Assembly (NCBI RefSeq): GCF_014217685.1
Contig: NZ_CP043653.1
Coordinates: 1,120,419-1,184,418, forward strand
Reading direction: 5' to 3'
Length of the DNA: 64,000 nucleotides
From: Glaciihabitans sp. INWT7
GTDB taxonomy: Bacteria > Actinomycetota > Actinomycetes > Actinomycetales > Microbacteriaceae
This document shows positions 1 through 64,000 of this stretch, one piece after another (position 1 is the stretch's first letter; each line of letters begins with the position of its first letter). The position numbers and the translations under genes are program-made. The notes beneath the pieces were generated by a model. It had not been told where the DNA came from and did not search any database. It was given only the letters and a program-made list of their open reading frames with translations.

Positions 1-1
1 G

Positions 2-262
2 CTTCACGTGAGTGTCGTGTCGGCCGACCACGAGGTCTGGACCGGCACGGCAACGATGGTGGTCGCACGAACCACCGAGGGCGAGATCGGTATTCTCCCC
101 GGCCACGAGCCGCTGTTGGCCATTCTCAGCGCCGGTGAGGTGCGGATCACCACAGTCGCGGGTTCTGCCGCGGTTCGCGCGAACGCCGAGGATGGTTTCC
201 TCTCGGTCGAGCACGACACCGTCACGATCGTCGCCCGCAACGCCGCGCTCGTTCAGGGCTGA
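2..262 (+). CDS. atpC: ATP synthase F1 epsilon subunit, 5' end outside window
   Basis: Epsilon subunit of the F1 part of the proton-translocating ATP synthase, a membrane-bound complex; it contacts gamma and the c-ring. The readable frame is open at the window edge (the residues L-H precede the first possible GTG at 8), so the true start lies upstream. Visible are the family's beta-sandwich motifs VVSADHEVW near the start, GEIGILPGHEP at about residues 25-35 and an ILSAGEVRI strand. The protein ends right after the beta-sandwich (IVARNAALVQG), so the carboxy-terminal helical hairpin of the E. coli protein is absent, as is usual in actinobacteria. It is presumably the last gene of an atp operon; the next gene begins 9 bp later. 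Confidence 0.93.
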   Translation, partial: LHVSVVSADHEVWTGTATMVVARTTEGEIGILPGHEPLLAILSAGEVRITTVAGSAAVRANAEDGFLSVEHDTVTIVARNAALVQG

Positions 263-271
263 CTTCTGCCG

Positions 272-793
272 ATGCTGATCGCGATGGCTGGGCTTCCGGC
301 AGCGGGCAAGAGCACCATCGCCGAGATTCTCGGCGGGCGGCTCTCCGCATCGGTGGTCTCGGTGGATCCGATCGAGTCGGCGATTCTCGAAGCGGGGATC
401 GACAGTGACCAGCCGACGGGACTCGCTGCCTACCTTGTCGCGGAGACCATTGCCGCGCTCGTTCTGGAGTCCGGTCACAGTGTCATCGTCGATGCCGTCA
501 ACGGGGTCGATCCGGCTAGGGAGCAGTGGGTGCAGCTGGCCAAGTCGCGCGGCGAGACGCTGCGCTTCATCGAAGTCGTCTGTTCCGTCCCGGAACTGCA
601 CCGCGAACGTCTGGAAGCGCGCGGGCGCCGCTTCCCCCACGTGAACGAGCCGAGCTGGCACGCCGTCGAGCAGAGCCTCGACGAGTATCTGCCCTGGGCC
701 GGTGCCAGCGCCGCGGTTCCGCGGATCACGCTGGATTCGGCGCAACCCCTCGGCGTGAATGTGGATTCTGCACTCGCGTTCATCACCGGCTAG
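272..793 (+). CDS. P-loop NTPase, zeta-toxin/AAA_33-like small kinase
   Basis: A 173-residue single-domain nucleotide-binding protein. The Walker A motif GLPAAGKST lies at residues 7-15, followed by a kinase-like strand SVVSVDPIE and a VIVDAVNG strand near residue 70, as in the AAA_33/zeta-toxin/gluconate-kinase group that phosphorylates small molecules. An R-rich stretch (HRERLEARGRRFP, about 110-122) resembles the LID region of such kinases. The substrate cannot be read from sequence. It begins 9 bp after atpC and its TAG overlaps by one base the GTG of the next gene, so it is probably co-transcribed with both. No antitoxin-like partner is present, which argues against a zeta toxin. Confidence 0.75.
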   Translation: MLIAMAGLPAAGKSTIAEILGGRLSASVVSVDPIESAILEAGIDSDQPTGLAAYLVAETIAALVLESGHSVIVDAVNGVDPAREQWVQLAKSRGETLRFIEVVCSVPELHRERLEARGRRFPHVNEPSWHAVEQSLDEYLPWAGASAAVPRITLDSAQPLGVNVDSALAFITG

Positions 794-1539
794 TGCTGCT
801 GCTGCTGCCCCCTTCCGAAACGAAACGCGACGGGGGTGACGACGACGCGCGACTGGACCTGTCGCGACTGAGTCATCCCTCCCTCACCGCACCCCGGCGG
901 TCGGCCCTCGCCGCGACTCGGGCGCTGTCGAGCAATCGTGCCACCATGGCTGCCGCGTTGAAGCTGGGCGCCAGCCAGCAATTCGAAGTGACTCGCAATC
1001 GGCAGTTGCGATCATCGCCAACCACCCCCGCGCTCGAGCGCTACACCGGTGTGCTGTTCGACGCCCTCGACGCCCGCACGCTTTCGACCGCCGGGCGCGC
1101 CTTCGCCCGCGATCACGTGCTCATCCACTCCGCGCTGTTCGGCCTGATCGGCGCCGACGATCCGATCCCCGCCTACCGGCTGTCCCACGATTCGAAACTG
1201 CCGGAGCTTTCGCTGAAGAAGCTGTGGCGTGGGAGCATCTCTGCGGTGCTCGCCAGCACCGAAGGGGTGATCCTCGACCTGCGTTCGGAGAGCTATGTCG
1301 AACTCGGTCCGGCTCCGTCGAAGCCCACGAGCGCCGTCGTACGTGTCGTCTCCGACTCCGGCTCCGGGCCGCGACGGGCCCTCAACCACTTCAACAAGAA
1401 GGGCAAGGGTGAGTTCGTGCGCATCCTCTGCGAGGCGGCGATAGATCACCCGAGCATCGATTCACTGCTGGAATGGTCAGTCGCCGCCGGCATCCGCCTC
1501 GAGCGTGGTGCGGAGGGCGAACTCGACCTCGTCGTCTGA
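793..1539 (+). CDS. yaaA: YaaA family peroxide-stress protein (UPF0246)
   Basis: Homologue of E. coli YaaA, a DNA-binding protein that lowers free intracellular iron and limits oxidative damage during hydrogen peroxide stress. I place the start at GTG 793, whose first base is the last base of the preceding TAG; this gives the typical amino end LLLLPPSETKR. The frame is open further upstream but there it only shadows the kinase-like gene. Family signatures seen are PPSETKR at the start, a middle segment with HVLIHSALFGLIGADDPIP, and the basic motif NHFNKKGKGEFVR near residue 200. Length is 248 residues, usual for the family. It is probably translationally coupled to the upstream gene. Confidence 0.85.
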   Translation: MLLLLPPSETKRDGGDDDARLDLSRLSHPSLTAPRRSALAATRALSSNRATMAAALKLGASQQFEVTRNRQLRSSPTTPALERYTGVLFDALDARTLSTAGRAFARDHVLIHSALFGLIGADDPIPAYRLSHDSKLPELSLKKLWRGSISAVLASTEGVILDLRSESYVELGPAPSKPTSAVVRVVSDSGSGPRRALNHFNKKGKGEFVRILCEAAIDHPSIDSLLEWSVAAGIRLERGAEGELDLVV

Positions 1540-1566
1540 CCACACCCGAACCGCCGGGCTCTGGCG

Positions 1567-1636
1567 GCGCTGGTTCGGCCGCGCTGGTCCGGCTGCGCTG
1601 GTCCGGCTGCGCTGGTAGAGCTGGGCTGATCTGGCG
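1567..1636. repeat. 14-bp tandem repeat between convergent genes
   Basis: Five consecutive 14-bp units sit in the gap between yaaA and tag. Units 2 and 3 are identical (GCGCTGGTCCGGCT), unit 1 and unit 4 differ at two or three positions, and unit 5 (1623-1636) is degenerate. The unit length is not a multiple of three and neither strand has a plausible gene here. Confidence 0.7.
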
Positions 1637-1677
1637 GCTGGTCCGGAGGGCGGATCTGGCCCGCACGGCATCGCGCG

Positions 1678-2274
1678 TCAGACCGCGCGCCAACATCCCT
1701 CGACGTGATCGTCGACCATGCCTGACGACTGCATCAGCGCGTACATGGTGGTCGGCCCGACGAATCGAAGCCCGATCGCCCGCAGCCCCTTGCTCATCGC
1801 GGTGGACTCCGCCGTGACCGCGGGGATGTCCCCGAAGCTGGCCGGGCGGGACCGCAAGCCAGGTGCTGGCGCAAAGCCCCACAACAGTCGGTCGAAGGCG
1901 CCGGGGTCATCCTGCGCGAGCTGGCGCACGACGACCGCGTTGGAGATCGTGGCCTCGATTTTCGCTCGATTGCGGATGATGCCGGGATCGAGCATGAGGC
2001 GCTCGACATCCTGCTCGGTGAACTCGGCCACCCCGTCGATGTCGAAATCGCGGAACGCGGCCCGGAAGGTCTGCCTCCGGCGCAGGATGGTGATCCAGGA
2101 CAAACCGGCCTGGAACCCCTCGAGGCTCACTTTCTCGAAGAGGGGGCGGTCGCCCCGGAGCTCGACTCCCCATTCCTCGTCGTGATAGCGGCGATACTCT
2201 GCGTCGCTGGCACTCCACGCACAACGGCTCACCCCGTCTTCGCCGAGCAGCACGGCGCTCCTCGGCTCGCTCAT
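1678..2274 (-). CDS. tag: DNA-3-methyladenine glycosylase I
   Basis: Base-excision repair enzyme that removes 3-methyladenine from alkylated DNA. The 198-residue protein begins MSEPRS; the start ATG at 2274 overlaps the TGA of ogt in an ATGA arrangement, so the two are translationally coupled. The frame stays open upstream but only inside ogt. Diagnostic residues are present: RCAW and a following RRYHDEEWG near the amino end, and H-V-E-G-C at the carboxy end, which supply the Cys/His zinc site of Tag proteins. The central segment LSWITILRRRQTFRAAF is the conserved helix of the family. Neighbour ogt repairs O6-alkylguanine, so this is a two-gene alkylation-repair operon. Confidence 0.95.
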   Translation of the reverse strand: MSEPRSAVLLGEDGVSRCAWSASDAEYRRYHDEEWGVELRGDRPLFEKVSLEGFQAGLSWITILRRRQTFRAAFRDFDIDGVAEFTEQDVERLMLDPGIIRNRAKIEATISNAVVVRQLAQDDPGAFDRLLWGFAPAPGLRSRPASFGDIPAVTAESTAMSKGLRAIGLRFVGPTTMYALMQSSGMVDDHVEGCWRAV

Positions 2275-2807
2275 GCCCGGTGGCCGATGCCCTCGTGGTC
2301 GAGCAACCAGATCTTGGTCGGGATGCCGTTGCCGCCGCTGTACCCGGTGATGCGACTGTTGGCGGCGAGCACCCGATGGCAGGGGACCAGGATGGGCACC
2401 GGATTGGCTCCGACGGCGCCACCCACGGCCCGGCCGGCGGTGGCGCGCCCGGTGGACAGCCCGAGGTCTCCATAGGAGATCACCTCGCCGAACTGCAGCT
2501 GGGCCAGCCGCGCCCATACCGATCGCTGGAACTCCGTGCCACTGAGGGCGATCGGCACGTCGAAGGAGGTGCGGGTTCCGGCGAAGTATTCGGAGAGCTG
2601 GGTGGCGGCACGGTCGAGCACCGCGTCGCTGTGTTCCTCCTGCCCGTCATGGGGCAGCACTCCGCCACGTTCGATGGTCAGTGAGACGACGGCGGCACCG
2701 TCGCCGACCAGCTCTATGCGGCCGATGGGACTGTCGAGCCGGCGCAGCGCGAGCGACGGAGTGACCGTGATGGCAGTGGGGGTCGTGGTGGGGGAGAGGG
2801 TGGTCAT
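2271..2807 (-). CDS. ogt: Methylated-DNA-[protein]-cysteine S-methyltransferase
   Basis: Suicide repair protein that transfers the alkyl group from O6-alkylguanine to its own cysteine. The active-site motif PCHRV is present near residue 145, with the DNA-recognition helix sequence GRAVGGA and the ISYGDL segment ahead of it and the YSGGNG loop after it. The start ATG at 2807 gives 178 residues; it has no Shine-Dalgarno sequence but a TACAGT box ends 7 bases upstream, suggesting a leaderless transcript. It is first in an operon with tag. There is no AraC-type Ada domain, so this is a constitutive Ogt type rather than an Ada regulator. Confidence 0.95.
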   Translation of the reverse strand: MTTLSPTTTPTAITVTPSLALRRLDSPIGRIELVGDGAAVVSLTIERGGVLPHDGQEEHSDAVLDRAATQLSEYFAGTRTSFDVPIALSGTEFQRSVWARLAQLQFGEVISYGDLGLSTGRATAGRAVGGAVGANPVPILVPCHRVLAANSRITGYSGGNGIPTKIWLLDHEGIGHRA

Positions 2808-2813
2808 GGTTCG

Positions 2814-2819
2814 ACTGTA
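2814..2819 (-). promoter_or_regulatory. -10 box for leaderless ogt-tag transcript
   Basis: TACAGT read on the minus strand, followed by exactly 6 nt and then the ATG of ogt at 2807. No ribosome binding site fits between them. Confidence 0.6.
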
Positions 2820-2906
2820 GTTGCGGTATCCGTCGGTCCTCTCGCGGAAATCGGACATCGGTTCGCAATGGCGAAGCACCCGGGGTTGTGCAGGAAAGGA
2901 CCGGCC

Positions 2907-2912
2907 TAGGCT
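2907..2912 (+). promoter_or_regulatory. -10 box for leaderless aldo/keto reductase gene
   Basis: TAGGCT followed by 6 nt and the ATG at 2919. A TTGTGC at 2886-2891 could be the -35, although its 15-bp spacing is short. Confidence 0.6.
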
Positions 2913-2918
2913 GGTCGC

Positions 2919-3890
2919 ATGGCTGCAATCGACTATCGCGCACTCGGCGACTCCGGGCTCATCGTCTCCACCATCGGCCTCGGCTGCAACAACTTCGGTC
3001 GGGCGAACACGGCAAGTGAATCCCAGGAGGGTACGGACGCCGTGATCAACGCGGCGATCGACGCCGGCGTCACGTTCTTCGACACCGCCGACATCTACGG
3101 GTCGGAGCGGGGGCTCAGCGAGACCCGCATGGGCCATTCCCTCAAGGCCCGTCGGCACGAGATCGTGCTCGCCACGAAATTCGGGATGGACATGGCCGGC
3201 ACCAACGGGCCGGACTGGGGAGCGCGCGGGTCCCGCCGCTACGTGAGACTGGCGGTGGAAGCTTCCCTGCGCCGTCTCCAGACCGATTGGATCGACCTCT
3301 ACCAGTTGCATGTGCCCGACCCGCAGACTCCCATCGAAGAGACTCTTTCGGTGCTCGACGACCTCATCACGGAGGGAAAGGTGCGCTACATCGGGCACTC
3401 GAACCTCACCGGCTGGCAGATCGCGGATGCCGAGTACCGCGCGATCCTCGGCGGCCATCCGAAGTTCATCTCGGCCCAGAATGAGTATTCGCTGCTCGTG
3501 AGAGACGTCGAAGACGAGGTGCTGCCCGCGGTGATCCATTACGGACTCGGCTTCCTGCCGTTCTTCCCGCTCTACAACGGACTGTTCACCGGCAAGTTCA
3601 GTCGGTCCGGCGGTCCGGCAGACAGTCGGATCGTGAACCTGCGGCCACACCTGCTCGAGAGCGCCCCCTGGAACACGATGGAGCGATACGAGGCATTCTG
3701 CAGCGAACGGGGCGTCACGATGCTGGCCGCCACCCTGGCCTGGCTGCTGGCCCAGCCCGGTCTCAGCAGTGTGATCGCGGGGGCGACGAAGCCAGAGCAG
3801 ATCATCCAGAACGCGGAGGCGGCCACCGAGTGGACGCCGTCGACCGAGGAGATCGCGGAGATCTCGACCATGTTCACCGATCCGACCTAG
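2919..3890 (+). CDS. Aldo/keto reductase
   Basis: NADPH-dependent oxidoreductase of the aldo/keto reductase TIM-barrel family, cytosolic; natural substrate unknown. The family tetrad can be read: D and Y in DTADIYGSE (about residues 48-56), K in VLATKFG (about 85) and H in DLYQLHVPDP (about 128). Further family signatures are VRYIGHSNLTGWQI around residue 155 and the NADP-binding end SVIAGATKPEQI near residue 290. Length 323 residues is normal for the group annotated as general stress or auxin-induced-type reductases. It is monocistronic, with its stop 14 bp from the stop of the convergent oxidoreductase. Confidence 0.92.
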   Translation: MAAIDYRALGDSGLIVSTIGLGCNNFGRANTASESQEGTDAVINAAIDAGVTFFDTADIYGSERGLSETRMGHSLKARRHEIVLATKFGMDMAGTNGPDWGARGSRRYVRLAVEASLRRLQTDWIDLYQLHVPDPQTPIEETLSVLDDLITEGKVRYIGHSNLTGWQIADAEYRAILGGHPKFISAQNEYSLLVRDVEDEVLPAVIHYGLGFLPFFPLYNGLFTGKFSRSGGPADSRIVNLRPHLLESAPWNTMERYEAFCSERGVTMLAATLAWLLAQPGLSSVIAGATKPEQIIQNAEAATEWTPSTEEIAEISTMFTDPT

Positions 3891-3904
3891 ACGGACGCGA
3901 TCGT

Positions 3905-4819
3905 TCAGGGCAGGGTGAGCACGATCTTGCCGCGGAGATGGCGGGATTCGAGCTGTTCATAGGCTCCGCGCACCTCGTCGAGCGGGTAGGTCGCCGCGAT
4001 CGGCAGCAGGATGGTGCCATCGGTCACGAGCCGAGCGAGTCGGCCGAGGTCTTCGGACTTCTTGCCGCCCCCACCGACGTTCGAGATTCCGTATTCGGCC
4101 GCGCCCTCGAAGTAGACGATCGAGTTGATGCGTTTCGGATCGACCCCGAGCTCGATCGCGGCTTCCACGGTTTCTCTGCCCGCGTTGTCGATCAGCGCGT
4201 CGATCCCTTGCGGTGCGGCGGCACGCAGGCGGTCGACCATCCCCGGCCCATAGGCCACCGGGATGATGCCGAGGCCGCGAAGATAGTCGTGATTGCCTTC
4301 GCTGGCCGTGCCGACGACGATCGCCCCCTCGGCAATCGCAAGCTGCGCGGCGAAGAGACCCACGCCGCCGGCCGCTGCGCTCACCAGGACGGTCTCTCCG
4401 CGACGGGGCGTGACCGCTCGAGTCGACCGCTCGGCAGTGTTGCCCACCAGGCCGAGGCCGCCGGCGGTCGCCCAGCCGAGGCCGCCGGGCTTCGGTGCGA
4501 CATGACCGGCAGGCACCACCACGAAGTCTGCCTGCGCGGTGAAGTTGCTCCAGCCGAGCACCTCGTCGCCCACGACGGCGGTCGAGACGCCGTCGCCCAG
4601 TTCGTCGATCACTCCAGCGAACTCGGAGCCCTGGCCGCTCGGCAGCACGCGGTGGGGGAGCAGGGCGGGCGACCGACGCACCTTGGAGTCGAAGTTGTTG
4701 AGACCGGCCGAGCGCACCGCCACGCGCACCTCGCCGGGGCCCGCGTGCGGCTCGGCCACCTCGACGATGTCGAGCACTTCCGGCCCGCCGTAGCGGCTGT
4801 ACTGCACGATTCGGGACAT
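3905..4819 (-). CDS. Zinc-free medium-chain dehydrogenase, quinone-oxidoreductase type
   Basis: NADP-dependent oxidoreductase of the medium-chain dehydrogenase superfamily (304 residues). The amino-terminal GroES-like fold (ILEVVEVAEP-type start, GEVRVAVRSAGLNNFD) is followed by the Rossmann motif AAAGGVGLFAAQLA near residue 150 and the family end ESRHLRGKIVLTLP. The catalytic-zinc ligands of alcohol dehydrogenases are missing, as in quinone oxidoreductases. It is divergent from the tetR-ABC exporter operon, and the TetR-type palindrome lies between the two start codons, so the regulator probably controls both directions. A role in detoxifying the same compound that the exporter removes is an inference. 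Confidence 0.88.
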   Translation of the reverse strand: MSRIVQYSRYGGPEVLDIVEVAEPHAGPGEVRVAVRSAGLNNFDSKVRRSPALLPHRVLPSGQGSEFAGVIDELGDGVSTAVVGDEVLGWSNFTAQADFVVVPAGHVAPKPGGLGWATAGGLGLVGNTAERSTRAVTPRRGETVLVSAAAGGVGLFAAQLAIAEGAIVVGTASEGNHDYLRGLGIIPVAYGPGMVDRLRAAAPQGIDALIDNAGRETVEAAIELGVDPKRINSIVYFEGAAEYGISNVGGGGKKSEDLGRLARLVTDGTILLPIAATYPLDEVRGAYEQLESRHLRGKIVLTLP

Positions 4820-4825
4820 ACCTCG

Positions 4826-4831
4826 ATTCTA
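4826..4831 (-). promoter_or_regulatory. -10 box for leaderless quinone-oxidoreductase-like gene
   Basis: TAGAAT on the minus strand, then 6 nt, then the ATG at 4819. The expected -35 region falls inside the palindrome at 4843-4860. Confidence 0.6.
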
Positions 4832-4840
4832 TGATCCCGC

Positions 4841-4869
4841 TTGTGAGTGAGCACTCACTCCGATAATCT
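4841..4869 (+). promoter_or_regulatory. Promoter of tetR-ABC exporter operon
   Basis: TTGTGA (4841-4846), 17-bp spacer and TAATCT (4864-4869), then 6 nt to the ATG of tetR at 4876. The -35 overlaps the palindromic operator. Confidence 0.65.
4843..4860. promoter_or_regulatory. Palindromic TetR-type operator between divergent genes
   Basis: GTGAGTG-AG-CACTCAC (4843-4858), which can also be read as GAGTGAG-CA-CTCACTC (4845-4860). It lies between the -10 boxes of the two divergent genes and covers the -35 region of each, the expected place for autorepression by the adjacent TetR protein. Binding by that protein is inferred from position. Confidence 0.7.
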
Positions 4870-4875
4870 GGGCGC

Positions 4876-5460
4876 ATGACGCTGCTCCGGAATTCCCGCG
4901 CGAGCCCGTTGTCGGTGGACGACCGCCGAGCGATGATCGTGGATGCCGTGATCCCGCTGCTACTCGAATACGGACGGGACGTCACGACGAAGCAGATCGC
5001 CGAGAGCGCGGGCATCGCCGAGGGCACCCTGTTCCGGGCGTTCGGCGACAAGGAGTCGATCATCGCGGCAGCCGTGGAGAAGTTCCTCGATCCGGAGCCC
5101 CTGCGCCTGATGCTGCGGGGGATCGATCCCGAGGATCCGATCGAGCGCCAGGTGCACGACCTGATTTTCCACCTGCGCACGCGCTTCGAGGGCATCTTCG
5201 GCATCATGGCCGCCGTGGGGATGCACGGTCGACCTCCCGGCTCCGATGGGCGCGCCGAACTCGCCGAGCTCGCCACCGCGGTGCTGTCCGAACACCCCGG
5301 CGTCCTGCGGATCGACCCGAGGCGCGCGGCATCCCTGATCCGCCTTCTCGCCTTCGCCTCATCCATCCCCCCGTTCAACGAATCCGCACCCTTCACCACC
5401 GATGAGCTCACCGACCTCGTGCTCCACGGCATCCTCCAGCCCGACCAAGGAAAAGACTGA
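4876..5460 (+). CDS. TetR family transcriptional regulator
   Basis: A 194-residue regulator. The amino-terminal helix-turn-helix reads DVTTKQIAESAGIAEGTLF at about residues 35-53, followed by the characteristic RAFGDKESII start of helix 4. The carboxy-terminal ligand-binding part is unspecific. The gene is the first of an operon with two ABC exporter half-transporters, the first of which starts 2 bp after its stop, and is divergent from a quinone-oxidoreductase-like gene. A perfect palindrome over the tetR -35 suggests autorepression with release by a drug-like ligand. The transcript seems to begin at or next to the start codon. Confidence 0.92.
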   Translation: MTLLRNSRASPLSVDDRRAMIVDAVIPLLLEYGRDVTTKQIAESAGIAEGTLFRAFGDKESIIAAAVEKFLDPEPLRLMLRGIDPEDPIERQVHDLIFHLRTRFEGIFGIMAAVGMHGRPPGSDGRAELAELATAVLSEHPGVLRIDPRRAASLIRLLAFASSIPPFNESAPFTTDELTDLVLHGILQPDQGKD

Positions 5461-5462
5461 CC

Positions 5463-7196
5463 ATGCTCCTCCGCCTCCTGCGCCGATACCTGCGCCCCCA
5501 TCGCCGACTGCTCGTCGGGGTCATCTTCTTCCAACTACTCCAGTCGATCGCCTCGCTGTACCTGCCGACCCTCAACGCCGAGATCATCGACAGGGGCGTC
5601 GCTACCGGAGACACTGGCTACATCCTCAGCACCGGTGCCGTGATGCTCGGCATCACCGTGCTGCAGGTGGCCTGCGCGATCACGGCCGTCTACTTCGGCG
5701 CGCGCGTGGCCATGGGGGTCGGCCGCGACCTGAGGGCGGCGGTCTTCCACCAGGTCGGAGGCTTCTCCGAGCGTGAAGTGACGACTTTCGGTGCGGCCTC
5801 CCTGATCACCCGGTCCACCAACGACGTGCAGCAGGTGCAGATGCTGGTGCTGATGACGTGCACGATGCTCGTCTCCGCGCCCATCCTCGCCATCGGCGGC
5901 ATCGTGCTCGCGCTGCAGCAGGACCTCCAGCTCTCCTGGCTCATGGCCGTGAGCATCCCGGTGCTCGTCATCGCGATCGGACTCGTGATCTCCCGGATGG
6001 TGCCTCAGTTCCGCCTGATGCAGAAGCGCATCGACACGATCAACCGGGTGCTTCGCGAGCAGCTGTCGGGCATCAGAGTGGTTCGCGCGTTCGTGCGGGA
6101 GGATGTCGAGACGGAGCGATTCCGTCGTGCCAACGACGATGTCACCGCCACGGCCTACCGGGTCGGGCGCCTCACCGCGCTGATGTTCCCGATCGTCATG
6201 CTGGTACTCAACGTGTCGAGCGTCGCCGTCATCTGGTTCGGGGCCTTCCGCATCGACGACGGATCGATGCAGATCGGCACTCTCACCGCCTTTCTGCAGT
6301 ACCTCCTGCAGATCCTCATGGCGGTGATGATGGCCACCTTCATGGCCATCATGATCCCGCGGGCCTCGGTGAGCGCGGACCGCATCGGGGAGGTGCTCGC
6401 CACTGATTCGACGGTCGTTCCGCCGTCCGATCCGGTCACACAGCTGCGCGAACACGGCACCGTCGAGCTGCGGGATGTCGGCTTCGCCTACCCGGGCGCG
6501 GAGCAGCCGGTGCTCACCGACATCCGCTTCTCGGTGCCGGTCGGGCGCACGACCGCGATCATCGGAAGCACCGGGGCGGGCAAGACCACTCTCGTCAACC
6601 TGCTGCCGCGCCTCTTCGATGCGACCTCCGGCACCGTTCTGGTCGATGGAGTGGACGTCGCGCGGCTCGACCCCGACCTGCTCTGGAGCCGCATCGGGCT
6701 CGTGCCGCAGAAGCCGTACCTCTTCTCCGGCACCGTGGCGAGCAACCTGCGCTATGGCAAGCCGGACGCCACCGACGAAGAACTCTGGGCCGCACTGGCC
6801 ATCGCGCAGGCCAGCGACTTCGTGCGAGAGATGCCCGAGGGCCTCGATTCGGTGATCGCGCAGGGCGGCACGAATGTCTCCGGCGGGCAGCGCCAACGGA
6901 TCGCCATCGCACGGGCCCTGGTGAAGCGTCCGGAGATCTACATCTTCGACGACTCCTTCTCCGCCCTCGATCAGACAACGGATGCCCGGCTGCGTCAGGC
7001 ACTCGAGCGCTCGCTCCCGGAGGCGACCATGGTGATCGTCGCCCAGCGCATCTCGACCATCATCGACGCCGACCAGATCGTCGTGCTCGAAGACGGGAGG
7101 GTCGTGGGGCTCGGAACCCATGAGGAGCTGCTCGAGTCCTCGCCGACCTACCTGGAGATCGTGCAATCGCAACTCACCGTGGAGGCGGCAGCATGA
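5463..7196 (+). CDS. ABC exporter half-transporter with degenerate ATPase site
   Basis: Membrane-spanning plus ATPase half of a type IV (multidrug-type) ABC exporter, 577 residues. Six membrane helices lie in roughly residues 17-300; the nucleotide-binding domain has Walker A GSTGAGKTT (about 367-375), a canonical signature NVSGGQRQR and a Walker B ending FDDSFSALD. Residue 497 is Asp where the catalytic Glu is expected, and the switch histidine is Gln (VAQRIST, residue 528). These are the changes that mark the non-hydrolysing site in heterodimeric exporters such as TM287/288. Its partner is the next gene, which overlaps it by 4 bp. Regulation by the upstream TetR is likely. The substrate is unknown, probably an amphiphilic drug or lipid. 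Confidence 0.93.
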   Translation: MLLRLLRRYLRPHRRLLVGVIFFQLLQSIASLYLPTLNAEIIDRGVATGDTGYILSTGAVMLGITVLQVACAITAVYFGARVAMGVGRDLRAAVFHQVGGFSEREVTTFGAASLITRSTNDVQQVQMLVLMTCTMLVSAPILAIGGIVLALQQDLQLSWLMAVSIPVLVIAIGLVISRMVPQFRLMQKRIDTINRVLREQLSGIRVVRAFVREDVETERFRRANDDVTATAYRVGRLTALMFPIVMLVLNVSSVAVIWFGAFRIDDGSMQIGTLTAFLQYLLQILMAVMMATFMAIMIPRASVSADRIGEVLATDSTVVPPSDPVTQLREHGTVELRDVGFAYPGAEQPVLTDIRFSVPVGRTTAIIGSTGAGKTTLVNLLPRLFDATSGTVLVDGVDVARLDPDLLWSRIGLVPQKPYLFSGTVASNLRYGKPDATDEELWAALAIAQASDFVREMPEGLDSVIAQGGTNVSGGQRQRIAIARALVKRPEIYIFDDSFSALDQTTDARLRQALERSLPEATMVIVAQRISTIIDADQIVVLEDGRVVGLGTHEELLESSPTYLEIVQSQLTVEAAA

Positions 7197-9172
7197 GCGA
7201 CTCGAAAGTCACGCGCACCCCCAACCGACCCCCGATGGGGCGCGGCCCCGGCGGCGGCGGACCCTTCGGCGGAGCGGGTCTTCCGGTCGAGAAGTCGCTG
7301 AACTTCGGCCCCTCAGCCAAGCGGCTCGTCGGCAGACTTCGTCCGGAGTCGATGCGGATCGCGGTGGTGACCGTGCTCACGGTCGTCAGTGTGTTCCTCA
7401 CTGTTCTCGGACCGCGACTGCTCGGCGAGGCGATCAACCTCGTATTCGACGGCTTCATCTCAGCGAAGCTCCCGGCCGGGTCGACAAAGGCCGAGATCAT
7501 CGCCGGTCTTCGCGCCTCCGGCAACACCGCGCAAGCGGACCTGCTGAGCGGCATGGATCTCACCCCCGGCGTCGGAATCGACTTCAGCGCGATCAGCCGC
7601 ATCCTGATGATGCTGCTCGCGTTCTACCTGCTGGCTGCGGTCTTCGGATACCTGCAGGGGCTCGTGCTCAACGGAGTGGTACAGCGCACGGTCTACCGCC
7701 TCCGCTCAGAGGTGGAGGAGAAGATCAACAGCCTGCCGCTCTCCTACTTCGACCGGATGCAGCGCGGGGAACTGCTCAGTCGGGTGACTAACGACATCGA
7801 CAACATCTCGCAGAGCCTCCAGCAGACCCTGAGTCAGCTGCTCACCTCGCTGCTGACCGTGGTGGGTGTGCTGGTGATGATGTTCCTGCTCTCTCCCGTG
7901 CTCGCGCTGATCGCGCTCGTCACGATCCCCCTCACCCTTGTCATCACCAAGATGATCGCGGGCCGGTCGCAGAAGCTCTTCGTCGCCCAGTGGAAGCACA
8001 CCGGGGAGCTCAACGGGCAGATCGAGGAGACCTTCACCGGGCATTCCCTCGTGAAGGTCTTCGGCCGGCAGCGTGAGGTGGAGCAGCGCTTCGATCTGAA
8101 GAACGAGGAGTTGTTCGCCGCCAGTTTCGGCGCCCAGTTCGTCAGCGGCATCATCATGCCCGCCATGATGTTCGTCGGCAACCTCGTCTATGTGGCGATC
8201 GCCGTGGTCGGCGGACTGTTCGTGGCCGCCGGCAGCATGGGTCTCGGCGACGTTACCGCGTTCATCCAATACTCCCGGCAGTTCACCCAGCCCCTCACTC
8301 AGCTCGGGAGCATGGCCAACCTGCTGCAGTCCGGCGTCGCCTCCGCCGAGCGGGTCTTCGAGTTGCTCGATGCCGAGCAGCAGTCAGCGGATCCCGCCAT
8401 CGCGCAGACCCCCGGCGCGACCACTCCCGGCCGGCTCGCCTTCGAAGACGTGTCTTTCCGGTACAGCGCCGACAAGCCGCTCATCGAACACCTCTGTCTC
8501 ACCGCCGAACCCGGTCAGACGATCGCGATCGTCGGCCCGACCGGTGCGGGCAAGACCACACTCGTCAACCTGATGATGCGCTTCTATGAGCTCGACGGCG
8601 GTCGCATCACCCTCGACGGGGTGGACACGGCCTCGATGACGCGCGACGATCTCCGGTCGCGCATGGGGATGGTGCTTCAGGACACCTGGCTGTTCGGCGG
8701 CACGATTCGCGACAACATCGCCTATGGCAAGCCGGGGGCGAGCGAGGAGGAGATCCTTGCGGCGGCACGATCCACCTATGTCGACCGTTTCGTGCACTCA
8801 CTTCCCGACGGGTACGACACGGTGCTGGATGATGAGGCCTCGAATGTGAGCGCGGGAGAGAAGCAGTTGCTCACGATCGCCCGAGCATTCCTCGCCCGGC
8901 CGAGCGTGCTCATCCTCGATGAGGCCACGAGCTCGGTCGACACCCGAACCGAGCTGCTGGTGCAACAGGCGATGAGCGCCCTGCGCACCGATCGCACGAG
9001 CTTCGTCATCGCTCATCGGCTGTCCACCATCCGGGACGCAGACCTGATCCTGGTGATGGAGGCCGGAAGCATCGTGGAACAGGGCACGCATTCCGAGCTG
9101 CTCGCCAGCGAGGGAGCGTATTTCCGCCTCTACAACTCCCAGTTCGCCGAGCCGGCAGTCGAAGAGGTCTAG
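7193..9172 (+). CDS. ABC exporter half-transporter with catalytic Walker B
   Basis: Partner subunit of the preceding exporter half, 659 residues. It has a Gly/Pro-rich amino end (about 30 residues) before the first membrane helix, and an extended segment between helices 1 and 2 (roughly residues 80-130). The ATPase domain shows Walker A GPTGAGKTT, Walker B LILDEATSSVD with the catalytic Glu, and switch AHRLST, but its signature loop is NVSAGEKQ instead of LSGGQ. The good Walker B of this subunit and the good signature of the other are the pair that forms the one active site, so the two genes encode an obligate heterodimer. ATGA overlap with the upstream gene; its end overlaps the convergent gene's stop by 4 bp. 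Confidence 0.93.
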   Translation: MSDSKVTRTPNRPPMGRGPGGGGPFGGAGLPVEKSLNFGPSAKRLVGRLRPESMRIAVVTVLTVVSVFLTVLGPRLLGEAINLVFDGFISAKLPAGSTKAEIIAGLRASGNTAQADLLSGMDLTPGVGIDFSAISRILMMLLAFYLLAAVFGYLQGLVLNGVVQRTVYRLRSEVEEKINSLPLSYFDRMQRGELLSRVTNDIDNISQSLQQTLSQLLTSLLTVVGVLVMMFLLSPVLALIALVTIPLTLVITKMIAGRSQKLFVAQWKHTGELNGQIEETFTGHSLVKVFGRQREVEQRFDLKNEELFAASFGAQFVSGIIMPAMMFVGNLVYVAIAVVGGLFVAAGSMGLGDVTAFIQYSRQFTQPLTQLGSMANLLQSGVASAERVFELLDAEQQSADPAIAQTPGATTPGRLAFEDVSFRYSADKPLIEHLCLTAEPGQTIAIVGPTGAGKTTLVNLMMRFYELDGGRITLDGVDTASMTRDDLRSRMGMVLQDTWLFGGTIRDNIAYGKPGASEEEILAAARSTYVDRFVHSLPDGYDTVLDDEASNVSAGEKQLLTIARAFLARPSVLILDEATSSVDTRTELLVQQAMSALRTDRTSFVIAHRLSTIRDADLILVMEAGSIVEQGTHSELLASEGAYFRLYNSQFAEPAVEEV

Positions 9173-10227
9173 CCTCCGGAACCGGTCGCGGGAACGGGCG
9201 TCGAGAGGGTGGTGCCCGGACCCTGGTTGAGGGCGCTGTTCAGTCCCGCCGTCTGCTCGGAGAGTGCCTTCAGCTCGTCGCGGTCCGCGTTGTACTCCGC
9301 GGTCTTCGCCAGGACATCCGCGTACTTCGCGTCGAGGGCGACCTGACGTGCATCGAGGGCGGCTTCGGCGAGATCGATCTGTCGGTTGGAGGTGAAGTCG
9401 GTCCGGGCGTTGAAGCGACGGATGTCGGCGTTCAGCTGGGCATATCCGCTCGTGTACGCGGCATACTCCGCATCGATCGTCGAGCGGAGGGAATCGAGGG
9501 AGGACGACAGAGCGATCGATCGATTCTCGAGATCGGTGAAGACGGCATCGGTCTTGACCTGCAGGGCGACGATGGCCTGCCGGTCACCGAGCCACTTCGC
9601 GTAGTGCGCCTCGAGCTCGGGGGAGATCGAGGCGATCTCGGTGCCGATTATCGAGTGCAGTTCGTTGTCGCGTTCGCCCGGTTCGTTCTTCGCGTAGTAC
9701 TCGAGTCTGGCCTGGAAGTCGGCATTCCCCGCGAGCTTCGCCGCCTCGTGTTCGAGCAAGGGCACGAGCTGCTGCTGCTGCGCGGTGTTGAGGCGATCCC
9801 AGACCGCATGGAGCATCTCGTGGGCGGCGACGACGTCGGTGAGCCCGAGTAGCCGGGGGTCGGTCACGGCGAAGAGGTGGATCGAACGGTTCCGAGGCAG
9901 GTAACAGCCCAGGATGCCGCTTCCCTCCTGGTTGCTCGCGCAACTGGAGGCGAAGGTCGTGGATGATTCGATCACCGGCTTGCTCGCGAGGAACTGGAAC
10001 CGGCCCTCCTCGGTGAGGTGAGACGAATCGATGAGCGCACTGACTTCTGCCGAGGGTCGGAAGGTCCAGACCGTGTACTGGTCGAGAAGGCGCTGGAAAC
10101 CGAGGAAGGCCAACACTCCGGCGGCCACGAGAATCAGGGCAAGCACGGTGGGGAGCACCCGCGCAAGACGCGAACGACGTCGAGGTGCCGAGGGCAGGGC
10201 GTAGGTGTCCTGGTCGAACAGCGTCAT
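9169..10227 (-). CDS. Membrane-anchored protein with HExxH motif, function unknown
   Basis: I do not recognise a named family. From ATG 10227 the protein has 352 residues: a basic cytoplasmic start, one membrane helix (about residues 24-44), then an extracytoplasmic domain with AHEMLH (H136, E137, H140), a typical zinc-metallopeptidase core, and Glu residues about 50 positions later that could supply a third ligand. Residues from about 215 to 335 are rich in Ala, Asp, Glu and Leu with heptad spacing and look like a long coiled coil. The end is Thr/Pro/Gly-rich. A GTG at 10260 is an alternative start, but ATG 10227 has a purine-rich ribosome site (CGGGGGATC). It runs as a single gene with its own promoter. 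A peptidase role is inference from the motif. Confidence 0.7.
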   Translation of the reverse strand: MTLFDQDTYALPSAPRRRSRLARVLPTVLALILVAAGVLAFLGFQRLLDQYTVWTFRPSAEVSALIDSSHLTEEGRFQFLASKPVIESSTTFASSCASNQEGSGILGCYLPRNRSIHLFAVTDPRLLGLTDVVAAHEMLHAVWDRLNTAQQQQLVPLLEHEAAKLAGNADFQARLEYYAKNEPGERDNELHSIIGTEIASISPELEAHYAKWLGDRQAIVALQVKTDAVFTDLENRSIALSSSLDSLRSTIDAEYAAYTSGYAQLNADIRRFNARTDFTSNRQIDLAEAALDARQVALDAKYADVLAKTAEYNADRDELKALSEQTAGLNSALNQGPGTTLSTPVPATGSGG

Positions 10228-10280
10228 GATCCCCCGATCGCTCGCCCGGGGACGGCTCACCGCTCTGGTCGGCTCCGAGA

Positions 10281-10310
10281 ATATTATCAGCGCTGTCGCC
10301 CACTGGTCAG
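10281..10310 (-). promoter_or_regulatory. Promoter of HExxH membrane protein gene
   Basis: On the minus strand CTGACC (10305-10310), a 16-bp spacer and GATAAT (10283-10288), with an overlapping TAATAT (10281-10286). It lies in the most AT-rich part of the 87-bp gap and leaves a leader of about 50 nt to ATG 10227. Confidence 0.5.
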
Positions 10311-10347
10311 TGCCCTGATCGAGGGGCGGCTCTAGGCCGTGCCCCGT

Positions 10348-11739
10348 TCAGTGGCCGGTGAGAGGAGCCATGAGGCGGGCGGCCAGCGATGCGCGGCCGG
10401 TCATCCGCTCTTCCGCATCGGCGATGTTCATCGCGGTCGTCCCGAGGTTCGCGCCGATGAAACGAAAGGGTTCCGGCTCCCACCGAGGGGAGTGGTGATT
10501 CACCCAGGGGAGTCGTGAGATCGGCGTATCGCAGTTCAGGATCAGGTCGGTGAGAGTGCGTCCGGCGAGATTGGTGGTGCTGAGCCCGTCACCGACGTAA
10601 CCGCCCGCCATGGCGATGCCGGTCGCGGGGTCGAGACCCGCTCCGGCGTGCCAGTCGCGGGGCACGCCGAGCGGACCGCCCCAGCGGTGCGTTATCGCCG
10701 CCTGGCGGGCGACGGGGAAGATGTCGCCGAGCGTGCGCTCCAGATGGTCGAACACTCCCGGTACGCGGTCGTATTCCGAGCGGATGCTGCTGCCCCAGTG
10801 GTACCGTGCACCCCGGCCCCCGAAGGCGAAACGGTTGTCTGCCGTGCGCTGGCCGTAGACGAGAAGGTGCCGGAAGTCCGCGAAGGTCTGGCCGTGCTCG
10901 ATGCCGATCTCGTCCCAGAGCTCATCGCTGAGCGGCTCGGTGGCGATCATGAGGGAATACAGCGGCAGCACCTGCCGATGGGTTTGCGCCAGGGATGCCG
11001 CATAGCCCTCGAGCGCGATGACGATGGTGGCGGCATCCACAGTCCCGTGGTCGGTGGTCACTCGCCCGGACCGCCAGGAGAGCACCTCGGTCCCTTCGTA
11101 GATCCGGACCCCGAGTCCCTCGACCACCTTCGCGAGCCCGCGAACCAGTTTCGCCGGCTGGAGTCTGGCACAGGCGGGGTCGAAGGTCGAGCCGAGCGCG
11201 CCTGTCGCCCCGCGCGGCGAGTGGGCGGCATCTCTCAACTGGAGGTCATCCACTCCCCACATCGCCGCCTCAGCGACCTCGTTCCGCGCTGCGACGAGCT
11301 GGGCGGCACCGCGCGCCAGGCTCACCGTGCCGCCCTTCACGAAGTCGCAGTCGATGCCCTCGGCAGAGGTCACCCGACCGACCTCGTCGACCGTGTCGAT
11401 CATCGCCTTGCGCATCGCCAGGGCCGCGGCACGACCGTGGCGCCGGGCGAGCGACGCGGTCGAGGCGGGGAACAGTGCGGAGCACCATCCGCCATTGCGG
11501 CCGGACGCTCCGAAGCCCGCGATGTGTTTCTCGAGCACCGCGATAGTGAGGCTCGGCTCCGCAGAAGCGAGGTAGTAGGCGGTCCAGAGTCCGGTGAGCC
11601 CGCCTCCCACGATGGCAACATCGACGCCGAGATCCCCGGGCAGCGCGGGGCGGGGCCGGAGCTCATCCGTCCCCGCCTCGCCACTACCGGCCGACGACAG
11701 GGAGTCGAACCAGAAACTCAGCGCGCGAAAGTCAGCCAT
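10348..11739 (-). CDS. FAD-dependent amine/amino acid oxidoreductase (DadA/PuuB type)
   Basis: A 463-residue flavoprotein of the D-amino-acid-dehydrogenase/gamma-glutamylputrescine-oxidase superfamily. The FAD-binding GxGxxG is DVAIVGGGLTGLWTAYYL (about residues 37-54), followed by EKHIAGFGASGRNGG, a hallmark of the PuuB/OrdL branch, and a second FAD contact near the end (AGGYVGDGLSTTNLAG). It lies 107 bp downstream of a class III aminotransferase on the same strand; with the Lrp regulator and a divergent aldehyde dehydrogenase this suggests oxidation of putrescine or a related amine. The exact substrate (free versus gamma-glutamylated amine) cannot be decided here. No gamma-glutamylputrescine synthetase is in the window. 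Confidence 0.85.
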   Translation of the reverse strand: MADFRALSFWFDSLSSAGSGEAGTDELRPRPALPGDLGVDVAIVGGGLTGLWTAYYLASAEPSLTIAVLEKHIAGFGASGRNGGWCSALFPASTASLARRHGRAAALAMRKAMIDTVDEVGRVTSAEGIDCDFVKGGTVSLARGAAQLVAARNEVAEAAMWGVDDLQLRDAAHSPRGATGALGSTFDPACARLQPAKLVRGLAKVVEGLGVRIYEGTEVLSWRSGRVTTDHGTVDAATIVIALEGYAASLAQTHRQVLPLYSLMIATEPLSDELWDEIGIEHGQTFADFRHLLVYGQRTADNRFAFGGRGARYHWGSSIRSEYDRVPGVFDHLERTLGDIFPVARQAAITHRWGGPLGVPRDWHAGAGLDPATGIAMAGGYVGDGLSTTNLAGRTLTDLILNCDTPISRLPWVNHHSPRWEPEPFRFIGANLGTTAMNIADAEERMTGRASLAARLMAPLTGH

Positions 11740-11846
11740 TGCTCATCACCAGGTCTTTCTCGGTGCCCCGATCGCGCCCCGGGCTCCTGTCGAATTCGGA
11801 CATCACAGGGGGTCGCCCCGGGGTCTCCGAGCTGCGCGGAATCGGG

Positions 11847-13277
11847 TTACAGCCGGGTCCAGGCCTCGGTGAGCACGCTCCGAAGTGTCTGCTCGATCTC
11901 GTCGAACTCCGGCTGGCCGATGGTGAGCGGCGGAGCCAGCTGGATCACCGGGTCTCCGCGGTCGTCCGCCCGGCAGTAGAGACCGGCGTCGAAGAGCGCC
12001 TTGGAGAGGAAGCCGCGAAGCAGGCGTTCCGACTCGTCGTCGTTGAAGGTCTCCTTGGTGACCTTGTCTTTCACCAGTTCGATGCCGAAGAAGTATCCGG
12101 CACCGCGCACGTCGCCGACAATGGGCAGGTCGTTCAGCTTCTCGAGCGTCGCCCGGAATGCGGGGGAGTTGAGCCGCACATTCTCGTTCAGCTTCTCCTC
12201 TTCGAAGATGTCGAGGTTCGCCAGTGCGACGGCTGCAGAGACCGGATGACCGCCGAAGGTGTAGCCGTGATAGAACGACGTGTTGCCGTGCTTGAACGGC
12301 TCGTAGATACGGTCACTGATGATGGTCGCGCCGATCGGCGAGTACCCGCTGGTCATCCCCTTGGCGCAGGTGATCATGTCGGGCACATAGTCGTAGGCGT
12401 CGCACGCGAAGAACTCGCCGATGCGGCCGAACGCGCAGATGACCTCATCCGAGACCAGGAGCACGTCGTACTGGTCGCAGATCTCCCGCACGCGCTTGAA
12501 ATAGCCGGGAGGCGGGGGGAAGCATCCGCCGGAGTTCTGTACCGGCTCGAGGAAGACGGCGGCCACGGTCTCCGGGCCTTCGAAGAGGATCATCTCCTCG
12601 ATGCGGTTGGCGGCCCACAGGCCGAAGGTCTCGAGATCCTCCGTGGGGGCACCCATCTCGGCGGCACGGTAGAAGTTGGTGTTCGGCACGCGGAAACCAC
12701 CGGGGGTCACCGGTTCGAACATCTCCTTCATCGCCGGGATGCCCGTGATCGCGAGGGCGCCCTGAGGAGTGCCGTGATAGGCGACGTTGCGCGAGATCAC
12801 CTTGTGCTTGGTGGGGCGACCCTGAAGCTTCCAGTAGTACTTGGCGAGCTTGAAGGCCGTCTCGACGGCCTCGCCGCCACCGGTCGAGAAGAACACGCGG
12901 TTGAGGTCGCCCGGAGCGTAGCTCGCGAGGCGGTCGGCGAGCTCGATCGCGCTCGGATGCGCATAGGACCAGAGGGGGAAGAAGGCGAGTTCCTCTGCCT
13001 GCTTCGCTGCCACCTCGGCCAGGCGACGGCGTCCGTGACCGGCGTTGACCACGAACAGGCCGCTCAGGCCGTCGAAGTACTTCTTGCCGGTGGAGTCCCA
13101 GATGTGGTGACCCTCGCCCTTGACGATGATCGGAACGCCCGGTCCGTCCTCCATGACGGACTGGCGGGAGAAGTGCATCCAGAGATGATCCTTCGCCTTC
13201 TGCTGAAGTTCGGCCTCGCTGAACTTCGAGGAGCCAACGGTCGAAGGGACGCTGTGCGTGATGCTGTCGATTGTCAT
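11847..13277 (-). CDS. Class III aminotransferase, putrescine/omega-amino acid type
   Basis: PLP-dependent aminotransferase of 476 residues. The PLP lysine sits in TCAKGMTSGYSPIGA; the acidic residue that binds the pyridine nitrogen is in VLLVSDEVICAFGR, and the family motif FFSTGGGEAVETAFKLA lies near residue 125. The sequence type (SYAHPSAIELADRLA, NVAYHGTPQGALAITG) matches the group of omega-amino acid:pyruvate and putrescine aminotransferases. I set the start at ATG 13277, which gives the usual length; the frame is open upstream only through the Lrp gene. It starts 5 bp after the Lrp gene stops and is followed by an FAD amine oxidase, so it is part of an amine-degradation operon likely controlled by that Lrp protein. 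Confidence 0.88.
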   Translation of the reverse strand: MTIDSITHSVPSTVGSSKFSEAELQQKAKDHLWMHFSRQSVMEDGPGVPIIVKGEGHHIWDSTGKKYFDGLSGLFVVNAGHGRRRLAEVAAKQAEELAFFPLWSYAHPSAIELADRLASYAPGDLNRVFFSTGGGEAVETAFKLAKYYWKLQGRPTKHKVISRNVAYHGTPQGALAITGIPAMKEMFEPVTPGGFRVPNTNFYRAAEMGAPTEDLETFGLWAANRIEEMILFEGPETVAAVFLEPVQNSGGCFPPPPGYFKRVREICDQYDVLLVSDEVICAFGRIGEFFACDAYDYVPDMITCAKGMTSGYSPIGATIISDRIYEPFKHGNTSFYHGYTFGGHPVSAAVALANLDIFEEEKLNENVRLNSPAFRATLEKLNDLPIVGDVRGAGYFFGIELVKDKVTKETFNDDESERLLRGFLSKALFDAGLYCRADDRGDPVIQLAPPLTIGQPEFDEIEQTLRSVLTEAWTRL

Positions 13278-13282
13278 TTTTC

Positions 13283-13750
13283 TTATCTCGTTCCCCAGTT
13301 GTAGAACTGCTTCTGCAGTCTCAAGTACACGAAAGTCTCGGTGGACTGCACGCCGGGGATCCCGCGGATCTCCTTGTTGAGCAGTTCGATCAGGTCTTCG
13401 TCGTTCTCGCAGACGACCTCGGCCAAGAGGTCGAAGCTGCCGGCGGTGAGCACGACGTAGTCGACGGCCGTGATGCGGCCGAGGGTCTCGGCGACCGTGG
13501 TGGTGTCTCCGGTCACGCGGATGCCGATCATCGCCTGGCGATAGAAGCCGAGCTGCATCGGGTCGGTGACGGCCACGACCTGCATGACGCCGGAATCGGT
13601 GAGCTTCTGCACGCGCTGGCGCACGGCAGCCTCGCTGAGCCCGACCGCCTTGCCGATCTCGGCATAGCTGCGCCGACCGTCGGCCTGCAACTGCTCGATG
13701 ATCGCCTTCGACACCTCGTCGAGGTGCATGGGCTTGGGTTTGGGGCTCAT
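13283..13750 (-). CDS. Lrp/AsnC family transcriptional regulator
   Basis: A 155-residue regulator. The amino-terminal helix-turn-helix (IIEQLQADGRRSYAEIGKAV, then LSEAAVRQRVQKL) is followed by the RAM ligand-binding domain, with GSFDLLAEVVCENDEDLIEL near residue 105 and VQSTETFVYLRLQKQ near the end. It is first in an operon with the aminotransferase and FAD oxidase and divergent from the aldehyde dehydrogenase, the usual layout of a local Lrp-type activator that senses the amine or a breakdown product. A CAGAAT box lies 6 nt before its ATG. Confidence 0.93.
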   Translation of the reverse strand: MSPKPKPMHLDEVSKAIIEQLQADGRRSYAEIGKAVGLSEAAVRQRVQKLTDSGVMQVVAVTDPMQLGFYRQAMIGIRVTGDTTTVAETLGRITAVDYVVLTAGSFDLLAEVVCENDEDLIELLNKEIRGIPGVQSTETFVYLRLQKQFYNWGTR

Positions 13751-13756
13751 GCCCTG

Positions 13757-13762
13757 ATTCTG
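13757..13762 (-). promoter_or_regulatory. -10-like box for Lrp-aminotransferase-oxidase operon
   Basis: CAGAAT on the minus strand, 6 nt before the ATG at 13750; same spacing as the other leaderless promoters here but with C in place of the first T. Confidence 0.45.
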
Positions 13763-13788
13763 TCAGTGCCATGGTCTTGTTACAAGTG

Positions 13789-13822
13789 AATCCGCATCCC
13801 TAAGGGTGTTTTGCTGCGGAAT
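13789..13822. promoter_or_regulatory. Inverted repeat in lrp-aldehyde dehydrogenase spacer
   Basis: AATCCGCA (13789-13796) and TGCGGAAT (13815-13822) pair with one mismatch around a central CCCTAAGGG palindrome (13798-13806). Lying in the 122-bp divergent spacer next to an Lrp gene, it is a candidate Lrp binding site. This assignment rests on position and symmetry only. Confidence 0.45.
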
Positions 13823-13860
13823 CGGTAGTCGACCACATGGTGCCCACTCCGGTCGCTCGC

Positions 13861-13866
13861 TATGTT
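13861..13866 (+). promoter_or_regulatory. -10 box for leaderless aldehyde dehydrogenase gene
   Basis: TATGTT, then 6 nt, then ATG at 13873. This favours ATG 13873 over the in-frame upstream ATG at 13837. Confidence 0.6.
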
Positions 13867-13872
13867 GGGACT

Positions 13873-15309
13873 ATGACGACCCCCCGGCTCCGCAACTTCA
13901 TCGACGGCGACTACGTGGAGGCGACGGGCGAGACGGCATTCGACCTGATCGATCCGGCGACCGAGCAGGTGTACGGCACCTCTCCGATATCCAGCGCGAC
14001 GGATGTCGACTCCGCCTACCGCGCGGCCGCGGCGGCGTTCGAGCAGTGGGGCGACACAACGCCGGGCGAACGACAGCTCGCCCTGTTCCGCATCGCCGAC
14101 GCGATGGAGGCGAACGCGGAGAAGTTCGCCGACCTCGAGTCGAAAGACACGGGCAAGCCGCGCGCGACGCTCGTGACCGACGAGATCATGCTGTCGGTCG
14201 ACCAGATCCGCTTCTTCGCCGGTGAAGCCCGACACCTGAGCGGTATGGCCTCCGGGGAATACCTCAAAGACCACACCTCGCAGATCCGCCGGGAGCCGAT
14301 CGGCGTGATCGGCCAGGTCACCCCGTGGAACTACCCGCTCAACATGGCGGTGTGGAAGTTCGCTCCGGCGCTCGCCGCGGGCAACACCACGGTGCTGAAA
14401 CCCTCGGACACGACCCCCTCGGCCACCCTCTTCCTCGCCGAGATCGCTGCGGAATTCCTGCCGCGAGGGGTGCTCAATGTCATCACCGGCGACCGGACCA
14501 CCGGGGGAGCGATGATCGATCACAAGACCCCGCAGATGGTGTCGATCACCGGATCTGTGCGTGCCGGCATGGAGGTCGCGCGGGCCGCCGCCGTCGATCT
14601 CAAGCGCGTGCACCTCGAACTCGGAGGCAAAGCGCCGGTCATCGTGTTCGACGACGCCGACATCGAATCCGCGGTGGAGGGTATCGTCGGCGCCGGGTAT
14701 TTCAACGCCGGCCAGGACTGCACGGCCGCGACCCGCGTGCTGGTGCAGGCGGGCATCCACGATGAATTCGTCGCCGCTCTTGCCGCCTATGCCCGTCAGA
14801 ATGCGAAGACGGGGCTGCCCGACGATCCTGCGGCCTTCTTCGGGCCGGTGAACAACGCCAACCAACTCGCCCAGGTCGAGGGATTCATCGACCGCCTGCC
14901 CGACAATGCGACGATCGAGCTCGGTGGGCGTCGGCAGGGCACCACCGGATACTTCCACGAGGCAACCATCGTCTCGGGACTGAACCAGACGGACGACGCG
15001 GTGCAGAACGAGATCTTCGGGCCGGTCATCACCGTGCAGAAGTTCACCGACGAGGCCCAGGCCCTGGAGTGGGCGAACGGCGTGCAATACGGCCTCGCCT
15101 CGAGCGTGTGGACCCAGAATCACGGTCGGGCGATGCGCTGTGCGAAGCGCCTCGACTTCGGCTGCGTGTGGATCAACACCCACATCCCGATCGTCGCGGA
15201 GATGCCCCACGGCGGTTTCAAGCACTCGGGTTACGGCAAGGACCTCTCGAGCTACGGATTCGAGGACTACACCCGGATCAAGCACGTCATGAGCTACATC
15301 GGTCGCTGA
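13873..15309 (+). CDS. Aldehyde dehydrogenase, probably aminobutyraldehyde type
   Basis: NAD(P)-dependent aldehyde dehydrogenase of 478 residues from ATG 13873. Catalytic residues are visible: Glu in HLELGGKAP (about residue 250) and Cys in FNAGQDCTAATR (about 284); the motif GVIGQVTPWNYPLNMAVWK and the NIFGPV-equivalent NEIFGPVITV are also present. The end HGGFKHSGYGKDLSSYG is typical of gamma-aminobutyraldehyde and betaine aldehyde dehydrogenases. The divergent Lrp-aminotransferase-oxidase operon would produce such an aldehyde from putrescine, so oxidation of 4-aminobutyraldehyde to GABA is the most likely role; gabT at 42.5-43.9 kb could take GABA further. Confidence 0.92.
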   Translation: MTTPRLRNFIDGDYVEATGETAFDLIDPATEQVYGTSPISSATDVDSAYRAAAAAFEQWGDTTPGERQLALFRIADAMEANAEKFADLESKDTGKPRATLVTDEIMLSVDQIRFFAGEARHLSGMASGEYLKDHTSQIRREPIGVIGQVTPWNYPLNMAVWKFAPALAAGNTTVLKPSDTTPSATLFLAEIAAEFLPRGVLNVITGDRTTGGAMIDHKTPQMVSITGSVRAGMEVARAAAVDLKRVHLELGGKAPVIVFDDADIESAVEGIVGAGYFNAGQDCTAATRVLVQAGIHDEFVAALAAYARQNAKTGLPDDPAAFFGPVNNANQLAQVEGFIDRLPDNATIELGGRRQGTTGYFHEATIVSGLNQTDDAVQNEIFGPVITVQKFTDEAQALEWANGVQYGLASSVWTQNHGRAMRCAKRLDFGCVWINTHIPIVAEMPHGGFKHSGYGKDLSSYGFEDYTRIKHVMSYIGR

Positions 15310-15349
15310 GGTCACGGGCCGAAACTGGGCACACCTCCCACCCGCGGGA

Positions 15350-15355
15350 CAGAAT
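15350..15355 (+). promoter_or_regulatory. -10-like box before FHA gene
   Basis: CAGAAT, 7 nt before ATG 15363. It favours that start over the in-frame ATG at 15354, which it overlaps, and would be the entry promoter of the 18-kb locus. Confidence 0.4.
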
Positions 15356-15362
15356 GGTCAGT

Positions 15363-16055
15363 ATGCAGCCGGATGACGAAGATCACACTGTCGTCCGGGC
15401 GCGCCCGGAAATCCTCCCGGTCCGGGGGAGTGGGGGCCGCGGAGAGCCAGAGGACATCGAGGCGGATACGGTCATCCGCGGGCCGGAGACGGCACAGGCT
15501 GGCCTCGCGCCGGGGAGACCCGCGCCGGGAGCTCCGCCCGCGCTCGTCGAACCTGCGGCTCTCATCGAGCCTCATTCCGACCGAGATTCCGCCGCCGTCG
15601 GACTCCCTGCGCTCATCGAACCCCCGCGCGGTCATCCCGTCGTCGTCGAGCGCTCCGTGCGTCCCCGGGAGGGGCTCCCGACCGATCCGAACGGCCTCAC
15701 CGTGCCCTGGTACCGCATCCGGGTCAACCGGCACGAACCGATCCCGCTCGACGCGCCCGCGTTGATCGGCAGGAATCCGGTCGCTCCGCGCATCGCCATC
15801 GGCGGAGTGCCGCGTCTGGTGCGGGTGCCGTCACCGGGTCGGGAGGTCTCGAGCACGCACCTGGAGTTGCGGCAGCAGGGGGCATCCGTCATTGTCACCG
15901 ACCTGCGATCGACCAACGGAACAGTGGTGTCCATTCCCGGAACCTCGTCACAAAAACTGCGCCAGGGCGAGTCGCTCGTTGTCTCGGCGGGCACGGTAGT
16001 GGATATTGGAGACGGCAACCTCGTCGAGATCCTCCCCATCGAGCGCCTGGTCTGA
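15363..16055 (+). CDS. FHA domain phosphothreonine-reader protein
   Basis: A 230-residue soluble protein with a disordered, Pro/Glu/Arg-rich first half (several PALIEP/AALIEP repeats) and a forkhead-associated domain at about residues 120-225. The FHA core residues are all there: GR in LIGRNP (about 134-139), S-x-x-H in VSSTHLEL and the N-G pair in DLRSTNGTVV. FHA domains bind phosphothreonine peptides. It opens a one-strand locus with a PP2C phosphatase 37 bp downstream and a Ser/Thr kinase next, so it is a likely reader of that kinase's output. The first acidic residues (QPDDEDHTVVRARP) contain a TVVR-type threonine, a possible phosphosite. The in-frame ATG at 15354 is an alternative start. 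Confidence 0.85.
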   Translation: MQPDDEDHTVVRARPEILPVRGSGGRGEPEDIEADTVIRGPETAQAGLAPGRPAPGAPPALVEPAALIEPHSDRDSAAVGLPALIEPPRGHPVVVERSVRPREGLPTDPNGLTVPWYRIRVNRHEPIPLDAPALIGRNPVAPRIAIGGVPRLVRVPSPGREVSSTHLELRQQGASVIVTDLRSTNGTVVSIPGTSSQKLRQGESLVVSAGTVVDIGDGNLVEILPIERLV

Positions 16056-16092
16056 CGGATGGACCTCCCCCAATGACCCGCGAAAGGCTACA

Positions 16093-16932
16093 GTGACCGA
16101 GATCGGCACGAGCAGCGCGCGTTTCAGCGTGGACATCCCCGAGCATCCGGATGCCCGACTCGTTCTCGCGTGGGGAGCGGCCACGGACACCGGTCGCCGC
16201 CGCGCCCACAACGAAGACAGTTTCCTCGCTCGTGTGCCGATCTTCGCGGTCGCCGACGGCATGGGCGGTCACTCCGCCGGAGACATCGCCAGTGCCGCTG
16301 TCGTCTCGCGACTGTCGGAAGCGGTCACCGACCCCTTCACGGATGCCGACACGATCGAGCGGGGGCTGCGTGCCGCGACGGTCGACATCGGGCTGGCGGC
16401 CGATGAGAAAGAGCTGGGGGTCGGCACCACGGTCACCGGGGTCGCCCTCTCGTTGCAGGACGACGAGCCGTTCTGGACCGTCTTCAATGTGGGGGACTCG
16501 CGGGTCTACCTCTACGAACGGGATGCTCTCGTGCAGGTGACCGTCGATCACTCCGTCGTGCAGGAACTCGTCGACGCGGGTCTCATTCGGGCCGAAGACG
16601 CCGAAACCCACCCCGACAGCAACGTGATCACCCGGGCCGTCGGATTCAACGTGGAGGCCGTGCCGGACTACTGGGTCGTGCCCGTGCGCGAGGGACTCCG
16701 ACTGCTGCTGTGCTCGGACGGGCTCACGAAGGAACTGGATTCCGAGGCGATCCGCCGTCACCTCGCGGCAGGCGGCTCCGCAGAAGCCACCGCGATCGCC
16801 CTCGTCGATTCCGCGGTGGAGTGCGGGGGTCGCGACAACATCACCACCATCGTGATCGACGTGCTCGAAAGCTCCGGTCTCGGCGAGTTCGAGAACACGA
16901 TCCCGCGCACCTCGCCGACTCCAATTCAGTGA
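16093..16932 (+). CDS. PP2C-type Ser/Thr protein phosphatase
   Basis: Metal-dependent protein phosphatase of 279 residues, cytosolic. All PP2C motifs for the two-metal site are readable: RRRAHNEDSF (about 35-44), FAVADGMGGHSAGD (about 54-67), FNVGDSRVYLY (about 135), LLLCSDGL (about 205) and GGRDNITTIVI (about 243-253). It should be active. It lies between the FHA protein and the receptor kinase and is the obvious counterpart of that kinase. The GTG at 16093 fits the amino-terminal length of the family and has a GAAAGG upstream. A short C/G hairpin and a promoter-like box separate it from the kinase gene. Confidence 0.93.
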   Translation: MTEIGTSSARFSVDIPEHPDARLVLAWGAATDTGRRRAHNEDSFLARVPIFAVADGMGGHSAGDIASAAVVSRLSEAVTDPFTDADTIERGLRAATVDIGLAADEKELGVGTTVTGVALSLQDDEPFWTVFNVGDSRVYLYERDALVQVTVDHSVVQELVDAGLIRAEDAETHPDSNVITRAVGFNVEAVPDYWVVPVREGLRLLLCSDGLTKELDSEAIRRHLAAGGSAEATAIALVDSAVECGGRDNITTIVIDVLESSGLGEFENTIPRTSPTPIQ

Positions 16933-16935
16933 CCA

Positions 16936-16949
16936 CCCCCAAAGGGGGG
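16936..16949 (+). terminator. Short C5-AAA-G5 hairpin after PP2C gene
   Basis: CCCCC AAA GGGGG directly behind the phosphatase stop, followed by an A-rich rather than T-rich tract. Could be a weak terminator or pause site between the PP2C and kinase genes. Confidence 0.3.
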
Positions 16950-17006
16950 ACAAAAACAGGCTCTTGACCAGCAGATTTGTCCAACTGGCCCGAATCGAGG
17001 CGTGTC

Positions 17007-17012
17007 TACAAT
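17007..17012 (+). promoter_or_regulatory. Possible promoter of kinase-MoxR-FtsK part of the locus
   Basis: TACAAT in a less GC-rich stretch of the 149-bp gap, about 70 bp before the kinase start. The -35 is unclear: AACTGG (16983-16988) has 18-bp spacing but poor match. Confidence 0.35.
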
Positions 17013-17081
17013 AGGACACCGGGACTCTCCCGGGCTCAGAGCACCGACCGGCCTTCAGCCAGCGTCGTCGAAGGAGGAGAG

Positions 17082-18527
17082 ATGGCACGACGATTGCCCT
17101 CCCAGCCTCCCGTGCTGCCCGGATTCTCGACCATCCACGTGCTCGGCTCGGGTGGATTCGCCGATGTCTTCCTCTACGAACAGAACATGCCGCGCCGCCA
17201 GGTCGCCGTCAAGGTGATGCTGAGTGAGGTCGTCAACGACCAGGTGAGACAGATGTTCCAGGCCGAGGCGAATCTCATGGCCCAACTGAGTTCTCACCCC
17301 TCCATCCTCACGGTGTATCAGGCGAGCGTCTCCTCCGACGGCAGGCCATACCTCGTGATGGAGCTGTGCTCTTCTGCGCTGAGCGAGCGGTACCGGCGCG
17401 AGCGGATTCCGGTGCCGGAGGTGCTGCGCATCGCGGTGAAGATCGGCAGCGCGATCGAGACCGCGCACCGGGCGGGTGTGCTGCATCGCGACATCAAACC
17501 GTCCAACATCCTCCTCACCGCCTACGGGCATCCGGTGCTCTCGGACTTCGGCATCGCGTCGACCCTCAGCGAGGCGGACACCCACGAATCCGTCGGACTC
17601 TCGATCCCGTGGTCGGCGCCGGAGGTGCTGATGGATGAGACACCCGGAAGCATCGCGTCCGAGGTCTGGTCCTTCGCGGCCACCGTCTATTCGCTGCTCG
17701 CCGGGCGATCGCCGTTCGAGGTCCCCGGGGAATCCAACAAGTCCGCCGACCTGATCTCCCGCATCAACCGGGCTCGGCCCCAGCCGATCGGCCGTTCCGA
17801 CGTGCCGCCGAGCCTCGAGAGGGTGCTCGCCCAGGCGATGGCCCGCAAGCCGGAGAACCGACCGGCGAGCGTGCTCGAGCTCGTGCGCGAACTGCAGGCG
17901 ATCGAGACGGAACTGGGAGTTCCCCAGACTCCGATCGAGGTGGCCATGGACGACTGGGCGCTCGCGACCGTCTCCGACCTCGAGGATCGCACGCGCATCC
18001 GCGGGGTGGGGGGAGTCGTGCCGTCGGCACGGGGGCGTCGTCGACGCCGCTCGGCCAGCGCGACCTACGCTCCGGTCGGAACCATGATGCGCCAAACCGC
18101 CGGCGCGCAGAACAGTCGCCAGAAGGGCATGGCCCAGAGCAGCGGCACACGTCCGGTCGAACGCGCCAGGGGCATGCGCGTGCTCGCGTGGGGACTCATC
18201 GTCAGCGCCGTACTCGTGATCGCTCTGGGCGCGACCGCGACATTCGTGCTCATCCGCGCCAACTCGGACAGCATTCCGCAGGTGACCAACATCTCCGCCA
18301 AGGCGGGGACCGACTCGATCAAGTTCAGCTGGGCCGACCCGGGACTCAAGACCGACGACTCCTACCAGGTGACCACGAGCGATGGTCGATCGGCGCTGCA
18401 GACCTCTTCAGACTATTTTGCACAGGATGCCAAGGCCGGGGATCGGGTCTGCATCACGGTAGCGGTGAACCGCCAGGGGAAGACGGGGCCTCCGAGTGCG
18501 GAGAAGTGCGTCGACTTCGGGGGGTGA
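17082..18527 (+). CDS. Transmembrane Ser/Thr protein kinase with extracellular FN3-like domain
   Basis: Hanks-type receptor kinase, 481 residues, start chosen at ATG 17082 because of the strong AAGGAGG eight bases ahead. The kinase domain (about 14-275) has the Gly loop LGSGGFADVF, Lys in VAVKVM, HRDIKPSNIL (about 135), DFG in LSDFGIAS and WSAPEVL, so it should be active. A basic linker leads to one membrane helix (about 367-391) and an outside domain of about 85 residues that resembles a fibronectin type III module with two cysteines. PASTA domains of PknB-type kinases are absent. The next gene also carries FN3-type modules outside the membrane, so the kinase may sense that protein or the same ligand. 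Confidence 0.93.
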   Translation: MARRLPSQPPVLPGFSTIHVLGSGGFADVFLYEQNMPRRQVAVKVMLSEVVNDQVRQMFQAEANLMAQLSSHPSILTVYQASVSSDGRPYLVMELCSSALSERYRRERIPVPEVLRIAVKIGSAIETAHRAGVLHRDIKPSNILLTAYGHPVLSDFGIASTLSEADTHESVGLSIPWSAPEVLMDETPGSIASEVWSFAATVYSLLAGRSPFEVPGESNKSADLISRINRARPQPIGRSDVPPSLERVLAQAMARKPENRPASVLELVRELQAIETELGVPQTPIEVAMDDWALATVSDLEDRTRIRGVGGVVPSARGRRRRRSASATYAPVGTMMRQTAGAQNSRQKGMAQSSGTRPVERARGMRVLAWGLIVSAVLVIALGATATFVLIRANSDSIPQVTNISAKAGTDSIKFSWADPGLKTDDSYQVTTSDGRSALQTSSDYFAQDAKAGDRVCITVAVNRQGKTGPPSAEKCVDFGG

Positions 18528-18537
18528 CGACAGCGCA

Positions 18538-21500
18538 ATGACACTCAAGGATTGGGTCGCGGGCCACCGTTCGCTCGTCGCCACCGCGACGAGCGGTACG
18601 GTGATCGCCGCGCTGGTCGCGACCGTGGCGATCGTCTCCTCCGGGTACTCGGCACAGCGCCTCGACCTCAACGACGGCTCCGTGTGGGTGGCCAACGGGA
18701 GTTCGCAGGTGATCGGACGCGCGAACACCCAGGTGCTCGCGCTCAACACCGTCGTTGCTTCGAGCGGGGCTGACATCCAGACGATCCAGCGCGGCTCGAC
18801 CGTGCTGCTCTTCGACCGCACCGACAGCAAAGTGGATATCGTCGATCCCGCCACCTCGAAGGTGCAGGACAGCGTGCCGCTGCCGCCGCAGGATCCCCAG
18901 CTGTCGCTTGCGGGAGACAACATCGTGATCGCGGCCGGCGGCACGGGGCAGGTCTGGATCGTGCCGCTCGCCCAGCTCCCCACTTTCGACGCCCAGTCTC
19001 CGGCAACCCTCAGCCTCGGCGCGAACGCGGTGACGAGTGTGACGCCGGAGGGAATGCTGTTCGGCTACTCGGCCGATACGCGGCAGGTCTACCAACTGGA
19101 CGCCGCTCACGCCGACACCGTCGCCGAGTCCACCCGAGCTCGTTTCGGGGGTGCGAGACGGGATGTCTCAGTCACCTCGGTCGGCGGACAGTGGGTGCTG
19201 TTCGACTCGGTGAGCCGCACCATCCTCACGGCAAACGGCACCATCGACCTCTCGAGGCAGATCTCCTCCGGAGCGAATGCCGTGCTCCAGCAGGCATCCA
19301 CCGGGGGTGACACTGTGCTCATCGCCTCGTCGACGGGGCTTTTGAAGGTGCCGCTCGGCGGCGGGAGCCCGGTGACCCTGACCACGAGCGAGGGGGGGAT
19401 CCCCGCGGCTCCCCGCGTGATGGGGGGCTGCACTTTCGCCGCCTGGTCGATCGGTTCGGCGTGGCGCCAGTGTGGAAGTTCATCCGCCGTCACCCTGACG
19501 CTCGACTCGATGCCGGCATCTGCCTCCGAGCTGGCCTTCGTCTCGAATGCTGACCGCCTGGTGCTGAGCGATCCGCGCGGTGGCGGCGTGTGGGCGGTGC
19601 AGCAGGCTGGAGAGCTCATCGACAACTGGGCGGACCTCATCACTGTGCGGAAGGACCAGCAACAGGTCGAGCAGAACAACGAGGACACCCCGCCCGATTT
19701 CGAGAAGACCCAGGTGCCGCCGGTCGCCGTCGACGACTCCTTCGGCGCCCGGCCAGGTCGCACGAGCGTGCTGCCGGTTCTTCTCAACGACTACGACGCC
19801 AACGGTGATGTGCTGGTGATATCGGACGTGACGGCGATCGATGAATCGATCGGTCACCTCGACCTCATCAACGACAGCCAGCAGGTGCAGATCACCCTCG
19901 CGCCATCGGCAAGCGGAACTGTTACCTTCGGCTACTCGATCAGCGACGGCCGAGGTGGAACCGCGAGCGCGACGGTGACCGTGGCCGTGCGTCTTCCGAC
20001 GGAGAACTCGCCGCCGTTCCAGGTGAAGCAGACCAAGGCCCTCGTGGCGGCCGGTGGTCGCGTGACTCAGGACGTGCTCGGAGACTGGGTGGACCCCGAC
20101 GGCGACGCGTTCTACCTCACCTCGGCCGCGACGGCAGCGCCGGACACGGTGACCTACAAGCCGGAGGGCACCGTCGTCTTCACCGACGGCGGTTCGGGCC
20201 CGGGCCTGAGGTCGGTTCCGCTCGTCGTCTCCGACGGCAAGTTGAGCGGCGCCGGCTCGCTGTCGGTCACGGTGAAGGCCATCGGGGCGGTGCCGATCAT
20301 CGCGGATTCCTACGTCAAACTGGCCTACGCCGGCCAGGAGATCACCCTCTCGCCGCTCGATCATGTGCGCGGGGGGTCCGGAACGCTGCGGCTCGCGAGC
20401 GTGCCGGCGAAGAGCGGGGTGACCATCACCCCGAGTCTCGAGGCCGGCACCTTCCGCTTCGTGAGCGACCAGGTCGGCACGCACTACATCGACTACGTGG
20501 TCAACGATGGCGACCAGACCGCCAACGGCATCGTACGCATCGACGTCGCCGCGCCGCCGGACGCGAACACCAAGCCCATCACGATTCCGAAGAACATCTT
20601 CGTGCAGTCGTTGAGTACCCAGACCATCGATGTCGCCTCCAGTGACAAAGATCCCGCCGGAGGGGTGCTGCTGGTGACGGGTGTCTACAACCTCGCCCCG
20701 AACTCGGGGGTGACAGCGGAGGTGATCGAGCAGCGCTCCATCCGCGTGACGCTCACCGCGCCGCTCGAGTCCGGAACGGTCACCTTCAACTACCGCATCA
20801 CCAACGGCCTCGCCGAGGCCGAGGGGGTGGTGAACGTCGTGGAGATTCCCCGCCCCACCCGCTCCCAGCCACCGATCGCCAACGACGACAGCGTCACGGT
20901 GCGGGTCGGCGACGCCATAGACATCCCGGTGCTCGACAATGACGTGCAACCGGATGGGGAACAACTCACGCTCAACCCGCTGCTGTCGACGACCCTCGGG
21001 GGCAACTCCGGGCTGCTGTTCGCCTCCGGCAACGTACTGCGCTACCTCGCCCCGCAGAAGACCGGAGATTTCACCGCGGTGTATGCGGTCTCCGATCTGA
21101 ACGGGCAGAGCGCGCAGGCGCAGGTGAAGATCTCCGTTCGCGAGGCCGTCGAGGCGACCAACAATCCGCCGGTGCCGCAGACCGTGACCGCCCGGGTGAT
21201 CGCGGGCGAGACAGTGCGCATCTCCATCCCGCTCACCGGCATCGACCCTGACGGGGATTCGGTGCAGCTGCTCGGCCAGGCCACGAACCCGACGAAGGGG
21301 TCGGTCACCGAAGTGGGAACCGACTACCTCGACTTCCTCGCCGGTGACTACTCCGCCGGCACCGACACCTTCACCTACACGGTCATCGACGCCCTCGGCG
21401 CCCGGGCCACGGGGCTCGTGCGTGTCGGAATCAGCCCGAAGGTCGCGGGCGCTCGCAATCCCGTCGCCGTGTCCGACGAGGTGCGCATCCGGCCCGGCGG

Positions 21501-24420
21501 CACCGTCTCGGTGCAGCCTCTTCTCAACGACTCTGACCCCGATGGCGGCACCCTCACCATCTCGAAGGTCGAGCCGAACTCGAAAGACATCATCGCCCGC
21601 ATCGAGGGCGATATCGTGAAGGTGACGCCGCCCACCAAGCCGGGCACCTATGGTCTCGTCTACACGATTGAGAACTCCTTCGGCGGCACCAGTGCCGCCT
21701 TCATTACGGTTATCGTGAGCACGGACGCCCCGCGCTCCTTCCCCGAAGTCCACGACACCGTGCTCACGCTCTCCGACGTGCTCGGTCGAGACTCGCTCGA
21801 CGTCGACGTGTTGAAGAACGTCTTCTTCGCCGATGGGAACGTCTCGACGCTCGGGGTCTCGGTGCTGCCCGGCTATTCGAGCGATGCGACGGTGACGTCG
21901 ACGAAGCGCATCCAGGTGACGGTGAAGAACAAGAGCCAGATCATCCCCTTCTCCGTCGCGAACCCCGATGACGCGAGTGTGGTCTCCTATGCCTTCGTGT
22001 GGGTGCCCGGGCTGAATGACGCCCTGCCCCAGCTGAACCGCAAGGCGCCGCCGCTCACGATCCCGAGCGAGTCGACCCTCTCGATCGACCTCAACGACTA
22101 TGTGCTCGCGGTCGGCGGCAAGCAGGTGCGCCTCACGGACTCGACCAGCGTGCAGGCCACCCACTCCGACGGGTCGAACCTGGTGGTGAACGATCACACC
22201 CTGCGATTCACCTCCGCCGATAAATACTTCGGGCCGGCATCCATCTCCTTCGAGGTGACCGACGGGAGCTCTGCCATGGATCCCACCGGCCGGAAGGCCA
22301 CCCTGGTGTTGCCGATCAAGGTCACACCGCGGCAGAACCAGCCGCCCGCGTTCGTCGGTGGAGTCATCGACTTCGAGCCGGGCGCGTCGAAAGAACTCGA
22401 CCTGCTCAAGCTCACCAACTACCCCTACCCGAACGACCTCGCTGAGCTCGCCTACTCCGTACTCACCCCGGCGCCCGAGGGCTTCACGTACCAGCTCACC
22501 GGTCAGAAGCTCGTTTTGCGCGCCAACGAGAGTGCGGTCAAGGGCGCATCGACGGCCATTCTGCTGGGTGTGAAGGACAACACGACCACGGGGCTGCAGG
22601 GTCAGATCGAGCTGAATGTCGTGGCATCCAGTCGCCCACTCGCCAGGCCGGCGCCGGACTCGGTGCTCGCGCCACGGGGACAGACCACCACGGTGGACGT
22701 GCTGGCGAATGACGAAGCCACCAACCCGTTCCCGGGCAAGCCGCTCAAGGTGCTCGCGATCCGCGGGCTCGACGGCGGATCGGTACCGACCGGACTCACC
22801 ATCTCCCCGAGCGCAGACAACCGAAAGCTGACGATCACGGCGTCGTCCTCGGCGCAGCCGGTCGACACCAATCTGCAGTACGAAGTGGCCGACGCCACCG
22901 GGGACCCGGACCGCTACGTCTGGGGTTCGGTCACCGTCTCCGTCCAGGACAAGCCCGACCCGGTGACCGCGCTCAAGGTCACCTCGTTCGGGGATCGCGT
23001 CCTCACGGTGCGCTGGAGCCCCGGGGTATCCAACAACTCTCCCATCACCGGCTATGATGTGCTCGTGACCTCGGCGTCCGGAGCCGTGTCCACGACCTCG
23101 TGCGCCGTCGCGGTGTGTGACATCTCCACGCCGGGCAACGGGCCGGCGAACGGGGTGCGGGTGGCTGTCAAGGCCATCAATGCGATCGGATCCTCGGATG
23201 CGACGGACCTCGGCGCGACCGTCTGGTCGGACATCATCCCTCCCGCTCCGACCGGCCTTGCCGCGAACCCCCTCGATGGCGGTCTGCGCATCTCCTGGAA
23301 CGCCGTGACGACGCCCTCCGGGGGAAGCGCGGTGAACAACTACCGCCTCGTGGTCGGCGGTGCCACGACGGATGTCGATCCCTCGGCCTGCAGCGGTGGA
23401 TCCTGTTCCGCCGACGTGTCCGGGCTGACCAACGGCCAGAACGTCTCCGTGTCGCTGAGCGCGCGCAACTCGGCTCTGGCCGCGCTGGCGACCTGGAACT
23501 CCACGAGCACGAGCGGCACCCCCGCCGGCAAGCCTCTCTCCGTCTCCTCGCCGACGGCCACCGCGACCGACAGCTCGATCGCGCTCGACTGGGGCGGCGC
23601 GTTCACCGACAACGGGCGGGCGATCACCGCCTATCGCGCGATCGCCTACACCGGTGCTCGCCCCACCTGCGCCGCGCCAACCCCCTCTGGGTCGACCACG
23701 CAGTCGGCGGGCACCTCGACGGCCGCAACCTTCTCCGGGCTCTCGCGCGAGTCCAGCTACTCGCTGGTCGTGCTCGCCGACAACAGCATCGGCTGCACCT
23801 CGAGCCCGGCGGTCTCTGCGCACACGAGCCCGGGGGTCGTCACCGCGATCTCCACGAGCGGCCCCAACAAGAGCGGCGCGACCTACGATTACGCTCTCAC
23901 CGGAGCCTCCATCGGTACGCCGCTCTCGAGTGACTACAGCTTCTATTACCGACTGCAGGGTGACTCGGTGCCCGCGACCGAGTACGGTCCCGTCAGCTTC
24001 GGAGCCCTGCTCACCGCCGAGGGCCAGCAGTACGGCCACGCGATCTCCGTCCAGCTCCGGGCGTGCCGCAACTTCCCGGATGCCGGCGCGGTCTGCCAGC
24101 AGAACTGGTCGGCGTCCTTCGCCGTCGGAACCCCCGTCGATCCGCGGATCGGCCCGGTCACCTTCACGCCGGTCGTGAACCCGAACGATCCGAGCGGCAC
24201 TTTCACCTGGCCGAGCTGGACATCCGCGCCGTACGAGGGCATCCAGTATTCCTGTGGCAACGGGGTGGGGGACACGCTCTTTCCGGGAGACACGAGCCAG
24301 GGCGGTCAGTGCGTCGCGCTCGTGCCCCCTGGACAGGACCCCGTGCTCACGATCGTGGTGATCGCCAATGGCGGTAGCACCTACACGATCCAGTACGACA
24401 GGAACGGTAATGTCCGATAA
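18538..24420 (+). CDS. Giant membrane-tethered Ig/cadherin-like and FN3 repeat protein
   Basis: A 1,960-residue protein. Residues about 10-38 form an uncleaved signal-anchor helix. About 45-385 is beta-rich with propeller-like repeats (VLLFDRTDSKVDIVDPATSK). From about 394 to 1470 come eight or nine modules of roughly 90-100 residues of the cadherin-like/Big_9 type, with motifs PPVAVDDSF, LLNDYDANGD, VDPDGDAF, LDNDVQPDGE and LLNDSDPDGG. From about 1470 on there are at least three FN3-type modules (ITGYDVLVTSASG, VNNYRLVVGG, ITAYRAIAYTG). There is no LPxTG sorting signal, so it is held by its amino-terminal helix. It starts 11 bp after the kinase. A role in adhesion, wall contact or as a sensor arm is inference; modules of this type are often Ca-binding. 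Confidence 0.88.
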   Translation: MTLKDWVAGHRSLVATATSGTVIAALVATVAIVSSGYSAQRLDLNDGSVWVANGSSQVIGRANTQVLALNTVVASSGADIQTIQRGSTVLLFDRTDSKVDIVDPATSKVQDSVPLPPQDPQLSLAGDNIVIAAGGTGQVWIVPLAQLPTFDAQSPATLSLGANAVTSVTPEGMLFGYSADTRQVYQLDAAHADTVAESTRARFGGARRDVSVTSVGGQWVLFDSVSRTILTANGTIDLSRQISSGANAVLQQASTGGDTVLIASSTGLLKVPLGGGSPVTLTTSEGGIPAAPRVMGGCTFAAWSIGSAWRQCGSSSAVTLTLDSMPASASELAFVSNADRLVLSDPRGGGVWAVQQAGELIDNWADLITVRKDQQQVEQNNEDTPPDFEKTQVPPVAVDDSFGARPGRTSVLPVLLNDYDANGDVLVISDVTAIDESIGHLDLINDSQQVQITLAPSASGTVTFGYSISDGRGGTASATVTVAVRLPTENSPPFQVKQTKALVAAGGRVTQDVLGDWVDPDGDAFYLTSAATAAPDTVTYKPEGTVVFTDGGSGPGLRSVPLVVSDGKLSGAGSLSVTVKAIGAVPIIADSYVKLAYAGQEITLSPLDHVRGGSGTLRLASVPAKSGVTITPSLEAGTFRFVSDQVGTHYIDYVVNDGDQTANGIVRIDVAAPPDANTKPITIPKNIFVQSLSTQTIDVASSDKDPAGGVLLVTGVYNLAPNSGVTAEVIEQRSIRVTLTAPLESGTVTFNYRITNGLAEAEGVVNVVEIPRPTRSQPPIANDDSVTVRVGDAIDIPVLDNDVQPDGEQLTLNPLLSTTLGGNSGLLFASGNVLRYLAPQKTGDFTAVYAVSDLNGQSAQAQVKISVREAVEATNNPPVPQTVTARVIAGETVRISIPLTGIDPDGDSVQLLGQATNPTKGSVTEVGTDYLDFLAGDYSAGTDTFTYTVIDALGARATGLVRVGISPKVAGARNPVAVSDEVRIRPGGTVSVQPLLNDSDPDGGTLTISKVEPNSKDIIARIEGDIVKVTPPTKPGTYGLVYTIENSFGGTSAAFITVIVSTDAPRSFPEVHDTVLTLSDVLGRDSLDVDVLKNVFFADGNVSTLGVSVLPGYSSDATVTSTKRIQVTVKNKSQIIPFSVANPDDASVVSYAFVWVPGLNDALPQLNRKAPPLTIPSESTLSIDLNDYVLAVGGKQVRLTDSTSVQATHSDGSNLVVNDHTLRFTSADKYFGPASISFEVTDGSSAMDPTGRKATLVLPIKVTPRQNQPPAFVGGVIDFEPGASKELDLLKLTNYPYPNDLAELAYSVLTPAPEGFTYQLTGQKLVLRANESAVKGASTAILLGVKDNTTTGLQGQIELNVVASSRPLARPAPDSVLAPRGQTTTVDVLANDEATNPFPGKPLKVLAIRGLDGGSVPTGLTISPSADNRKLTITASSSAQPVDTNLQYEVADATGDPDRYVWGSVTVSVQDKPDPVTALKVTSFGDRVLTVRWSPGVSNNSPITGYDVLVTSASGAVSTTSCAVAVCDISTPGNGPANGVRVAVKAINAIGSSDATDLGATVWSDIIPPAPTGLAANPLDGGLRISWNAVTTPSGGSAVNNYRLVVGGATTDVDPSACSGGSCSADVSGLTNGQNVSVSLSARNSALAALATWNSTSTSGTPAGKPLSVSSPTATATDSSIALDWGGAFTDNGRAITAYRAIAYTGARPTCAAPTPSGSTTQSAGTSTAATFSGLSRESSYSLVVLADNSIGCTSSPAVSAHTSPGVVTAISTSGPNKSGATYDYALTGASIGTPLSSDYSFYYRLQGDSVPATEYGPVSFGALLTAEGQQYGHAISVQLRACRNFPDAGAVCQQNWSASFAVGTPVDPRIGPVTFTPVVNPNDPSGTFTWPSWTSAPYEGIQYSCGNGVGDTLFPGDTSQGGQCVALVPPGQDPVLTIVVIANGGSTYTIQYDRNGNVR

Positions 24421-24456
24421 CGTGCGGAGACCCCCGCTGAACCGAGAGGCACCCGC

Positions 24457-25428
24457 ATGACGATGACACCCGAGCAGGCGACCTGGTTCTCCGACATCTT
24501 CAATCGGCTCGTCGCCAATGTCGACCAGGTGCTCCTCGGCAAGACCTTCGTCATCAAGCTGTCATTCACTGCCCTGCTGAGCGAAGGACACCTGCTGCTC
24601 GAGGACTTTCCCGGAACGGGCAAGACCTCCCTGGCGCGCGCCATGGCGCAGAGTGTGAAGGGCTCGACCAGCCGGATCCAGTTCACCCCCGACCTACTCC
24701 CCGGCGACATCACCGGGGTGAGCATCTACGACCAGGGTGCCGGCGAATTCGAGTTCCATCGCGGACCGATCTTCGCGAACATCGTGCTCGCGGATGAGAT
24801 CAACCGCGCGAGTCCGAAGACCCAGGCCGCACTGCTCGAAGTGATGGAGGAGGGCCGCGTCACGGTCGACGGTATCTCCCACGATGTGGGGGCTCCCTTC
24901 ATGGTGATCGCCACCCAGAACCCCATCGAGCAGGCCGGCACCTATCGGCTGCCGGAGGCCCAGCTCGACCGGTTCATCATGAAGGCATCCATCGGCTACC
25001 CCGATCATGCCTCGACGGTGCGCATTCTCGAGGGCGCCGGGATCAAGGCTCACGAGACGATCCTGCCTCCCATCGCCACCGACGAGGTCATCGTGGAGAT
25101 GGGAGCACTCGCTCGCACGGTGCACGTGGACGCGACGATCAACGACTATGTCTCGCGGCTCGTCGAGGCGACCCGTTCGGCTACCGAGGTGCGGCTCGGA
25201 GCGAGCGTTCGTGGAGCGCTCGCGCTCATCCGCACCTCCAAGACCCTCGCCGCGGCCAACGGGCGGCACTATGTGATCCCGGATGACGTGAAGGCGCTTG
25301 CCGAGCCCGTGCTCGCGCACCGGCTCGTGCTCGACCCCGAGGCGGAGTTCGACGGAGTGACCGCGTCGAGCATCGTCAGCCAGCTGTTGATCGAGACCCC
25401 GCCGCCGAGCGACAGGCAAGCGGTGTGA
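24457..25428 (+). CDS. MoxR family AAA+ ATPase
   Basis: Cytosolic AAA+ ATPase of 323 residues, of the MoxR group that acts as a chaperone in assembling membrane or envelope complexes together with DUF58 and VWA proteins. Walker A is EDFPGTGKTSLARAMAQ (about 49-65), Walker B LADEINRASPKTQAALLEVM (about 110-129), sensor 1 VIATQNPIEQAGTYRLPEAQ (about 150), and the lid ends with HYVIPDDVKALAEPVLAHR. It stands 36 bp after the giant protein gene and its stop overlaps the DUF58 start (GTGA), so the MoxR-DUF58-transglutaminase-like trio is coupled. Confidence 0.94.
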   Translation: MTMTPEQATWFSDIFNRLVANVDQVLLGKTFVIKLSFTALLSEGHLLLEDFPGTGKTSLARAMAQSVKGSTSRIQFTPDLLPGDITGVSIYDQGAGEFEFHRGPIFANIVLADEINRASPKTQAALLEVMEEGRVTVDGISHDVGAPFMVIATQNPIEQAGTYRLPEAQLDRFIMKASIGYPDHASTVRILEGAGIKAHETILPPIATDEVIVEMGALARTVHVDATINDYVSRLVEATRSATEVRLGASVRGALALIRTSKTLAAANGRHYVIPDDVKALAEPVLAHRLVLDPEAEFDGVTASSIVSQLLIETPPPSDRQAV

Positions 25429-26864
25429 GCGATCGGGGGCAGGTTCGTCAGGCATCGAACAGTCGGCCGGTGCGGGGGCAGTCCGGCCACGTTTCGCGAT
25501 CCTCCCTGTCGTCTTCGCACTTCGATTCCGCGCACGGCACCGCCACGGTCGGGCTCACCAACGCCCGCACTCGCATCGTCGGCAATCGCACCGGCTTCCT
25601 CGCCGACGCGATCATCACCCTCGTTCGCTTCTTCCGCGCCATCGGCGAGGTGCTCTCCGCCTGGTTCCGGCGCGTCTCGTCGGTTGTCACACCGCTCGGT
25701 TGGTCGATGCTCTTCGTGGTTCCTGCCGCCTTCGTCTTCGGCTACGGGCTTGGCTGGGTGGAACTGGTGGCTGTGGCGTTCGCCGGTACGGTGCTCATCC
25801 TCATCGCGGCCGCCTACCTGATCGGTCGCAACGCCTTCGCCATCGAGCTGACCGTCGCCCACAGTCGGGTGGTGGTGGGGGACCGGGCGACCGGCCTGAT
25901 CACGGTGACGAATCCGACCAGGCGCCGTCTCATCGGGGTGAAGGTAGAGGTGCCCATCGGGCGCGGCCTCGCCGAGATCGCCATGCCCGGATTGTCCCGC
26001 GGCGCCGCATTCCGCCACGAATTCCTCGTTCCGACGACCCATCGCGGTGTCCTGGCCATCGGTCCCGTGCGCACGGTGCGCGCAGACCCGGTGGGGCTTG
26101 TGCGCCGTGAACTGGTCTGGACGGACGCCAAGGAGCTGTTCATCCACCCGCGCACCATCGGCATCCCCTCCACCAGCACCGGGTTCGTTCGCGACCTCGA
26201 GGGCAATCCCACCAGGGACCTGTCGAACAGCGACGTGTCCTTTCACGCACTGCGTGAATACGTGCCGGGAGACGAGCGACGCTACATCCACTGGAAGAGC
26301 ACGGCGAAGACGGGCATCTACATGGTGCGCCAGTTCGAGGAGACCCGCCGAAGTCACCTGGTGATCGCCCTCAGTCTCGCGAGCGCGAACTACGCGACCG
26401 ATGAGGAGTTCGAGATGGCGGTGAGCGTTGCGGGCTCCCTCGGCGCACGCGCGATCCGGGACGCCCGCAACGTCGCCGTCGTCGTCAGTGAGAAGACGCC
26501 GGAGTTCGCCAAGCGCAAGGTCCTCGCGGTGCGGCACCTCAACACACTCACCCGCACTCGGCTGCTCGACGACCTCGCGGTCGTCGAGCACGCGGAATCC
26601 GCGCTCGGCATCATGGATGTCGCCCGGGTCGCGGCGGACGAGATCACCGGGATCTCGGTCGCCTTCCTGGTCTGCGGATCGCTCGCCACTGCCACAGAGC
26701 TGCGCGCGGCATCCACCAAGTTCCCTCCCGGAGTGGAGGTGGTCGCTGTCGTGTGCGACCCGGAGACGATCCCCGGGCTCCGTCGGGTCGCCGGGCTGAG
26801 TGTGCTGACCATCGGCTACCTCGAAGACCTCCAGAAGTCCCTCGCCAGGGCGGCGGCCGCGTGA
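25425..26864 (+). CDS. DUF58 domain membrane protein
   Basis: A 479-residue protein. About the first 65 residues are basic and disordered, then two close membrane helices lie at about 85-130 (SMLFVVPAAFVFGYGLGW, VAFAGTVLILIAAAYLIG). The rest is a beta-rich segment followed by the DUF58 domain with the signature REYVPGDERRYIHWKSTAK (about 277-295) and RQFEETR; DUF58 relates to von Willebrand factor A folds. Such proteins are standard partners of MoxR ATPases and of transglutaminase-like membrane proteins. GTGA overlaps on both sides indicate strict co-translation with both neighbours. Confidence 0.92.
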   Translation: MSDRGQVRQASNSRPVRGQSGHVSRSSLSSSHFDSAHGTATVGLTNARTRIVGNRTGFLADAIITLVRFFRAIGEVLSAWFRRVSSVVTPLGWSMLFVVPAAFVFGYGLGWVELVAVAFAGTVLILIAAAYLIGRNAFAIELTVAHSRVVVGDRATGLITVTNPTRRRLIGVKVEVPIGRGLAEIAMPGLSRGAAFRHEFLVPTTHRGVLAIGPVRTVRADPVGLVRRELVWTDAKELFIHPRTIGIPSTSTGFVRDLEGNPTRDLSNSDVSFHALREYVPGDERRYIHWKSTAKTGIYMVRQFEETRRSHLVIALSLASANYATDEEFEMAVSVAGSLGARAIRDARNVAVVVSEKTPEFAKRKVLAVRHLNTLTRTRLLDDLAVVEHAESALGIMDVARVAADEITGISVAFLVCGSLATATELRAASTKFPPGVEVVAVVCDPETIPGLRRVAGLSVLTIGYLEDLQKSLARAAAA

Positions 26865-29263
26865 GTACCGGATCGGACAGCATCCGCCGCATCGACAGCA
26901 AGCGCCGGTCCCGGGTGGAGAAGCGCCGTCCGGGGCGCCGACGGTCATCCGGTCGCGTGCGCCTGCCGTTCGCCTTCACGGCGATCACGATCCTGATGCT
27001 GTGGACCACATCCCTCGTGGCCTCCGCGGCTCTCTGGCCGATCTACCAGTCCGTGCAACTGATCGCCGTTGTAGGTGCGACCATTCTCATCGGATCGGCC
27101 ATCGCGGTCTCCGGCGCCCTGTACCGCTGGTCGACGCTCACCATCACCCTCGTCTCGATCGGCGTCTACCTGCTGGTCGGAGTGCCCCTCGCCATCCCCG
27201 ACCGCGCGCTCTACGGCGTTCTGCCGAGCGCTCAGGGCGAGATCGAATTGCTGCAGGCCACCGCGCTGAGTTGGAAGCAGCTTCTCACCATCACACTCCC
27301 CGTGGGATCGTACGAGTCCCTTCTGGTCCCGGCGTTCATCCTCGTGCTCATCACCACCGTCGTCGGCCTCTCGGTGGGCCTCCGCGCGCGCTGGGGTGAA
27401 CTCGGGGTGCTCGCGCCCATCGCGCTCTTCATCACCGCGATCGTCTTCGGCGCGGCCACCGCGACCTGGCCCCTCGAACTCTCGCTCGGACTGCTCGCGA
27501 CCTCCTTGGCGTGGCTCGTCTGGCGGCGATGGTTCCGGCGCAGAGCCTCCATCCGACTGCTCGCGGCCCAGGCCCTCGACAGCGACGGTCGACCACTCGA
27601 GACGGCGAGCGACACCACCTTCGCCGGCTTCCGCACGATAATGAGCGCCGGGCTCATCGTGCTGCTCGCGGCCGGCGCCTCGATCGCCGCCACGCTCTCC
27701 CTTCCGCCAACGGTGCAGCGTCACGTGTTGCGCACCGCCATCGTGAAACCCTTCGATCCGCGGATCTACGCGAGCCCTTTGAGCGGCTTCCGGCACTACG
27801 AGCAGACCATCGCGGCGAACACCACGATGCTCACCGTCACCGGCTTGCCGATCGGCGGTCGAATCCGCATCGCCACGCTCGACACATACGACGGCATCGT
27901 CTACTCGGTGGGCAGCTCCGAGGTCTCGAGCGAGTCGGGTTCCTTCACGCGGGTGCCCTCCACCTTCGACCAGTCCGACACCGTCGGGGATCCGGTCTCC
28001 GTTCGTGTGATGGTCGGCGACTACTCCGGCATCTGGCTTCCCACCGTCGGCAAGTTCACGAGCGTGAACTTCGAGGGAGCGGATGCCCCGGAGCTGCGGA
28101 ACTCGTTCTTCTACAACAACACCAGCGGTACCGCCGCGGTCGTGAGGCCCCTCGCCTCTGGCGACAGCTATTCGCTGACGGCCGTGCAGCCCCGCCAGCC
28201 CTCTGCCGAGCAACTCGGGACTCTTCGCCCGGGAAACGCCGCCGTACCACCGACCGCGCAGATCCCAGACCAGCTCTCGTCTACCCTCGACGACTGGACG
28301 CGCACCGAGACCGCTCCGGGAGCGCGGCTCGCGGCGATGATCACCGCGATGAAGCAGACCGGCTACATCAGCCACGGAGTGGACCCCGAGCAACCGGCCA
28401 GCCGCTCCGGCCACGCCGCGGACCGCATCACTCAGTTGCTCACCGACCAGCGCATGATCGGCGACCAGGAGCAGTACGCCGTCACCGCAGCGTTGATGGC
28501 CCGCCAGCTGGGCTTTCCGGCGCGGGTCGTCTTCGGCTTCGTGCCGGAGGTCAACACCCAGGGTCCGACGCAGGTTCTCGGCAAGAACATTTCCGCCTGG
28601 ATCGAGGTCGACACGGCCCAGTACGGCTGGGTGACGGTGGATCCGACGCCGCCGGTGCGCGACATCCCTGCCGAACTGCCGAAGGATCCGACGACCATCG
28701 CCCGCCCGCAGTCGCCCGTGCAGCCTCCCATCGAGGATCCCACCCGTCCCACCGCGCAGCAGCCCCCGGAGGGCACCCAGGACTCGTCCGCGAAGGATAA
28801 TCCGCTGCTCGCCGTGCTTCTCGTCGTGCTCCAGGTGCTCGCCTGGGTGGCGATCGGCGCGGCGATCATCCTCGCCCCGTTCATCGCGATCGTGGTCGCG
28901 AAGCTGAGGCGGCGGATGCTGCGACGGAAGGCGCCGACCGCCATCCAGCGGATCAGCGGCGGGTGGCAGGAGTTCGAGGATGCCGTGATCGATCGTGGTC
29001 TCGAACCGCCGGTCTCCCCGACTCGCACCGAAGTCGCATCGACGGTCGGGGGAGTGCAGTCCCTCGTGCTGGCTGCGGTCGCCGACCGCGCGGTGTTCTC
29101 ACCGGACCAGCCGCGAGACGAGGAGGCCGATCAGGTCTGGCGCGCGGTCGAAGACCTGCGGGCATCCATGAATGACGGCCGCACGCGGTGGCAGCGCATC
29201 CGGGCCGCGATCTCCTTGCGATCGCTCGGTGGATATAGTGTCAAGAGACTGTTCAGGCGATAG
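26861..29263 (+). CDS. TgpA-like membrane protein with degenerate transglutaminase domain
   Basis: An 800-residue polytopic protein from GTG 26861. A basic start is followed by about six membrane helices (28-225 or so), one more near 270, an outside domain with the transglutaminase-like core at about 525-600, and another helix near 650 before a cytoplasmic tail. In active members the core reads G-x-C, H-A-W and D-P-T-P. Here the cysteine position is Gln (IGDQEQYAV, Q536), the histidine position is Ser (NISAWIEV, S578), and only the Asp (D594) is kept, so enzyme activity is unlikely. The stem GFPARVVFGF and GWVTVDPTPP still identify the fold. It may be a binding or scaffold module in the MoxR/DUF58 complex. 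Confidence 0.9.
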   Translation: MSTGSDSIRRIDSKRRSRVEKRRPGRRRSSGRVRLPFAFTAITILMLWTTSLVASAALWPIYQSVQLIAVVGATILIGSAIAVSGALYRWSTLTITLVSIGVYLLVGVPLAIPDRALYGVLPSAQGEIELLQATALSWKQLLTITLPVGSYESLLVPAFILVLITTVVGLSVGLRARWGELGVLAPIALFITAIVFGAATATWPLELSLGLLATSLAWLVWRRWFRRRASIRLLAAQALDSDGRPLETASDTTFAGFRTIMSAGLIVLLAAGASIAATLSLPPTVQRHVLRTAIVKPFDPRIYASPLSGFRHYEQTIAANTTMLTVTGLPIGGRIRIATLDTYDGIVYSVGSSEVSSESGSFTRVPSTFDQSDTVGDPVSVRVMVGDYSGIWLPTVGKFTSVNFEGADAPELRNSFFYNNTSGTAAVVRPLASGDSYSLTAVQPRQPSAEQLGTLRPGNAAVPPTAQIPDQLSSTLDDWTRTETAPGARLAAMITAMKQTGYISHGVDPEQPASRSGHAADRITQLLTDQRMIGDQEQYAVTAALMARQLGFPARVVFGFVPEVNTQGPTQVLGKNISAWIEVDTAQYGWVTVDPTPPVRDIPAELPKDPTTIARPQSPVQPPIEDPTRPTAQQPPEGTQDSSAKDNPLLAVLLVVLQVLAWVAIGAAIILAPFIAIVVAKLRRRMLRRKAPTAIQRISGGWQEFEDAVIDRGLEPPVSPTRTEVASTVGGVQSLVLAAVADRAVFSPDQPRDEEADQVWRAVEDLRASMNDGRTRWQRIRAAISLRSLGGYSVKRLFRR

Positions 29264-29319
29264 TCGGATAGTCGGATGTTCGCGGTGGGATGGCAACAGT
29301 GGGGAAGGGTGCGGGAAAG

Positions 29320-30282
29320 ATGACGTGTACCTTCTGCGGAACCCCGTTGCCTGCGGGCGCCCTCTTCTGTGGCGAGTGCGGTCGCGCGGTCGTCGGAGTG
29401 CCGCTCGTCTCCGCCACTCTCGCAGCGGCGCCTCCGCCTTCCGTCGAGCATCGACAGACCGTCGACTATCCGAACTCTCCCGTGATGCCGACCGTGCAGA
29501 ACCCGGTTCCCCCGCTGGTCGTGCCGCGGTCGGATGGCGCGGCCACGGTGGTCTGCGAGCAGTGTGGTTCGCCGATGTCGGAAGACGACATCTTCTGCGG
29601 TGAGTGCGGCTTCGTCTCCCGGGCCGCCAGCGAGGATTTCGGGCGCTCCCGCGACACCGCCATCATCAATCTCGACCCCCCGAACACCGCGGTCTCACGC
29701 CCTCGGCCCGTGCCCGTCGTCGACCACCTACCCGAATTCGTGAGGCCCGCGGAGGCCGTGCCACCGGCGGTCTACTCCGATCCCGCCATTCCCGCGCCTG
29801 AGGCGACACCGGGACCGGACGCCCTCGTGACGCCCCCCGAGCCGGCTCGGGCTACACCGCCGACGCCGACGCCGCCGGGAGCCCCGCGTACTGACGTGCC
29901 GTTCGACGATTCGGCCGATCTCGAGGCCACCCGCATCTCGCGCCCGGGTCGGGCGGGAGAGCGTTTCGTGCTGCAGTTCAGCACGGGTGAGAGCTTCACG
30001 GTCTCCGGCAGCGGGCTCATCGGCCGCAACCCACGCTCGGAGCCCGGCGAGTATTTCGACCAGCTCGTGCGCGTGCTCGACCCGAGCAGATCGGTGTCGA
30101 AGGTGCACCTGGAATTCGGCCAGGATGCCGGACGATTCTGGATCATGGACCGCTACTCCGGAAACGGCACGATCGTGCGCGAACCCGAGTCGGAAGCGGT
30201 GCGGTGTCAGCCGGAGAAGCGCTTCCGGATCGCCCGCGGCACGCGGGTGGACATCGGCGAGCAGTTCTTCATCGTGAGCTGA
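29320..30282 (+). CDS. Double zinc-ribbon and FHA domain protein
   Basis: A 320-residue cytosolic protein. Two short zinc ribbons (C-x2-C ... C-x2-C): CTFCGTPLPAGALFCGECG at the start and CEQCGSPMSEDDIFCGECG at about residues 81-99. A long Pro-rich linker follows, then an FHA domain at about 215-320 with IGRNP, SVSKVHLEF and SGNGTIV, all core phosphothreonine contacts. It is the second FHA reader in the locus. ATG 29320 starts exactly at the first ribbon and has GGGAAAG ahead; an in-frame ATG at 29290 is the alternative. A possible phosphosite is DLEATRIS just before the FHA domain, like the ETTS/TxR motifs of GarA-type proteins. Gap of 96 bp to the FtsK-like gene holds nothing clear. Confidence 0.88.
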   Translation: MTCTFCGTPLPAGALFCGECGRAVVGVPLVSATLAAAPPPSVEHRQTVDYPNSPVMPTVQNPVPPLVVPRSDGAATVVCEQCGSPMSEDDIFCGECGFVSRAASEDFGRSRDTAIINLDPPNTAVSRPRPVPVVDHLPEFVRPAEAVPPAVYSDPAIPAPEATPGPDALVTPPEPARATPPTPTPPGAPRTDVPFDDSADLEATRISRPGRAGERFVLQFSTGESFTVSGSGLIGRNPRSEPGEYFDQLVRVLDPSRSVSKVHLEFGQDAGRFWIMDRYSGNGTIVREPESEAVRCQPEKRFRIARGTRVDIGEQFFIVS

Positions 30283-30378
30283 GTTCTCTCCTCCTCGGTC
30301 GGCCACCCGGAGTGACCGCCGTCCCGAGATCGGCCGCTCCCGCTGAAGGGGAGGCGTGCGGGGTGCTGGGCTTGCCGG

Positions 30379-33279
30379 GTGACCGATCGCCCGACTCCGC
30401 CTTCGACCTCCGCCCGACCGGGCGAGGTGGCGCAACCGCTGCCCGCTCCCCGAGGCCCGGAACAGGCCAGGGCGCAGAGCTTTCCTCTCATTGCCGTTCT
30501 CGCGCCGGTCATCGGTTCCGTGCTCATCTGGGCGCTCACCCGCTCCCCGTTCGCCCTGGTGTTCGCTCTCCTCGGCCCGCTCGTGGCGGTCGCCAGTGTC
30601 GCAGACGCCCGGCTGCAGTCCCGGCGCGCGGCGCGGCGGGAGTCGGTGCGGTTCGCCGCGGAGGTCGCGGCCACGCGCACCGCGATCGACAGGCGGCATG
30701 CGCGGGAGCGGGACCGATTGCTGCGCGAGGCCCCCGGCGCGGTCGGGATTGCCGCTCGGGCATCACACGACCCCGAGCGGTGGCGCGACTCTCCGAGTGC
30801 CGGGGTGCCCGTGCGTCTCGGCCTCGGCAACGCGCCCAGTTCGGTGCGGCTCGGCGGGATGGCCGTGGCCGCGCTTCGGGCCGACGATCCAGTGGAGGCC
30901 GCGATCGGGCAACTGAACGATCTCGCCTCGACAGTAGAGGCCGCGCCGATCGTGGTCGACGCACGATTCGGAATCGGGGTGTGCGGGCCGGTCGCGCTGG
31001 CGCAGTCCGTCGCCCGCGGCATCCTGCTCCAACTGGGGGACCGTCTCGCGCCGGACGCTGGCCTGTTCTCGGCCGGCCCAGAAGCTCTCGACTGGCTGGA
31101 GTCGTTGCCGCACCGGTCGGCGATGACGCCGGGTCTGTCGGGCGCCGTCGTCCGCTGGAGTTGTGCTGGCGAGTCCGGCGTGCTGGCCGTCGCTCCCCGG
31201 GTGGAGCAGCTTCCCTCGGAGTGCAGAGTGGTAGTGAGGGTCGTCGCTGGTCGGCGAGCGCGGGTGGAGCGGGCTCCGGATGACGCGGGGCTCGACACGC
31301 CCGTCGATCTGATCGTCGAGCTCGTGTCGGCCGAGCAGGCCATCGAGCTCGGCGCTCTCCTCGCCGACGCGGCGCGGATCCTCTCCCGGAATGCTCCGCA
31401 GCCGGATGAGCCATCCGAGCAGGACTTCGACTCTCTCCCGCCTCCCGAGGGGGCGTTCGGCCAGCCCGGCACCCTCGCCTGCGTGTTCGCCCGGCGCGCC
31501 GACGGAGGGGGGATGACAGTCGACCTCGTGGCCGAGGGACCCCACGCGATCGTCGGGGGCACGACGGGAAGCGGAAAGAGTGAACTGCTCATCAGCTGGG
31601 TGCTGGCGATGGCACGCATTCACTCGCCCTCGGTCGTCACCTTCCTGCTGGTCGACTTCAAGGGTGGTGCGACATTCGCCGGTCTGAGCGAGCTCCCGCA
31701 TGTGGTCGGCATCGTGACCGACCTCGACGAGAGAACGGCCCACCGCGCGATGCTGAGTCTGCGAGCGGAGATCAGGTTGCGCGAGCGCGTCATCGCCGAC
31801 GCGGGAGCCCGGTCGGTGGACGACCCCGGCGTCGACGTGCCCCGGCTCGTGATCGTGGTCGACGAGTTCGCCGCGATGGCCACCGACTACCCCGAGTTGC
31901 ACGACCTGTTCGCCGACCTGGCGGCGCGAGGACGCTCTCTCGGCCTGCATCTCGTCCTGTGCACCCAACGGCCCGCTGTCGCCATCCGGGATGCGGTGCT
32001 CGCCAACGCGACCCTGCGCCTCTCGCTGAGGGTGAACAATCGCGCCGACAGCCTCGCCGTGCTCGGCACGGGGCAGGCCGCGGAGCTCTCGGGCGAGCAT
32101 CCCGGGCGTGCCTTCGTCTCGATCGCCAGCGGATCCGCGCACGGGGTGCGCGTCGCTCGCGCCACCGAGGCCGACATCGCAAGGGTGATCGGCCGGAGTC
32201 CTCGACACCCGACGCCGATCCGCCGGCCGTGGTGCGACGACCTCGCCACCTCCATTCCCCTCGCCTCGCTCGAGCGTCACGGCACGCCGATTCCCTTCGC
32301 GATGGTCGACCTGCCAGAGCAGCAGCGGCAGGAGACGGCCCGATACGATCCGTCCCGGCACGGCAGCCTGCTCGTGATCGGAGCGCAGGGCTCGGGCAAG
32401 AGCGAACTGTTCGCGACCCTTGCCGCTGCCCCCGGTGTTGAGCAACTGCCGTCGACCCCGGACGCGGCCTGGGATGCCGTCGAGGCGGCGATCGAGCGCG
32501 TTCGATCCGCACGGAGGGGGGCACGGCTGATGCTCGCGGACGACCTGGACGCGCTCGTCGGCAGATTCGGGGAGGAGTACCAGCCTGCCTTCGTCGACCG
32601 ACTGGTCGAACTCGCGCGCGACGGATCTGCGGTGGGACTGCAACTCGGCCTGGCGGTGCGCCGCGTTCCTCCGGGCATACAGACTCTCGCGTCACTCTGC
32701 GACGAGCGCATCGTTCTGAGGCTCGCGTCTCGCCAAGACCACCTCATGGCCGGCGGCACCTCACCAGGGTACGTCGCGAATGCCCCGCCCGGAGCGGGCG
32801 AGTGGCGCGGATCCCGCATCCAGGTCGCCTGGTCGGTGCCGGCGGCAGGGGGTGACATCGCCGCGGGGTCGGGGGAGTACCCTCCGGTCGAGGACGGTTT
32901 CGACCTCGCGGGCTATCCCTTCGTCGCGATAGTGACGACTCGAGTCGCCGAGTTCTCACGTCGTCTCGGCGAGATCCGTCCGCCGCTCGGCGAGCTGGTG
33001 CACCTCTCCTCGGCGCCACGTCCCGGCGCACTCGAGGTGGTCGACCCGCGGGGGTCGACGATCCTCATCGCGGATCCGGACAGTTGGCAGGGCAACTGGG
33101 CGCTCCTCGGCGCCGCCCGTTCTCAGGGACTCGTGGTGGTCGACCGCTGCAGCGTTGCCGAATTCCGCGCGATCAGCGGTCGTCGGGCCCTTCCGCCACC
33201 GATCCGCCCTGGTGCAGACCAGTGCTGGGCCTTGCGGCCCGATGGATCGGTGCGGCGGATGCGGACACCATCCGCCTGA
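30379..33279 (+). CDS. FtsK/SpoIIIE-type ATPase, EccC/EssC-like
   Basis: A 966-residue membrane ATPase. Two close helices lie at about 35-78, followed by a cytoplasmic segment and two P-loop domains. The first has GGTTGSGKSELL (about 394) and Walker B VIVVDEFAAM (about 495), the second GAQGSGKSELF (about 668) and LADDLDAL (about 719). The residues LVDFKGGATF and LCTQRP are typical of the EccC/EssC ATPases of type VII secretion, more than of chromosome-pumping FtsK, and the gamma DNA-reading domain of FtsK is absent. Usual EccC/EssC proteins carry three ATPase domains; this one shows two. No WXG100 substrate, EccB/D/E or mycosin gene is in the window. It ends the FHA-kinase locus. Confidence 0.88.
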   Translation: MTDRPTPPSTSARPGEVAQPLPAPRGPEQARAQSFPLIAVLAPVIGSVLIWALTRSPFALVFALLGPLVAVASVADARLQSRRAARRESVRFAAEVAATRTAIDRRHARERDRLLREAPGAVGIAARASHDPERWRDSPSAGVPVRLGLGNAPSSVRLGGMAVAALRADDPVEAAIGQLNDLASTVEAAPIVVDARFGIGVCGPVALAQSVARGILLQLGDRLAPDAGLFSAGPEALDWLESLPHRSAMTPGLSGAVVRWSCAGESGVLAVAPRVEQLPSECRVVVRVVAGRRARVERAPDDAGLDTPVDLIVELVSAEQAIELGALLADAARILSRNAPQPDEPSEQDFDSLPPPEGAFGQPGTLACVFARRADGGGMTVDLVAEGPHAIVGGTTGSGKSELLISWVLAMARIHSPSVVTFLLVDFKGGATFAGLSELPHVVGIVTDLDERTAHRAMLSLRAEIRLRERVIADAGARSVDDPGVDVPRLVIVVDEFAAMATDYPELHDLFADLAARGRSLGLHLVLCTQRPAVAIRDAVLANATLRLSLRVNNRADSLAVLGTGQAAELSGEHPGRAFVSIASGSAHGVRVARATEADIARVIGRSPRHPTPIRRPWCDDLATSIPLASLERHGTPIPFAMVDLPEQQRQETARYDPSRHGSLLVIGAQGSGKSELFATLAAAPGVEQLPSTPDAAWDAVEAAIERVRSARRGARLMLADDLDALVGRFGEEYQPAFVDRLVELARDGSAVGLQLGLAVRRVPPGIQTLASLCDERIVLRLASRQDHLMAGGTSPGYVANAPPGAGEWRGSRIQVAWSVPAAGGDIAAGSGEYPPVEDGFDLAGYPFVAIVTTRVAEFSRRLGEIRPPLGELVHLSSAPRPGALEVVDPRGSTILIADPDSWQGNWALLGAARSQGLVVVDRCSVAEFRAISGRRALPPPIRPGADQCWALRPDGSVRRMRTPSA

Positions 33280-33309
33280 CCCTCGGCTGGCGCACACGGG
33301 ACCGGAGAA

Positions 33310-34425
33310 TCAGGCCAGCACGCTCGCGAGAGTGCGGAAGCCGAGCCCATGCGCCGACGCGACAGGCTCGCTGATGATCTCCCCGGCGTGGGTGTTGAGC
33401 CCGAGGGCGAGGGACGGATCGGCCCGCAGCGCCTCGATCCAGCCGTTGTTCGCAATGGCGCGCACATAGGGCAGCGTCGCGTTGGTGAGCGCGTAGGTGG
33501 AGGTGTTCGGCACGGCGCCCGGCATGTTTGCGACGCAGTAGAAGAGCGAACCGTGCACCGTGAAGGTGGGATCGGCGTGGGTGGTCGCGTGTGAGTCGGC
33601 GAAGCATCCACCCTGGTCCACGGCGATGTCCACGAGCACGCTGCCCGGCTTCATCCGCGACACGAGCTCGTTGCTCACGAGCTTGGGAGCCTTTGCGCCC
33701 GGCACGAGCACCGATCCGATGACCATGTCCGCATCCACACAGGCCCGGTCGATCTCGAAGGAATTGGAGGCGATGGTCTTGACGCGTCCGGCGTAGAGAG
33801 CGTCGAGTTCGCGCAGTCGCTGCAGGTTCGTGTCGAGCACCGTGACCTCCGCACCGAGCCCCACCGCCACCGACAGCGCGTTGGTTCCGGCGACGCCGCC
33901 GCCGAGCACGACGATCCGGGCCGGATGGGTGCCGGGAACCCCGGGCACGAGCAGGCCGGGCCCACCATTGGGTTTGAGCATCGCGTTGGCGCCGACGATC
34001 GGGGCGAGTCGGCCGGCGACCTCGCTCATCGGGGCGAGCAGCGGGAGCGCTCGGGAGGGGAGCTGCACGGTCTCGTAGGCGATGCCGGTCACGCCGCGCG
34101 CCACCAGTTCGTCGGTGAGTCGGCGCTCGGCTGCGAGGTGGAGGTAGGTGAAGAGCAGCAGGTCGTCCCGGAAATAGCCGTATTCGCTCTCGACGGGCTC
34201 CTTCACCTTGAGCAGTAGGTCTGCCGCCGCCCAGGTCGAGGCCGCATCCGGGCTGATGGAAGCGCCGGCATCGATGTAGGCCTCATCCGGAATGGATGAC
34301 CCGACGCCGGCTCCGCTCTGCACGAGCACCTCGTGGCCGTGCGCGACCAGGTCATGCACTCCCGCCGGGGTTATCGCCACCCGGAACTCGTTGTTCTTGA
34401 CCTCGGACGGAACGGCGACTCTCAT
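33310..34425 (-). CDS. ald: Alanine dehydrogenase
   Basis: NAD-dependent oxidative deamination of L-alanine to pyruvate and ammonium, cytosolic hexamer. The start ATG 34425 yields 371 residues, the typical length, beginning MRVAVPSEVKNNEFRVA; it has AGGAG at the right distance. Substrate-binding K and H are in LLLKVKEP and LFTYLHLAAE, the nucleotide-binding motif is VVLGGGVAGTNALSVAVGLG (about 172-191), and SVLVDIAVDQGGCFADS is the family's carboxy-terminal signature. It stands alone, convergent with the FtsK-like gene and divergent from the polyamine transporter. Alanine would be the by-product if the class III aminotransferases use pyruvate as acceptor, a possible functional link. Confidence 0.96.
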   Translation of the reverse strand: MRVAVPSEVKNNEFRVAITPAGVHDLVAHGHEVLVQSGAGVGSSIPDEAYIDAGASISPDAASTWAAADLLLKVKEPVESEYGYFRDDLLLFTYLHLAAERRLTDELVARGVTGIAYETVQLPSRALPLLAPMSEVAGRLAPIVGANAMLKPNGGPGLLVPGVPGTHPARIVVLGGGVAGTNALSVAVGLGAEVTVLDTNLQRLRELDALYAGRVKTIASNSFEIDRACVDADMVIGSVLVPGAKAPKLVSNELVSRMKPGSVLVDIAVDQGGCFADSHATTHADPTFTVHGSLFYCVANMPGAVPNTSTYALTNATLPYVRAIANNGWIEALRADPSLALGLNTHAGEIISEPVASAHGLGFRTLASVLA

Positions 34426-34722
34426 GACACTCCTGGGTGATTGTCGGTGCGATGGTGCCACGACGATGTGGCGACGGGGGACCGGATCATCGGTCCCGCA
34501 CCCCTCAGCGTAGCGTCGGGAGACGCGTGATTCCGCAACGAAATTGTGCGTCGAGATACTGATTTCGTGAAGTTTGTGTTTCGGGATGGTGGTTTTGCTC
34601 TCTTATGCGTGCGCTCGGGCGGTCGGCTGTGCGAGTATCGACCAACGCGGCTCGACCACTGTGGTTCGCCTGGGGGTCCGCCGGTGTCCCGTTTGCATAC
34701 GTCGTGAAGGAGTCGCATCTCA
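34426..34722. other. Divergent spacer between ald and polyamine transporter operon
   Basis: 297 bp without a gene, partly lower in GC (34530-34620). On the minus strand a TACGCT (34507-34512) could be the ald -10, leaving a leader of about 75 nt with an AGGAG ribosome site. On the plus strand the transporter gene has GAAGGAG about 10 nt before its ATG but I see no convincing -35/-10 pair. No palindrome strong enough to call an operator. Confidence 0.4.
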
Positions 34723-35937
34723 ATGACCAGGTCACTACCAACGGATCCGATGGTCCATCGTCTGATCCGCGAGGCGCGCACCGCCTCCCTCTCCCGTCGC
34801 AACGTCCTCACCGGGGCAGGCATCGGCGCTGCGGCACTCTCCCTCGCCGCCTGTTCGACCGGAGGACCGGCCGCAAAGCCCACCGCGGCGGCAGACAAGT
34901 CGAGTAGTGACAAGAACATCAAGTGGGACAACTGGGCGGCATACATCGACGAGGATGCGGACGGCAAGACCCACCCGACGCTCGATGCCTTCGAGAAGCA
35001 GTCCGGCATCTCCGTGAAGTACGACGTCGCGGTCGACGACAACAACACCTATTACGGCAAGGTGAAAGACCAGCTCGCCCTCGGCCAGGACATCGGCGCC
35101 GACCTCGTCTGCCTCACCGACTGGATGGTTAGCCGCCTCATCAACTTCGGTTACGTGCAGAACTTCGATCTCTCGAAGATCCCGAATGCCAAGAACCTCA
35201 CCCCCTCGCTCCAGGACGTGGATTTCGACCCCGGACGCAAGAAATCCCTTCCCTGGCAGGGCGGCTTCGCCGGCATCTGCTGGAACAAGGACAAGGTGCC
35301 CGGCGGCCTCAAGTCGGTCGACGACCTCTGGGACAAGTCGCTCAAGGGTCGAGTCGGAGTGCTCTCGGAGATGCGCGACACGATCGGCCTCATCATGATG
35401 CAGGCCGGGGTGGACATCTCATCCAAGTGGGCGGACTCGAAGTTCGACGACGCCATCGACGTGTTCCGCAAACAGGTCAACGACGGCCAGATCCGCAACA
35501 TCAAGGGCAACGCCTACCTCGAAGACCTCAAGAGCGAGGACACGCTCGCCGCGATCTGCTGGTCGGGTGACATCACGGTGATCAATGCCGAGGCCGGGGA
35601 CAAGTGGGAGTTCGCCATCCCCGAGGCGGGCGGAACGCTCTGGAACGACAACTTCGTGATCCCGATCGGGTCGCAGAAGAAGTCCGCTTCCGAAGAGCTC
35701 ATCAACTACTACTACCAGCCGGAGGTCGCCGCAGAGGTCGCGGCCTGGGTCAACTACATCACCCCCGTCGTCGGCGCGAAGGAGGCGATGCAGGCCATCG
35801 ACCCCACGCTCGCCGACAACCAGCTGATCTTCCCCGATGAGAAGACGCTGTCGAACACCAAGGTCTTCCGCACTCTCACCGGGGCAGAGGAAAGCAAATT
35901 CGGCGCCGCCTTCCAGGCCGTACTCCTGGGCTCCTGA
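34723..35937 (+). CDS. Polyamine ABC transporter substrate-binding lipoprotein (PotD type)
   Basis: A 404-residue periplasmic-type binding protein for spermidine/putrescine-like ligands. The amino end has a twin-arginine stretch LSRRNVLTGAG and then a lipobox LAAC at about residue 44, so it is probably exported by Tat and lipid-anchored outside the membrane. Typical PotD segments follow: IKWDNWAAYIDED, YDVAVDDNNTYYGKVKDQL, DLVCLTDWMVSRLI, WQGGFAGICWNKDKVP and VPYEGG-equivalent EFAIPEAGGTLWNDNFVIP. It opens an operon potD-potA-potB-potC-aminotransferase whose members overlap or nearly touch. Confidence 0.92.
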   Translation: MTRSLPTDPMVHRLIREARTASLSRRNVLTGAGIGAAALSLAACSTGGPAAKPTAAADKSSSDKNIKWDNWAAYIDEDADGKTHPTLDAFEKQSGISVKYDVAVDDNNTYYGKVKDQLALGQDIGADLVCLTDWMVSRLINFGYVQNFDLSKIPNAKNLTPSLQDVDFDPGRKKSLPWQGGFAGICWNKDKVPGGLKSVDDLWDKSLKGRVGVLSEMRDTIGLIMMQAGVDISSKWADSKFDDAIDVFRKQVNDGQIRNIKGNAYLEDLKSEDTLAAICWSGDITVINAEAGDKWEFAIPEAGGTLWNDNFVIPIGSQKKSASEELINYYYQPEVAAEVAAWVNYITPVVGAKEAMQAIDPTLADNQLIFPDEKTLSNTKVFRTLTGAEESKFGAAFQAVLLGS

Positions 35938-37136
35938 TGGCCACGGGTGCATTTGCGGAGTCCGGCGCCGACCTGGAGCTCGTCGGCATCCAAAAGCGAT
36001 TCCCCGGCTTCACCGCCATCGAGGAGATGAATCTGGTCATCCCGGCCGGATCCTTCTTCGCGCTGCTCGGACCCTCCGGCTGTGGGAAGACCACGACTCT
36101 GCGTCTCGTCGCGGGCCTCGAGGAGGCCACTGCCGGTCGCATTCTCATCGGCGGCAAGGATGTCACCGACACCAAACCGTTCCAGCGCCCCGTGAACACG
36201 GTCTTCCAGAGCTATGCGCTCTTTCCGCACGTGTCGATCATCGACAATGTGGCCTTCGGGCTGCGTCGGCGCAAGATCGCGGATGCCTCCACCAAGGCGC
36301 ACGAGGCGCTGAAGCTGGTCGAGCTCGACCATCTCGCGGCACGTCGCCCCGCGCAACTCTCCGGCGGTCAGCAGCAGCGAGTCGCCCTCGCCCGGGCGAT
36401 CGTCAACCGCCCGGCCCTCCTTCTGCTCGATGAGCCGCTCGGGGCCCTCGACCTCAAACTGCGCCGCCAGATGCAACTCGAACTCAAGTCCATCCAGGAA
36501 GAGGTCGGCCTCACCTTCCTCCACGTCACCCACGACCAGGAGGAGGCCATGACCATGGCCGATACCGTCGCGGTGATGAACAAGGGTCGCATCGAGCAGC
36601 TCGGATCGCCGGAGGTGCTCTACGAGCTTCCGCGCACGGCCTTCGTGGCGAACTTCCTCGGCCAGTCGAACCTGTTCAGCGGCCCGGTCGCCGGCACGAC
36701 GGCAGCCAGCATCTCCGTCGACATCGAAGGCTGCAAAGTCGTCGTGCCGAAGTCACGCGCTCAGCGTCACTCCGGGGTCGTGACCGTCGGCGTGCGCCCC
36801 GAGAAGCTCAGCCTGCACCTCAGCGAGCCGACGGAATCGGCCGGCACCAACATCCTCGGGCCGGGTCGCGTGATCGACGTCTCTTTCAGCGGTGTGAGCA
36901 CGCAGTACATCATCGCCATCCCGGGTCTCGGATCGGTCGTGGTGTTCGTGCAGAACACCGGAGCCGGGCCGGTCGTCACCGAGGGTGCGGAGTCCTGGGT
37001 CTCGTGGAAGGTCGAGCACGGCTTCGGTCTCGAAGACGAAGCTCCGCCGACTCCGCGATTCGCGGCCGACACGGATACCGCATCGATCGCCGTGCAGAAG
37101 AAGCGGGCGCTCATGTCGGAGCTCGAGGAAGCCTGA
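35937..37136 (+). CDS. Polyamine ABC transporter ATP-binding protein (PotA type)
   Basis: ATPase subunit of the polyamine importer, 399 residues. Walker A GPSGCGKTTTLRLVAG (about 44-59), Q-loop FQSYALFPHVSI, signature LSGGQQQRVALARAI, Walker B LLLLDEPLGALDLKLR and switch HVTHDQEEAM are complete, and a TOBE domain (TVGVRPEKLSLH, about 285) follows. An extra carboxy-terminal tail of some 40 residues goes beyond the usual end. The start ATG overlaps the stop of the binding-protein gene by one base (TGATG). Acts at the inner face of the membrane with the next two gene products. Confidence 0.94.
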   Translation: MATGAFAESGADLELVGIQKRFPGFTAIEEMNLVIPAGSFFALLGPSGCGKTTTLRLVAGLEEATAGRILIGGKDVTDTKPFQRPVNTVFQSYALFPHVSIIDNVAFGLRRRKIADASTKAHEALKLVELDHLAARRPAQLSGGQQQRVALARAIVNRPALLLLDEPLGALDLKLRRQMQLELKSIQEEVGLTFLHVTHDQEEAMTMADTVAVMNKGRIEQLGSPEVLYELPRTAFVANFLGQSNLFSGPVAGTTAASISVDIEGCKVVVPKSRAQRHSGVVTVGVRPEKLSLHLSEPTESAGTNILGPGRVIDVSFSGVSTQYIIAIPGLGSVVVFVQNTGAGPVVTEGAESWVSWKVEHGFGLEDEAPPTPRFAADTDTASIAVQKKRALMSELEEA

Positions 37137-37140
37137 GGCC

Positions 37141-38052
37141 ATGGCATTCTCCGCATTCGCGACCGGCACCGCGCAGGAACAGGCTCCGCGCCGCAAGAGT
37201 CGCATCGCCCTGCTTCTGCTTCTGCCGGGCATCCTCTATCTGGTGCTGTTCTTCCTGGTGCCGCTGGTGTCGCTCGTCATCACCTCGTTGCAGGCTCCCT
37301 CCGCGCTGGGCGACATCGGGGCGTACCAGACCGCCTTCGACTGGCAGAACTACGTCACCTCCATCACGCAGTACGGCGCCCAGATCGTGCGATCGTTCTT
37401 CTACGCGGTGCTCGCCACCGTGTTCGCCCTGCTGTTCAGCTATCCGCTCGCCTACTTCATCGGGGTGAAGGCGCGCCGCTGGCCACTCCTTCAGAACCTG
37501 ATGCTCGTGTTGGTCATCGCCCCGTTCTTCATCAGCTTCCTGTTGCGCACGCTGGCCTGGAAGTCTCTCCTCTCGGATGAGTCGGCGTTCGTCACCGGGC
37601 TCAAGGCGCTGTCTCTGCTGGCCCCGGATGCCCACGTGACCGGCACCCCGGTGGCTGTCGTCTTCGGGCTCACCTACAACTTCATCCCCTTCATGACGCT
37701 GCCGCTGTACGCGGCGCTCGAACGGCTCGACACCCGCTACCTCGAAGCGGGAAGCGATCTCTACGCGCATCCGTTCACCGTCTTCCGTACCGTGACCATT
37801 CCGCTGTCGATGCCCGGCATCGTCTCGGGGGTGCTGCTCACCTTCATCCCGGCGGCCGGCGACTATGTGAACGCCAGTCGGGAGTTCCTGGGCGGCACCG
37901 GCACCTCGATGATCGGAAACGTGATCGAAAGCAACTTCCTCGTCCTGCTCAACTACCCCGCCGCCGCCTCGTTGTCCATCATCCTCATGGTCGTGATCTT
38001 GGCGATCGTCACCGTGTATGTGCGCCGGAGTGGAACGGAGGACCTGCTGTGA
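37141..38052 (+). CDS. Polyamine ABC transporter permease (PotB type)
   Basis: Membrane subunit of the importer, 303 residues from ATG 37141, 4 bp after the ATPase gene. Six predicted helices begin with IALLLLLPGILYLVLFFLV (about 21-39). The ATPase-contact EAA loop is LEAGSDLYAHPFTVFRTVT (about 200-218), ending in the P-x-x-x-PG-style IPLSMPGIVSG. Order and spacing (binding protein, ATPase, two permeases) are those of potDABC-type operons. The frame is open upstream only within the ATPase gene. Confidence 0.93.
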   Translation: MAFSAFATGTAQEQAPRRKSRIALLLLLPGILYLVLFFLVPLVSLVITSLQAPSALGDIGAYQTAFDWQNYVTSITQYGAQIVRSFFYAVLATVFALLFSYPLAYFIGVKARRWPLLQNLMLVLVIAPFFISFLLRTLAWKSLLSDESAFVTGLKALSLLAPDAHVTGTPVAVVFGLTYNFIPFMTLPLYAALERLDTRYLEAGSDLYAHPFTVFRTVTIPLSMPGIVSGVLLTFIPAAGDYVNASREFLGGTGTSMIGNVIESNFLVLLNYPAAASLSIILMVVILAIVTVYVRRSGTEDLL

Positions 38053-38918
38053 CCCTTCAGGAATCGCGGGCGATCGCGGCGGCAGTGGATGCCCCTCCGG
38101 CCCCGCGCGGCCCTCGCGTCCGCTTCAGCCTCGGCAGCTGGTTGCTTCCGGTCTACACGGCGCTCGCGCTCGTGTTCCTCCTGATCCCCATCGCCTATAC
38201 TTTCATCTTCTCGTTCAACGACTCCATCAAGTCGAACATCTCCTGGCGGGGGTTCACCCTCGACAACTGGACCCATGTCTGTGACGCGCAGGATGTCTGT
38301 GCGGCCTTCGGCAACAGCATCCTGATCGGGGTCATCGCGACGGTGGTCGCGACGACCCTCGGTACGATGATCGCGATCGCGCTCGTGCGCTACCGCTTCC
38401 GATTCCGTTCGGCGATCAGCCTGCTGCTGTTCCTGCCGATGGCGACTCCCGAAGTGGTGCTCGGCGCCGGCCTCGCTGCGGAATTCCTCGGAGCCGGAGT
38501 GGAAAAAGGGCTGGTCACGATCATCATCGCCCACACCATGTTCTGCATCAGCTTCGTGGTGGTCACGGTGAAAGCGCGCGTGTCCAGTCTCGACCCCGCC
38601 CTCGAGGAGGCCGGTCGCGACCTCTACGGATCTCCGGCCCAGGTGTTCTGGCGCATCACGTTCCCGCTGCTGCTCCCGGGCATCGTCGCGGCGGCGCTGC
38701 TGTCCTTCGCCCTCAGCTTCGACGACTTCATCATCACCAACTTCAACTCCGGATCGGCGACGACCTTCCCCAAGTTCGTCTACATCGCGGCGGCCCGCGG
38801 CATTCCGGCGGAAGCGAACGTGATCGCCTCCGCGGTATTCCTCATCGCCATCGTCCTGGTGGTGTCGCAGCAGGTGAGTGCCGCGGCACGCCGGAAGCGA
38901 CTGGCGAAGGTCGGTTGA
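38049..38918 (+). CDS. Polyamine ABC transporter permease (PotC type)
   Basis: Second membrane subunit, 289 residues. It has about six helices, starting LLPVYTALALVFLLIPIAYTFIF at about residue 31, the EAA loop LEEAGRDLYGSPAQVFWRIT near residue 195, and the PotC-type segment SFALSFDDFIITNFNSG. GTG 38049 overlaps the PotB stop (GTGA) and the last base of its stop is the first base of the aminotransferase ATG, so translation is coupled through the whole operon. Confidence 0.93.
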   Translation: MTLQESRAIAAAVDAPPAPRGPRVRFSLGSWLLPVYTALALVFLLIPIAYTFIFSFNDSIKSNISWRGFTLDNWTHVCDAQDVCAAFGNSILIGVIATVVATTLGTMIAIALVRYRFRFRSAISLLLFLPMATPEVVLGAGLAAEFLGAGVEKGLVTIIIAHTMFCISFVVVTVKARVSSLDPALEEAGRDLYGSPAQVFWRITFPLLLPGIVAAALLSFALSFDDFIITNFNSGSATTFPKFVYIAAARGIPAEANVIASAVFLIAIVLVVSQQVSAAARRKRLAKVG

Positions 38919-40273
38919 TGGCCTACGAGGATCGAGCTCGGCTGGCCGGGCTCTGGCAGGCCGAGATCGACCTGTTCCGTGCCCAGCGTCCGCGTTCGGC
39001 ACAACTCTTCGCGGAGGCCACCCCCCACCTGCCCGACGGCGTGCCGATGCTCTGGATGGCGAAGTGGCCGGGGCCCTGGCCCGTCTACGTGCAGAGCGCA
39101 TCGGGTTCTCACTTTCTCGACGTTGACGGCATCGACCACGTCGACCTGTGTCTCGGCGACACGGGCGCGATGTGCGGCCATGCGCCCGCGGCCGCCGTGG
39201 CGGCGATCTCCGCGCAACTCGCCAAGGGCTCGACCTTCATGCTCCCCACGGCTGATGCCGCTGCTGCCGCTGCACTTCTCGCCGAGCGTTTCGGGGTGCC
39301 GGCCTGGCAGTTCAGCCTCTCCGCGACCGATGCCAACCGCAGCCTGATCCGTTATGCCCGCCAGGTGACGGGCCGCCCGAAGATCGTGGTGCACGACTAC
39401 TGCTACCACGGCACCGTCGACGAGGCCTATGCCACCCTCGACGAATCGGGGGCAGTGGTCGAGCGCCGGGGCACGATCGGGGCGCCGGTACCGCCGAGCC
39501 TTACCACGGCGGTCGTGCCCTTCAACGACATCCGGGCACTCGAGATGATGCTGGCGACGGGTGAGATCGCCGCCATGCTCATGGAGCCGGCCCTCACCAA
39601 CATCGGAATCGTGCTGCCCGACCCGGGCTACCACGCGGCCGTTCGCGAACTCTGCACCCGCTTCGGAGTGATCCTGATCATCGACGAGACCCACACCCTG
39701 TCCGCCGGGCCCGGCGGGATGATCGCGCGAGACGGCCTCGACCCGGACGCAGTTGTCGTGGGAAAGAGCATCGGCGGAGGCATTCCCGCGGGAGCATATG
39801 GAATGACCGCGTCGTTCTCGGCCCTCGTGCGCGACTCGCTCGAACTGGAGGACATCGACGTCGGGGGAGTCGGCGGCACCCTCGCGGGTAATGCGCTGTC
39901 CCTCGCGGGCATCCGTGCCACCCTCTCGCAGGTGTTGACCGCCGAGGCCTTCCCGGCGATGATCGATCGCGCCACCGAATGGACGATCGGCGTGCAGTCG
40001 GCTCTCGACGAATTCCACGTGCCCTGGCAGGTCACCCAGCTCGGCGCGCGGGCGGAATACAGCTTTCGGCAGACAGCGCCCCACGATGGCGCAGAGGCGG
40101 CGGATGCCGATGACTTCGAACTGCAGCAGTACCTCCACCTGCACGCACTCAACCGCGGCATCCTCATCACGCCGTTCCACAACATGGCACTGATGGCCCC
40201 GAGTACTACGGCGGCCGACGTCGAGCGGCACACCGTTGCTTTCCGCGAGGCGGTAGTGAGCCTTTACGCCTGA
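38918..40273 (+). CDS. Class III aminotransferase linked to polyamine uptake
   Basis: PLP-dependent aminotransferase of 451 residues from ATG 38918 (a TTG three bases earlier is unnecessary). The PLP lysine is in VVVGKSIGGGIPAGAYG (about 285), the acidic partner in LIIDETHTL, and the fold motif near FSLSATDANRSLIRYAR. The sequence resembles the glutamate-1-semialdehyde-aminomutase-like branch of class III (HAPAAAVAAISAQLAKGSTF, FRTFRGAY absent), often misannotated as hemL. Being the last gene of a polyamine importer operon, it most likely transaminates the imported amine or an omega-amino acid derived from it. Substrate not determinable here. Confidence 0.88.
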   Translation: MAYEDRARLAGLWQAEIDLFRAQRPRSAQLFAEATPHLPDGVPMLWMAKWPGPWPVYVQSASGSHFLDVDGIDHVDLCLGDTGAMCGHAPAAAVAAISAQLAKGSTFMLPTADAAAAAALLAERFGVPAWQFSLSATDANRSLIRYARQVTGRPKIVVHDYCYHGTVDEAYATLDESGAVVERRGTIGAPVPPSLTTAVVPFNDIRALEMMLATGEIAAMLMEPALTNIGIVLPDPGYHAAVRELCTRFGVILIIDETHTLSAGPGGMIARDGLDPDAVVVGKSIGGGIPAGAYGMTASFSALVRDSLELEDIDVGGVGGTLAGNALSLAGIRATLSQVLTAEAFPAMIDRATEWTIGVQSALDEFHVPWQVTQLGARAEYSFRQTAPHDGAEAADADDFELQQYLHLHALNRGILITPFHNMALMAPSTTAADVERHTVAFREAVVSLYA

Positions 40274-40336
40274 GCGGGCGGAGCGCGCCTCTCGCTTGGC
40301 CCGTGCACTCTGCCTCCTCCCTCGATATCCCACCCC

Positions 40337-40394
40337 CGAGTTGCACTCTTCTGCGAGCTCGCGCGCACTCTCACCCGCAAAAGAGTGCACCTCG
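40337..40394. repeat. Hairpin repeat copy A, downstream of DUF559 gene
   Basis: 19-bp arms (40337-40355 and 40376-40394) pair at 17 of 19 positions around a 20-bp loop. The left arm reads CGAGTTGCACTCTTCTGCG. A second copy lies at 41379-41436 on the other side of the gene. It ends 12 bp from the DUF559 stop and could also act as a terminator. Confidence 0.8.
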
Positions 40395-40406
40395 CTTGTG
40401 CTGGCG

Positions 40407-41303
40407 TCAGCGACAGGCAAGCAGCCGACGGATGCGCATCACGAGCTCGGCCGGATCCTTCAGGTCGCCGGCGTTCAACTCCATCACTCGCCAGCCGACG
40501 GCCTCCAGCTTCGATCGACGGGTCATGTCTGCCCGCCACTGCCCCTTGGTCGTGCGGTGGTAATCGCCCTGGTACTCGAGCACCAGGCGAAGGCCCTCGA
40601 AGATGAAATCGGTGCGGGCGACGAACTCTCCGAATCGGTCCGTCACCTCGCGATTAATCTCAGGCGTCGGGAATCCGGCGTCCTCGACGATCAGACGGAG
40701 CCGAGATTCCGGCGGAGATTCGGAGCGCTCGTTGAGGCGCAGTACCGCTCGGGACAGTGCGCGGAATCCACGCCGTCCGCGTCGCAGGCGAAGCGCCTTC
40801 TCGAGGGCGACCCTGGTGGTGAAAGGCCTTCGCCAGTGGATGAGGTAGTCGCCCGCGGCGACGAGATCCTCGAACGCGAGCTGGTCCGCGAGGTCGGTCC
40901 AGGTGCGCACCGTGGAGGTGACCCGGAGCCCCGACAACATGCTGACATCGGAGGGCACTACTGCCAGCCGGTGCCCCACCACCCCGCTCGCGGAGAGGGC
41001 CCGCGACGGCGACGGGACGCCCACGTGAAGCCGATCTGCGTGCTCGAGGGCCCAGGGGAGCGGGATGCCATGGATGAGTGCGGCGGTCGAGTGGCTGAAG
41101 AATGCGCGTCCGGGCATCCTCAACTGCAGGAGCGCGCACCTGTCGTGGAGGTCTGCCGGTGGGCTGGTCGCACGAACGCCCCACAGGCTGCGATCGAGGT
41201 CTCCCGCACGCAGGCGGCTTGGAGTGACTCCGAAGCCCCGCGCGGTGCCGACAGTGAATCCGTGCGCGGGAAGGCCTGGCGGGAGGGCAGCGGCTCGTGT
41301 CAT
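40407..41303 (-). CDS. DUF559 PD-(D/E)xK nuclease-like protein with AbiEi-like amino end
   Basis: A 298-residue protein of a type frequent and highly variable in actinobacteria. The first 190 residues resemble the AbiEi-like/winged-helix region of such proteins (FFSHSTAALIHGIPLP, TSTVRTWTDLADQL, FEDLVAAGDYLI). The carboxy part is a DUF559 domain related to Vsr-type endonucleases: ESRLRLIVEDAGFP, then RTDFIFEGLRLVLEYQGDYH with Asp and the E-x-Q dyad, and WRVMELNAGDL. The start at ATG 41303 gives the usual length; no good ribosome site is seen. A copy of the same hairpin repeat flanks it on each side. Activity and target are unknown; a selfish or defence role is an inference. Confidence 0.8.
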   Translation of the reverse strand: MTRAAALPPGLPAHGFTVGTARGFGVTPSRLRAGDLDRSLWGVRATSPPADLHDRCALLQLRMPGRAFFSHSTAALIHGIPLPWALEHADRLHVGVPSPSRALSASGVVGHRLAVVPSDVSMLSGLRVTSTVRTWTDLADQLAFEDLVAAGDYLIHWRRPFTTRVALEKALRLRRGRRGFRALSRAVLRLNERSESPPESRLRLIVEDAGFPTPEINREVTDRFGEFVARTDFIFEGLRLVLEYQGDYHRTTKGQWRADMTRRSKLEAVGWRVMELNAGDLKDPAELVMRIRRLLACR

Positions 41304-41378
41304 CCGTCGAGGGTGCCAGTACGGGCTCCTCTTCGCGCGAATCGTCCACAGGAGCGCGAGTGAGCGCGATTCCGGGCG

Positions 41379-41436
41379 CGAGTTGCAGTCTTTTGCGACC
41401 TCTCGCTGAAGTGCACCCACAAAAGACTGCAACTCG
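41379..41436. repeat. Hairpin repeat copy B, upstream of DUF559 gene
   Basis: 19-bp arms (41379-41397 and 41418-41436) pair at 18 of 19 positions around a 20-bp loop. Left arm CGAGTTGCAGTCTTTTGCG. Compared with copy A, the tenth base pair is G-C instead of C-G, so both arms changed together. The rest of the 250-bp gap (41304-41553) shows no gene. Confidence 0.8.
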
Positions 41437-41553
41437 GCGGGGGGGAGGTTGCGGGCGAGGGAGGTCGCGCGCCAAGCGACGGAGTGCGAAACGAATGGCC
41501 GCGCGAGCGGCGTGCTAGTCGATCACGCCGACCCCGAAGCGCAACCCCTGGCG

Positions 41554-42525
41554 CTAGAGACCCCGCACGAGCTCCGACACGCGGATGGCTCCCACCGGCA
41601 GTCCTCCGCCGAGCACCCTCTCGGTGGTCAGGGCGCCAACTCGGTCGGCGTCCTCGAGCGAAATGGCGCCGACCGAGGCCAGCATCCCGAGCCCGACGAG
41701 AGAGGTCGCGCGAGCGCTGCCATCCAGCATCTTGAGCGCCACGGCCGTGCCGTCGGGGGCACCCATCACGATGACACCCTCGGCACCGCCCTTGGTGAGC
41801 AGGCCGAGCTGTTCGATCACGACGGTGTTGGCGCGACCCGGCCCATCGATCGCCCAGGGCTCGGCCAGCACCGCGGCCGTGAGGAGCGCCGCGGAGGGAT
41901 CGCGTGACGCCGCGACGCGCCCGACAGCGGTCGCGAGTCCGCGAAGCGTGGTCGCGAACACCGGTGCGCCACAGCCGTCGACGCCGATATGCCCCACCGG
42001 TTCACCGGTGAATTCCTCCACCGTGGCGCGGATCCGCTGCTGCAGCGGATGCTCCGGGTCGAGGTAGCTCGCGGTGTCCCAGCCGTTCTCCACACAGGCC
42101 AACAGAAAAGCAGCATGCTTGCCGGAACAGTTCATCGTGATGCGCGCGGGGGCGGATGCCGCCGACCGCGACGCGCTGTCGAGCGGCCAATCGACGGGAC
42201 ACTGCAGGGCCTCCACGTCGAGACCGGCCCGCTCGAGAATCGAACGGACCACCTCGACATGGGCTGCCGTGCCCGCATGACTGGCCGTCGAGAGCACGAG
42301 TTGCGCCCCGGCGAGGGACACCCCTGAGCGGAGCACGGCGATGGCCTGGAAGAACTTGAGCGACGAACGGCCGTATACGAGGGCATCCACGTCTCCGAGA
42401 GAGCGCAGCACAGAGCCATCCGGTGAGACGACGACCGCCGCGCCGAGGTGCCGCGATTCGTCGAGCCCTGATCGCGAGAGGATCGCCAGTTCGACGACGC
42501 CGGTGGGGTCGAGGGGGTGGCTCAC
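41554..42525 (-). CDS. Asparaginase family protein (type II, PF06089-like)
   Basis: A 323-residue protein of the L-asparaginase family found in rhizobia and actinobacteria (distinct from E. coli AnsA/AnsB). Seen are LAILSRSGLDESRHLGAAVV, the S-x-x-K pair in GRSSLKFFQA (about 51-60), the ITMNCSGKHAAFLLAC motif (about 117-132), a second YL-DPEHPLQ segment and VDGCGAPVFATTL. It presumably hydrolyses asparagine to aspartate and ammonia. GTG 42525 overlaps the stop of gabT (GTGA), so both are in one operon. In most genomes this family is cytosolic; no signal peptide is seen. Confidence 0.88.
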   Translation of the reverse strand: MSHPLDPTGVVELAILSRSGLDESRHLGAAVVVSPDGSVLRSLGDVDALVYGRSSLKFFQAIAVLRSGVSLAGAQLVLSTASHAGTAAHVEVVRSILERAGLDVEALQCPVDWPLDSASRSAASAPARITMNCSGKHAAFLLACVENGWDTASYLDPEHPLQQRIRATVEEFTGEPVGHIGVDGCGAPVFATTLRGLATAVGRVAASRDPSAALLTAAVLAEPWAIDGPGRANTVVIEQLGLLTKGGAEGVIVMGAPDGTAVALKMLDGSARATSLVGLGMLASVGAISLEDADRVGALTTERVLGGGLPVGAIRVSELVRGL

Positions 42526-43871
42526 AGGGCCGAGAGGGCGTCGTCGAGCACCTGGAGCGCCTCGTTCAGCAGCTCGGTCGAGATCGCGAGCGAGGGGAGG
42601 AAGCGGATGATGTTGCCGTAGGTCCCGGCACTCAACAGCAGCACGCCATTCTGGGCCGCGAACGCCGTGATCGCGGAGACCGCGGCCGCGTTCGGGGTGT
42701 GGGTGCCCGGCTCGACCAGTTCGATCGCGATCATCGCCCCGATGCCCCGCACGTCTCCGATCACCGGATGGCGCTTCTGCATCTCGAGCAGGGCCGGCCT
42801 GAGCACGCCCTCGATACGAGCTCCCTCGGCGAGGAGGTTCTTCGACTCGATCTCGTCGAAGACGGCGATGGCGGCCGCCGCTGCGACCGGGTTGCCGGCA
42901 AAGGTGCCGCCGAGGCCACCGGGATGTGAGGCATCCATGATGTCTGCCCGGCCGGTCACGCCGGCGATGGGAAGTCCGCCCGCGATGCCCTTGGCGCTCA
43001 ATACCATGTCGGGCACCACGCCGAAGTGTTCGATGGCGAAGTACTTGCCCGTGCGAGCCATGCCGCTCTGGATCTCGTCGGCGACGAACACGACTCTGTT
43101 GGCGGTGCACCACTCGCGAAGGGCGGCGAAGTACCCCTCGGCCGCGACCACGAAACCGCCTTCGCCCTGGATCGGCTCGACCACGAGGCAGGCGAGATCG
43201 CTGGCACCGACGGACTTCTCGAGGTACGAGATGGTGCGGGCCGCGGCATCCGCCCCACTCAGTCCGTCGTGGAACGGGTAGGAATTCGGGGCGTGGTGAA
43301 CATCGCTCGCGAAGGGCCCGAAGCCGAGTTTGTATGGCATCGCCTTGAAGGTCATCGCCATGGTGAGGTTGGTGCGGCCGTGATAGGCGTGGTCGAGCAC
43401 GGCGACGCCCGTGCGGCCGGTGAACTTGCGCGCGATCTTCACGGCATTCTCGACGGCCTCCGCGCCGGAGTTGAGCAGCACCGTCTTCTTGGCGAAATCG
43501 CCGGGCGTGTGCTCGGCCAGCAGTTCCGCCACGCGCACATAACCCTCGTACGGGGTGACGGTGAACATCACGTGGGTGAAAGCGGCGAGCTGGGCGGATG
43601 CCGCGGCCACGACCGCCGCGTCGGTGTGGCCGATCGTCATCACTCCGATGCCGGCCCCGAGGTCGATGAACTGGTTGCCGTCGACGTCCACGACGATCGC
43701 ACCGTGGGCGCGCTCGACGAAGACGGGGATGGCGGATGCGACGCCCACCGGGATCACCGCGAGGCGTCGCGCCTGCAGTGCCTGCGAACGCGGTCCCGGA
43801 ATCGCGGTGACGATGCGCCGCTCCGGCACGATTTCGGCAGAATCGAGGGTGGGGGCGAGGGTGTCGGTCAT
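42522..43871 (-). CDS. gabT: 4-aminobutyrate--2-oxoglutarate aminotransferase
   Basis: PLP enzyme converting GABA and 2-oxoglutarate into succinate semialdehyde and glutamate; 449 residues. The motif LLNSGAEAVENAVKIARKFTG (about 131-151), the acidic residue in VVFVADEIQSGMARTG, the PLP lysine in VLSAKGIAGGLPIAGVTG and LGGTFAGNPVAAAAA are all of the actinobacterial GabT type. It would complete putrescine breakdown that passes through aminobutyraldehyde and GABA. A TAGGAT box stands 6 nt before its ATG, and only 38 bp separate it from the divergent osmC start. No gabD neighbour is in the window. Confidence 0.92.
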   Translation of the reverse strand: MTDTLAPTLDSAEIVPERRIVTAIPGPRSQALQARRLAVIPVGVASAIPVFVERAHGAIVVDVDGNQFIDLGAGIGVMTIGHTDAAVVAAASAQLAAFTHVMFTVTPYEGYVRVAELLAEHTPGDFAKKTVLLNSGAEAVENAVKIARKFTGRTGVAVLDHAYHGRTNLTMAMTFKAMPYKLGFGPFASDVHHAPNSYPFHDGLSGADAAARTISYLEKSVGASDLACLVVEPIQGEGGFVVAAEGYFAALREWCTANRVVFVADEIQSGMARTGKYFAIEHFGVVPDMVLSAKGIAGGLPIAGVTGRADIMDASHPGGLGGTFAGNPVAAAAAIAVFDEIESKNLLAEGARIEGVLRPALLEMQKRHPVIGDVRGIGAMIAIELVEPGTHTPNAAAVSAITAFAAQNGVLLLSAGTYGNIIRFLPSLAISTELLNEALQVLDDALSAL

Positions 43872-43877
43872 GCGAAA

Positions 43878-43883
43878 ATCCTA
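43878..43883 (-). promoter_or_regulatory. -10 box for leaderless gabT-asparaginase transcript
   Basis: TAGGAT on the minus strand, then 6 nt, then ATG 43871. Confidence 0.65.
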
Positions 43884-43896
43884 CCGCCGGAGGGCG

Positions 43897-43902
43897 TAGC
43901 GT
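43897..43902 (+). promoter_or_regulatory. -10 box for leaderless osmC-like gene
   Basis: TAGCGT, then 7 nt, then GTG 43910. Only 13 bp from the opposite-strand box of gabT. Confidence 0.6.
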
Positions 43903-43909
43903 TCTGAGG

Positions 43910-44383
43910 GTGAACCACGAACACCACTTCGCCGTGTCCCTGCAATGGACCGGAAACCGCGGCACAGGAACAAGCGGGTACAAGGCCTACGGGCGCGATC
44001 ACGTTGTGCGGGCCGAGGGCAAGCACGAGATCAGCGGGTCGTCGGATCGGGTCTTCCACGGCGACGCCGATCGCTGGAATCCCGAAGAGATGCTCATCGC
44101 CGCCCTCAGCCAGTGTCACCTGCTCAGCTACCTCCATGTCGCGGCGAGCAACGGCGTCGTCGTGACGGACTACACGGATGCCGCGACCGGCGTCATGGAG
44201 CAGACGGCGGACGGCGGCGGGCACTTCACTTCGGTGACTCTTCGCCCGGTCGTGACGATAGCGACCGACAATGTCGAGCTCGCGCTCTCCCTGCACCACG
44301 AGGCGAGCCTCAAGTGCTTCATCGCCAGTTCGATGAACTTTCCGGTGGAACACCAGCCGCGGGTGGTGTTCCGGGCCGAATAG
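43910..44383 (+). CDS. OsmC family peroxidase-like protein
   Basis: A 157-residue OsmC/Ohr-fold protein, a family of cysteine-dependent hydroperoxide reductases. The sequence HRWNPEEMLIAALSQCHLLSYL-like stretch near residues 55-75 holds the first reactive Cys (SQCHL) and SLKCFIASSMNFPVE near residue 140 the second, both needed for organic peroxide reduction. The GTG at 43910 gives the usual length for the YhfA/OsmC subgroup. It is a single gene, divergent from gabT with a very short shared promoter region. Confidence 0.9.
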   Translation: MNHEHHFAVSLQWTGNRGTGTSGYKAYGRDHVVRAEGKHEISGSSDRVFHGDADRWNPEEMLIAALSQCHLLSYLHVAASNGVVVTDYTDAATGVMEQTADGGGHFTSVTLRPVVTIATDNVELALSLHHEASLKCFIASSMNFPVEHQPRVVFRAE

Positions 44384-44450
44384 GGCGACGGATCCGCGAC
44401 ATTCAGTGTTTGGTCAGCTTGATCACTGGGTGTGCCCCCACACTTGTCCG

Positions 44451-45428
44451 GTGAAGAAAACTCTCTCGGTGAAGAAATCCCTGTCGGTCTTGGCCATCGC
44501 CGCGCTCGCCTTCTCTCTGGCAGCCTGCAGCTCATCCACCTCGGCAGACGGTTGCACCCCGACGGCATCCGGCTCCAACTCGAGCAAGGTGAAGGTCACC
44601 GGCAAGTTCGGATCTGCGCCGACCGTCAAGTTCACCAAGGGGCTCAGCACCAAGAAGACCGAACGCTCTGTGGTGATCGACGGCAAGGGTGCCGTCGCCA
44701 AGGCGAACGGCACCGTCGAGGTCGACTACACCGCCTACGACGCCGCGTCGGGTAAGAAGATCGACGCCACAACTTACAAAAAGGGATCGACCACGTCGTT
44801 CCAGCTCAAGGACTCCAGCATCCTGCCCGGCATGATCAAGGGCCTGCAGTGTTCGCCCGCGGGCAGCCGCGTCGTCGCGGTCATCCCCCCGGCGGATGCC
44901 TTCAAGGCGGCCGGCTCGGAGGGGCTCGGCGTCAAGGGCACCGACTCGCTCGTCTTCGTCTTCGACGTCGTCAAGGTCGCCGCACCGGTGAAGGTGCTGC
45001 CGAAGGCGAACGGTGCGGTCCAGAAACCGGTCGCCGGCCTCCCGACCGTGAAGCTCGCCTCCAACGGCGAGCCGACCATCACCGTGCCGAAGGCTGACGC
45101 CCCGACCGACCTGAAGATCGCGGATCTCAAGAAGGGCACCGGCACGACGGTCAAGTCCGGGGACACGGTCACCGTCCACTACACCGGCGTCATCTGGGCG
45201 ACGGGCAAGGTTTTCGATTCCAGCTGGACCCGCGGCACGCCCGCGAGTTTCGCCACCACAGGCGTCATCCCCGGCTTCGGCAAGGCTCTCGTCGGCCAGA
45301 AGGTCGGATCGCAGGTCATCGCGGTCATCCCCCCGGCTGACGGCTACGGCAGCGGTGGGCAGTCCGCGGCGGGTATCAGCGGCACGGACACCCTCGTGTT
45401 TGTCGTGGATATCCTCGCTACCGCCTAA
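44451..45428 (+). CDS. Lipoprotein with two tandem FKBP peptidyl-prolyl isomerase domains
   Basis: A 325-residue exported lipoprotein: signal peptide with LAFSLAAC lipobox at about residues 20-27, then two FKBP-type domains. The second (about 225-322) is canonical, with VTVHYTGVIWATGKVFDSSW, VIPGFGKALVGQKVGSQV and IPPADGYG. The first (about 75-180) has VEVDYTAYDAASGKKI and IPPADAFKAAG but lacks several active-site aromatics, so it may serve as a chaperone module. I use GTG 44451; GTG 44469, which encodes a second M/V-K-K start of the signal peptide, is equally possible. Likely role is folding of exported proteins at the membrane surface. Confidence 0.9.
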   Translation: MKKTLSVKKSLSVLAIAALAFSLAACSSSTSADGCTPTASGSNSSKVKVTGKFGSAPTVKFTKGLSTKKTERSVVIDGKGAVAKANGTVEVDYTAYDAASGKKIDATTYKKGSTTSFQLKDSSILPGMIKGLQCSPAGSRVVAVIPPADAFKAAGSEGLGVKGTDSLVFVFDVVKVAAPVKVLPKANGAVQKPVAGLPTVKLASNGEPTITVPKADAPTDLKIADLKKGTGTTVKSGDTVTVHYTGVIWATGKVFDSSWTRGTPASFATTGVIPGFGKALVGQKVGSQVIAVIPPADGYGSGGQSAAGISGTDTLVFVVDILATA

Positions 45429-45453
45429 CCTCCGGCACCGCATCCGGAACGGC

Positions 45454-45459
45454 TAGCGT
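45454..45459 (+). promoter_or_regulatory. -10 box for leaderless dxr
   Basis: TAGCGT, then 6 nt, then ATG 45466; lies in a 37-bp gap behind the FKBP gene. Confidence 0.6.
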
Positions 45460-45465
45460 AGCCAC

Positions 45466-46548
45466 ATGCGTCGCGTCATCATCCTCGGTTCCACCGGCTC
45501 CATCGGAGTGCAGGCACTCGAGGTGATCGCGGCCAATCGCGACCGCTTCGAGATAGTCGGCCTCGCCGCGGGGTCCCGCCGTGACGCGGTGCATGCCCAG
45601 GCGACCACATTCGGCGTCGAACACGTCGCCCTCGGGGAGATCGAGGCCGAGCAGCTGGTGCGATCGGTCGAGGCGGATGTCGTGCTGAACGGCATCACCG
45701 GATCGGTGGGGCTCGGCCCAACCCTCGCCGCCCTCGAGGTGGGAGCGACCCTCGCGCTCGCCAACAAGGAGAGCCTGATCGTCGGTGGCGAGCTGGTGAT
45801 GGGTGCCGCAGCCCCCGGTCAGCTGGTGCCGGTTGACTCCGAGCATTCGGCGATCGCGCAGGCGCTGAGGAGCGGAACGTCCGCCGAAGTGCGTCGTCTC
45901 GTGCTCACGGCATCCGGAGGGCCGTTCCGCGGACGCACCCGCGAGTCGTTGCGGGATGTCTCGCCGCGTGAGGCGCTCGCGCACCCCACCTGGGATATGG
46001 GGCTCGTCGTCACCACCAACTCGTCGACCCTGGTCAACAAGGGTCTGGAGATCATCGAGGCTCATTACCTGTTCGATGTGCCCTACGACCGCATCGACGT
46101 GACGGTGCATCCGCAGTCCATCGTCCACTCGATGGTGGAGTTCGTCGACGGATCGACCATCGCCCAGTGTTCGCCGCCGGACATGCGGCTGCCGATCTCC
46201 CTTGGCCTCGACTGGCCGAACCGGGTTGAGGGGGTGGGGGTGCCGCTCGACTGGACGTCCGCGAGCACGTGGACCTTCGAGCCTCTCGATACCGAGGCCT
46301 TCCCGGCCGTCGATCTGGCGAAGCGGGTGGGGCGAGAGGGTGGCACCTATCCCGCCGTCTTCAACGCTGCCAACGAACAGGCGGTCCTCGCCTTCCACGC
46401 CGGGCGGATCGGCTACCTCGACATCGTCGACACCGTCACGGCGGTCGTGGACGCGCACTCGTCATCCGGTGCCCTCACCCGCGAGTCCCTCGCCGACGCC
46501 GAACTCTGGGCCCGCGCGGATGCCGACCGGCGTATCGCTCTTCGCTAA
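45466..46548 (+). CDS. dxr: 1-deoxy-D-xylulose 5-phosphate reductoisomerase
   Basis: Second step of the MEP isoprenoid pathway: DXP to 2-C-methyl-D-erythritol 4-phosphate with NADPH. The 360-residue protein begins [20 protein letters not shown] (NADPH site) and has [14 protein letters not shown] (about 100), [12 protein letters not shown] with metal-binding D and E (about 122-133), TASGGPFRG and [20 protein letters not shown]. ispG follows 3.2 kb downstream on the same strand, giving two MEP genes around the rip1 protease, a familiar actinobacterial order. Its stop overlaps the stop of the convergent small lipoprotein by 4 bp. Confidence 0.97.
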
Positions 46549-46934
46549 CGGTCCTTGCCGCTGTTGCCTTTACCGGGCTTCTCGGTCTTGCCGGGTTTCT
46601 GGTCGGTCTGGGCGGCGACCGCCGCCTCCAGGTCGGCGCGCACGAGAGCCAGGGATGCCGTGATGCTGTCGAAGCGCGAACCGGTCACTTCGCCCCTGGC
46701 GCGCGCATCCGCCAGCATCGCGGTCAGCTCGTCCAGTCGCGCGAGCGCGGCGGTCGGGTCGCCGGCGGCGGATGCCGAGGTCACGGCCAGCACGGCGGAC
46801 TGCAAGCGGGACGCGACCGCAGACGCGTAGGCAGAGGCCGCAGGGGTCTGAACCGGTGCGCCGGTGCCGGCACAGCCGCTGAGCGTGATGGCGAGTACCA
46901 GAGCGCCGGTCGCCAGCGTCGTCGCACGCCTCAC
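46545..46934 (-). CDS. Small lipoprotein of unknown function
   Basis: A 129-residue exported protein with a signal peptide and lipobox ITLSGC at about residues 16-21. The mature part is mainly helical (Ala/Leu/Asp-rich, about 35-110) and ends in a charged Lys/Gly/Pro tail ([17 protein letters not shown]). No family recognised. Its GTG overlaps the stop of the upstream kinase gene (GTGA), so it was translated together with that kinase; whether it is still well expressed now that the kinase gene carries an early stop is open. Confidence 0.7.
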
Positions 46935-48217
46935 GGTGCCACGCTCTGCTGCAGTTGGCGCAGGTGCTCGCCCAGGGTGCCGGCCACAACCGGGTACGCG
47001 ACACTCGATGCGCTCGGCTTCGGAGACGGTGAGGTGCCGGATGCCGCGGGGGCGGTCGAACCGGGGCGGAGCGACACGGCGAGCACTATCACCACGAGCA
47101 CGACAGCCGCAGCGGCGCCGATGAGCGCGAAACGCCGGCCCGAGCCGGAGGAGGCCGCAACCGGGTTTCCGTCTGGCCCACCAAGCACGACGGTGGGCGC
47201 AGCCTCTTCCGACGCGCCGATTACCAGTGTCGGAGCGGGGTCCTCGGGGGCGGACATCCGCTTAGTCTGCTCCCAAAGCTCGGTCGAGGGTTCGGTCGAG
47301 GTCGTGGCCTGCAGCGGCACGGTCTGCTCGAGTCCGATCTCGCGCTCGGGCACCTCCATCGTGGACAGGCGCAGAAGAGTCGAAGCGACGCTCGCCGCAT
47401 CCGGCCGGTCCGCCGGCGCACGCCGGGTCATCGCCGCGAGGAGATCGCGCCAGGAGTCGTCGAGCGTCGGGGGGATCTCGGGATCACGGGAAAGCCGCGC
47501 GACGACGGACTCGATCGCGCTGCCCGGAAAGGCCCGCCGCCCGGTCAGGCACTCGAGCAGCACCAAGCCGAGGGAGTACACGTCGCTGGCGGTCCCGACG
47601 GTTGCGCCCTCCGCCTGCTCCGGACTCAGATAGGTGGCGGTGCCGATCACGGTGCCGGTCGCCGTCATCCGTGCGTCGTCGAGCAGTCGGGCGATCCCGA
47701 AGTCGGCGAGCTTCGCGAGCGGTGCACCCGATGCGGCGGGGTCGCGGGGCAGGAGGATGTTGGCGGGCTTCACATCCCGGTGAACGACGCCCCGGCCGTG
47801 GATTTAGGAGAGGGCACCAGCGACATTGCCGCCGATGCGGGCTATCACTGTCGGGTCGGATGTGCCGTCGAGGAGCCGAGTGCGAAGGTCTACTCCGTCC
47901 ACGAACTCGAGCACGAGGTAGGCGCGCCCGTGGTCACCCACTCCACCCTCTGCAACAGCATCGAAGAGCGTCACCAGTGCCGGGGCATTCAGAGAGGCGA
48001 GCAGTTGCACCTCATCGCGCTGCCGGCGCACGTCGTCGGCATCCGCCAGCTCGCTGCGGAAGACCTTGAGTGCGACGGTGCGACCGAGTGACTCGTCCCG
48101 GGCGCGATAGACGGTGGCCATCCCCCCGACACCGACCGTCGATTCGATGCGGAACCGATCCCCGACGAGGTCGCCCGGAGCGAGCCCGGAGGGGGAGCCG
48201 TTCGAATCGGTGCTCAT
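46931..48217 (-). pseudogene. Ser/Thr protein kinase gene interrupted by an in-frame TAA
   Basis: A receptor kinase reading frame of 428 codons with a TAA at 47804-47806. Before the stop (137 residues) come the Gly loop VGVGGMATVYRA, the ATP-binding Lys VALKVF and LVLEFVDGVDL. In the same frame after it come IHGRGVVHRDVKPANILL, DFGIARLL, TYLSPEQAEG, one membrane helix (FALIGAAAAVVLVVIVLAVSL) and a short outside tail. In intact homologues the stop position is usually an aromatic residue before I-H, so one base change of TAC or TAT explains it. Neither fragment can be an active kinase. A CAGAAT box 6 nt before ATG 48217 supports this start. A sequencing error or readthrough are the alternatives. 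Confidence 0.85.
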
Positions 48218-48223
48218 CACCCC

Positions 48224-48229
48224 ATTCTG
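48224..48229 (-). promoter_or_regulatory. -10-like box for interrupted kinase gene
   Basis: CAGAAT on the minus strand, 6 nt before ATG 48217. Confidence 0.4.
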
Positions 48230-48281
48230 CGTCATAGGGAATCCCCGGCAGCCCCACCGACGACCTCCAGCCTCGGGCGGA

Positions 48282-48287
48282 TACGCT
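48282..48287 (+). promoter_or_regulatory. -10 box for leaderless site-2 protease gene
   Basis: TACGCT, then 7 nt, then GTG 48295. Confidence 0.5.
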
Positions 48288-48294
48288 GTGCAGC

Positions 48295-49671
48295 GTGGAA
48301 ACCGTCCTGCTATACATCCTCGGCATCGTCGTGGTCGTGATCGGCATCGCCCTGTCGATCGGTCTCCACGAGATCGGCCACCTCGTGCCGGCCAAGCTCT
48401 TCGGAGTGAAGGTCGCCCAGTACATGATCGGGTTCGGGCCGACGATCTTCTCCCGCAAGAAGGGGGAGACCGAATACGGGGTCAAGGCGATCCCGCTCGG
48501 CGGTTACATTTCCATGGCGGGGATGTATCCGCCGGCGAAGAAGGGCGGTCGTCCCCGCACCTCCGGCACCGACGCGTCGTTCCTCGAGGAGGAGTACGAG
48601 GCCTCCGGCCGCACCTCCAGCACCGGCTTCTTCCAGACTCTCGTGCAGGATGCCCGCACCGCGAGCGCCGACACCATCACCGTCGGCGACGAGGATCGCG
48701 TCTTCTACAAGCTCCCGATCTACAAGCGGGTGATCATCATGCTCGGCGGACCGTTCATGAACCTCGTGATCGCGGTAGTGCTGTTCGCCGTCGTGCTGAG
48801 TGGCTTCGGCACCCAGCAGCTCGCCGTGGGAAGCGTCTCCGCCTGTGTGCTTCCGGCGTCCAGCACCGCCGACAGCTGCTCCCCGAGCGATCCGGAGGCA
48901 CCCGGATCGGCGGCCGGCCTCAAGCCGGGCGACCAGATCATCCGGATCGCCTCGATCGACTACCCGACCTGGGACCAGGTGACCGGAGTCATCCGCACCT
49001 CCGCGGGAAAAAACGTCGACATCACCGTGAATCGTGCCGGGCAGACCCGGGTTCTCACTGCCGTGCCGCTCCTCACCGTGCGGAACGTGCTGACCACCAG
49101 GGGCGCGGTCGTGAAGGATGCGAACGGCAAGGCCGTCACAGAGAAGGTCGGCTTTCTCGGCATCGGGCCGGATGTCGTGCTCGCCCGCCAGCCGCTCAGT
49201 CGCGTGCTGCCGACCCTCGGCACCAATATCGGCGCCGATGTACACCTGATCCTCAACCTCCCGCAGCGTCTGGTTGATGTGGCGAAGGCCGCCTTCGGCA
49301 CAGAGGCCCGGGACCCAAACGGCCCGGTGAGCGTCGTCGGCGTCGGTCGGATCGCCGGTGAGGTCACCGCGACGCAGACCTCCCCGTTCGCCGAGCGCTT
49401 CTCGTTCCTGCTGGGCCTGATCGCCTCGCTCAACGTCGCGCTGCTGGTCTTCAACCTGGTTCCCCTGCTCCCGCTCGACGGCGGACACGTGGCGGGAGCA
49501 CTGTGGGAGGGAATTCGCCGCGCCTTCGCGAAGCTCTTCAAGCGACCCGATCCGGGGCCTGTCGACATCGCCAAGATGGTGCCTGTCACCTTCGCCGTCG
49601 TGCTGGTGCTCGGCGCGATGAGCGTGTTGCTGATCTACGCCGACATCGTCAAACCGATCGCGCTGCAGTAG
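48295..49671 (+). CDS. Site-2 intramembrane metalloprotease (RseP/Rip1 family)
   Basis: A 458-residue zinc protease that cuts membrane-bound substrates such as anti-sigma factors within the membrane. The first helix carries HEIGH (about residues 25-29), the carboxy-terminal helix [17 protein letters not shown] has the third ligand Asp, and one PDZ domain lies between (about 195-275, ending in the LGIGPDVV region). The insert after [14 protein letters not shown] is Gly/Lys/Thr-rich and charged, longer than in E. coli RseP. Placed between dxr and ispG as in mycobacteria. GTG 48295 is chosen for the 7-nt spacing to a TACGCT box and the typical amino end. Confidence 0.94.
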
Positions 49672-49702
49672 AGGCATTCAGAAGTCGCTCACGCGGCTCG
49701 CG

Positions 49703-49708
49703 TACAAT
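49703..49708 (+). promoter_or_regulatory. -10 box for leaderless ispG
   Basis: TACAAT, then 7 nt, then GTG 49716. Confidence 0.6.
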
Positions 49709-49715
49709 TCTCGGC

Positions 49716-50864
49716 GTGCCAGCAATCAACTTGGGTATGCCCCTCGCCCCTCCCGTATTGGCCCCGCGTCGCAAGACCCGCCAGATCTCCGTCGGCAAGG
49801 TGAAAGTCGGCGGTGACGCGCAGGTGAGCGTGCAGTCGATGACCACCACGCAGACCACCAACATCAACGCCACTCTCCAGCAGATCGCCGAGCTCACCGC
49901 GACCGGATGCGACATCGTGCGAGTCGCGGTGCCCCACCAGGACGACGCGGATGTGCTGCACATCATCGCCAGCAAGAGCCAGATCCCGGTCATCGCCGAC
50001 ATCCACTTCCAGCCTCGCTACGTCTTCACCGCCATCGACGCCGGGGTCGGCGCCGTTCGGGTGAACCCCGGCAACATCCGCAAGTTCGACGACCAGGTCG
50101 GCAAGATCGCGGCGGCAGCCAAGGCGGCCGGGGTGAGCATCCGCATCGGGGTGAACGCGGGTTCGCTCGAGCCGAGCATCCTGCAGAAGTATGGCAAGGC
50201 CACCCCGGAGGCGCTCGTGGAGAGCGCGGTCTGGGAGGCGTCGCTGTTCGAGGAGCACGACTTCCACGACTTCAAGATCTCCGTCAAGCACAACGACCCC
50301 GTGGTCATGGTGAAGGCCTACCGACTGCTCGCCGAGCGCGGCGACTGGCCGCTCCACCTCGGTGTGACCGAGGCCGGCCCGGAATTCCAGGGCACGATCA
50401 AGTCGGCTACCGCCTTCGGCATCCTTCTCGGGGAGGGAATCGGCGACACCATCCGCGTCTCGCTTTCGGCTCCTCCGGTCACGGAGATCAAGGTCGGCCT
50501 GCAGATCCTGCAGTCGCTCAACCTGCGCGAGCGCAAGCTCGAGATCGTCTCCTGCCCGAGCTGTGGACGCGCCCAGGTGGATGTCTACCAGCTCGCCAAT
50601 GACGTGACGGCCGGCCTCGAGAAGATGACGGTGCCCCTCCGCGTTGCGGTGATGGGCTGCGTCGTGAACGGACCAGGAGAGGCCCGCGAGGCCGACCTCG
50701 GCGTCGCGAGCGGCAACGGTCGCGGCCAGATCTTCGTCAAGGGCGAGGTCATCAAGACGGTGCCGGAGGCGGAGATCGTGCAGACGCTCATCGAGGAGGC
50801 CAATCGCCTCGCGGCCGAGATGCCTCCCGGGTCCGTCGGATCGCCCGAGGTAGTCACCGTCTGA
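49716..50864 (+). CDS. ispG: 4-hydroxy-3-methylbut-2-enyl diphosphate synthase (flavodoxin)
   Basis: Iron-sulfur enzyme of the MEP pathway that reduces methylerythritol cyclodiphosphate to HMBPP. The 382-residue protein starts at GTG 49716 ([12 protein letters not shown]), which agrees with related proteins and with the promoter box. Features: [45 protein letters not shown], and the cluster ligands in SCPSCGRAQ and [16 protein letters not shown], followed by E in the last motif. The frame is open upstream only inside rip1. Followed by a strong hairpin, so it likely ends the transcript. Confidence 0.97.
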
Positions 50865-50909
50865 GTTTCGCGCCGCTCAGGGGCATGGCCTCAGAGCGCG
50901 GTGGTGGAC

Positions 50910-50936
50910 GTGGACCCCGTTCGGGTTGGGGTCCAC
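50910..50936 (+). terminator. Strong 9-bp hairpin after ispG
   Basis: GTGGACCCC (50910-50918), loop of 9 nt, GGGGTCCAC (50928-50936), perfect stem. No T tract follows, as is common for actinobacterial terminators. It lies in the 161-bp gap between ispG and proS. Confidence 0.6.
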
Positions 50937-51013
50937 CTCCAGAAGAGTCATCCGGAATGGACGCCCCCGCGGATTGGTCCGTGGTCGAAATATTTCGTCG
51001 CGGGCGCGGCGGC

Positions 51014-51019
51014 TAAAGT
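51014..51019 (+). promoter_or_regulatory. -10 box for leaderless proS
   Basis: TAAAGT, then 6 nt, then GTG 51026, in the AT-richer end of the ispG-proS gap. Confidence 0.6.
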
Positions 51020-51025
51020 GTCCAC

Positions 51026-52816
51026 GTGCCCACAAGACTCTCCCAACTCTTTGTCCGAACCCTCCGAGAAGACCCCTCCGACGCCGAGGTGACCAGCCAC
51101 CGCCTGCTCGTGCGCGCCGGCTACATCCGCCGTCAGGGCCCGGGGATCTTCGCCTGGCTTCCCCTCGGACTCCGGGTCAAGCGCCGCATCGAAGCGATCA
51201 TCCGCGAGGAGATGGACGGGATCGGCGCCCAGGAGGTGCACTTCCCCGGCTTGCTTCCCCGCGAGGCCTACGAGGTCACCGGGCGCTGGACGGAGTACGG
51301 CGACGGCATCTTCCGGCTGAAGGACCGCAAAGGTGCCGACTACCTGCTCGCCCCGACCCATGAAGAGGTCTTCACCCTTCTCGTGAAAGACCTGTACTCG
51401 TCGTACAAGGACCTTCCGCTGTCGATCTACCAGATCCAGGACAAGTACCGCGACGAGGCGCGGCCACGTGCCGGACTGCTGCGTGGCCGCGAGTTCACCA
51501 TGAAAGACGCCTACTCCTTCGACTACAACGACGAGGGGCTCGACAAGTCCTACCAGGACCAGCGCGACGCCTATGAGCGCATCTTCGCGCGCCTCGGACT
51601 GGAGTACGTGATCGTGCAGGCGGACGCCGGAGCGATGGGGGGATCCCGCAGCGAGGAATTCCTCCACCCCACCCCGGTGGGTGAAGACACCTTCGTGCGC
51701 TCCGACGGTGGCTACGCCGCCAACGTCGAGGCATTCCACACCGATGCACCGGCGGCGCGGTCCTTTGACACGCTGACCCCGGCCGAAGTGCTCGACACCC
51801 CGGACACCCCCACGATCCAGACCCTGGTGGATGTCGCGAATGCGAAGCACCCGCGCCCGGATGGTCGCGCCTGGACAGCTGCCGACACCCTCAAGAACAT
51901 CGTGCTGGCGCTCACCGCGCTCGACGGCACTCGCGAGCTCGTGGTCGTCGGCCTTCCCGGCGACCGGGAGGTCGACCTCAAGCGTGCCGAGGTGGCCTTC
52001 GCACCCGCAGCGGTCGAGGCCGCCAGCGAGGCCGACTTCGCGCGCCTGGACAAGCAGGAGGGTCGCGCAGGGCTCGTGAAGGGCTACATCGGCCCCTGGA
52101 GCGCCGCGGGGGCGGTACTGGGCGAGGAGTCGACCACGGGCATCCGCTTCGTCACGGATCCGCGCGTCTCCAGCGGGTCAGGCTGGATCACCGGGGCCAA
52201 CGAGCACGGAAAGCACGTCTTCGGCCTCGTGGCCGGGCGGGACTTCGTCTCCGACGGCACCGTCGAGGTCGCGGAAGTGGTCGCGGGCGATCCGGCTCCG
52301 GATGGTTCGGGGCCGGTCGAACTGGCGCGCGGCATGGAGATCGGCCACGTCTTCCAGCTCGGGCGCAAGTATGCGGAGGCCCTCGGGCTGAAGGTGCTCG
52401 ACCCGAACGGCAAGCTGGTGACGGTGACGATGGGCTCCTACGGCATCGGCGTCACCCGCATCCTCGCCGTCATCGCGGAGGCGAACAACGACGGTCGCGG
52501 GCTCATCTGGCCCCGCAACGTCGCGCCATTCGACCTGCACGTGGTCGCCGCGACCAAAGAGGTGGAGGTACTCGACGCCGCCGTCTCTCTCGCGGAGGAC
52601 CTCGAGAAGCGCGGCTATGACGTGCTCGTCGACGAGCGCCCCAAGGTCTCGCCCGGGGTCAAGTTCGGCGATGCCGAGCTCATCGGGGTTCCGCTCATCG
52701 TCATAGTCGGAAAGGGTTTCGCCGAGGGGATGGTCGAGCTGTGGGACCGCCGCACTGGCGTGAAGACCCCGGTCGCGCTGGCCGACGTGGTCGAGGCGGT
52801 CGCCGCGCTCGACTGA
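51026..52816 (+). CDS. proS: Prolyl-tRNA synthetase
   Basis: Class II aminoacyl-tRNA synthetase, 596 residues, bacterial ProS type. Motif 1 region [20 protein letters not shown], motif 2 region [20 protein letters not shown] (about 133-152), and motif 3 near [16 protein letters not shown] (about 468). Between motifs 2 and 3 an insertion of about 180 residues (roughly 220-400) corresponds to the YbaK-like editing domain that removes alanyl-tRNA(Pro). The anticodon-binding domain closes the protein ([32 protein letters not shown]). Independent promoter; nusA follows 189 bp later. Confidence 0.97.
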
Positions 52817-53005
52817 GCACGGGGGCTCTGGGCATGGGGGGCACTGAGCAGCATGCCGCGGCAGCATCGCGGACGGGTGGACTCGGCAGCGGGAGGATGC
52901 CCGGGTGCCGGACCGCCCGCCGGCGCACCCTGCTAACTTAGAGAAAGACTTCGAGCGCGCGATCGCGGCGCACGAACGGACAATCGAAAATAGTGGAGGC
53001 CCTCA

Positions 53006-54001
53006 GTGGACATCGACCTGAGCGTGCTGCGTCTCTTGGAGCGCGAGCGCGAAATTCCCTTCGACGAACTCGTCGTGATCATCGAGCAGGCCATTCTCAC
53101 GGCGTACCTCAAGCACATCGAGACGCCGGAGAACAAGGACGGCAACGCGCACGCGCGAGTGTCGCTCGACCGCAAGTCCGGGCACGTGAGCATCTTCGTG
53201 CCAGAGCTGAACGAAGAGGGCGAAGTGATCGGCGAGGCCGAGGATGTGCCGGAGGACTTCGGTCGCATCGGCGCCTTCGCGGCCAAGCAGGTCATCAACC
53301 AGCGCCTGCGGGACATCGGTGACGACAAGGTGCTCGGCGAGTTCAAGGGCCGTGAGGGCGACATCATCGCCGGAGTCATCCAGCAGGGTCCGAACCCGCG
53401 CATGATCCACGTGGACCTCGGCACGATCGAGGCCATCCTCCCTCCGGAGGAGCAGGTGCCCGGGGAGGTCTATGCGCACGGTTCTCGAATCCGCGTCTAC
53501 GTCACGAGCGTGAGCCGTGGACTCAAGGGTCCGCAGATCACGGTCTCGCGCACGCATCCGTCGCTCGTTCGCAAGTTGTTCGCGCTGGAGGTGCCCGAGA
53601 TCGCCAGCGGAGTCGTGGAGATCGTCTCCCTCGCCCGCGAAGCCGGCCACCGCACCAAGATCGCGGTGAAGGCCAACGAGCCCGGGGTCAACGCCAAGGG
53701 AGCGTGCATCGGCGAACTCGGGCAGCGTGTGCGCGCGGTCACGGCGGAACTCAACAACGAGAAGATCGACATCGTCGACTACAGCGAAGACCTGGCGACC
53801 TTCGTGGGAAACGCGCTGTCCCCGGCGAAGGTCACCTCCTCGTACGTGATCGATGCGTCGACGAAGGCCGTGCGGGCCCTCGTTCCGGACTACCAGCTCT
53901 CGCTCGCCATCGGCAAGGAGGGCCAGAACGCCCGACTCGCCGCAAAGCTCACCGGCGCCCGCATCGACATCCAGCCCGATTCGATCCTCGACCAGGACTG
54001 A
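53006..54001 (+). CDS. nusA: Transcription termination/antitermination protein NusA
   Basis: RNA polymerase-binding elongation and termination factor, 331 residues. Order: amino-terminal polymerase-binding domain (MDIDLSVLRLLERERE to about 110), S1 domain (about 115-185, EGDIIAGVIQQGPNPRMIHV), KH1 and KH2 (about 190-325, with GACIGELGQRVRAVTAEL and LAIGKEGQNARLAAKLTGA). It ends after KH2 without the acidic repeats of E. coli, as usual in actinobacteria. GTG 53006 has GTGGAGG ahead. In the 189-bp gap before it a TAACTT (52934-52939) may be the -10. rimP, normally directly upstream, is not there. First gene of nusA-ylxR-infB-rbfA. Confidence 0.96.
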   Translation: MDIDLSVLRLLEREREIPFDELVVIIEQAILTAYLKHIETPENKDGNAHARVSLDRKSGHVSIFVPELNEEGEVIGEAEDVPEDFGRIGAFAAKQVINQRLRDIGDDKVLGEFKGREGDIIAGVIQQGPNPRMIHVDLGTIEAILPPEEQVPGEVYAHGSRIRVYVTSVSRGLKGPQITVSRTHPSLVRKLFALEVPEIASGVVEIVSLAREAGHRTKIAVKANEPGVNAKGACIGELGQRVRAVTAELNNEKIDIVDYSEDLATFVGNALSPAKVTSSYVIDASTKAVRALVPDYQLSLAIGKEGQNARLAAKLTGARIDIQPDSILDQD

Positions 54002-54079
54002 TCCCGTTCAGTGCGGTGGGGCGGATGCCTCGGCTCGCGGAATGGCGCGCCTCGGCACGCTGTTGCAGAAGGGGATAAG

Positions 54080-54367
54080 ATGATCTCTGTTAGAACCTGT
54101 CTCGGCTGCCGCGAACGTGCTGACAGATCCCTCCTCGTGAGGGTAGTTGCACGCGATGGCGAAGCCGTTGTGGATGTATCCGCAACACTTCCCGGCCGAG
54201 GCGCCTGGGTGCATCCGACAACCCGCTGTGCTGAAACCGCGGTCGCTCGTAAGGCGATTGCGCGGGGACTTCGCGCGGAAGGTGCACTCGGCACAACGGG
54301 ATTCCTGGCAGAAATTGCCGGTCTCACCATGAATGACACAGTCGGCGTTCCATCCGGAACGCCCTAA
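54080..54367 (+). CDS. ylxR: YlxR family RNA-binding protein (DUF448)
   Basis: A 95-residue basic protein of the YlxR family, a small nucleic-acid-binding protein encoded between nusA and infB in many Gram-positive bacteria. The family signature RTCLGCRERADRSLLVRVV (about 5-23) and the GRGAWVHPTTRC motif (about 45-56) are intact. ATG 54080 is preceded by AAGGGGATAAG; the frame is open further upstream, but this start gives the usual length. Thought to influence RNase P or transcription in other organisms. Confidence 0.92.
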   Translation: MISVRTCLGCRERADRSLLVRVVARDGEAVVDVSATLPGRGAWVHPTTRCAETAVARKAIARGLRAEGALGTTGFLAEIAGLTMNDTVGVPSGTP

Positions 54368-54436
54368 CGAACAGGCTGATTGACCAATGGACAACTAATG
54401 AGCGGCTCGAAATGAGACCCGTCCACAATTAAGGCC

Positions 54437-54470
54437 TTCTCCTCATCGGGAGTCGGCCCGATAAGGAGAA
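54437..54470 (+). promoter_or_regulatory. Hairpin that pairs the infB Shine-Dalgarno sequence
   Basis: TTCTCCT (54437-54443) pairs with AGGAGAA (54464-54470) and ATCGGG (54445-54450) with CCCGAT (54457-54462), a 13-bp stem with a single C/A mismatch and a 6-nt loop. The AAGGAG ribosome site of infB (54463-54468) is inside the 3' arm, 6 nt before GTG 54475. The fold would block initiation on infB until opened. Confidence 0.75.
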
Positions 54471-54474
54471 CACT

Positions 54475-57162
54475 GTGGCAAAACCACGCGTGCACGAGAT
54501 CGCAGCAGAACTCGGCATTGACAGCAAGAAAGCCCTTGAGAAGCTCAAGGAAATGGGCGAGTTCGTCAAGGGACCGTCCTCCAGCATCGAACCTCCGGTA
54601 GCTCGCAAGCTGCGCGCCGCCCTCGAGGCCGATGGCATCAAGGCGCCCGAAAAGGCCGCGGCCCCGGCGGCCCCCGCCGCCCCCGCCCGCCCCACTCCCG
54701 CCCCCGTCGCCGAGGCTCCTGCGGCTCCGGCACCGAGTCCCGCCCCGGCGGCCCCCGCGGCCCCGGTAGCCGAGACCCCGGCTGCGACCCCGGCCACCCC
54801 GGCAGCTCCGGCCGCCGAGGGATCCAGCATCCCGCGCCCCGGAACGGCCAGGCCCGGAAACAACCCCTTCGCGAGCACCCAGGGGATGCAGCGTCCCGGC
54901 GCGCCCCGCCCGGGCAACAACCCCTATGCGTCCACGCAGGGCATGAACACCCGTCCGCCGGCCTCGGCGACCGGCATCCCTCGTCCGTCCGCTCCGCGCC
55001 CCGGCGCCCCGCGTCCCGGTGGACCGGGCCAGGCGGCTCAGCGTCCCGGTGGATTCGGACAGCGTCCGGCCGGTGCCGGTGGATTCCGTCCCGGTGGAGC
55101 CGGTGGGGCACGTCCCGCCGGTGCCGGTGGATTCCGTCCCGGTGGAGCTCCTGCCGGAGCTCCCGGCTCGAACTTCGGCCCGAACCGCCCCGCCGGCGGC
55201 GGCGGTCGCGGTCGCGGACCCGGCGGTGGCACCGCTGGTGCCTTCGGTCGCGGTGGCGGCAAGAGCAAGGCGCGCAAGTCGAAGCGCACGAAGAGGGCGG
55301 AATTCGAACTCCGCGAAGCTCCTTCGCTCGGTGGCGTCAGCGTTCCCCGTGGCGATGGAAAGACATCCATCCGTCTGCGCCGTGGCGCATCGATCACCGA
55401 CTTCGCCGACAAGATCGACACGAGCCCCGGCAACCTGGTGACCGTGCTGTTCCACCTCGGCCAGATGGCGACCGCGACCGAATCCCTGGATGAGGCGACC
55501 TTCGACATCCTCGGTGAGGAGCTCGGCTTCAAGATCGAGATGGTCTCTCCGGAGGACGAGGATCGCGAGCTGCTCAGCGGCTTCGACATCGACCTCGACC
55601 AGGAGCTGGACGACGAGACCGACGACGACCTCGAGGCCCGCCCGCCCGTGGTCACCGTCATGGGTCACGTCGACCACGGAAAGACGCGCCTTCTCGACGC
55701 GATCCGCAATGCCAACGTCGTGGCCGGTGAGGCCGGGGGAATCACCCAGCACATCGGTGCCTACCAGGTCATGACGGAGCACGAGGGCATCGAACGCGCC
55801 ATCACCTTCATCGACACCCCGGGCCACGAGGCGTTCACCGCGATGCGCGCCCGAGGCGCGCAGGTCACGGACATCGCGATCCTCGTGGTCGCGGCGGACG
55901 ACGGCATCATGCCGCAGACCATCGAGGCCCTCAACCACGCGCAGGCCGCCAACGTGCCGATCGTGGTCGCGGTCAACAAGATCGACAAGGAGGGGGCCAA
56001 CCCCGCCAAGGTGCGCCAGCAGCTCACCGAATTCGGTCTGGTCGCCGAGGAGTACGGCGGGGACACGATGTTCATCGACGTCTCCGCCCTCAACAAGATC
56101 GGCATCCCCGATCTTCTCGAGGCAGTTCTGCTCACCGCGGATGCCGGACTCGACATGCGCGCGAACCCCAACAAGGACGCGCGCGGTGTCGCCATCGAGG
56201 CCAAGCTCGACAAGGGACGAGGTGCGGTCGCGACCGTGCTCATCCAGTCGGGAACCCTCGAGGTCGGAGACGCGATCGTCGCCGGAACGGCCTACGGCCG
56301 CGTTCGCGCGATGTTCGACGAGAACGGCACGGCAGTCGAGTTCGCCACGCCCGCCCGCCCGGTCTCGGTGCTCGGACTCACTTCCGTTCCCCGCGCCGGT
56401 GACACCTTCCTCGTCACCGACGATGACCGCACGGCCCGCCAGATCGCCGAGAAGCGCGAAGCAGCGGAGCGCAACGCCCTGCTCGCCCGCAGCCGCAAGC
56501 GCATCAGCCTCGAGGACTTCACCAAGGCCCTCGAAGACGGCAAGGTCGAATCGCTCAACCTCATCATCAAGGGTGACGTCTCCGGTGCCGTCGAGGCGCT
56601 GGAAGAGTCGTTGCTCAAGATCGAGGTGGACGACAGCGTGCAGCTGCGCATCATCCACCGCGGTGTCGGTGCGATCACCGAGAGCGATGTCAACCTGGCG
56701 ACGATCGACAACGCGATCATCATCGGATTCAACGTGCGCCCCGACACGAAGGCGCGCGAGCGCTCGGCCCGTGAAGGTGTCGAGGTGCGCTTCTACTCGG
56801 TCATCTACGCGGCCCTCGAGGACGTGGAGAACGCCCTCAAGGGAATGCTCAAGCCCGAGTTCGAAGAGGTGCAGTCCGGTGTCGCCGAGATCCGCGAGAT
56901 CTTCCGCTCTTCCAAGTTCGGAAACGTCGCCGGTGTCATCGTGCGCAGTGGAACCATCACTCGAAACGCGAAGGCTCGCGTCATCCGCGATGGTGTCGTC
57001 GTCGGAGACAACCTCGCCATCGAGTCGCTGCGTCGATTCAAGGACGACGTCACCGAGGTGCGCACGGACTTCGAGGCCGGTATCGGTCTCGGTAAGTTCA
57101 ACGACATCCAGATCGGCGACGAGATCGAGACGATCGAGCTCAAAGAGAAGATCCGGGTCTAA
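54475..57162 (+). CDS. infB: Translation initiation factor IF-2
   Basis: GTPase that brings initiator tRNA to the 30S subunit, 895 residues. IF2N domain [19 protein letters not shown], then a Pro/Ala/Gly/Arg-rich disordered region (about 60-290) with a duplicated 16-residue unit, a second IF2N-type domain, and the G domain: G1 [16 protein letters not shown] (about 396), G2-G3 IDTPGHEAF (about 445), G4 [10 protein letters not shown] (about 498). Domains II-IV follow, with [20 protein letters not shown] and the end [18 protein letters not shown]. Unusual is the upstream hairpin covering its ribosome site, and another long hairpin behind the gene. Confidence 0.97.
55070..55148 (+). repeat. 48-bp tandem duplication inside infB
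   Basis: A stretch of at least 31 bp encoding [10 protein letters not shown] occurs twice, 48 bp apart (ggattccgtc at 55081 and again at 55129). In frame, it yields a 16-residue Gly/Arg/Pro repeat in the disordered region of IF-2. Smaller related units lie around it, so length variation between strains is likely. Confidence 0.7.
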
Positions 57163-57183
57163 CACCCGTCCGCAGCCGGCTAC

Positions 57184-57248
57184 GGCCGGTGCCCGGACAC
57201 AGGCGGAGCTCCGCAAGCTCCGCAAGCCTGTTTACCCGGGCACCGGCC
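57184..57248 (+). terminator. Three-part nested hairpin between infB and rbfA
   Basis: 13-bp stem (57184-57196 with 57236-57248), 6-bp stem (57199-57204 with 57226-57231) and 6-bp apical stem GGAGCT/AGCTCC (57205-57210 with 57216-57221). No T tract follows and rbfA starts 45 bp further on. It may be an attenuator, processing site or RNase-protection structure within the operon. Confidence 0.6.
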
Positions 57249-57293
57249 TCCGCCGTCCGCTACCAGTTGTTTGAGAAGGAAAAGGGAAGAACA

Positions 57294-57737
57294 ATGGCTG
57301 ACCCGGCTCGCGCCGCCAAGATGGCGGACCGCATCAAGGTGATCATCGCGAAGACTCTCGAGCGAGGGCTCAAGGATCCGCGGTTGGGATTCGTGACGAT
57401 CACCGATGTGAAGGTGACGGGCGACCTGCAGCACGCCTCGATCTTCTACACGGTCTACGGCACCGACGAGGAGCGTGCGGATTCCGCGATCGCCCTGAAG
57501 TCGGCAACGGGGATGCTGCGCAGCGAGGTCGGCAAGAACATCACCGCGAGGCTCACCCCTTCGCTCGAATTCATCGCCGACGCCGTGCCGGAGAACGCCA
57601 AGCACATCGAGGCGCTGCTCGCCGAAGCGGCCAGCCGCGACAGCGAGATCGGCGGGCTGCGCAGTACCGCGAAGTACGCCGGCGACGAGGATCCCTACGT
57701 CAAGCCCCGGGTTATCGCAGACGACGACGAAGACTGA
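57294..57737 (+). CDS. rbfA: Ribosome-binding factor A
   Basis: 30S maturation factor, 147 residues, a KH-fold protein needed for 16S rRNA 5' processing and cold adaptation. Recognised by RAAKMADRIKVIIAKTLERG, LGFVTITDVKVTGDLQHASIF, ALKSATGMLRSEVGKNI and LTPSLEFIADAV. Start ATG 57294 follows GAGAAGGAAAAGGG; an acidic tail (VIADDDED) closes it. Normally truB follows; here truB lies 5.8 kb downstream, behind six other genes. Confidence 0.95.
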   Translation: MADPARAAKMADRIKVIIAKTLERGLKDPRLGFVTITDVKVTGDLQHASIFYTVYGTDEERADSAIALKSATGMLRSEVGKNITARLTPSLEFIADAVPENAKHIEALLAEAASRDSEIGGLRSTAKYAGDEDPYVKPRVIADDDED

Positions 57738-57751
57738 CCGTCTGGCCCGCG

Positions 57752-57824
57752 GGTCTCGATGCGCTCGCTGAAGCGGGCTGCTCGCGCTGCCGTCTGGTAT
57801 TTCCTCCAGGGCCGTATCGAGACC
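57752..57824. terminator. Inverted repeat between convergent rbfA and fpg-like genes
   Basis: GGTCTCGAT (57752-57760) pairs with ATCGAGACC (57816-57824), with a further GC-rich stretch of GCTCGCTG/GCTCGCGCTGC inside. It fills the 89-bp gap between two convergent genes and can terminate either. The GGTCTCGAT-GCGCTCGCT sequence resembles an intergenic repeat I associate with this bacterial group; this memory is unverified. Confidence 0.5.
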
Positions 57825-57826
57825 GA

Positions 57827-58687
57827 CTACTTCAACAGGCGTGACAGCACCCGGTCTGCCAGCGGCTTGCCGCCGGTCTGGCAGGTCGGGCAGTACTGGA
57901 ACGTCGAGTCGGCGAAGATCACCTGACGCACGGTGTCGCCGCAGACCGGGCACGGCAGCCCGGTGCGCCCGTGCACCTGCAGTCCCGACTTCTTCTCCTT
58001 CTTCAGCTCGGAGGCGGAAAGCCCCTCCGCGCGGGCGATCGCGCCGCGCAACGTGGACTGCAGCGCCGCGAAGAGCCGCGCTGTCTCATCCTCGGACATC
58101 GAGGCAGGTTTGAACGGCGACATCTTCGCCGTGTGCAGGATCTCGTCGGAGTAGGCGTTGCCGATGCCCGCGATCAGGGACTGGCTGCGCAGCACACCCT
58201 TGATCTGCGCCCGGCCCGCGCCGGCGAGGATCTGCGCGAAGGCCTCGAGCGTGAAGGCGGGATCGAGCGGATCGGGTCCGAGTCGCGCGACGCCGGGCAC
58301 CTCTGCCGGGTCGCGGACGATCCAGATCGCCAGGCTCTTCTTCGTGCCGAATTCGGTGATGTCGAGCCCGGACCCGTCATCGAGCACCAGTCTCGCGGCC
58401 ACCGGCCCCTTGCCGAGGCGCGACGGAGGAGGTGGCGGATCCTCGCGCCAGCGGATCCAGCCGAGCAGGGCAAGATGCATGACGAGGTGGAGGTCACCCA
58501 CTTCGAGGTCGAGGTACTTTCCGTGCCGTCCCACACCCCGTACGACCTCGCCAGAGAGGGCAGTCGCGGGCGGGTCGAAGGTCTTCATCGCCGCGAACGA
58601 CAGGGCCTGGAACCGGTCGACGGTGCGCCCCTCCAACCGGGCGGCCAGGTCCGCGACCATCGCATGGATCTCGGGGAGCTCTGGCAC
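57827..58687 (-). CDS. Fpg/Nei family DNA glycosylase
   Basis: Base-excision repair glycosylase/AP lyase, 286 residues. The catalytic Pro2-Glu3 are present (PELPEIHAMV), also the conserved Lys in GRHGKYLDLEV (about 58) and a carboxy-terminal zinc finger: PCPVCG ... QYCPTCQTGG (about 246-272) with R at the tip. The linker after the H2TH motif (GIGNAYSDEILHTAKMSPF) fits the family. Differences from classical Fpg (PELPEVE) and the long tail after the last Cys place it with the actinobacterial Fpg/Nei-like proteins, so the substrate (8-oxoG or oxidised pyrimidine) is not certain. It follows mutY by 32 bp, in an oxidative-damage repair pair. Confidence 0.9.
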   Translation of the reverse strand: MPELPEIHAMVADLAARLEGRTVDRFQALSFAAMKTFDPPATALSGEVVRGVGRHGKYLDLEVGDLHLVMHLALLGWIRWREDPPPPPSRLGKGPVAARLVLDDGSGLDITEFGTKKSLAIWIVRDPAEVPGVARLGPDPLDPAFTLEAFAQILAGAGRAQIKGVLRSQSLIAGIGNAYSDEILHTAKMSPFKPASMSEDETARLFAALQSTLRGAIARAEGLSASELKKEKKSGLQVHGRTGLPCPVCGDTVRQVIFADSTFQYCPTCQTGGKPLADRVLSRLLK

Positions 58688-58719
58688 GGCTCAAGTCAAC
58701 TCCCCAAAGACGACCGCGT

Positions 58720-59589
58720 CTACTGGGGCAGTTCGTAGCCGTGCGCGGGTGACCCCACCACCAGCCCGTCGGCGAGCAGGCCGGCGAGCGCCCGGGAGCG
58801 CTGTGCATCATCCGCCCAGACCGTGTCGATCTCGGTGGCCCGCACCGGCACATCCGAGGCCCGCAACTCGGCGAGGATGAGACCACGCACCTGCCGATCT
58901 GAACCCTCGAACTTCTTCTGCACCTGCTTTCGCGGGCCTTCGTAGTCCGGGTAGCCTGCCGCTCGCCAGGCACACACCGCCGCAAGGGGGCACTCATCGC
59001 ACCGGGGCGCGCGAGCGGTACAGACGATCGCGCCGAGTTCCATCGCCCCGGCATTGAAGGTTCGCGCACCCTCGTCGTCGGCCGGCAGCAGCGCCTCCAT
59101 GGCGGCGAGATCCCGCTTCGTCGACGGAGGACCGGCATCGGCGTTGCCGTCGATCGCGCGGGCGATGACTCTTCGCACATTGGTATCGACAACGGGATGC
59201 CGGTCTCCGAAGGCGAAGACCGCCACCGCTCGCGCGGTGTAGTCGCCGATTCCGGGCAACGCGAGGAGCTCTGAGACATCACGCGGCACGATTCCGCCGT
59301 GGCGCTCGGTGATGGCCACCGCTGCCGCGTGGAGGTACAGCGCGCGACGGGGATAGCCCAGCCGGTTCCAAGCCCGCACCGCCTCGCCGGAGGGTACCGC
59401 GGAGAGCGACGCCGGGTCCGGCCAGCGTCGCAGCCACTCCTCCAATCGCGGGATCACCCGCACCACCGGCGTCTGCTGCAGCATGATCTCGCTCACCAGG
59501 GTGCCCCAGGCGCTGAAACCCGCGCGGCGCCAGGGAAGATCCCGCTGGTTGGCGACGAACCATTCGTTGACGGCCGGCGCGATGCTCAC
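58720..59589 (-). CDS. mutY: A/G-specific adenine glycosylase
   Basis: Removes adenine misincorporated opposite 8-oxoguanine; 289 residues. Catalytic Glu in VSEIMLQQTPV (about 33-43), helix-hairpin-helix LPGIGDYTARAV (about 109-120), catalytic Asp in HPVVDTNVRRVIARA (about 132-146), and the 4Fe-4S ligands C-x6-C-x2-C-x5-C (CTARAPRCDECPLAAVC, about 188-204). The carboxy-terminal 8-oxoG-recognition domain of long MutY proteins is cut down to about 80 residues. The GTG at 59589 has both a GGAGGG and a TAGAGT box upstream. Upstream of an Fpg/Nei-type gene in the same operon. Confidence 0.95.
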   Translation of the reverse strand: MSIAPAVNEWFVANQRDLPWRRAGFSAWGTLVSEIMLQQTPVVRVIPRLEEWLRRWPDPASLSAVPSGEAVRAWNRLGYPRRALYLHAAAVAITERHGGIVPRDVSELLALPGIGDYTARAVAVFAFGDRHPVVDTNVRRVIARAIDGNADAGPPSTKRDLAAMEALLPADDEGARTFNAGAMELGAIVCTARAPRCDECPLAAVCAWRAAGYPDYEGPRKQVQKKFEGSDRQVRGLILAELRASDVPVRATEIDTVWADDAQRSRALAGLLADGLVVGSPAHGYELPQ

Positions 59590-59595
59590 CCCTCC

Positions 59596-59601
59596 ACTCT
59601 A
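59596..59601 (-). promoter_or_regulatory. -10 box before mutY
   Basis: TAGAGT on the minus strand, 6 nt before GTG 59589; the 6 nt are GGAGGG, so a short-leader reading is also possible. Confidence 0.5.
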
Positions 59602-59632
59602 CGAAGCAAAGCTCGTGATGGGCGCCGCGGCG

Positions 59633-59638
59633 TAGGCT
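59633..59638 (+). promoter_or_regulatory. -10 box for leaderless uridine-kinase-like gene
   Basis: TAGGCT, then 7 nt, then ATG 59646. Only 56 bp separate the starts of this gene and the divergent mutY. Confidence 0.55.
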
Positions 59639-59645
59639 AGCGACC

Positions 59646-60305
59646 ATGGCCAGATGGCAGCCCGAAAAAAAGGATGTGCTCGACGCACTCGCCGCCGAGA
59701 TCGTCTCCCTCTACGCCGGTGGACGCGTCGTCGTCGCCGTAGACGGGATGGATGGCGCAGGCACAGGCCCGTTCGCCGACGACCTCGCCGTCGCGCTCAC
59801 CGCAACGGGACGCTCGGTATTCCGGGCATCCATCGACGACTTCCACCGCTCCCAGGCCGAACGTCTGGCGCGCGGCGCCGATTCGCCCGAGGGCTACTAC
59901 CGGGACTCCTTCGACTACTCGACCTTCCGGCGCGTGCTGCTCGAGCCGTTCCGAATGGGAGGCAGCACGGCTTTCGTGACGGCGGCCTTCGATCGGGCGC
60001 GGGACCTCGCCGTGCAGTCGAAGTGGCGCACCGGCCCGAAGGACGCCATCCTCGTAGTCGACGGCGTCTTCCTCAACCGACCGGAGCTCGCCGGGCTCTG
60101 GAACTACTCGATCTGGCTCGACGTTCCCCGCGAACTCGCGGAAGAGCGCATGCTTGGCCGCGACGGACCCACCGAGAACGTCGAACGGTATCGCGGGGGT
60201 CAGGAGCTCTATCTCTCCGAGACCAGCCCGCGGACGGCCGCGTCGAGCATCATCGACAACCGGGATCTCGAGCACCCGAGACGGGTCTTCGCCGACTCCT
60301 GTTAG
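59646..60305 (+). CDS. Uridine-kinase-like protein with degenerate Walker A
   Basis: A 219-residue P-loop protein resembling the actinobacterial uridine kinase group: IDDFHRSQAERLARGADSP (about 63-81), GYYRDSFDYSTFRRVLLEPF (about 84-103) and the late LRE-like segment RELAEERMLGRDG. The Walker A region reads DGMDGAGTGPFADDL at residues 33-47: Thr40 stands where the phosphate-binding Lys of GxxGxGK is required, and the next two positions are Gly-Pro. Everything else, including the kinase Asp pair in IDDF, seems intact. It is probably catalytically weak or dead, or a recent loss. Single gene divergent from mutY. Confidence 0.75.
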   Translation: MARWQPEKKDVLDALAAEIVSLYAGGRVVVAVDGMDGAGTGPFADDLAVALTATGRSVFRASIDDFHRSQAERLARGADSPEGYYRDSFDYSTFRRVLLEPFRMGGSTAFVTAAFDRARDLAVQSKWRTGPKDAILVVDGVFLNRPELAGLWNYSIWLDVPRELAEERMLGRDGPTENVERYRGGQELYLSETSPRTAASSIIDNRDLEHPRRVFADSC

Positions 60306-60344
60306 GGCGTGGACGTCGCCTCGGACGATTGCGGCCAGCACCCG

Positions 60345-61340
60345 CTACCGGGCGAGGGGCACCGTCATCCTGTCGATGACAGTGGCCACCGGGAGGAATT
60401 CTCCGGCACGTTCGACTTCGTGAACCATGGCCACGAGCTCCGCGCTCACCGGCACCGCCACCCCCACGGCTTCCCCGCGAAGCACGACGGCTCCGTTGAG
60501 GTAGTCGATCTCGGTGGGCTGGCCGCGACGGATGCTCTGGAGCGTCGATCCCGGGTTCGGTCGCGATCCCATCCGCCGCTTCATCAGCAGGGGAAGCAGT
60601 TGCGCGATGACGGGTGGAACTCGGGCGAATGCCGTAAGTCGTGAGTGCGAGAGTCCCTGCAGTGAAGCGAATTCGATGCCGGCGGCCCGCGCCACCCGCA
60701 CGGCCTCGCGCATCGTCTCGGTCATGATCGCGCGCAGGTCACGGTTGCCGATGACCTCCTGCACGCTCAGGCCCGTGGCGGCTGACAACCCGTTGACATG
60801 GTTGACGATGAGCTTCGTCCATTGGGCGCCTTCGAAATTGTCGGTGAGTTCCACCGGCATCACGGCACCGAGGATCTTCGAGGCGTAGAGCGCCGGCAGC
60901 ACAGGGCCGCCGAGGAATGTCGGCCCTGTCGTGGTGATGGTGATCGTGCCCGGAGACAGATAGGACGCGGCGTAGAGCGCCAGCCCGCCGACGATATCGG
61001 ATCGGGGAGCCGCTCGCTTCGCGGTCGTGATGGCCTCGAGGCCGTTCTGCACGACGACGACGGGGATGCCGATGAGCAGTTCGGCGTTCGCTCGGAGGGC
61101 GACGGCGGCATCCTGCGCCTTGGTGGTGAGGAAGGCGATGTCGGGGGAGATGGTGAGGGCCTCGACGGCGTCGACACGCACCGTGAAGTCGCCCCAACCT
61201 CCGGTGAGCCGCAGCCCCGTGTCCGCGAGCGCGGCGAGTTGCTCGCCGCGCGCGACGACCTGCACCTCGTGCCCTGCCCGCGCGAGAAGACCGGCGATGG
61301 TGCCGCCGATTGCGCCGGCCCCGATCACCGCTACCCTCAT
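60345..61340 (-). CDS. Ketopantoate reductase (ApbA/PanE) family protein
   Basis: NADPH-dependent 2-hydroxyacid dehydrogenase-type protein, 331 residues. The amino-terminal Rossmann motif is RVAVIGAGAIGGTIAGLLARAG (about 2-23), the nucleotide-contact segment VVVQNGLEAI lies near residue 96, and the catalytic Lys in FEGAQWTKLIVNHVNGLSA near residue 170, with N and S further on. The end (GQPTEIDYLNGAVV) is the family's carboxy motif. Whether it makes pantoate or reduces another 2-oxo acid is unknown. Lies 33 bp downstream of the MFS gene on the same strand but has its own TAGGAT box. Confidence 0.88.
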   Translation of the reverse strand: MRVAVIGAGAIGGTIAGLLARAGHEVQVVARGEQLAALADTGLRLTGGWGDFTVRVDAVEALTISPDIAFLTTKAQDAAVALRANAELLIGIPVVVVQNGLEAITTAKRAAPRSDIVGGLALYAASYLSPGTITITTTGPTFLGGPVLPALYASKILGAVMPVELTDNFEGAQWTKLIVNHVNGLSAATGLSVQEVIGNRDLRAIMTETMREAVRVARAAGIEFASLQGLSHSRLTAFARVPPVIAQLLPLLMKRRMGSRPNPGSTLQSIRRGQPTEIDYLNGAVVLRGEAVGVAVPVSAELVAMVHEVERAGEFLPVATVIDRMTVPLAR

Positions 61341-61346
61341 GCCCCG

Positions 61347-61352
61347 ATCCTA
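61347..61352 (-). promoter_or_regulatory. -10 box for leaderless ketopantoate-reductase-like gene
   Basis: TAGGAT on the minus strand, then 6 nt, then ATG 61340; it lies within the 32-bp gap behind the MFS gene. Confidence 0.6.
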
Positions 61353-61372
61353 GCGATCGGCGCGACGACGCT

Positions 61373-62794
61373 TCACCGGGGAGGAATCGAGTCCCGCCGG
61401 GACGGGAGGAAGAGGGCGACCACGGCCGACCCGAGCAGCACCGCCGCCCCGACGGTGACCGCCGGAATCGCGGCATCCACATAGCCGGTGGGGGTGAGCT
61501 GCCCACCAGCGCCGGTGAAGACCGCGGTGAGAACGGCGATCCCGAGGGCGACCCCGATCTCGCGGAGGGTCGAATTGGTGCCGCTCGCCTTGGCCCGGTC
61601 CGGCTCGGCGATCCCCGCGAGCACAGCGGTCGACGAGGGTGCGAAGACGAGCCCCATGCCGATGCCGGCGAAGACGAAGGCGCCGACCAGGTTGCTGTAG
61701 GAGGCGTCCACACTCATGGTGCGGGAGAGCCAGAACACACCGACCGCCTGGAAGAGGAGTCCGGCGACGATGAGCACCCGGGTGCCGACGCGTGAGGCCG
61801 CGAGCCCGGCGAGAGGGGCGACCACCATCGGGGCGAGCGTCCAGGGCATCGTCAACACTCCCGCTTCGAGGGGGGAGTGCCCCTGCACGATCTGGAGGAA
61901 CTGGATCAGGATGAAGATCGAGCCGAACATGCCGAAGCTGAAGCTGAGCCCGACGAGATTGGCCACGCTGAAGCTTCGGTTGCGAAACAGCCTCAATGGG
62001 AGCAGGGGAGCGGATGCCCGCCCCTCCCACCACACGAAGGCGCCGACAAGCACAGCACCTCCCACCAGGGAGCCGAGCACTTCCGCACTGTCCCATCCGG
62101 CATCGTTGCCGCGGATGATGCCGTAGACCAGCCCGAGAACCCCCACACCCACGAGGGGCAGTCCGACGACATCGGCCCGAACCCGCGCGCCGAAACCGTT
62201 GGGGAGTGCGAGAAGCGCGAGGGGGATGCCGATGATCCCCACGGGTACATTGATCCAGAAGATCGCCTGCCAGTTCCAGCCCTCGACGACGGCACCGCCG
62301 ATGAGCGGACCGAGCGCGACGCCGAGCCCGGAGATGCCTCCCCAGATGCCGATGGCGAGCGGACGCATTCGCTCGCTCACCGAGCCGACGAGCAGGGTGA
62401 GGGACAGGGGCATGAGCGCGGCGGCACCGACCCCCTGAATGGCGCGGGTGACGATGAGCATCCAGGGTTCGGTGCTGACCGCGGAGAGTGCGGAGGCGAC
62501 GGTGAACAGCGCGATGCCCGCGACGAAGACGGAGCGCCGTCCGAGTCGATCTCCGAGCGCTGCGGCCATGAGCATGAAGGTGGCGAAGCTCAAGGTGTAG
62601 GCATTCACGAACCATTGAAGCTCGTCGATGCCCGCATCGAGTTCGGTGCGGATGACCGGCAGTGCGCTGGTCATCACGAGGTTGTCGAGGGTCGCCATGA
62701 ACATCGGGAGCGATGCGGCGACGATGGCCAGCCAGATCGGGATGCGCTTCTGCGCCGTGCGGATGGGCGGCTCGGCGGCAACGGTGATGGTCAT
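61373..62794 (-). CDS. MFS multidrug exporter, DHA2 (14-helix) type
   Basis: Proton-driven drug exporter, 473 residues, with about 14 membrane helices. The DHA2/EmrB-QacA motif A-type loop is ALGDRLGRRSVFVAG (about 80-94), motif C region near LGVALGPLIGGAVVEGWNWQAIFWINVP (interrupted here as GPLIGGAVV and WNWQAIFWINVP, about 155-180). Starts with IWLAIVAASLPMFMATLD, typical for the group. ATG 62794 has GGAGGA ahead. Divergent from a TetR gene with a palindrome between them, a typical drug-efflux regulation pair. Confidence 0.92.
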   Translation of the reverse strand: MTITVAAEPPIRTAQKRIPIWLAIVAASLPMFMATLDNLVMTSALPVIRTELDAGIDELQWFVNAYTLSFATFMLMAAALGDRLGRRSVFVAGIALFTVASALSAVSTEPWMLIVTRAIQGVGAAALMPLSLTLLVGSVSERMRPLAIGIWGGISGLGVALGPLIGGAVVEGWNWQAIFWINVPVGIIGIPLALLALPNGFGARVRADVVGLPLVGVGVLGLVYGIIRGNDAGWDSAEVLGSLVGGAVLVGAFVWWEGRASAPLLPLRLFRNRSFSVANLVGLSFSFGMFGSIFILIQFLQIVQGHSPLEAGVLTMPWTLAPMVVAPLAGLAASRVGTRVLIVAGLLFQAVGVFWLSRTMSVDASYSNLVGAFVFAGIGMGLVFAPSSTAVLAGIAEPDRAKASGTNSTLREIGVALGIAVLTAVFTGAGGQLTPTGYVDAAIPAVTVGAAVLLGSAVVALFLPSRRDSIPPR

Positions 62795-62840
62795 GGGTCC
62801 TCCGGATTAAGGCATCGGATGATTACTTAACAGGACCCTA

Positions 62841-62856
62841 GTTATCGGCTGATAAC
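62841..62856. promoter_or_regulatory. Palindromic TetR-type operator, MFS/tetR spacer
   Basis: GTTATC-GGCT-GATAAC, a perfect inverted repeat that abuts the tetR ATG at 62857 and overlaps the TAACAT box of that gene. Regulation of the divergent MFS exporter and of tetR itself is the expected role. Confidence 0.65.
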
Positions 62857-62858
62857 AT
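62853..62858 (+). promoter_or_regulatory. -10 box overlapping the tetR operator
   Basis: TAACAT, 7 nt before an in-frame GTG at 62866. If this is the promoter, translation must begin at 62866 and not at ATG 62857. Confidence 0.4.
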
Positions 62859-63516
62859 GTCAAGAGTGAGCTTCCCCGAGACCGAGACTGATGTGCCCCT
62901 GACCAGGATGCGGGCGGGAGAGCGTCGAGAGCTCATCCTCGACGCGGCGATGCGGGTGTTCGGCGATCACGGCTATGTCGGCACCACGACCGCGGAGATC
63001 GCGCGGGCGGCCGCGGTAAGCCAGCCCTACGTGGTGAGGATGTTCGGCACAAAGGAGAAGCTCTTCGTCGAGGTGCTGCATCGCGCGCTCGACACGCTGC
63101 TCGCTGCTTTCCGGGCGGCGCTCGCCGAGGAATCCGAGGTGCCGGTGTCACGACGGATAGGCCTCGCCTACGTGGGACTCGCGGCGCATCGGGGTCTCCT
63201 GCTCTCGCTCATGCACGCTTTCGTGCTCGGCGGGGATGCCGGCGTCGGCCCGGTGGCCCGCGAGGGTTTTCTCCGCGTCTACAGTTTTCTGCGCGACGAA
63301 GCGGGCTTCACCGTCGACGAATCGCAGAACTTCCTCTCGGGTGGCATGCTGATCAATACCATGATCGGACTGCGGATGACTGACGAATTCGATCGAGACC
63401 CGAGCGCCCGAGAGCTCCTCACGGCGGCCTTCCCCGAGAAGCTCGACCTGATGCGAAGCCTCACGATCCCCGTTTCGGATCCTCCCTCCCCTTCCGCCAG
63501 GGACTCGCTCGCGTGA
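62857..63516 (+). CDS. TetR family transcriptional regulator
   Basis: A 219-residue regulator. Helix-turn-helix TTTAEIARAAAVSQPYVVRMF at about residues 43-63, after RRELILDAAMRVFGDHGYVG. Divergent from the MFS exporter, with a palindrome in between, so it probably represses that exporter. Coordinates use ATG 62857; GTG 62866 fits the leaderless promoter spacing better and loses only three residues. Its stop overlaps the GTG of truB (GTGA), an odd partnership of an efflux regulator with an rRNA/tRNA modification gene. Confidence 0.9.
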   Translation: MSRVSFPETETDVPLTRMRAGERRELILDAAMRVFGDHGYVGTTTAEIARAAAVSQPYVVRMFGTKEKLFVEVLHRALDTLLAAFRAALAEESEVPVSRRIGLAYVGLAAHRGLLLSLMHAFVLGGDAGVGPVAREGFLRVYSFLRDEAGFTVDESQNFLSGGMLINTMIGLRMTDEFDRDPSARELLTAAFPEKLDLMRSLTIPVSDPPSPSARDSLA

Positions 63517-64000
63517 CCGAGGCACTCGGCCGCAGCGGCATCCTGCTCATCGACAAGCCCGCGGGAATCACCAGTCATGACGTGGTGGCGCGCACCCGAA
63601 AGCGTGCGGGGACGCGCAAGGTGGGTCACGCCGGCACTCTCGACCCGATGGCCACCGGCCTCCTCGTGCTCGGCATCAACAACTCGACCCGACTGCTCAC
63701 CTACCTGGTCGGGCTCGACAAGGAGTACTTCGCGACCATCCGTCTCGGGGCCGCGACCAACACCGACGATGCGGAGGGGGAAGAGACGGCGGTGGCTGAG
63801 CCCGAGGCGGTCGCGAGCCTCACCGAGGCGGCGATCTCCGCCGCGCTCCTGCCGCTGCGGGGGGCGATCAGCCAGGTGCCGAGCAGCGTGAGCGCCATCA
63901 GGGTCGACGGCAAACGGGCCTACAGTCTCGTGCGCGAGGGGGAGACCGTCGAGCTGGCGCCGCGCTCCGTGACCGTCTCCGCCCTCGAAGTGCTCGCCTC
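63513..64000 (+). CDS. truB: tRNA pseudouridine(55) synthase, 3' end outside window
   Basis: Makes pseudouridine 55 in the T loop of tRNAs. The first 162 residues are visible: GILLIDKPAGITSHDVVART, then the catalytic-Asp motif KVGHAGTLDPMATGLLVLGI (Asp about residue 43), KEYFATIRLGAATNTDD and QVPSSVSAIRVDGKRAYSLVREGE. The gene runs off the window. It normally follows rbfA; here it is coupled by GTGA to the tetR gene. Confidence 0.96.
   Translation, partial: MTEALGRSGILLIDKPAGITSHDVVARTRKRAGTRKVGHAGTLDPMATGLLVLGINNSTRLLTYLVGLDKEYFATIRLGAATNTDDAEGEETAVAEPEAVASLTEAAISAALLPLRGAISQVPSSVSAIRVDGKRAYSLVREGETVELAPRSVTVSALEVLA

Follow-up and report, generated by a model that had tools for sequence, protein, structure and literature searches.

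At positions 40407..41303 of the window (the whole 64,000-nucleotide stretch of DNA that was analysed), a gene on the minus strand encodes a 298-residue protein that combines a DUF559/MTES_1575 (Vsr-type PD-(D/E)xK) nuclease domain with an AbiEi-like N-terminal part, as assigned from Pfam, PADLOC, alignments and a structure model (m6496ad6ba110; pLDDT 79.5). The gene most likely starts at the ATG at 41303, which yields the 298 residues, rather than at a TTG within the upstream hairpin. Just outside its ends lie hairpin A, downstream (40337..40394), and hairpin B, upstream (41379..41436), both assigned to the minus strand. This unit is flanked in turn by an aminotransferase gene (38915..40273, plus strand) and an asparaginase-like gene (41554..42506, minus strand).

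The protein scored 22.5 bits against PF04480 (DUF559), above the gathering cut-off of 20.6; its match to PF18741 (MTES_1575), which has been treated as a Vsr REase domain (PMC3710099), stayed under the cut-off in Pfam, and NCBIfam offered no named family. The Vsr/DUF559 domain covers residues ~196-291 (40431..40718, minus strand) and carries conserved E199, D232, E243-x-Q245 and H249, the catalytic acidic residues (E199, D232, E243-x-Q245) being fully or almost fully conserved in alignment A2. Judged by its residues, the nuclease motif is intact; DNA cleavage itself is inferred. Among solved structures, that of the homing endonuclease I-Bth0305I (3r3p; Foldseek E-value 0.0075, probability 1.00) comes closest in both sequence and fold. 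The AbiEi-like region spans residues ~16-150 (40854..41258, minus strand), where the PADLOC AbiEi model matched with E=2.7e-11, and 48 of 52 members match this model. No AbiEii nucleotidyltransferase toxin gene is adjacent, the neighbours as judged from the open reading frames of the window being the aminotransferase and asparaginase-like genes, and no transposase domain was found in the protein by Pfam, NCBIfam or PADLOC, which returned DUF559, MTES_1575 and AbiEi.

The two hairpins each span 58 nt, share 78% identity and the same orientation, and have 20-nt loops; hairpin A begins 12 nt past the stop of the nuclease gene (gene end 40407). Each contains a 56-bp core that opens with GA and closes with TC (40338-40393 in A, 41380-41435 in B). 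A preliminary description of the locus had reported two such hairpins bracketing the gene, and their positions, shared orientation and loop length were confirmed. The 19-bp arms that it had described are present but imperfect, with 17 of 19 positions paired in A and 18 of 19 in B, and the change from a C-G pair (40346/40385) to a G-C pair (41388/41427) is real but on its own weak evidence that pairing was kept. Since the arm sequence GAGTTGCACTCTTTTGCG, allowing up to 3 mismatches, matched four times in the window against 0.04 expected, all four being arms of A or B, the arms are not a product of chance. DNA folding z-scores were -3.0 for hairpin A and -7.8 for hairpin B.

We compared the similarity of 5' and 3' flanks at 95 non-redundant homologous loci in the Microbacteriaceae; flank clustering by tblastx was not used, being too noisy in GC-rich DNA. 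At a cut-off of 20, 69 of the 95 loci exceeded the threshold, as against 6 of 800 comparisons of flanks between loci and 0 of 374 shifted windows; lowering the cut-off to 16 gave 79 of 95, 28 of 800 and 9 of 374, respectively. A matched palindrome pair is thus found at 69-79 of the 95 loci depending on the cut-off, with controls at 0-3.5%, and a clear pair is lacking at roughly one locus in six to one in four. By median, the upstream copy starts ~117 bp before the aligned start of the gene and the downstream copy ~12 bp past its end; the upstream copy ends ~50-60 bp before the aligned start. The relative orientation of the two copies is mixed (41 of 81 direct). Of the DUF559 loci examined in further families of actinobacteria, most likewise had similar flanks on both sides (between-locus 99th percentile, 22), often with the palindromes in tandem; some of these matches are of low complexity and uncurated. 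The proposed linkage of hairpin and PD-(D/E)xK gene, likened beforehand to that of REP hairpins and their nuclease, is supported by the 69 loci that exceed a threshold not attained by any shifted control, with the qualification that hairpins also occur alone. Relatives carrying the gene without hairpins, which would have spoken against it, are not the rule, most being bracketed by matched, genome-specific hairpins.

The palindromes have a common plan. A GA...TC foot was present in 96 of 123 strong palindromes, GA being the commonest of all sixteen dinucleotide feet and GAGT and GAGG its most common variants. Among these 96, whose sequences differ, 81 measure either 56 nt (45 palindromes) or 55 nt (36 palindromes). 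Stem mismatches of the G.T and A.C kinds were about equally frequent (97 and 107), which favours DNA over RNA as the form in which the structure is adopted or recognised. A reading of the palindromes as RNA structures was unsupported, G.T not being favoured over A.C in the stems.

Across the family the scanned homologues keep the same layout with an ever-changing palindrome sequence. When 27 concatenated hairpins were compared with their 26 genomes, each genome matched its own hairpin among the matches listed, with one exception there, between two genomes of the same genus. Paralogues within one genome carry different matched pairs, as at L072, L162 and L163 of G321. Hairpin similarity followed protein similarity (Mantel r 0.34, greater than in all 2000 permutations), a correlation that arises in part because common descent contributes. 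With close pairs left out, the outer arm correlated best with residues ~76-160 (r 0.26; permutation maximum 0.17) and more weakly with the nuclease domain (r 0.10). This covariation with residues 76-160, drawn from 60 sequences, is only suggestive.

Beyond A and B, the genome of the window holds at least seven further, solo copies of the palindrome, found by an arm search (contig C1: 146294, 360505, 1010314, 1438868, 2292654, 2851566 and 3109570), with the same 56-bp geometry as the A and B cores. All seven lie between ordinary genes, mostly 20-90 bp past a stop codon. As only the A/B pair brackets a gene, the hairpin family is small and dispersed, and a single one of its sites carries a gene. 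The strict arm pattern of this genome had no matches in relatives. With a looser end pattern, the congeneric genome G011 yielded 14 hairpins equal in the eight terminal bases and different in the interior, one pair of which brackets a DUF559 homologue of ~40% identity. Elsewhere in G011 two hairpins 406 bp apart bracket a 104-residue open reading frame that is not a DUF559 gene (L056:4039-4499).

Empty sites, which the preliminary description had proposed to look for in relatives, were found using the aminotransferase gene as the marker. In five congeneric genomes (G003, G012, G004, G010 and G007) the asparaginase-like gene directly follows the aminotransferase gene, with neither hairpin nor nuclease. 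At the same site a related hairpin stands alone behind the aminotransferase gene of G002, and G001 has a complete hairpin-gene-hairpin unit whose protein is 60% identical; in both, the next gene is another aminotransferase, and the G001 assembly is fragmented. In G007, which is empty at this site, a 58% identical homologue lies elsewhere, away from the aminotransferase/asparaginase neighbourhood. As some close homologues share that neighbourhood, part of the pattern is vertical inheritance. Two further observations concern aminotransferase genes: another G001 contig has a different hairpin (CGTTTCTCCGGAG...CTCCGGAGAAACG) at the equivalent position behind one of them (L197), and in G008 (L202:2850-3090) a second copy of the last 24 aminotransferase codons follows the gene, separated from it by an inserted stretch, an arrangement that may be an insertion trace.

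Turnover could also be followed in the genus of G220, in which 28 species were searched and six of nine solo sites followed (L259-L261 were left out). At these six orthologous sites the palindrome was absent, present or of another type. G731 was empty at four of the six, G732 and others carried their own types, and some of these sites were occupied in G731, G733 and G741 by unrelated types. Since orthologous intergenic sites may be empty, filled or filled with another type, the palindromes turn over. The expectation that a solo type has a cognate gene was met in G732, G733 and G741, in each of which DUF559 genes flanked by the genome's solo type were subsequently identified; for two solo types, that of G731 at L262 and that of G736 at L254, no cognate gene was found in the own genome. 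No target-site duplication was recognised at the six sites, no conserved insertion site was identified, and at the G220 solo sites no trace of a former gene was left in relatives. In G220 itself one nuclease gene was found together with about a dozen palindromes of the same type, and in the cases looked at there was one gene per palindrome type. The solo palindrome of G220 at L254 immediately follows an asparaginase-like gene, a type of neighbour also seen in the window. In G741 a DUF559 gene lies in two overlapping frames, apparently frameshifted (L328/L331, G741:C45:231288-232150), and a palindrome of the G741 solo type still flanks it.

We interpret hairpins A and B and the gene between them as a cognate nuclease-palindrome system that works in a REP/RAYT-like manner and is unrelated to REP/RAYT, a reading to which we assign a probability of roughly 0.6. 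The linkage, cognate pairing, near-constant length and turnover of solo copies are shown by the data. REP/RAYT (PMC8266576, PMC3733652) and homing nucleases are the analogues from which we infer that the nuclease drives the spread of the palindromes, no movement having been observed.

The foremost competing explanation, which we consider unlikely, is that the palindromes are operators to which the AbiEi-like domain binds, repressing its own gene, with the solo copies being a regulon or neutral leftovers and no mobility involved. AbiEi proteins bind inverted repeats in their own promoters, the N-terminus of the protein is AbiEi-like, and the distance of the upstream copy from the aligned start would suit an operator. 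Against an operator role stand the second full copy just behind the stop at most loci, the solo copies 3' of unrelated genes, the turnover of sites between species and the intact nuclease motif.

It is improbable, in our estimation, that the unit is an insertion-sequence-like transposon with the hairpins as its ends, the solo copies being left by deletion between hairpins. The compact layout, the solo hairpin of G002 and full unit of G001 at the same place, and the G007 homologue outside a neighbourhood that is empty there would all fit such an element. It is weakened by the many same-type palindromes accompanying one gene in G220, whose solo sites retain nothing of a former gene in relatives, by the occurrence of both relative hairpin orientations and by the lack of a transposase domain.

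The hairpins might instead terminate transcription or stabilise mRNA 3' ends, have a sequence preferred by the genome and merely happen to lie near the gene. Strong folding and the position of most solo copies 3' of genes, often between convergent genes, would agree with this, but the copies read lack a T-run, G.U is not favoured over A.C, same-genome paralogues have different matched pairs and shifted positions are not bracketed, which makes this reading very hard to sustain. Equally remote is self-marking defence, in which the nuclease attacks DNA lacking or carrying the palindrome: the AbiEi-like and restriction-type domains are in its favour, as are the weak PADLOC matches that 11 of 52 members gave to a methyl-directed restriction enzyme, but no toxin partner adjoins the gene in the window and the palindromes are too few per genome to mark self.

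Under the preferred reading of a cognate nuclease-palindrome system, the element would be a DNA palindrome, 55 or 56 bp long, that has GA...TC at its foot and a sequence particular to one nuclease. The nuclease gene would sit between two copies, as far as seen once per type, with other copies solo between genes and mostly close to the 3' end of one. The AbiEi-like part may read the outer palindrome arms, and the Vsr-type domain may nick or cut DNA either where the palindrome lies or at sites without one; neither binding nor cutting has been observed. Repair of the cut could then spread new copies in a homing-like or REPtron-like cycle.

In the REP/RAYT systems (TnpA-REP, REPtrons), palindromes are dispersed between genes, and monomeric or multimeric cognate palindromes flank the gene; RAYT belongs to the HUH tyrosine transposases, and REPs carry GTAG (PMC8266576, PMC3733652). 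As in REPtrons, the gene here is flanked by palindromes that are also dispersed in the genome, and enzyme and palindrome co-diverge. Here, however, the enzyme is a PD-(D/E)xK-type nuclease with an AbiEi-like part, the 55/56-bp palindromes have a GA...TC foot in place of GTAG, and copies per genome are fewer than those of REPs, at roughly ten. Since the HUH transposase and the GTAG foot are both absent, the system is not a REP/RAYT member. I-Bth0305I, the best match by sequence and fold, shares the nuclease fold of Vsr-type enzymes; it is intron-encoded and homes to a gene, and we know of no palindrome partner for it or for Vsr-type nucleases. The N-terminal region matches models of AbiEi, the antitoxin of type IV toxin-antitoxin systems, but here it is fused to a nuclease without an adjacent AbiEii toxin gene.

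The open-access papers searched contained no description of such a nuclease-palindrome system and gave no link between DUF559 and hairpins, none of the 14 that mention DUF559 dealing with hairpins in its title or abstract; subscription papers and preprints were outside the search, and priority is not established. With REPtrons as the established analogue, the system looks like an undescribed counterpart of the partnership between REP repeats and their transposase. A more far-reaching proposal, which we advance tentatively and rate at slightly under an even chance, is that it represents a second, independently evolved actinobacterial class of nuclease-driven dispersed palindromes, in which an AbiEi-like domain would read the outer arms, a Vsr-type homing-like nuclease would spread the palindrome, fixed in length at 55/56 bp, to intergenic sites, and types would replace one another at a given site as nuclease specificity changes.

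Actinobacteria commonly carry DUF559 genes, for which there is no explanation; up to eight homologues were found per genome. If each owns a palindrome family, many hypothetical proteins would gain a testable substrate, and a REP/RAYT-type partnership would have arisen on at least two occasions, with distinct enzyme chemistries. The dozens of natural nuclease/palindrome pairs, with differing sequences and near-fixed length, would make it possible to decipher the DNA recognition code. The genome of the window has a second DUF559 paralogue (L234, G000:C1:3164973-3165860) of 37% identity, whose flanking repeats are weak and degenerate.
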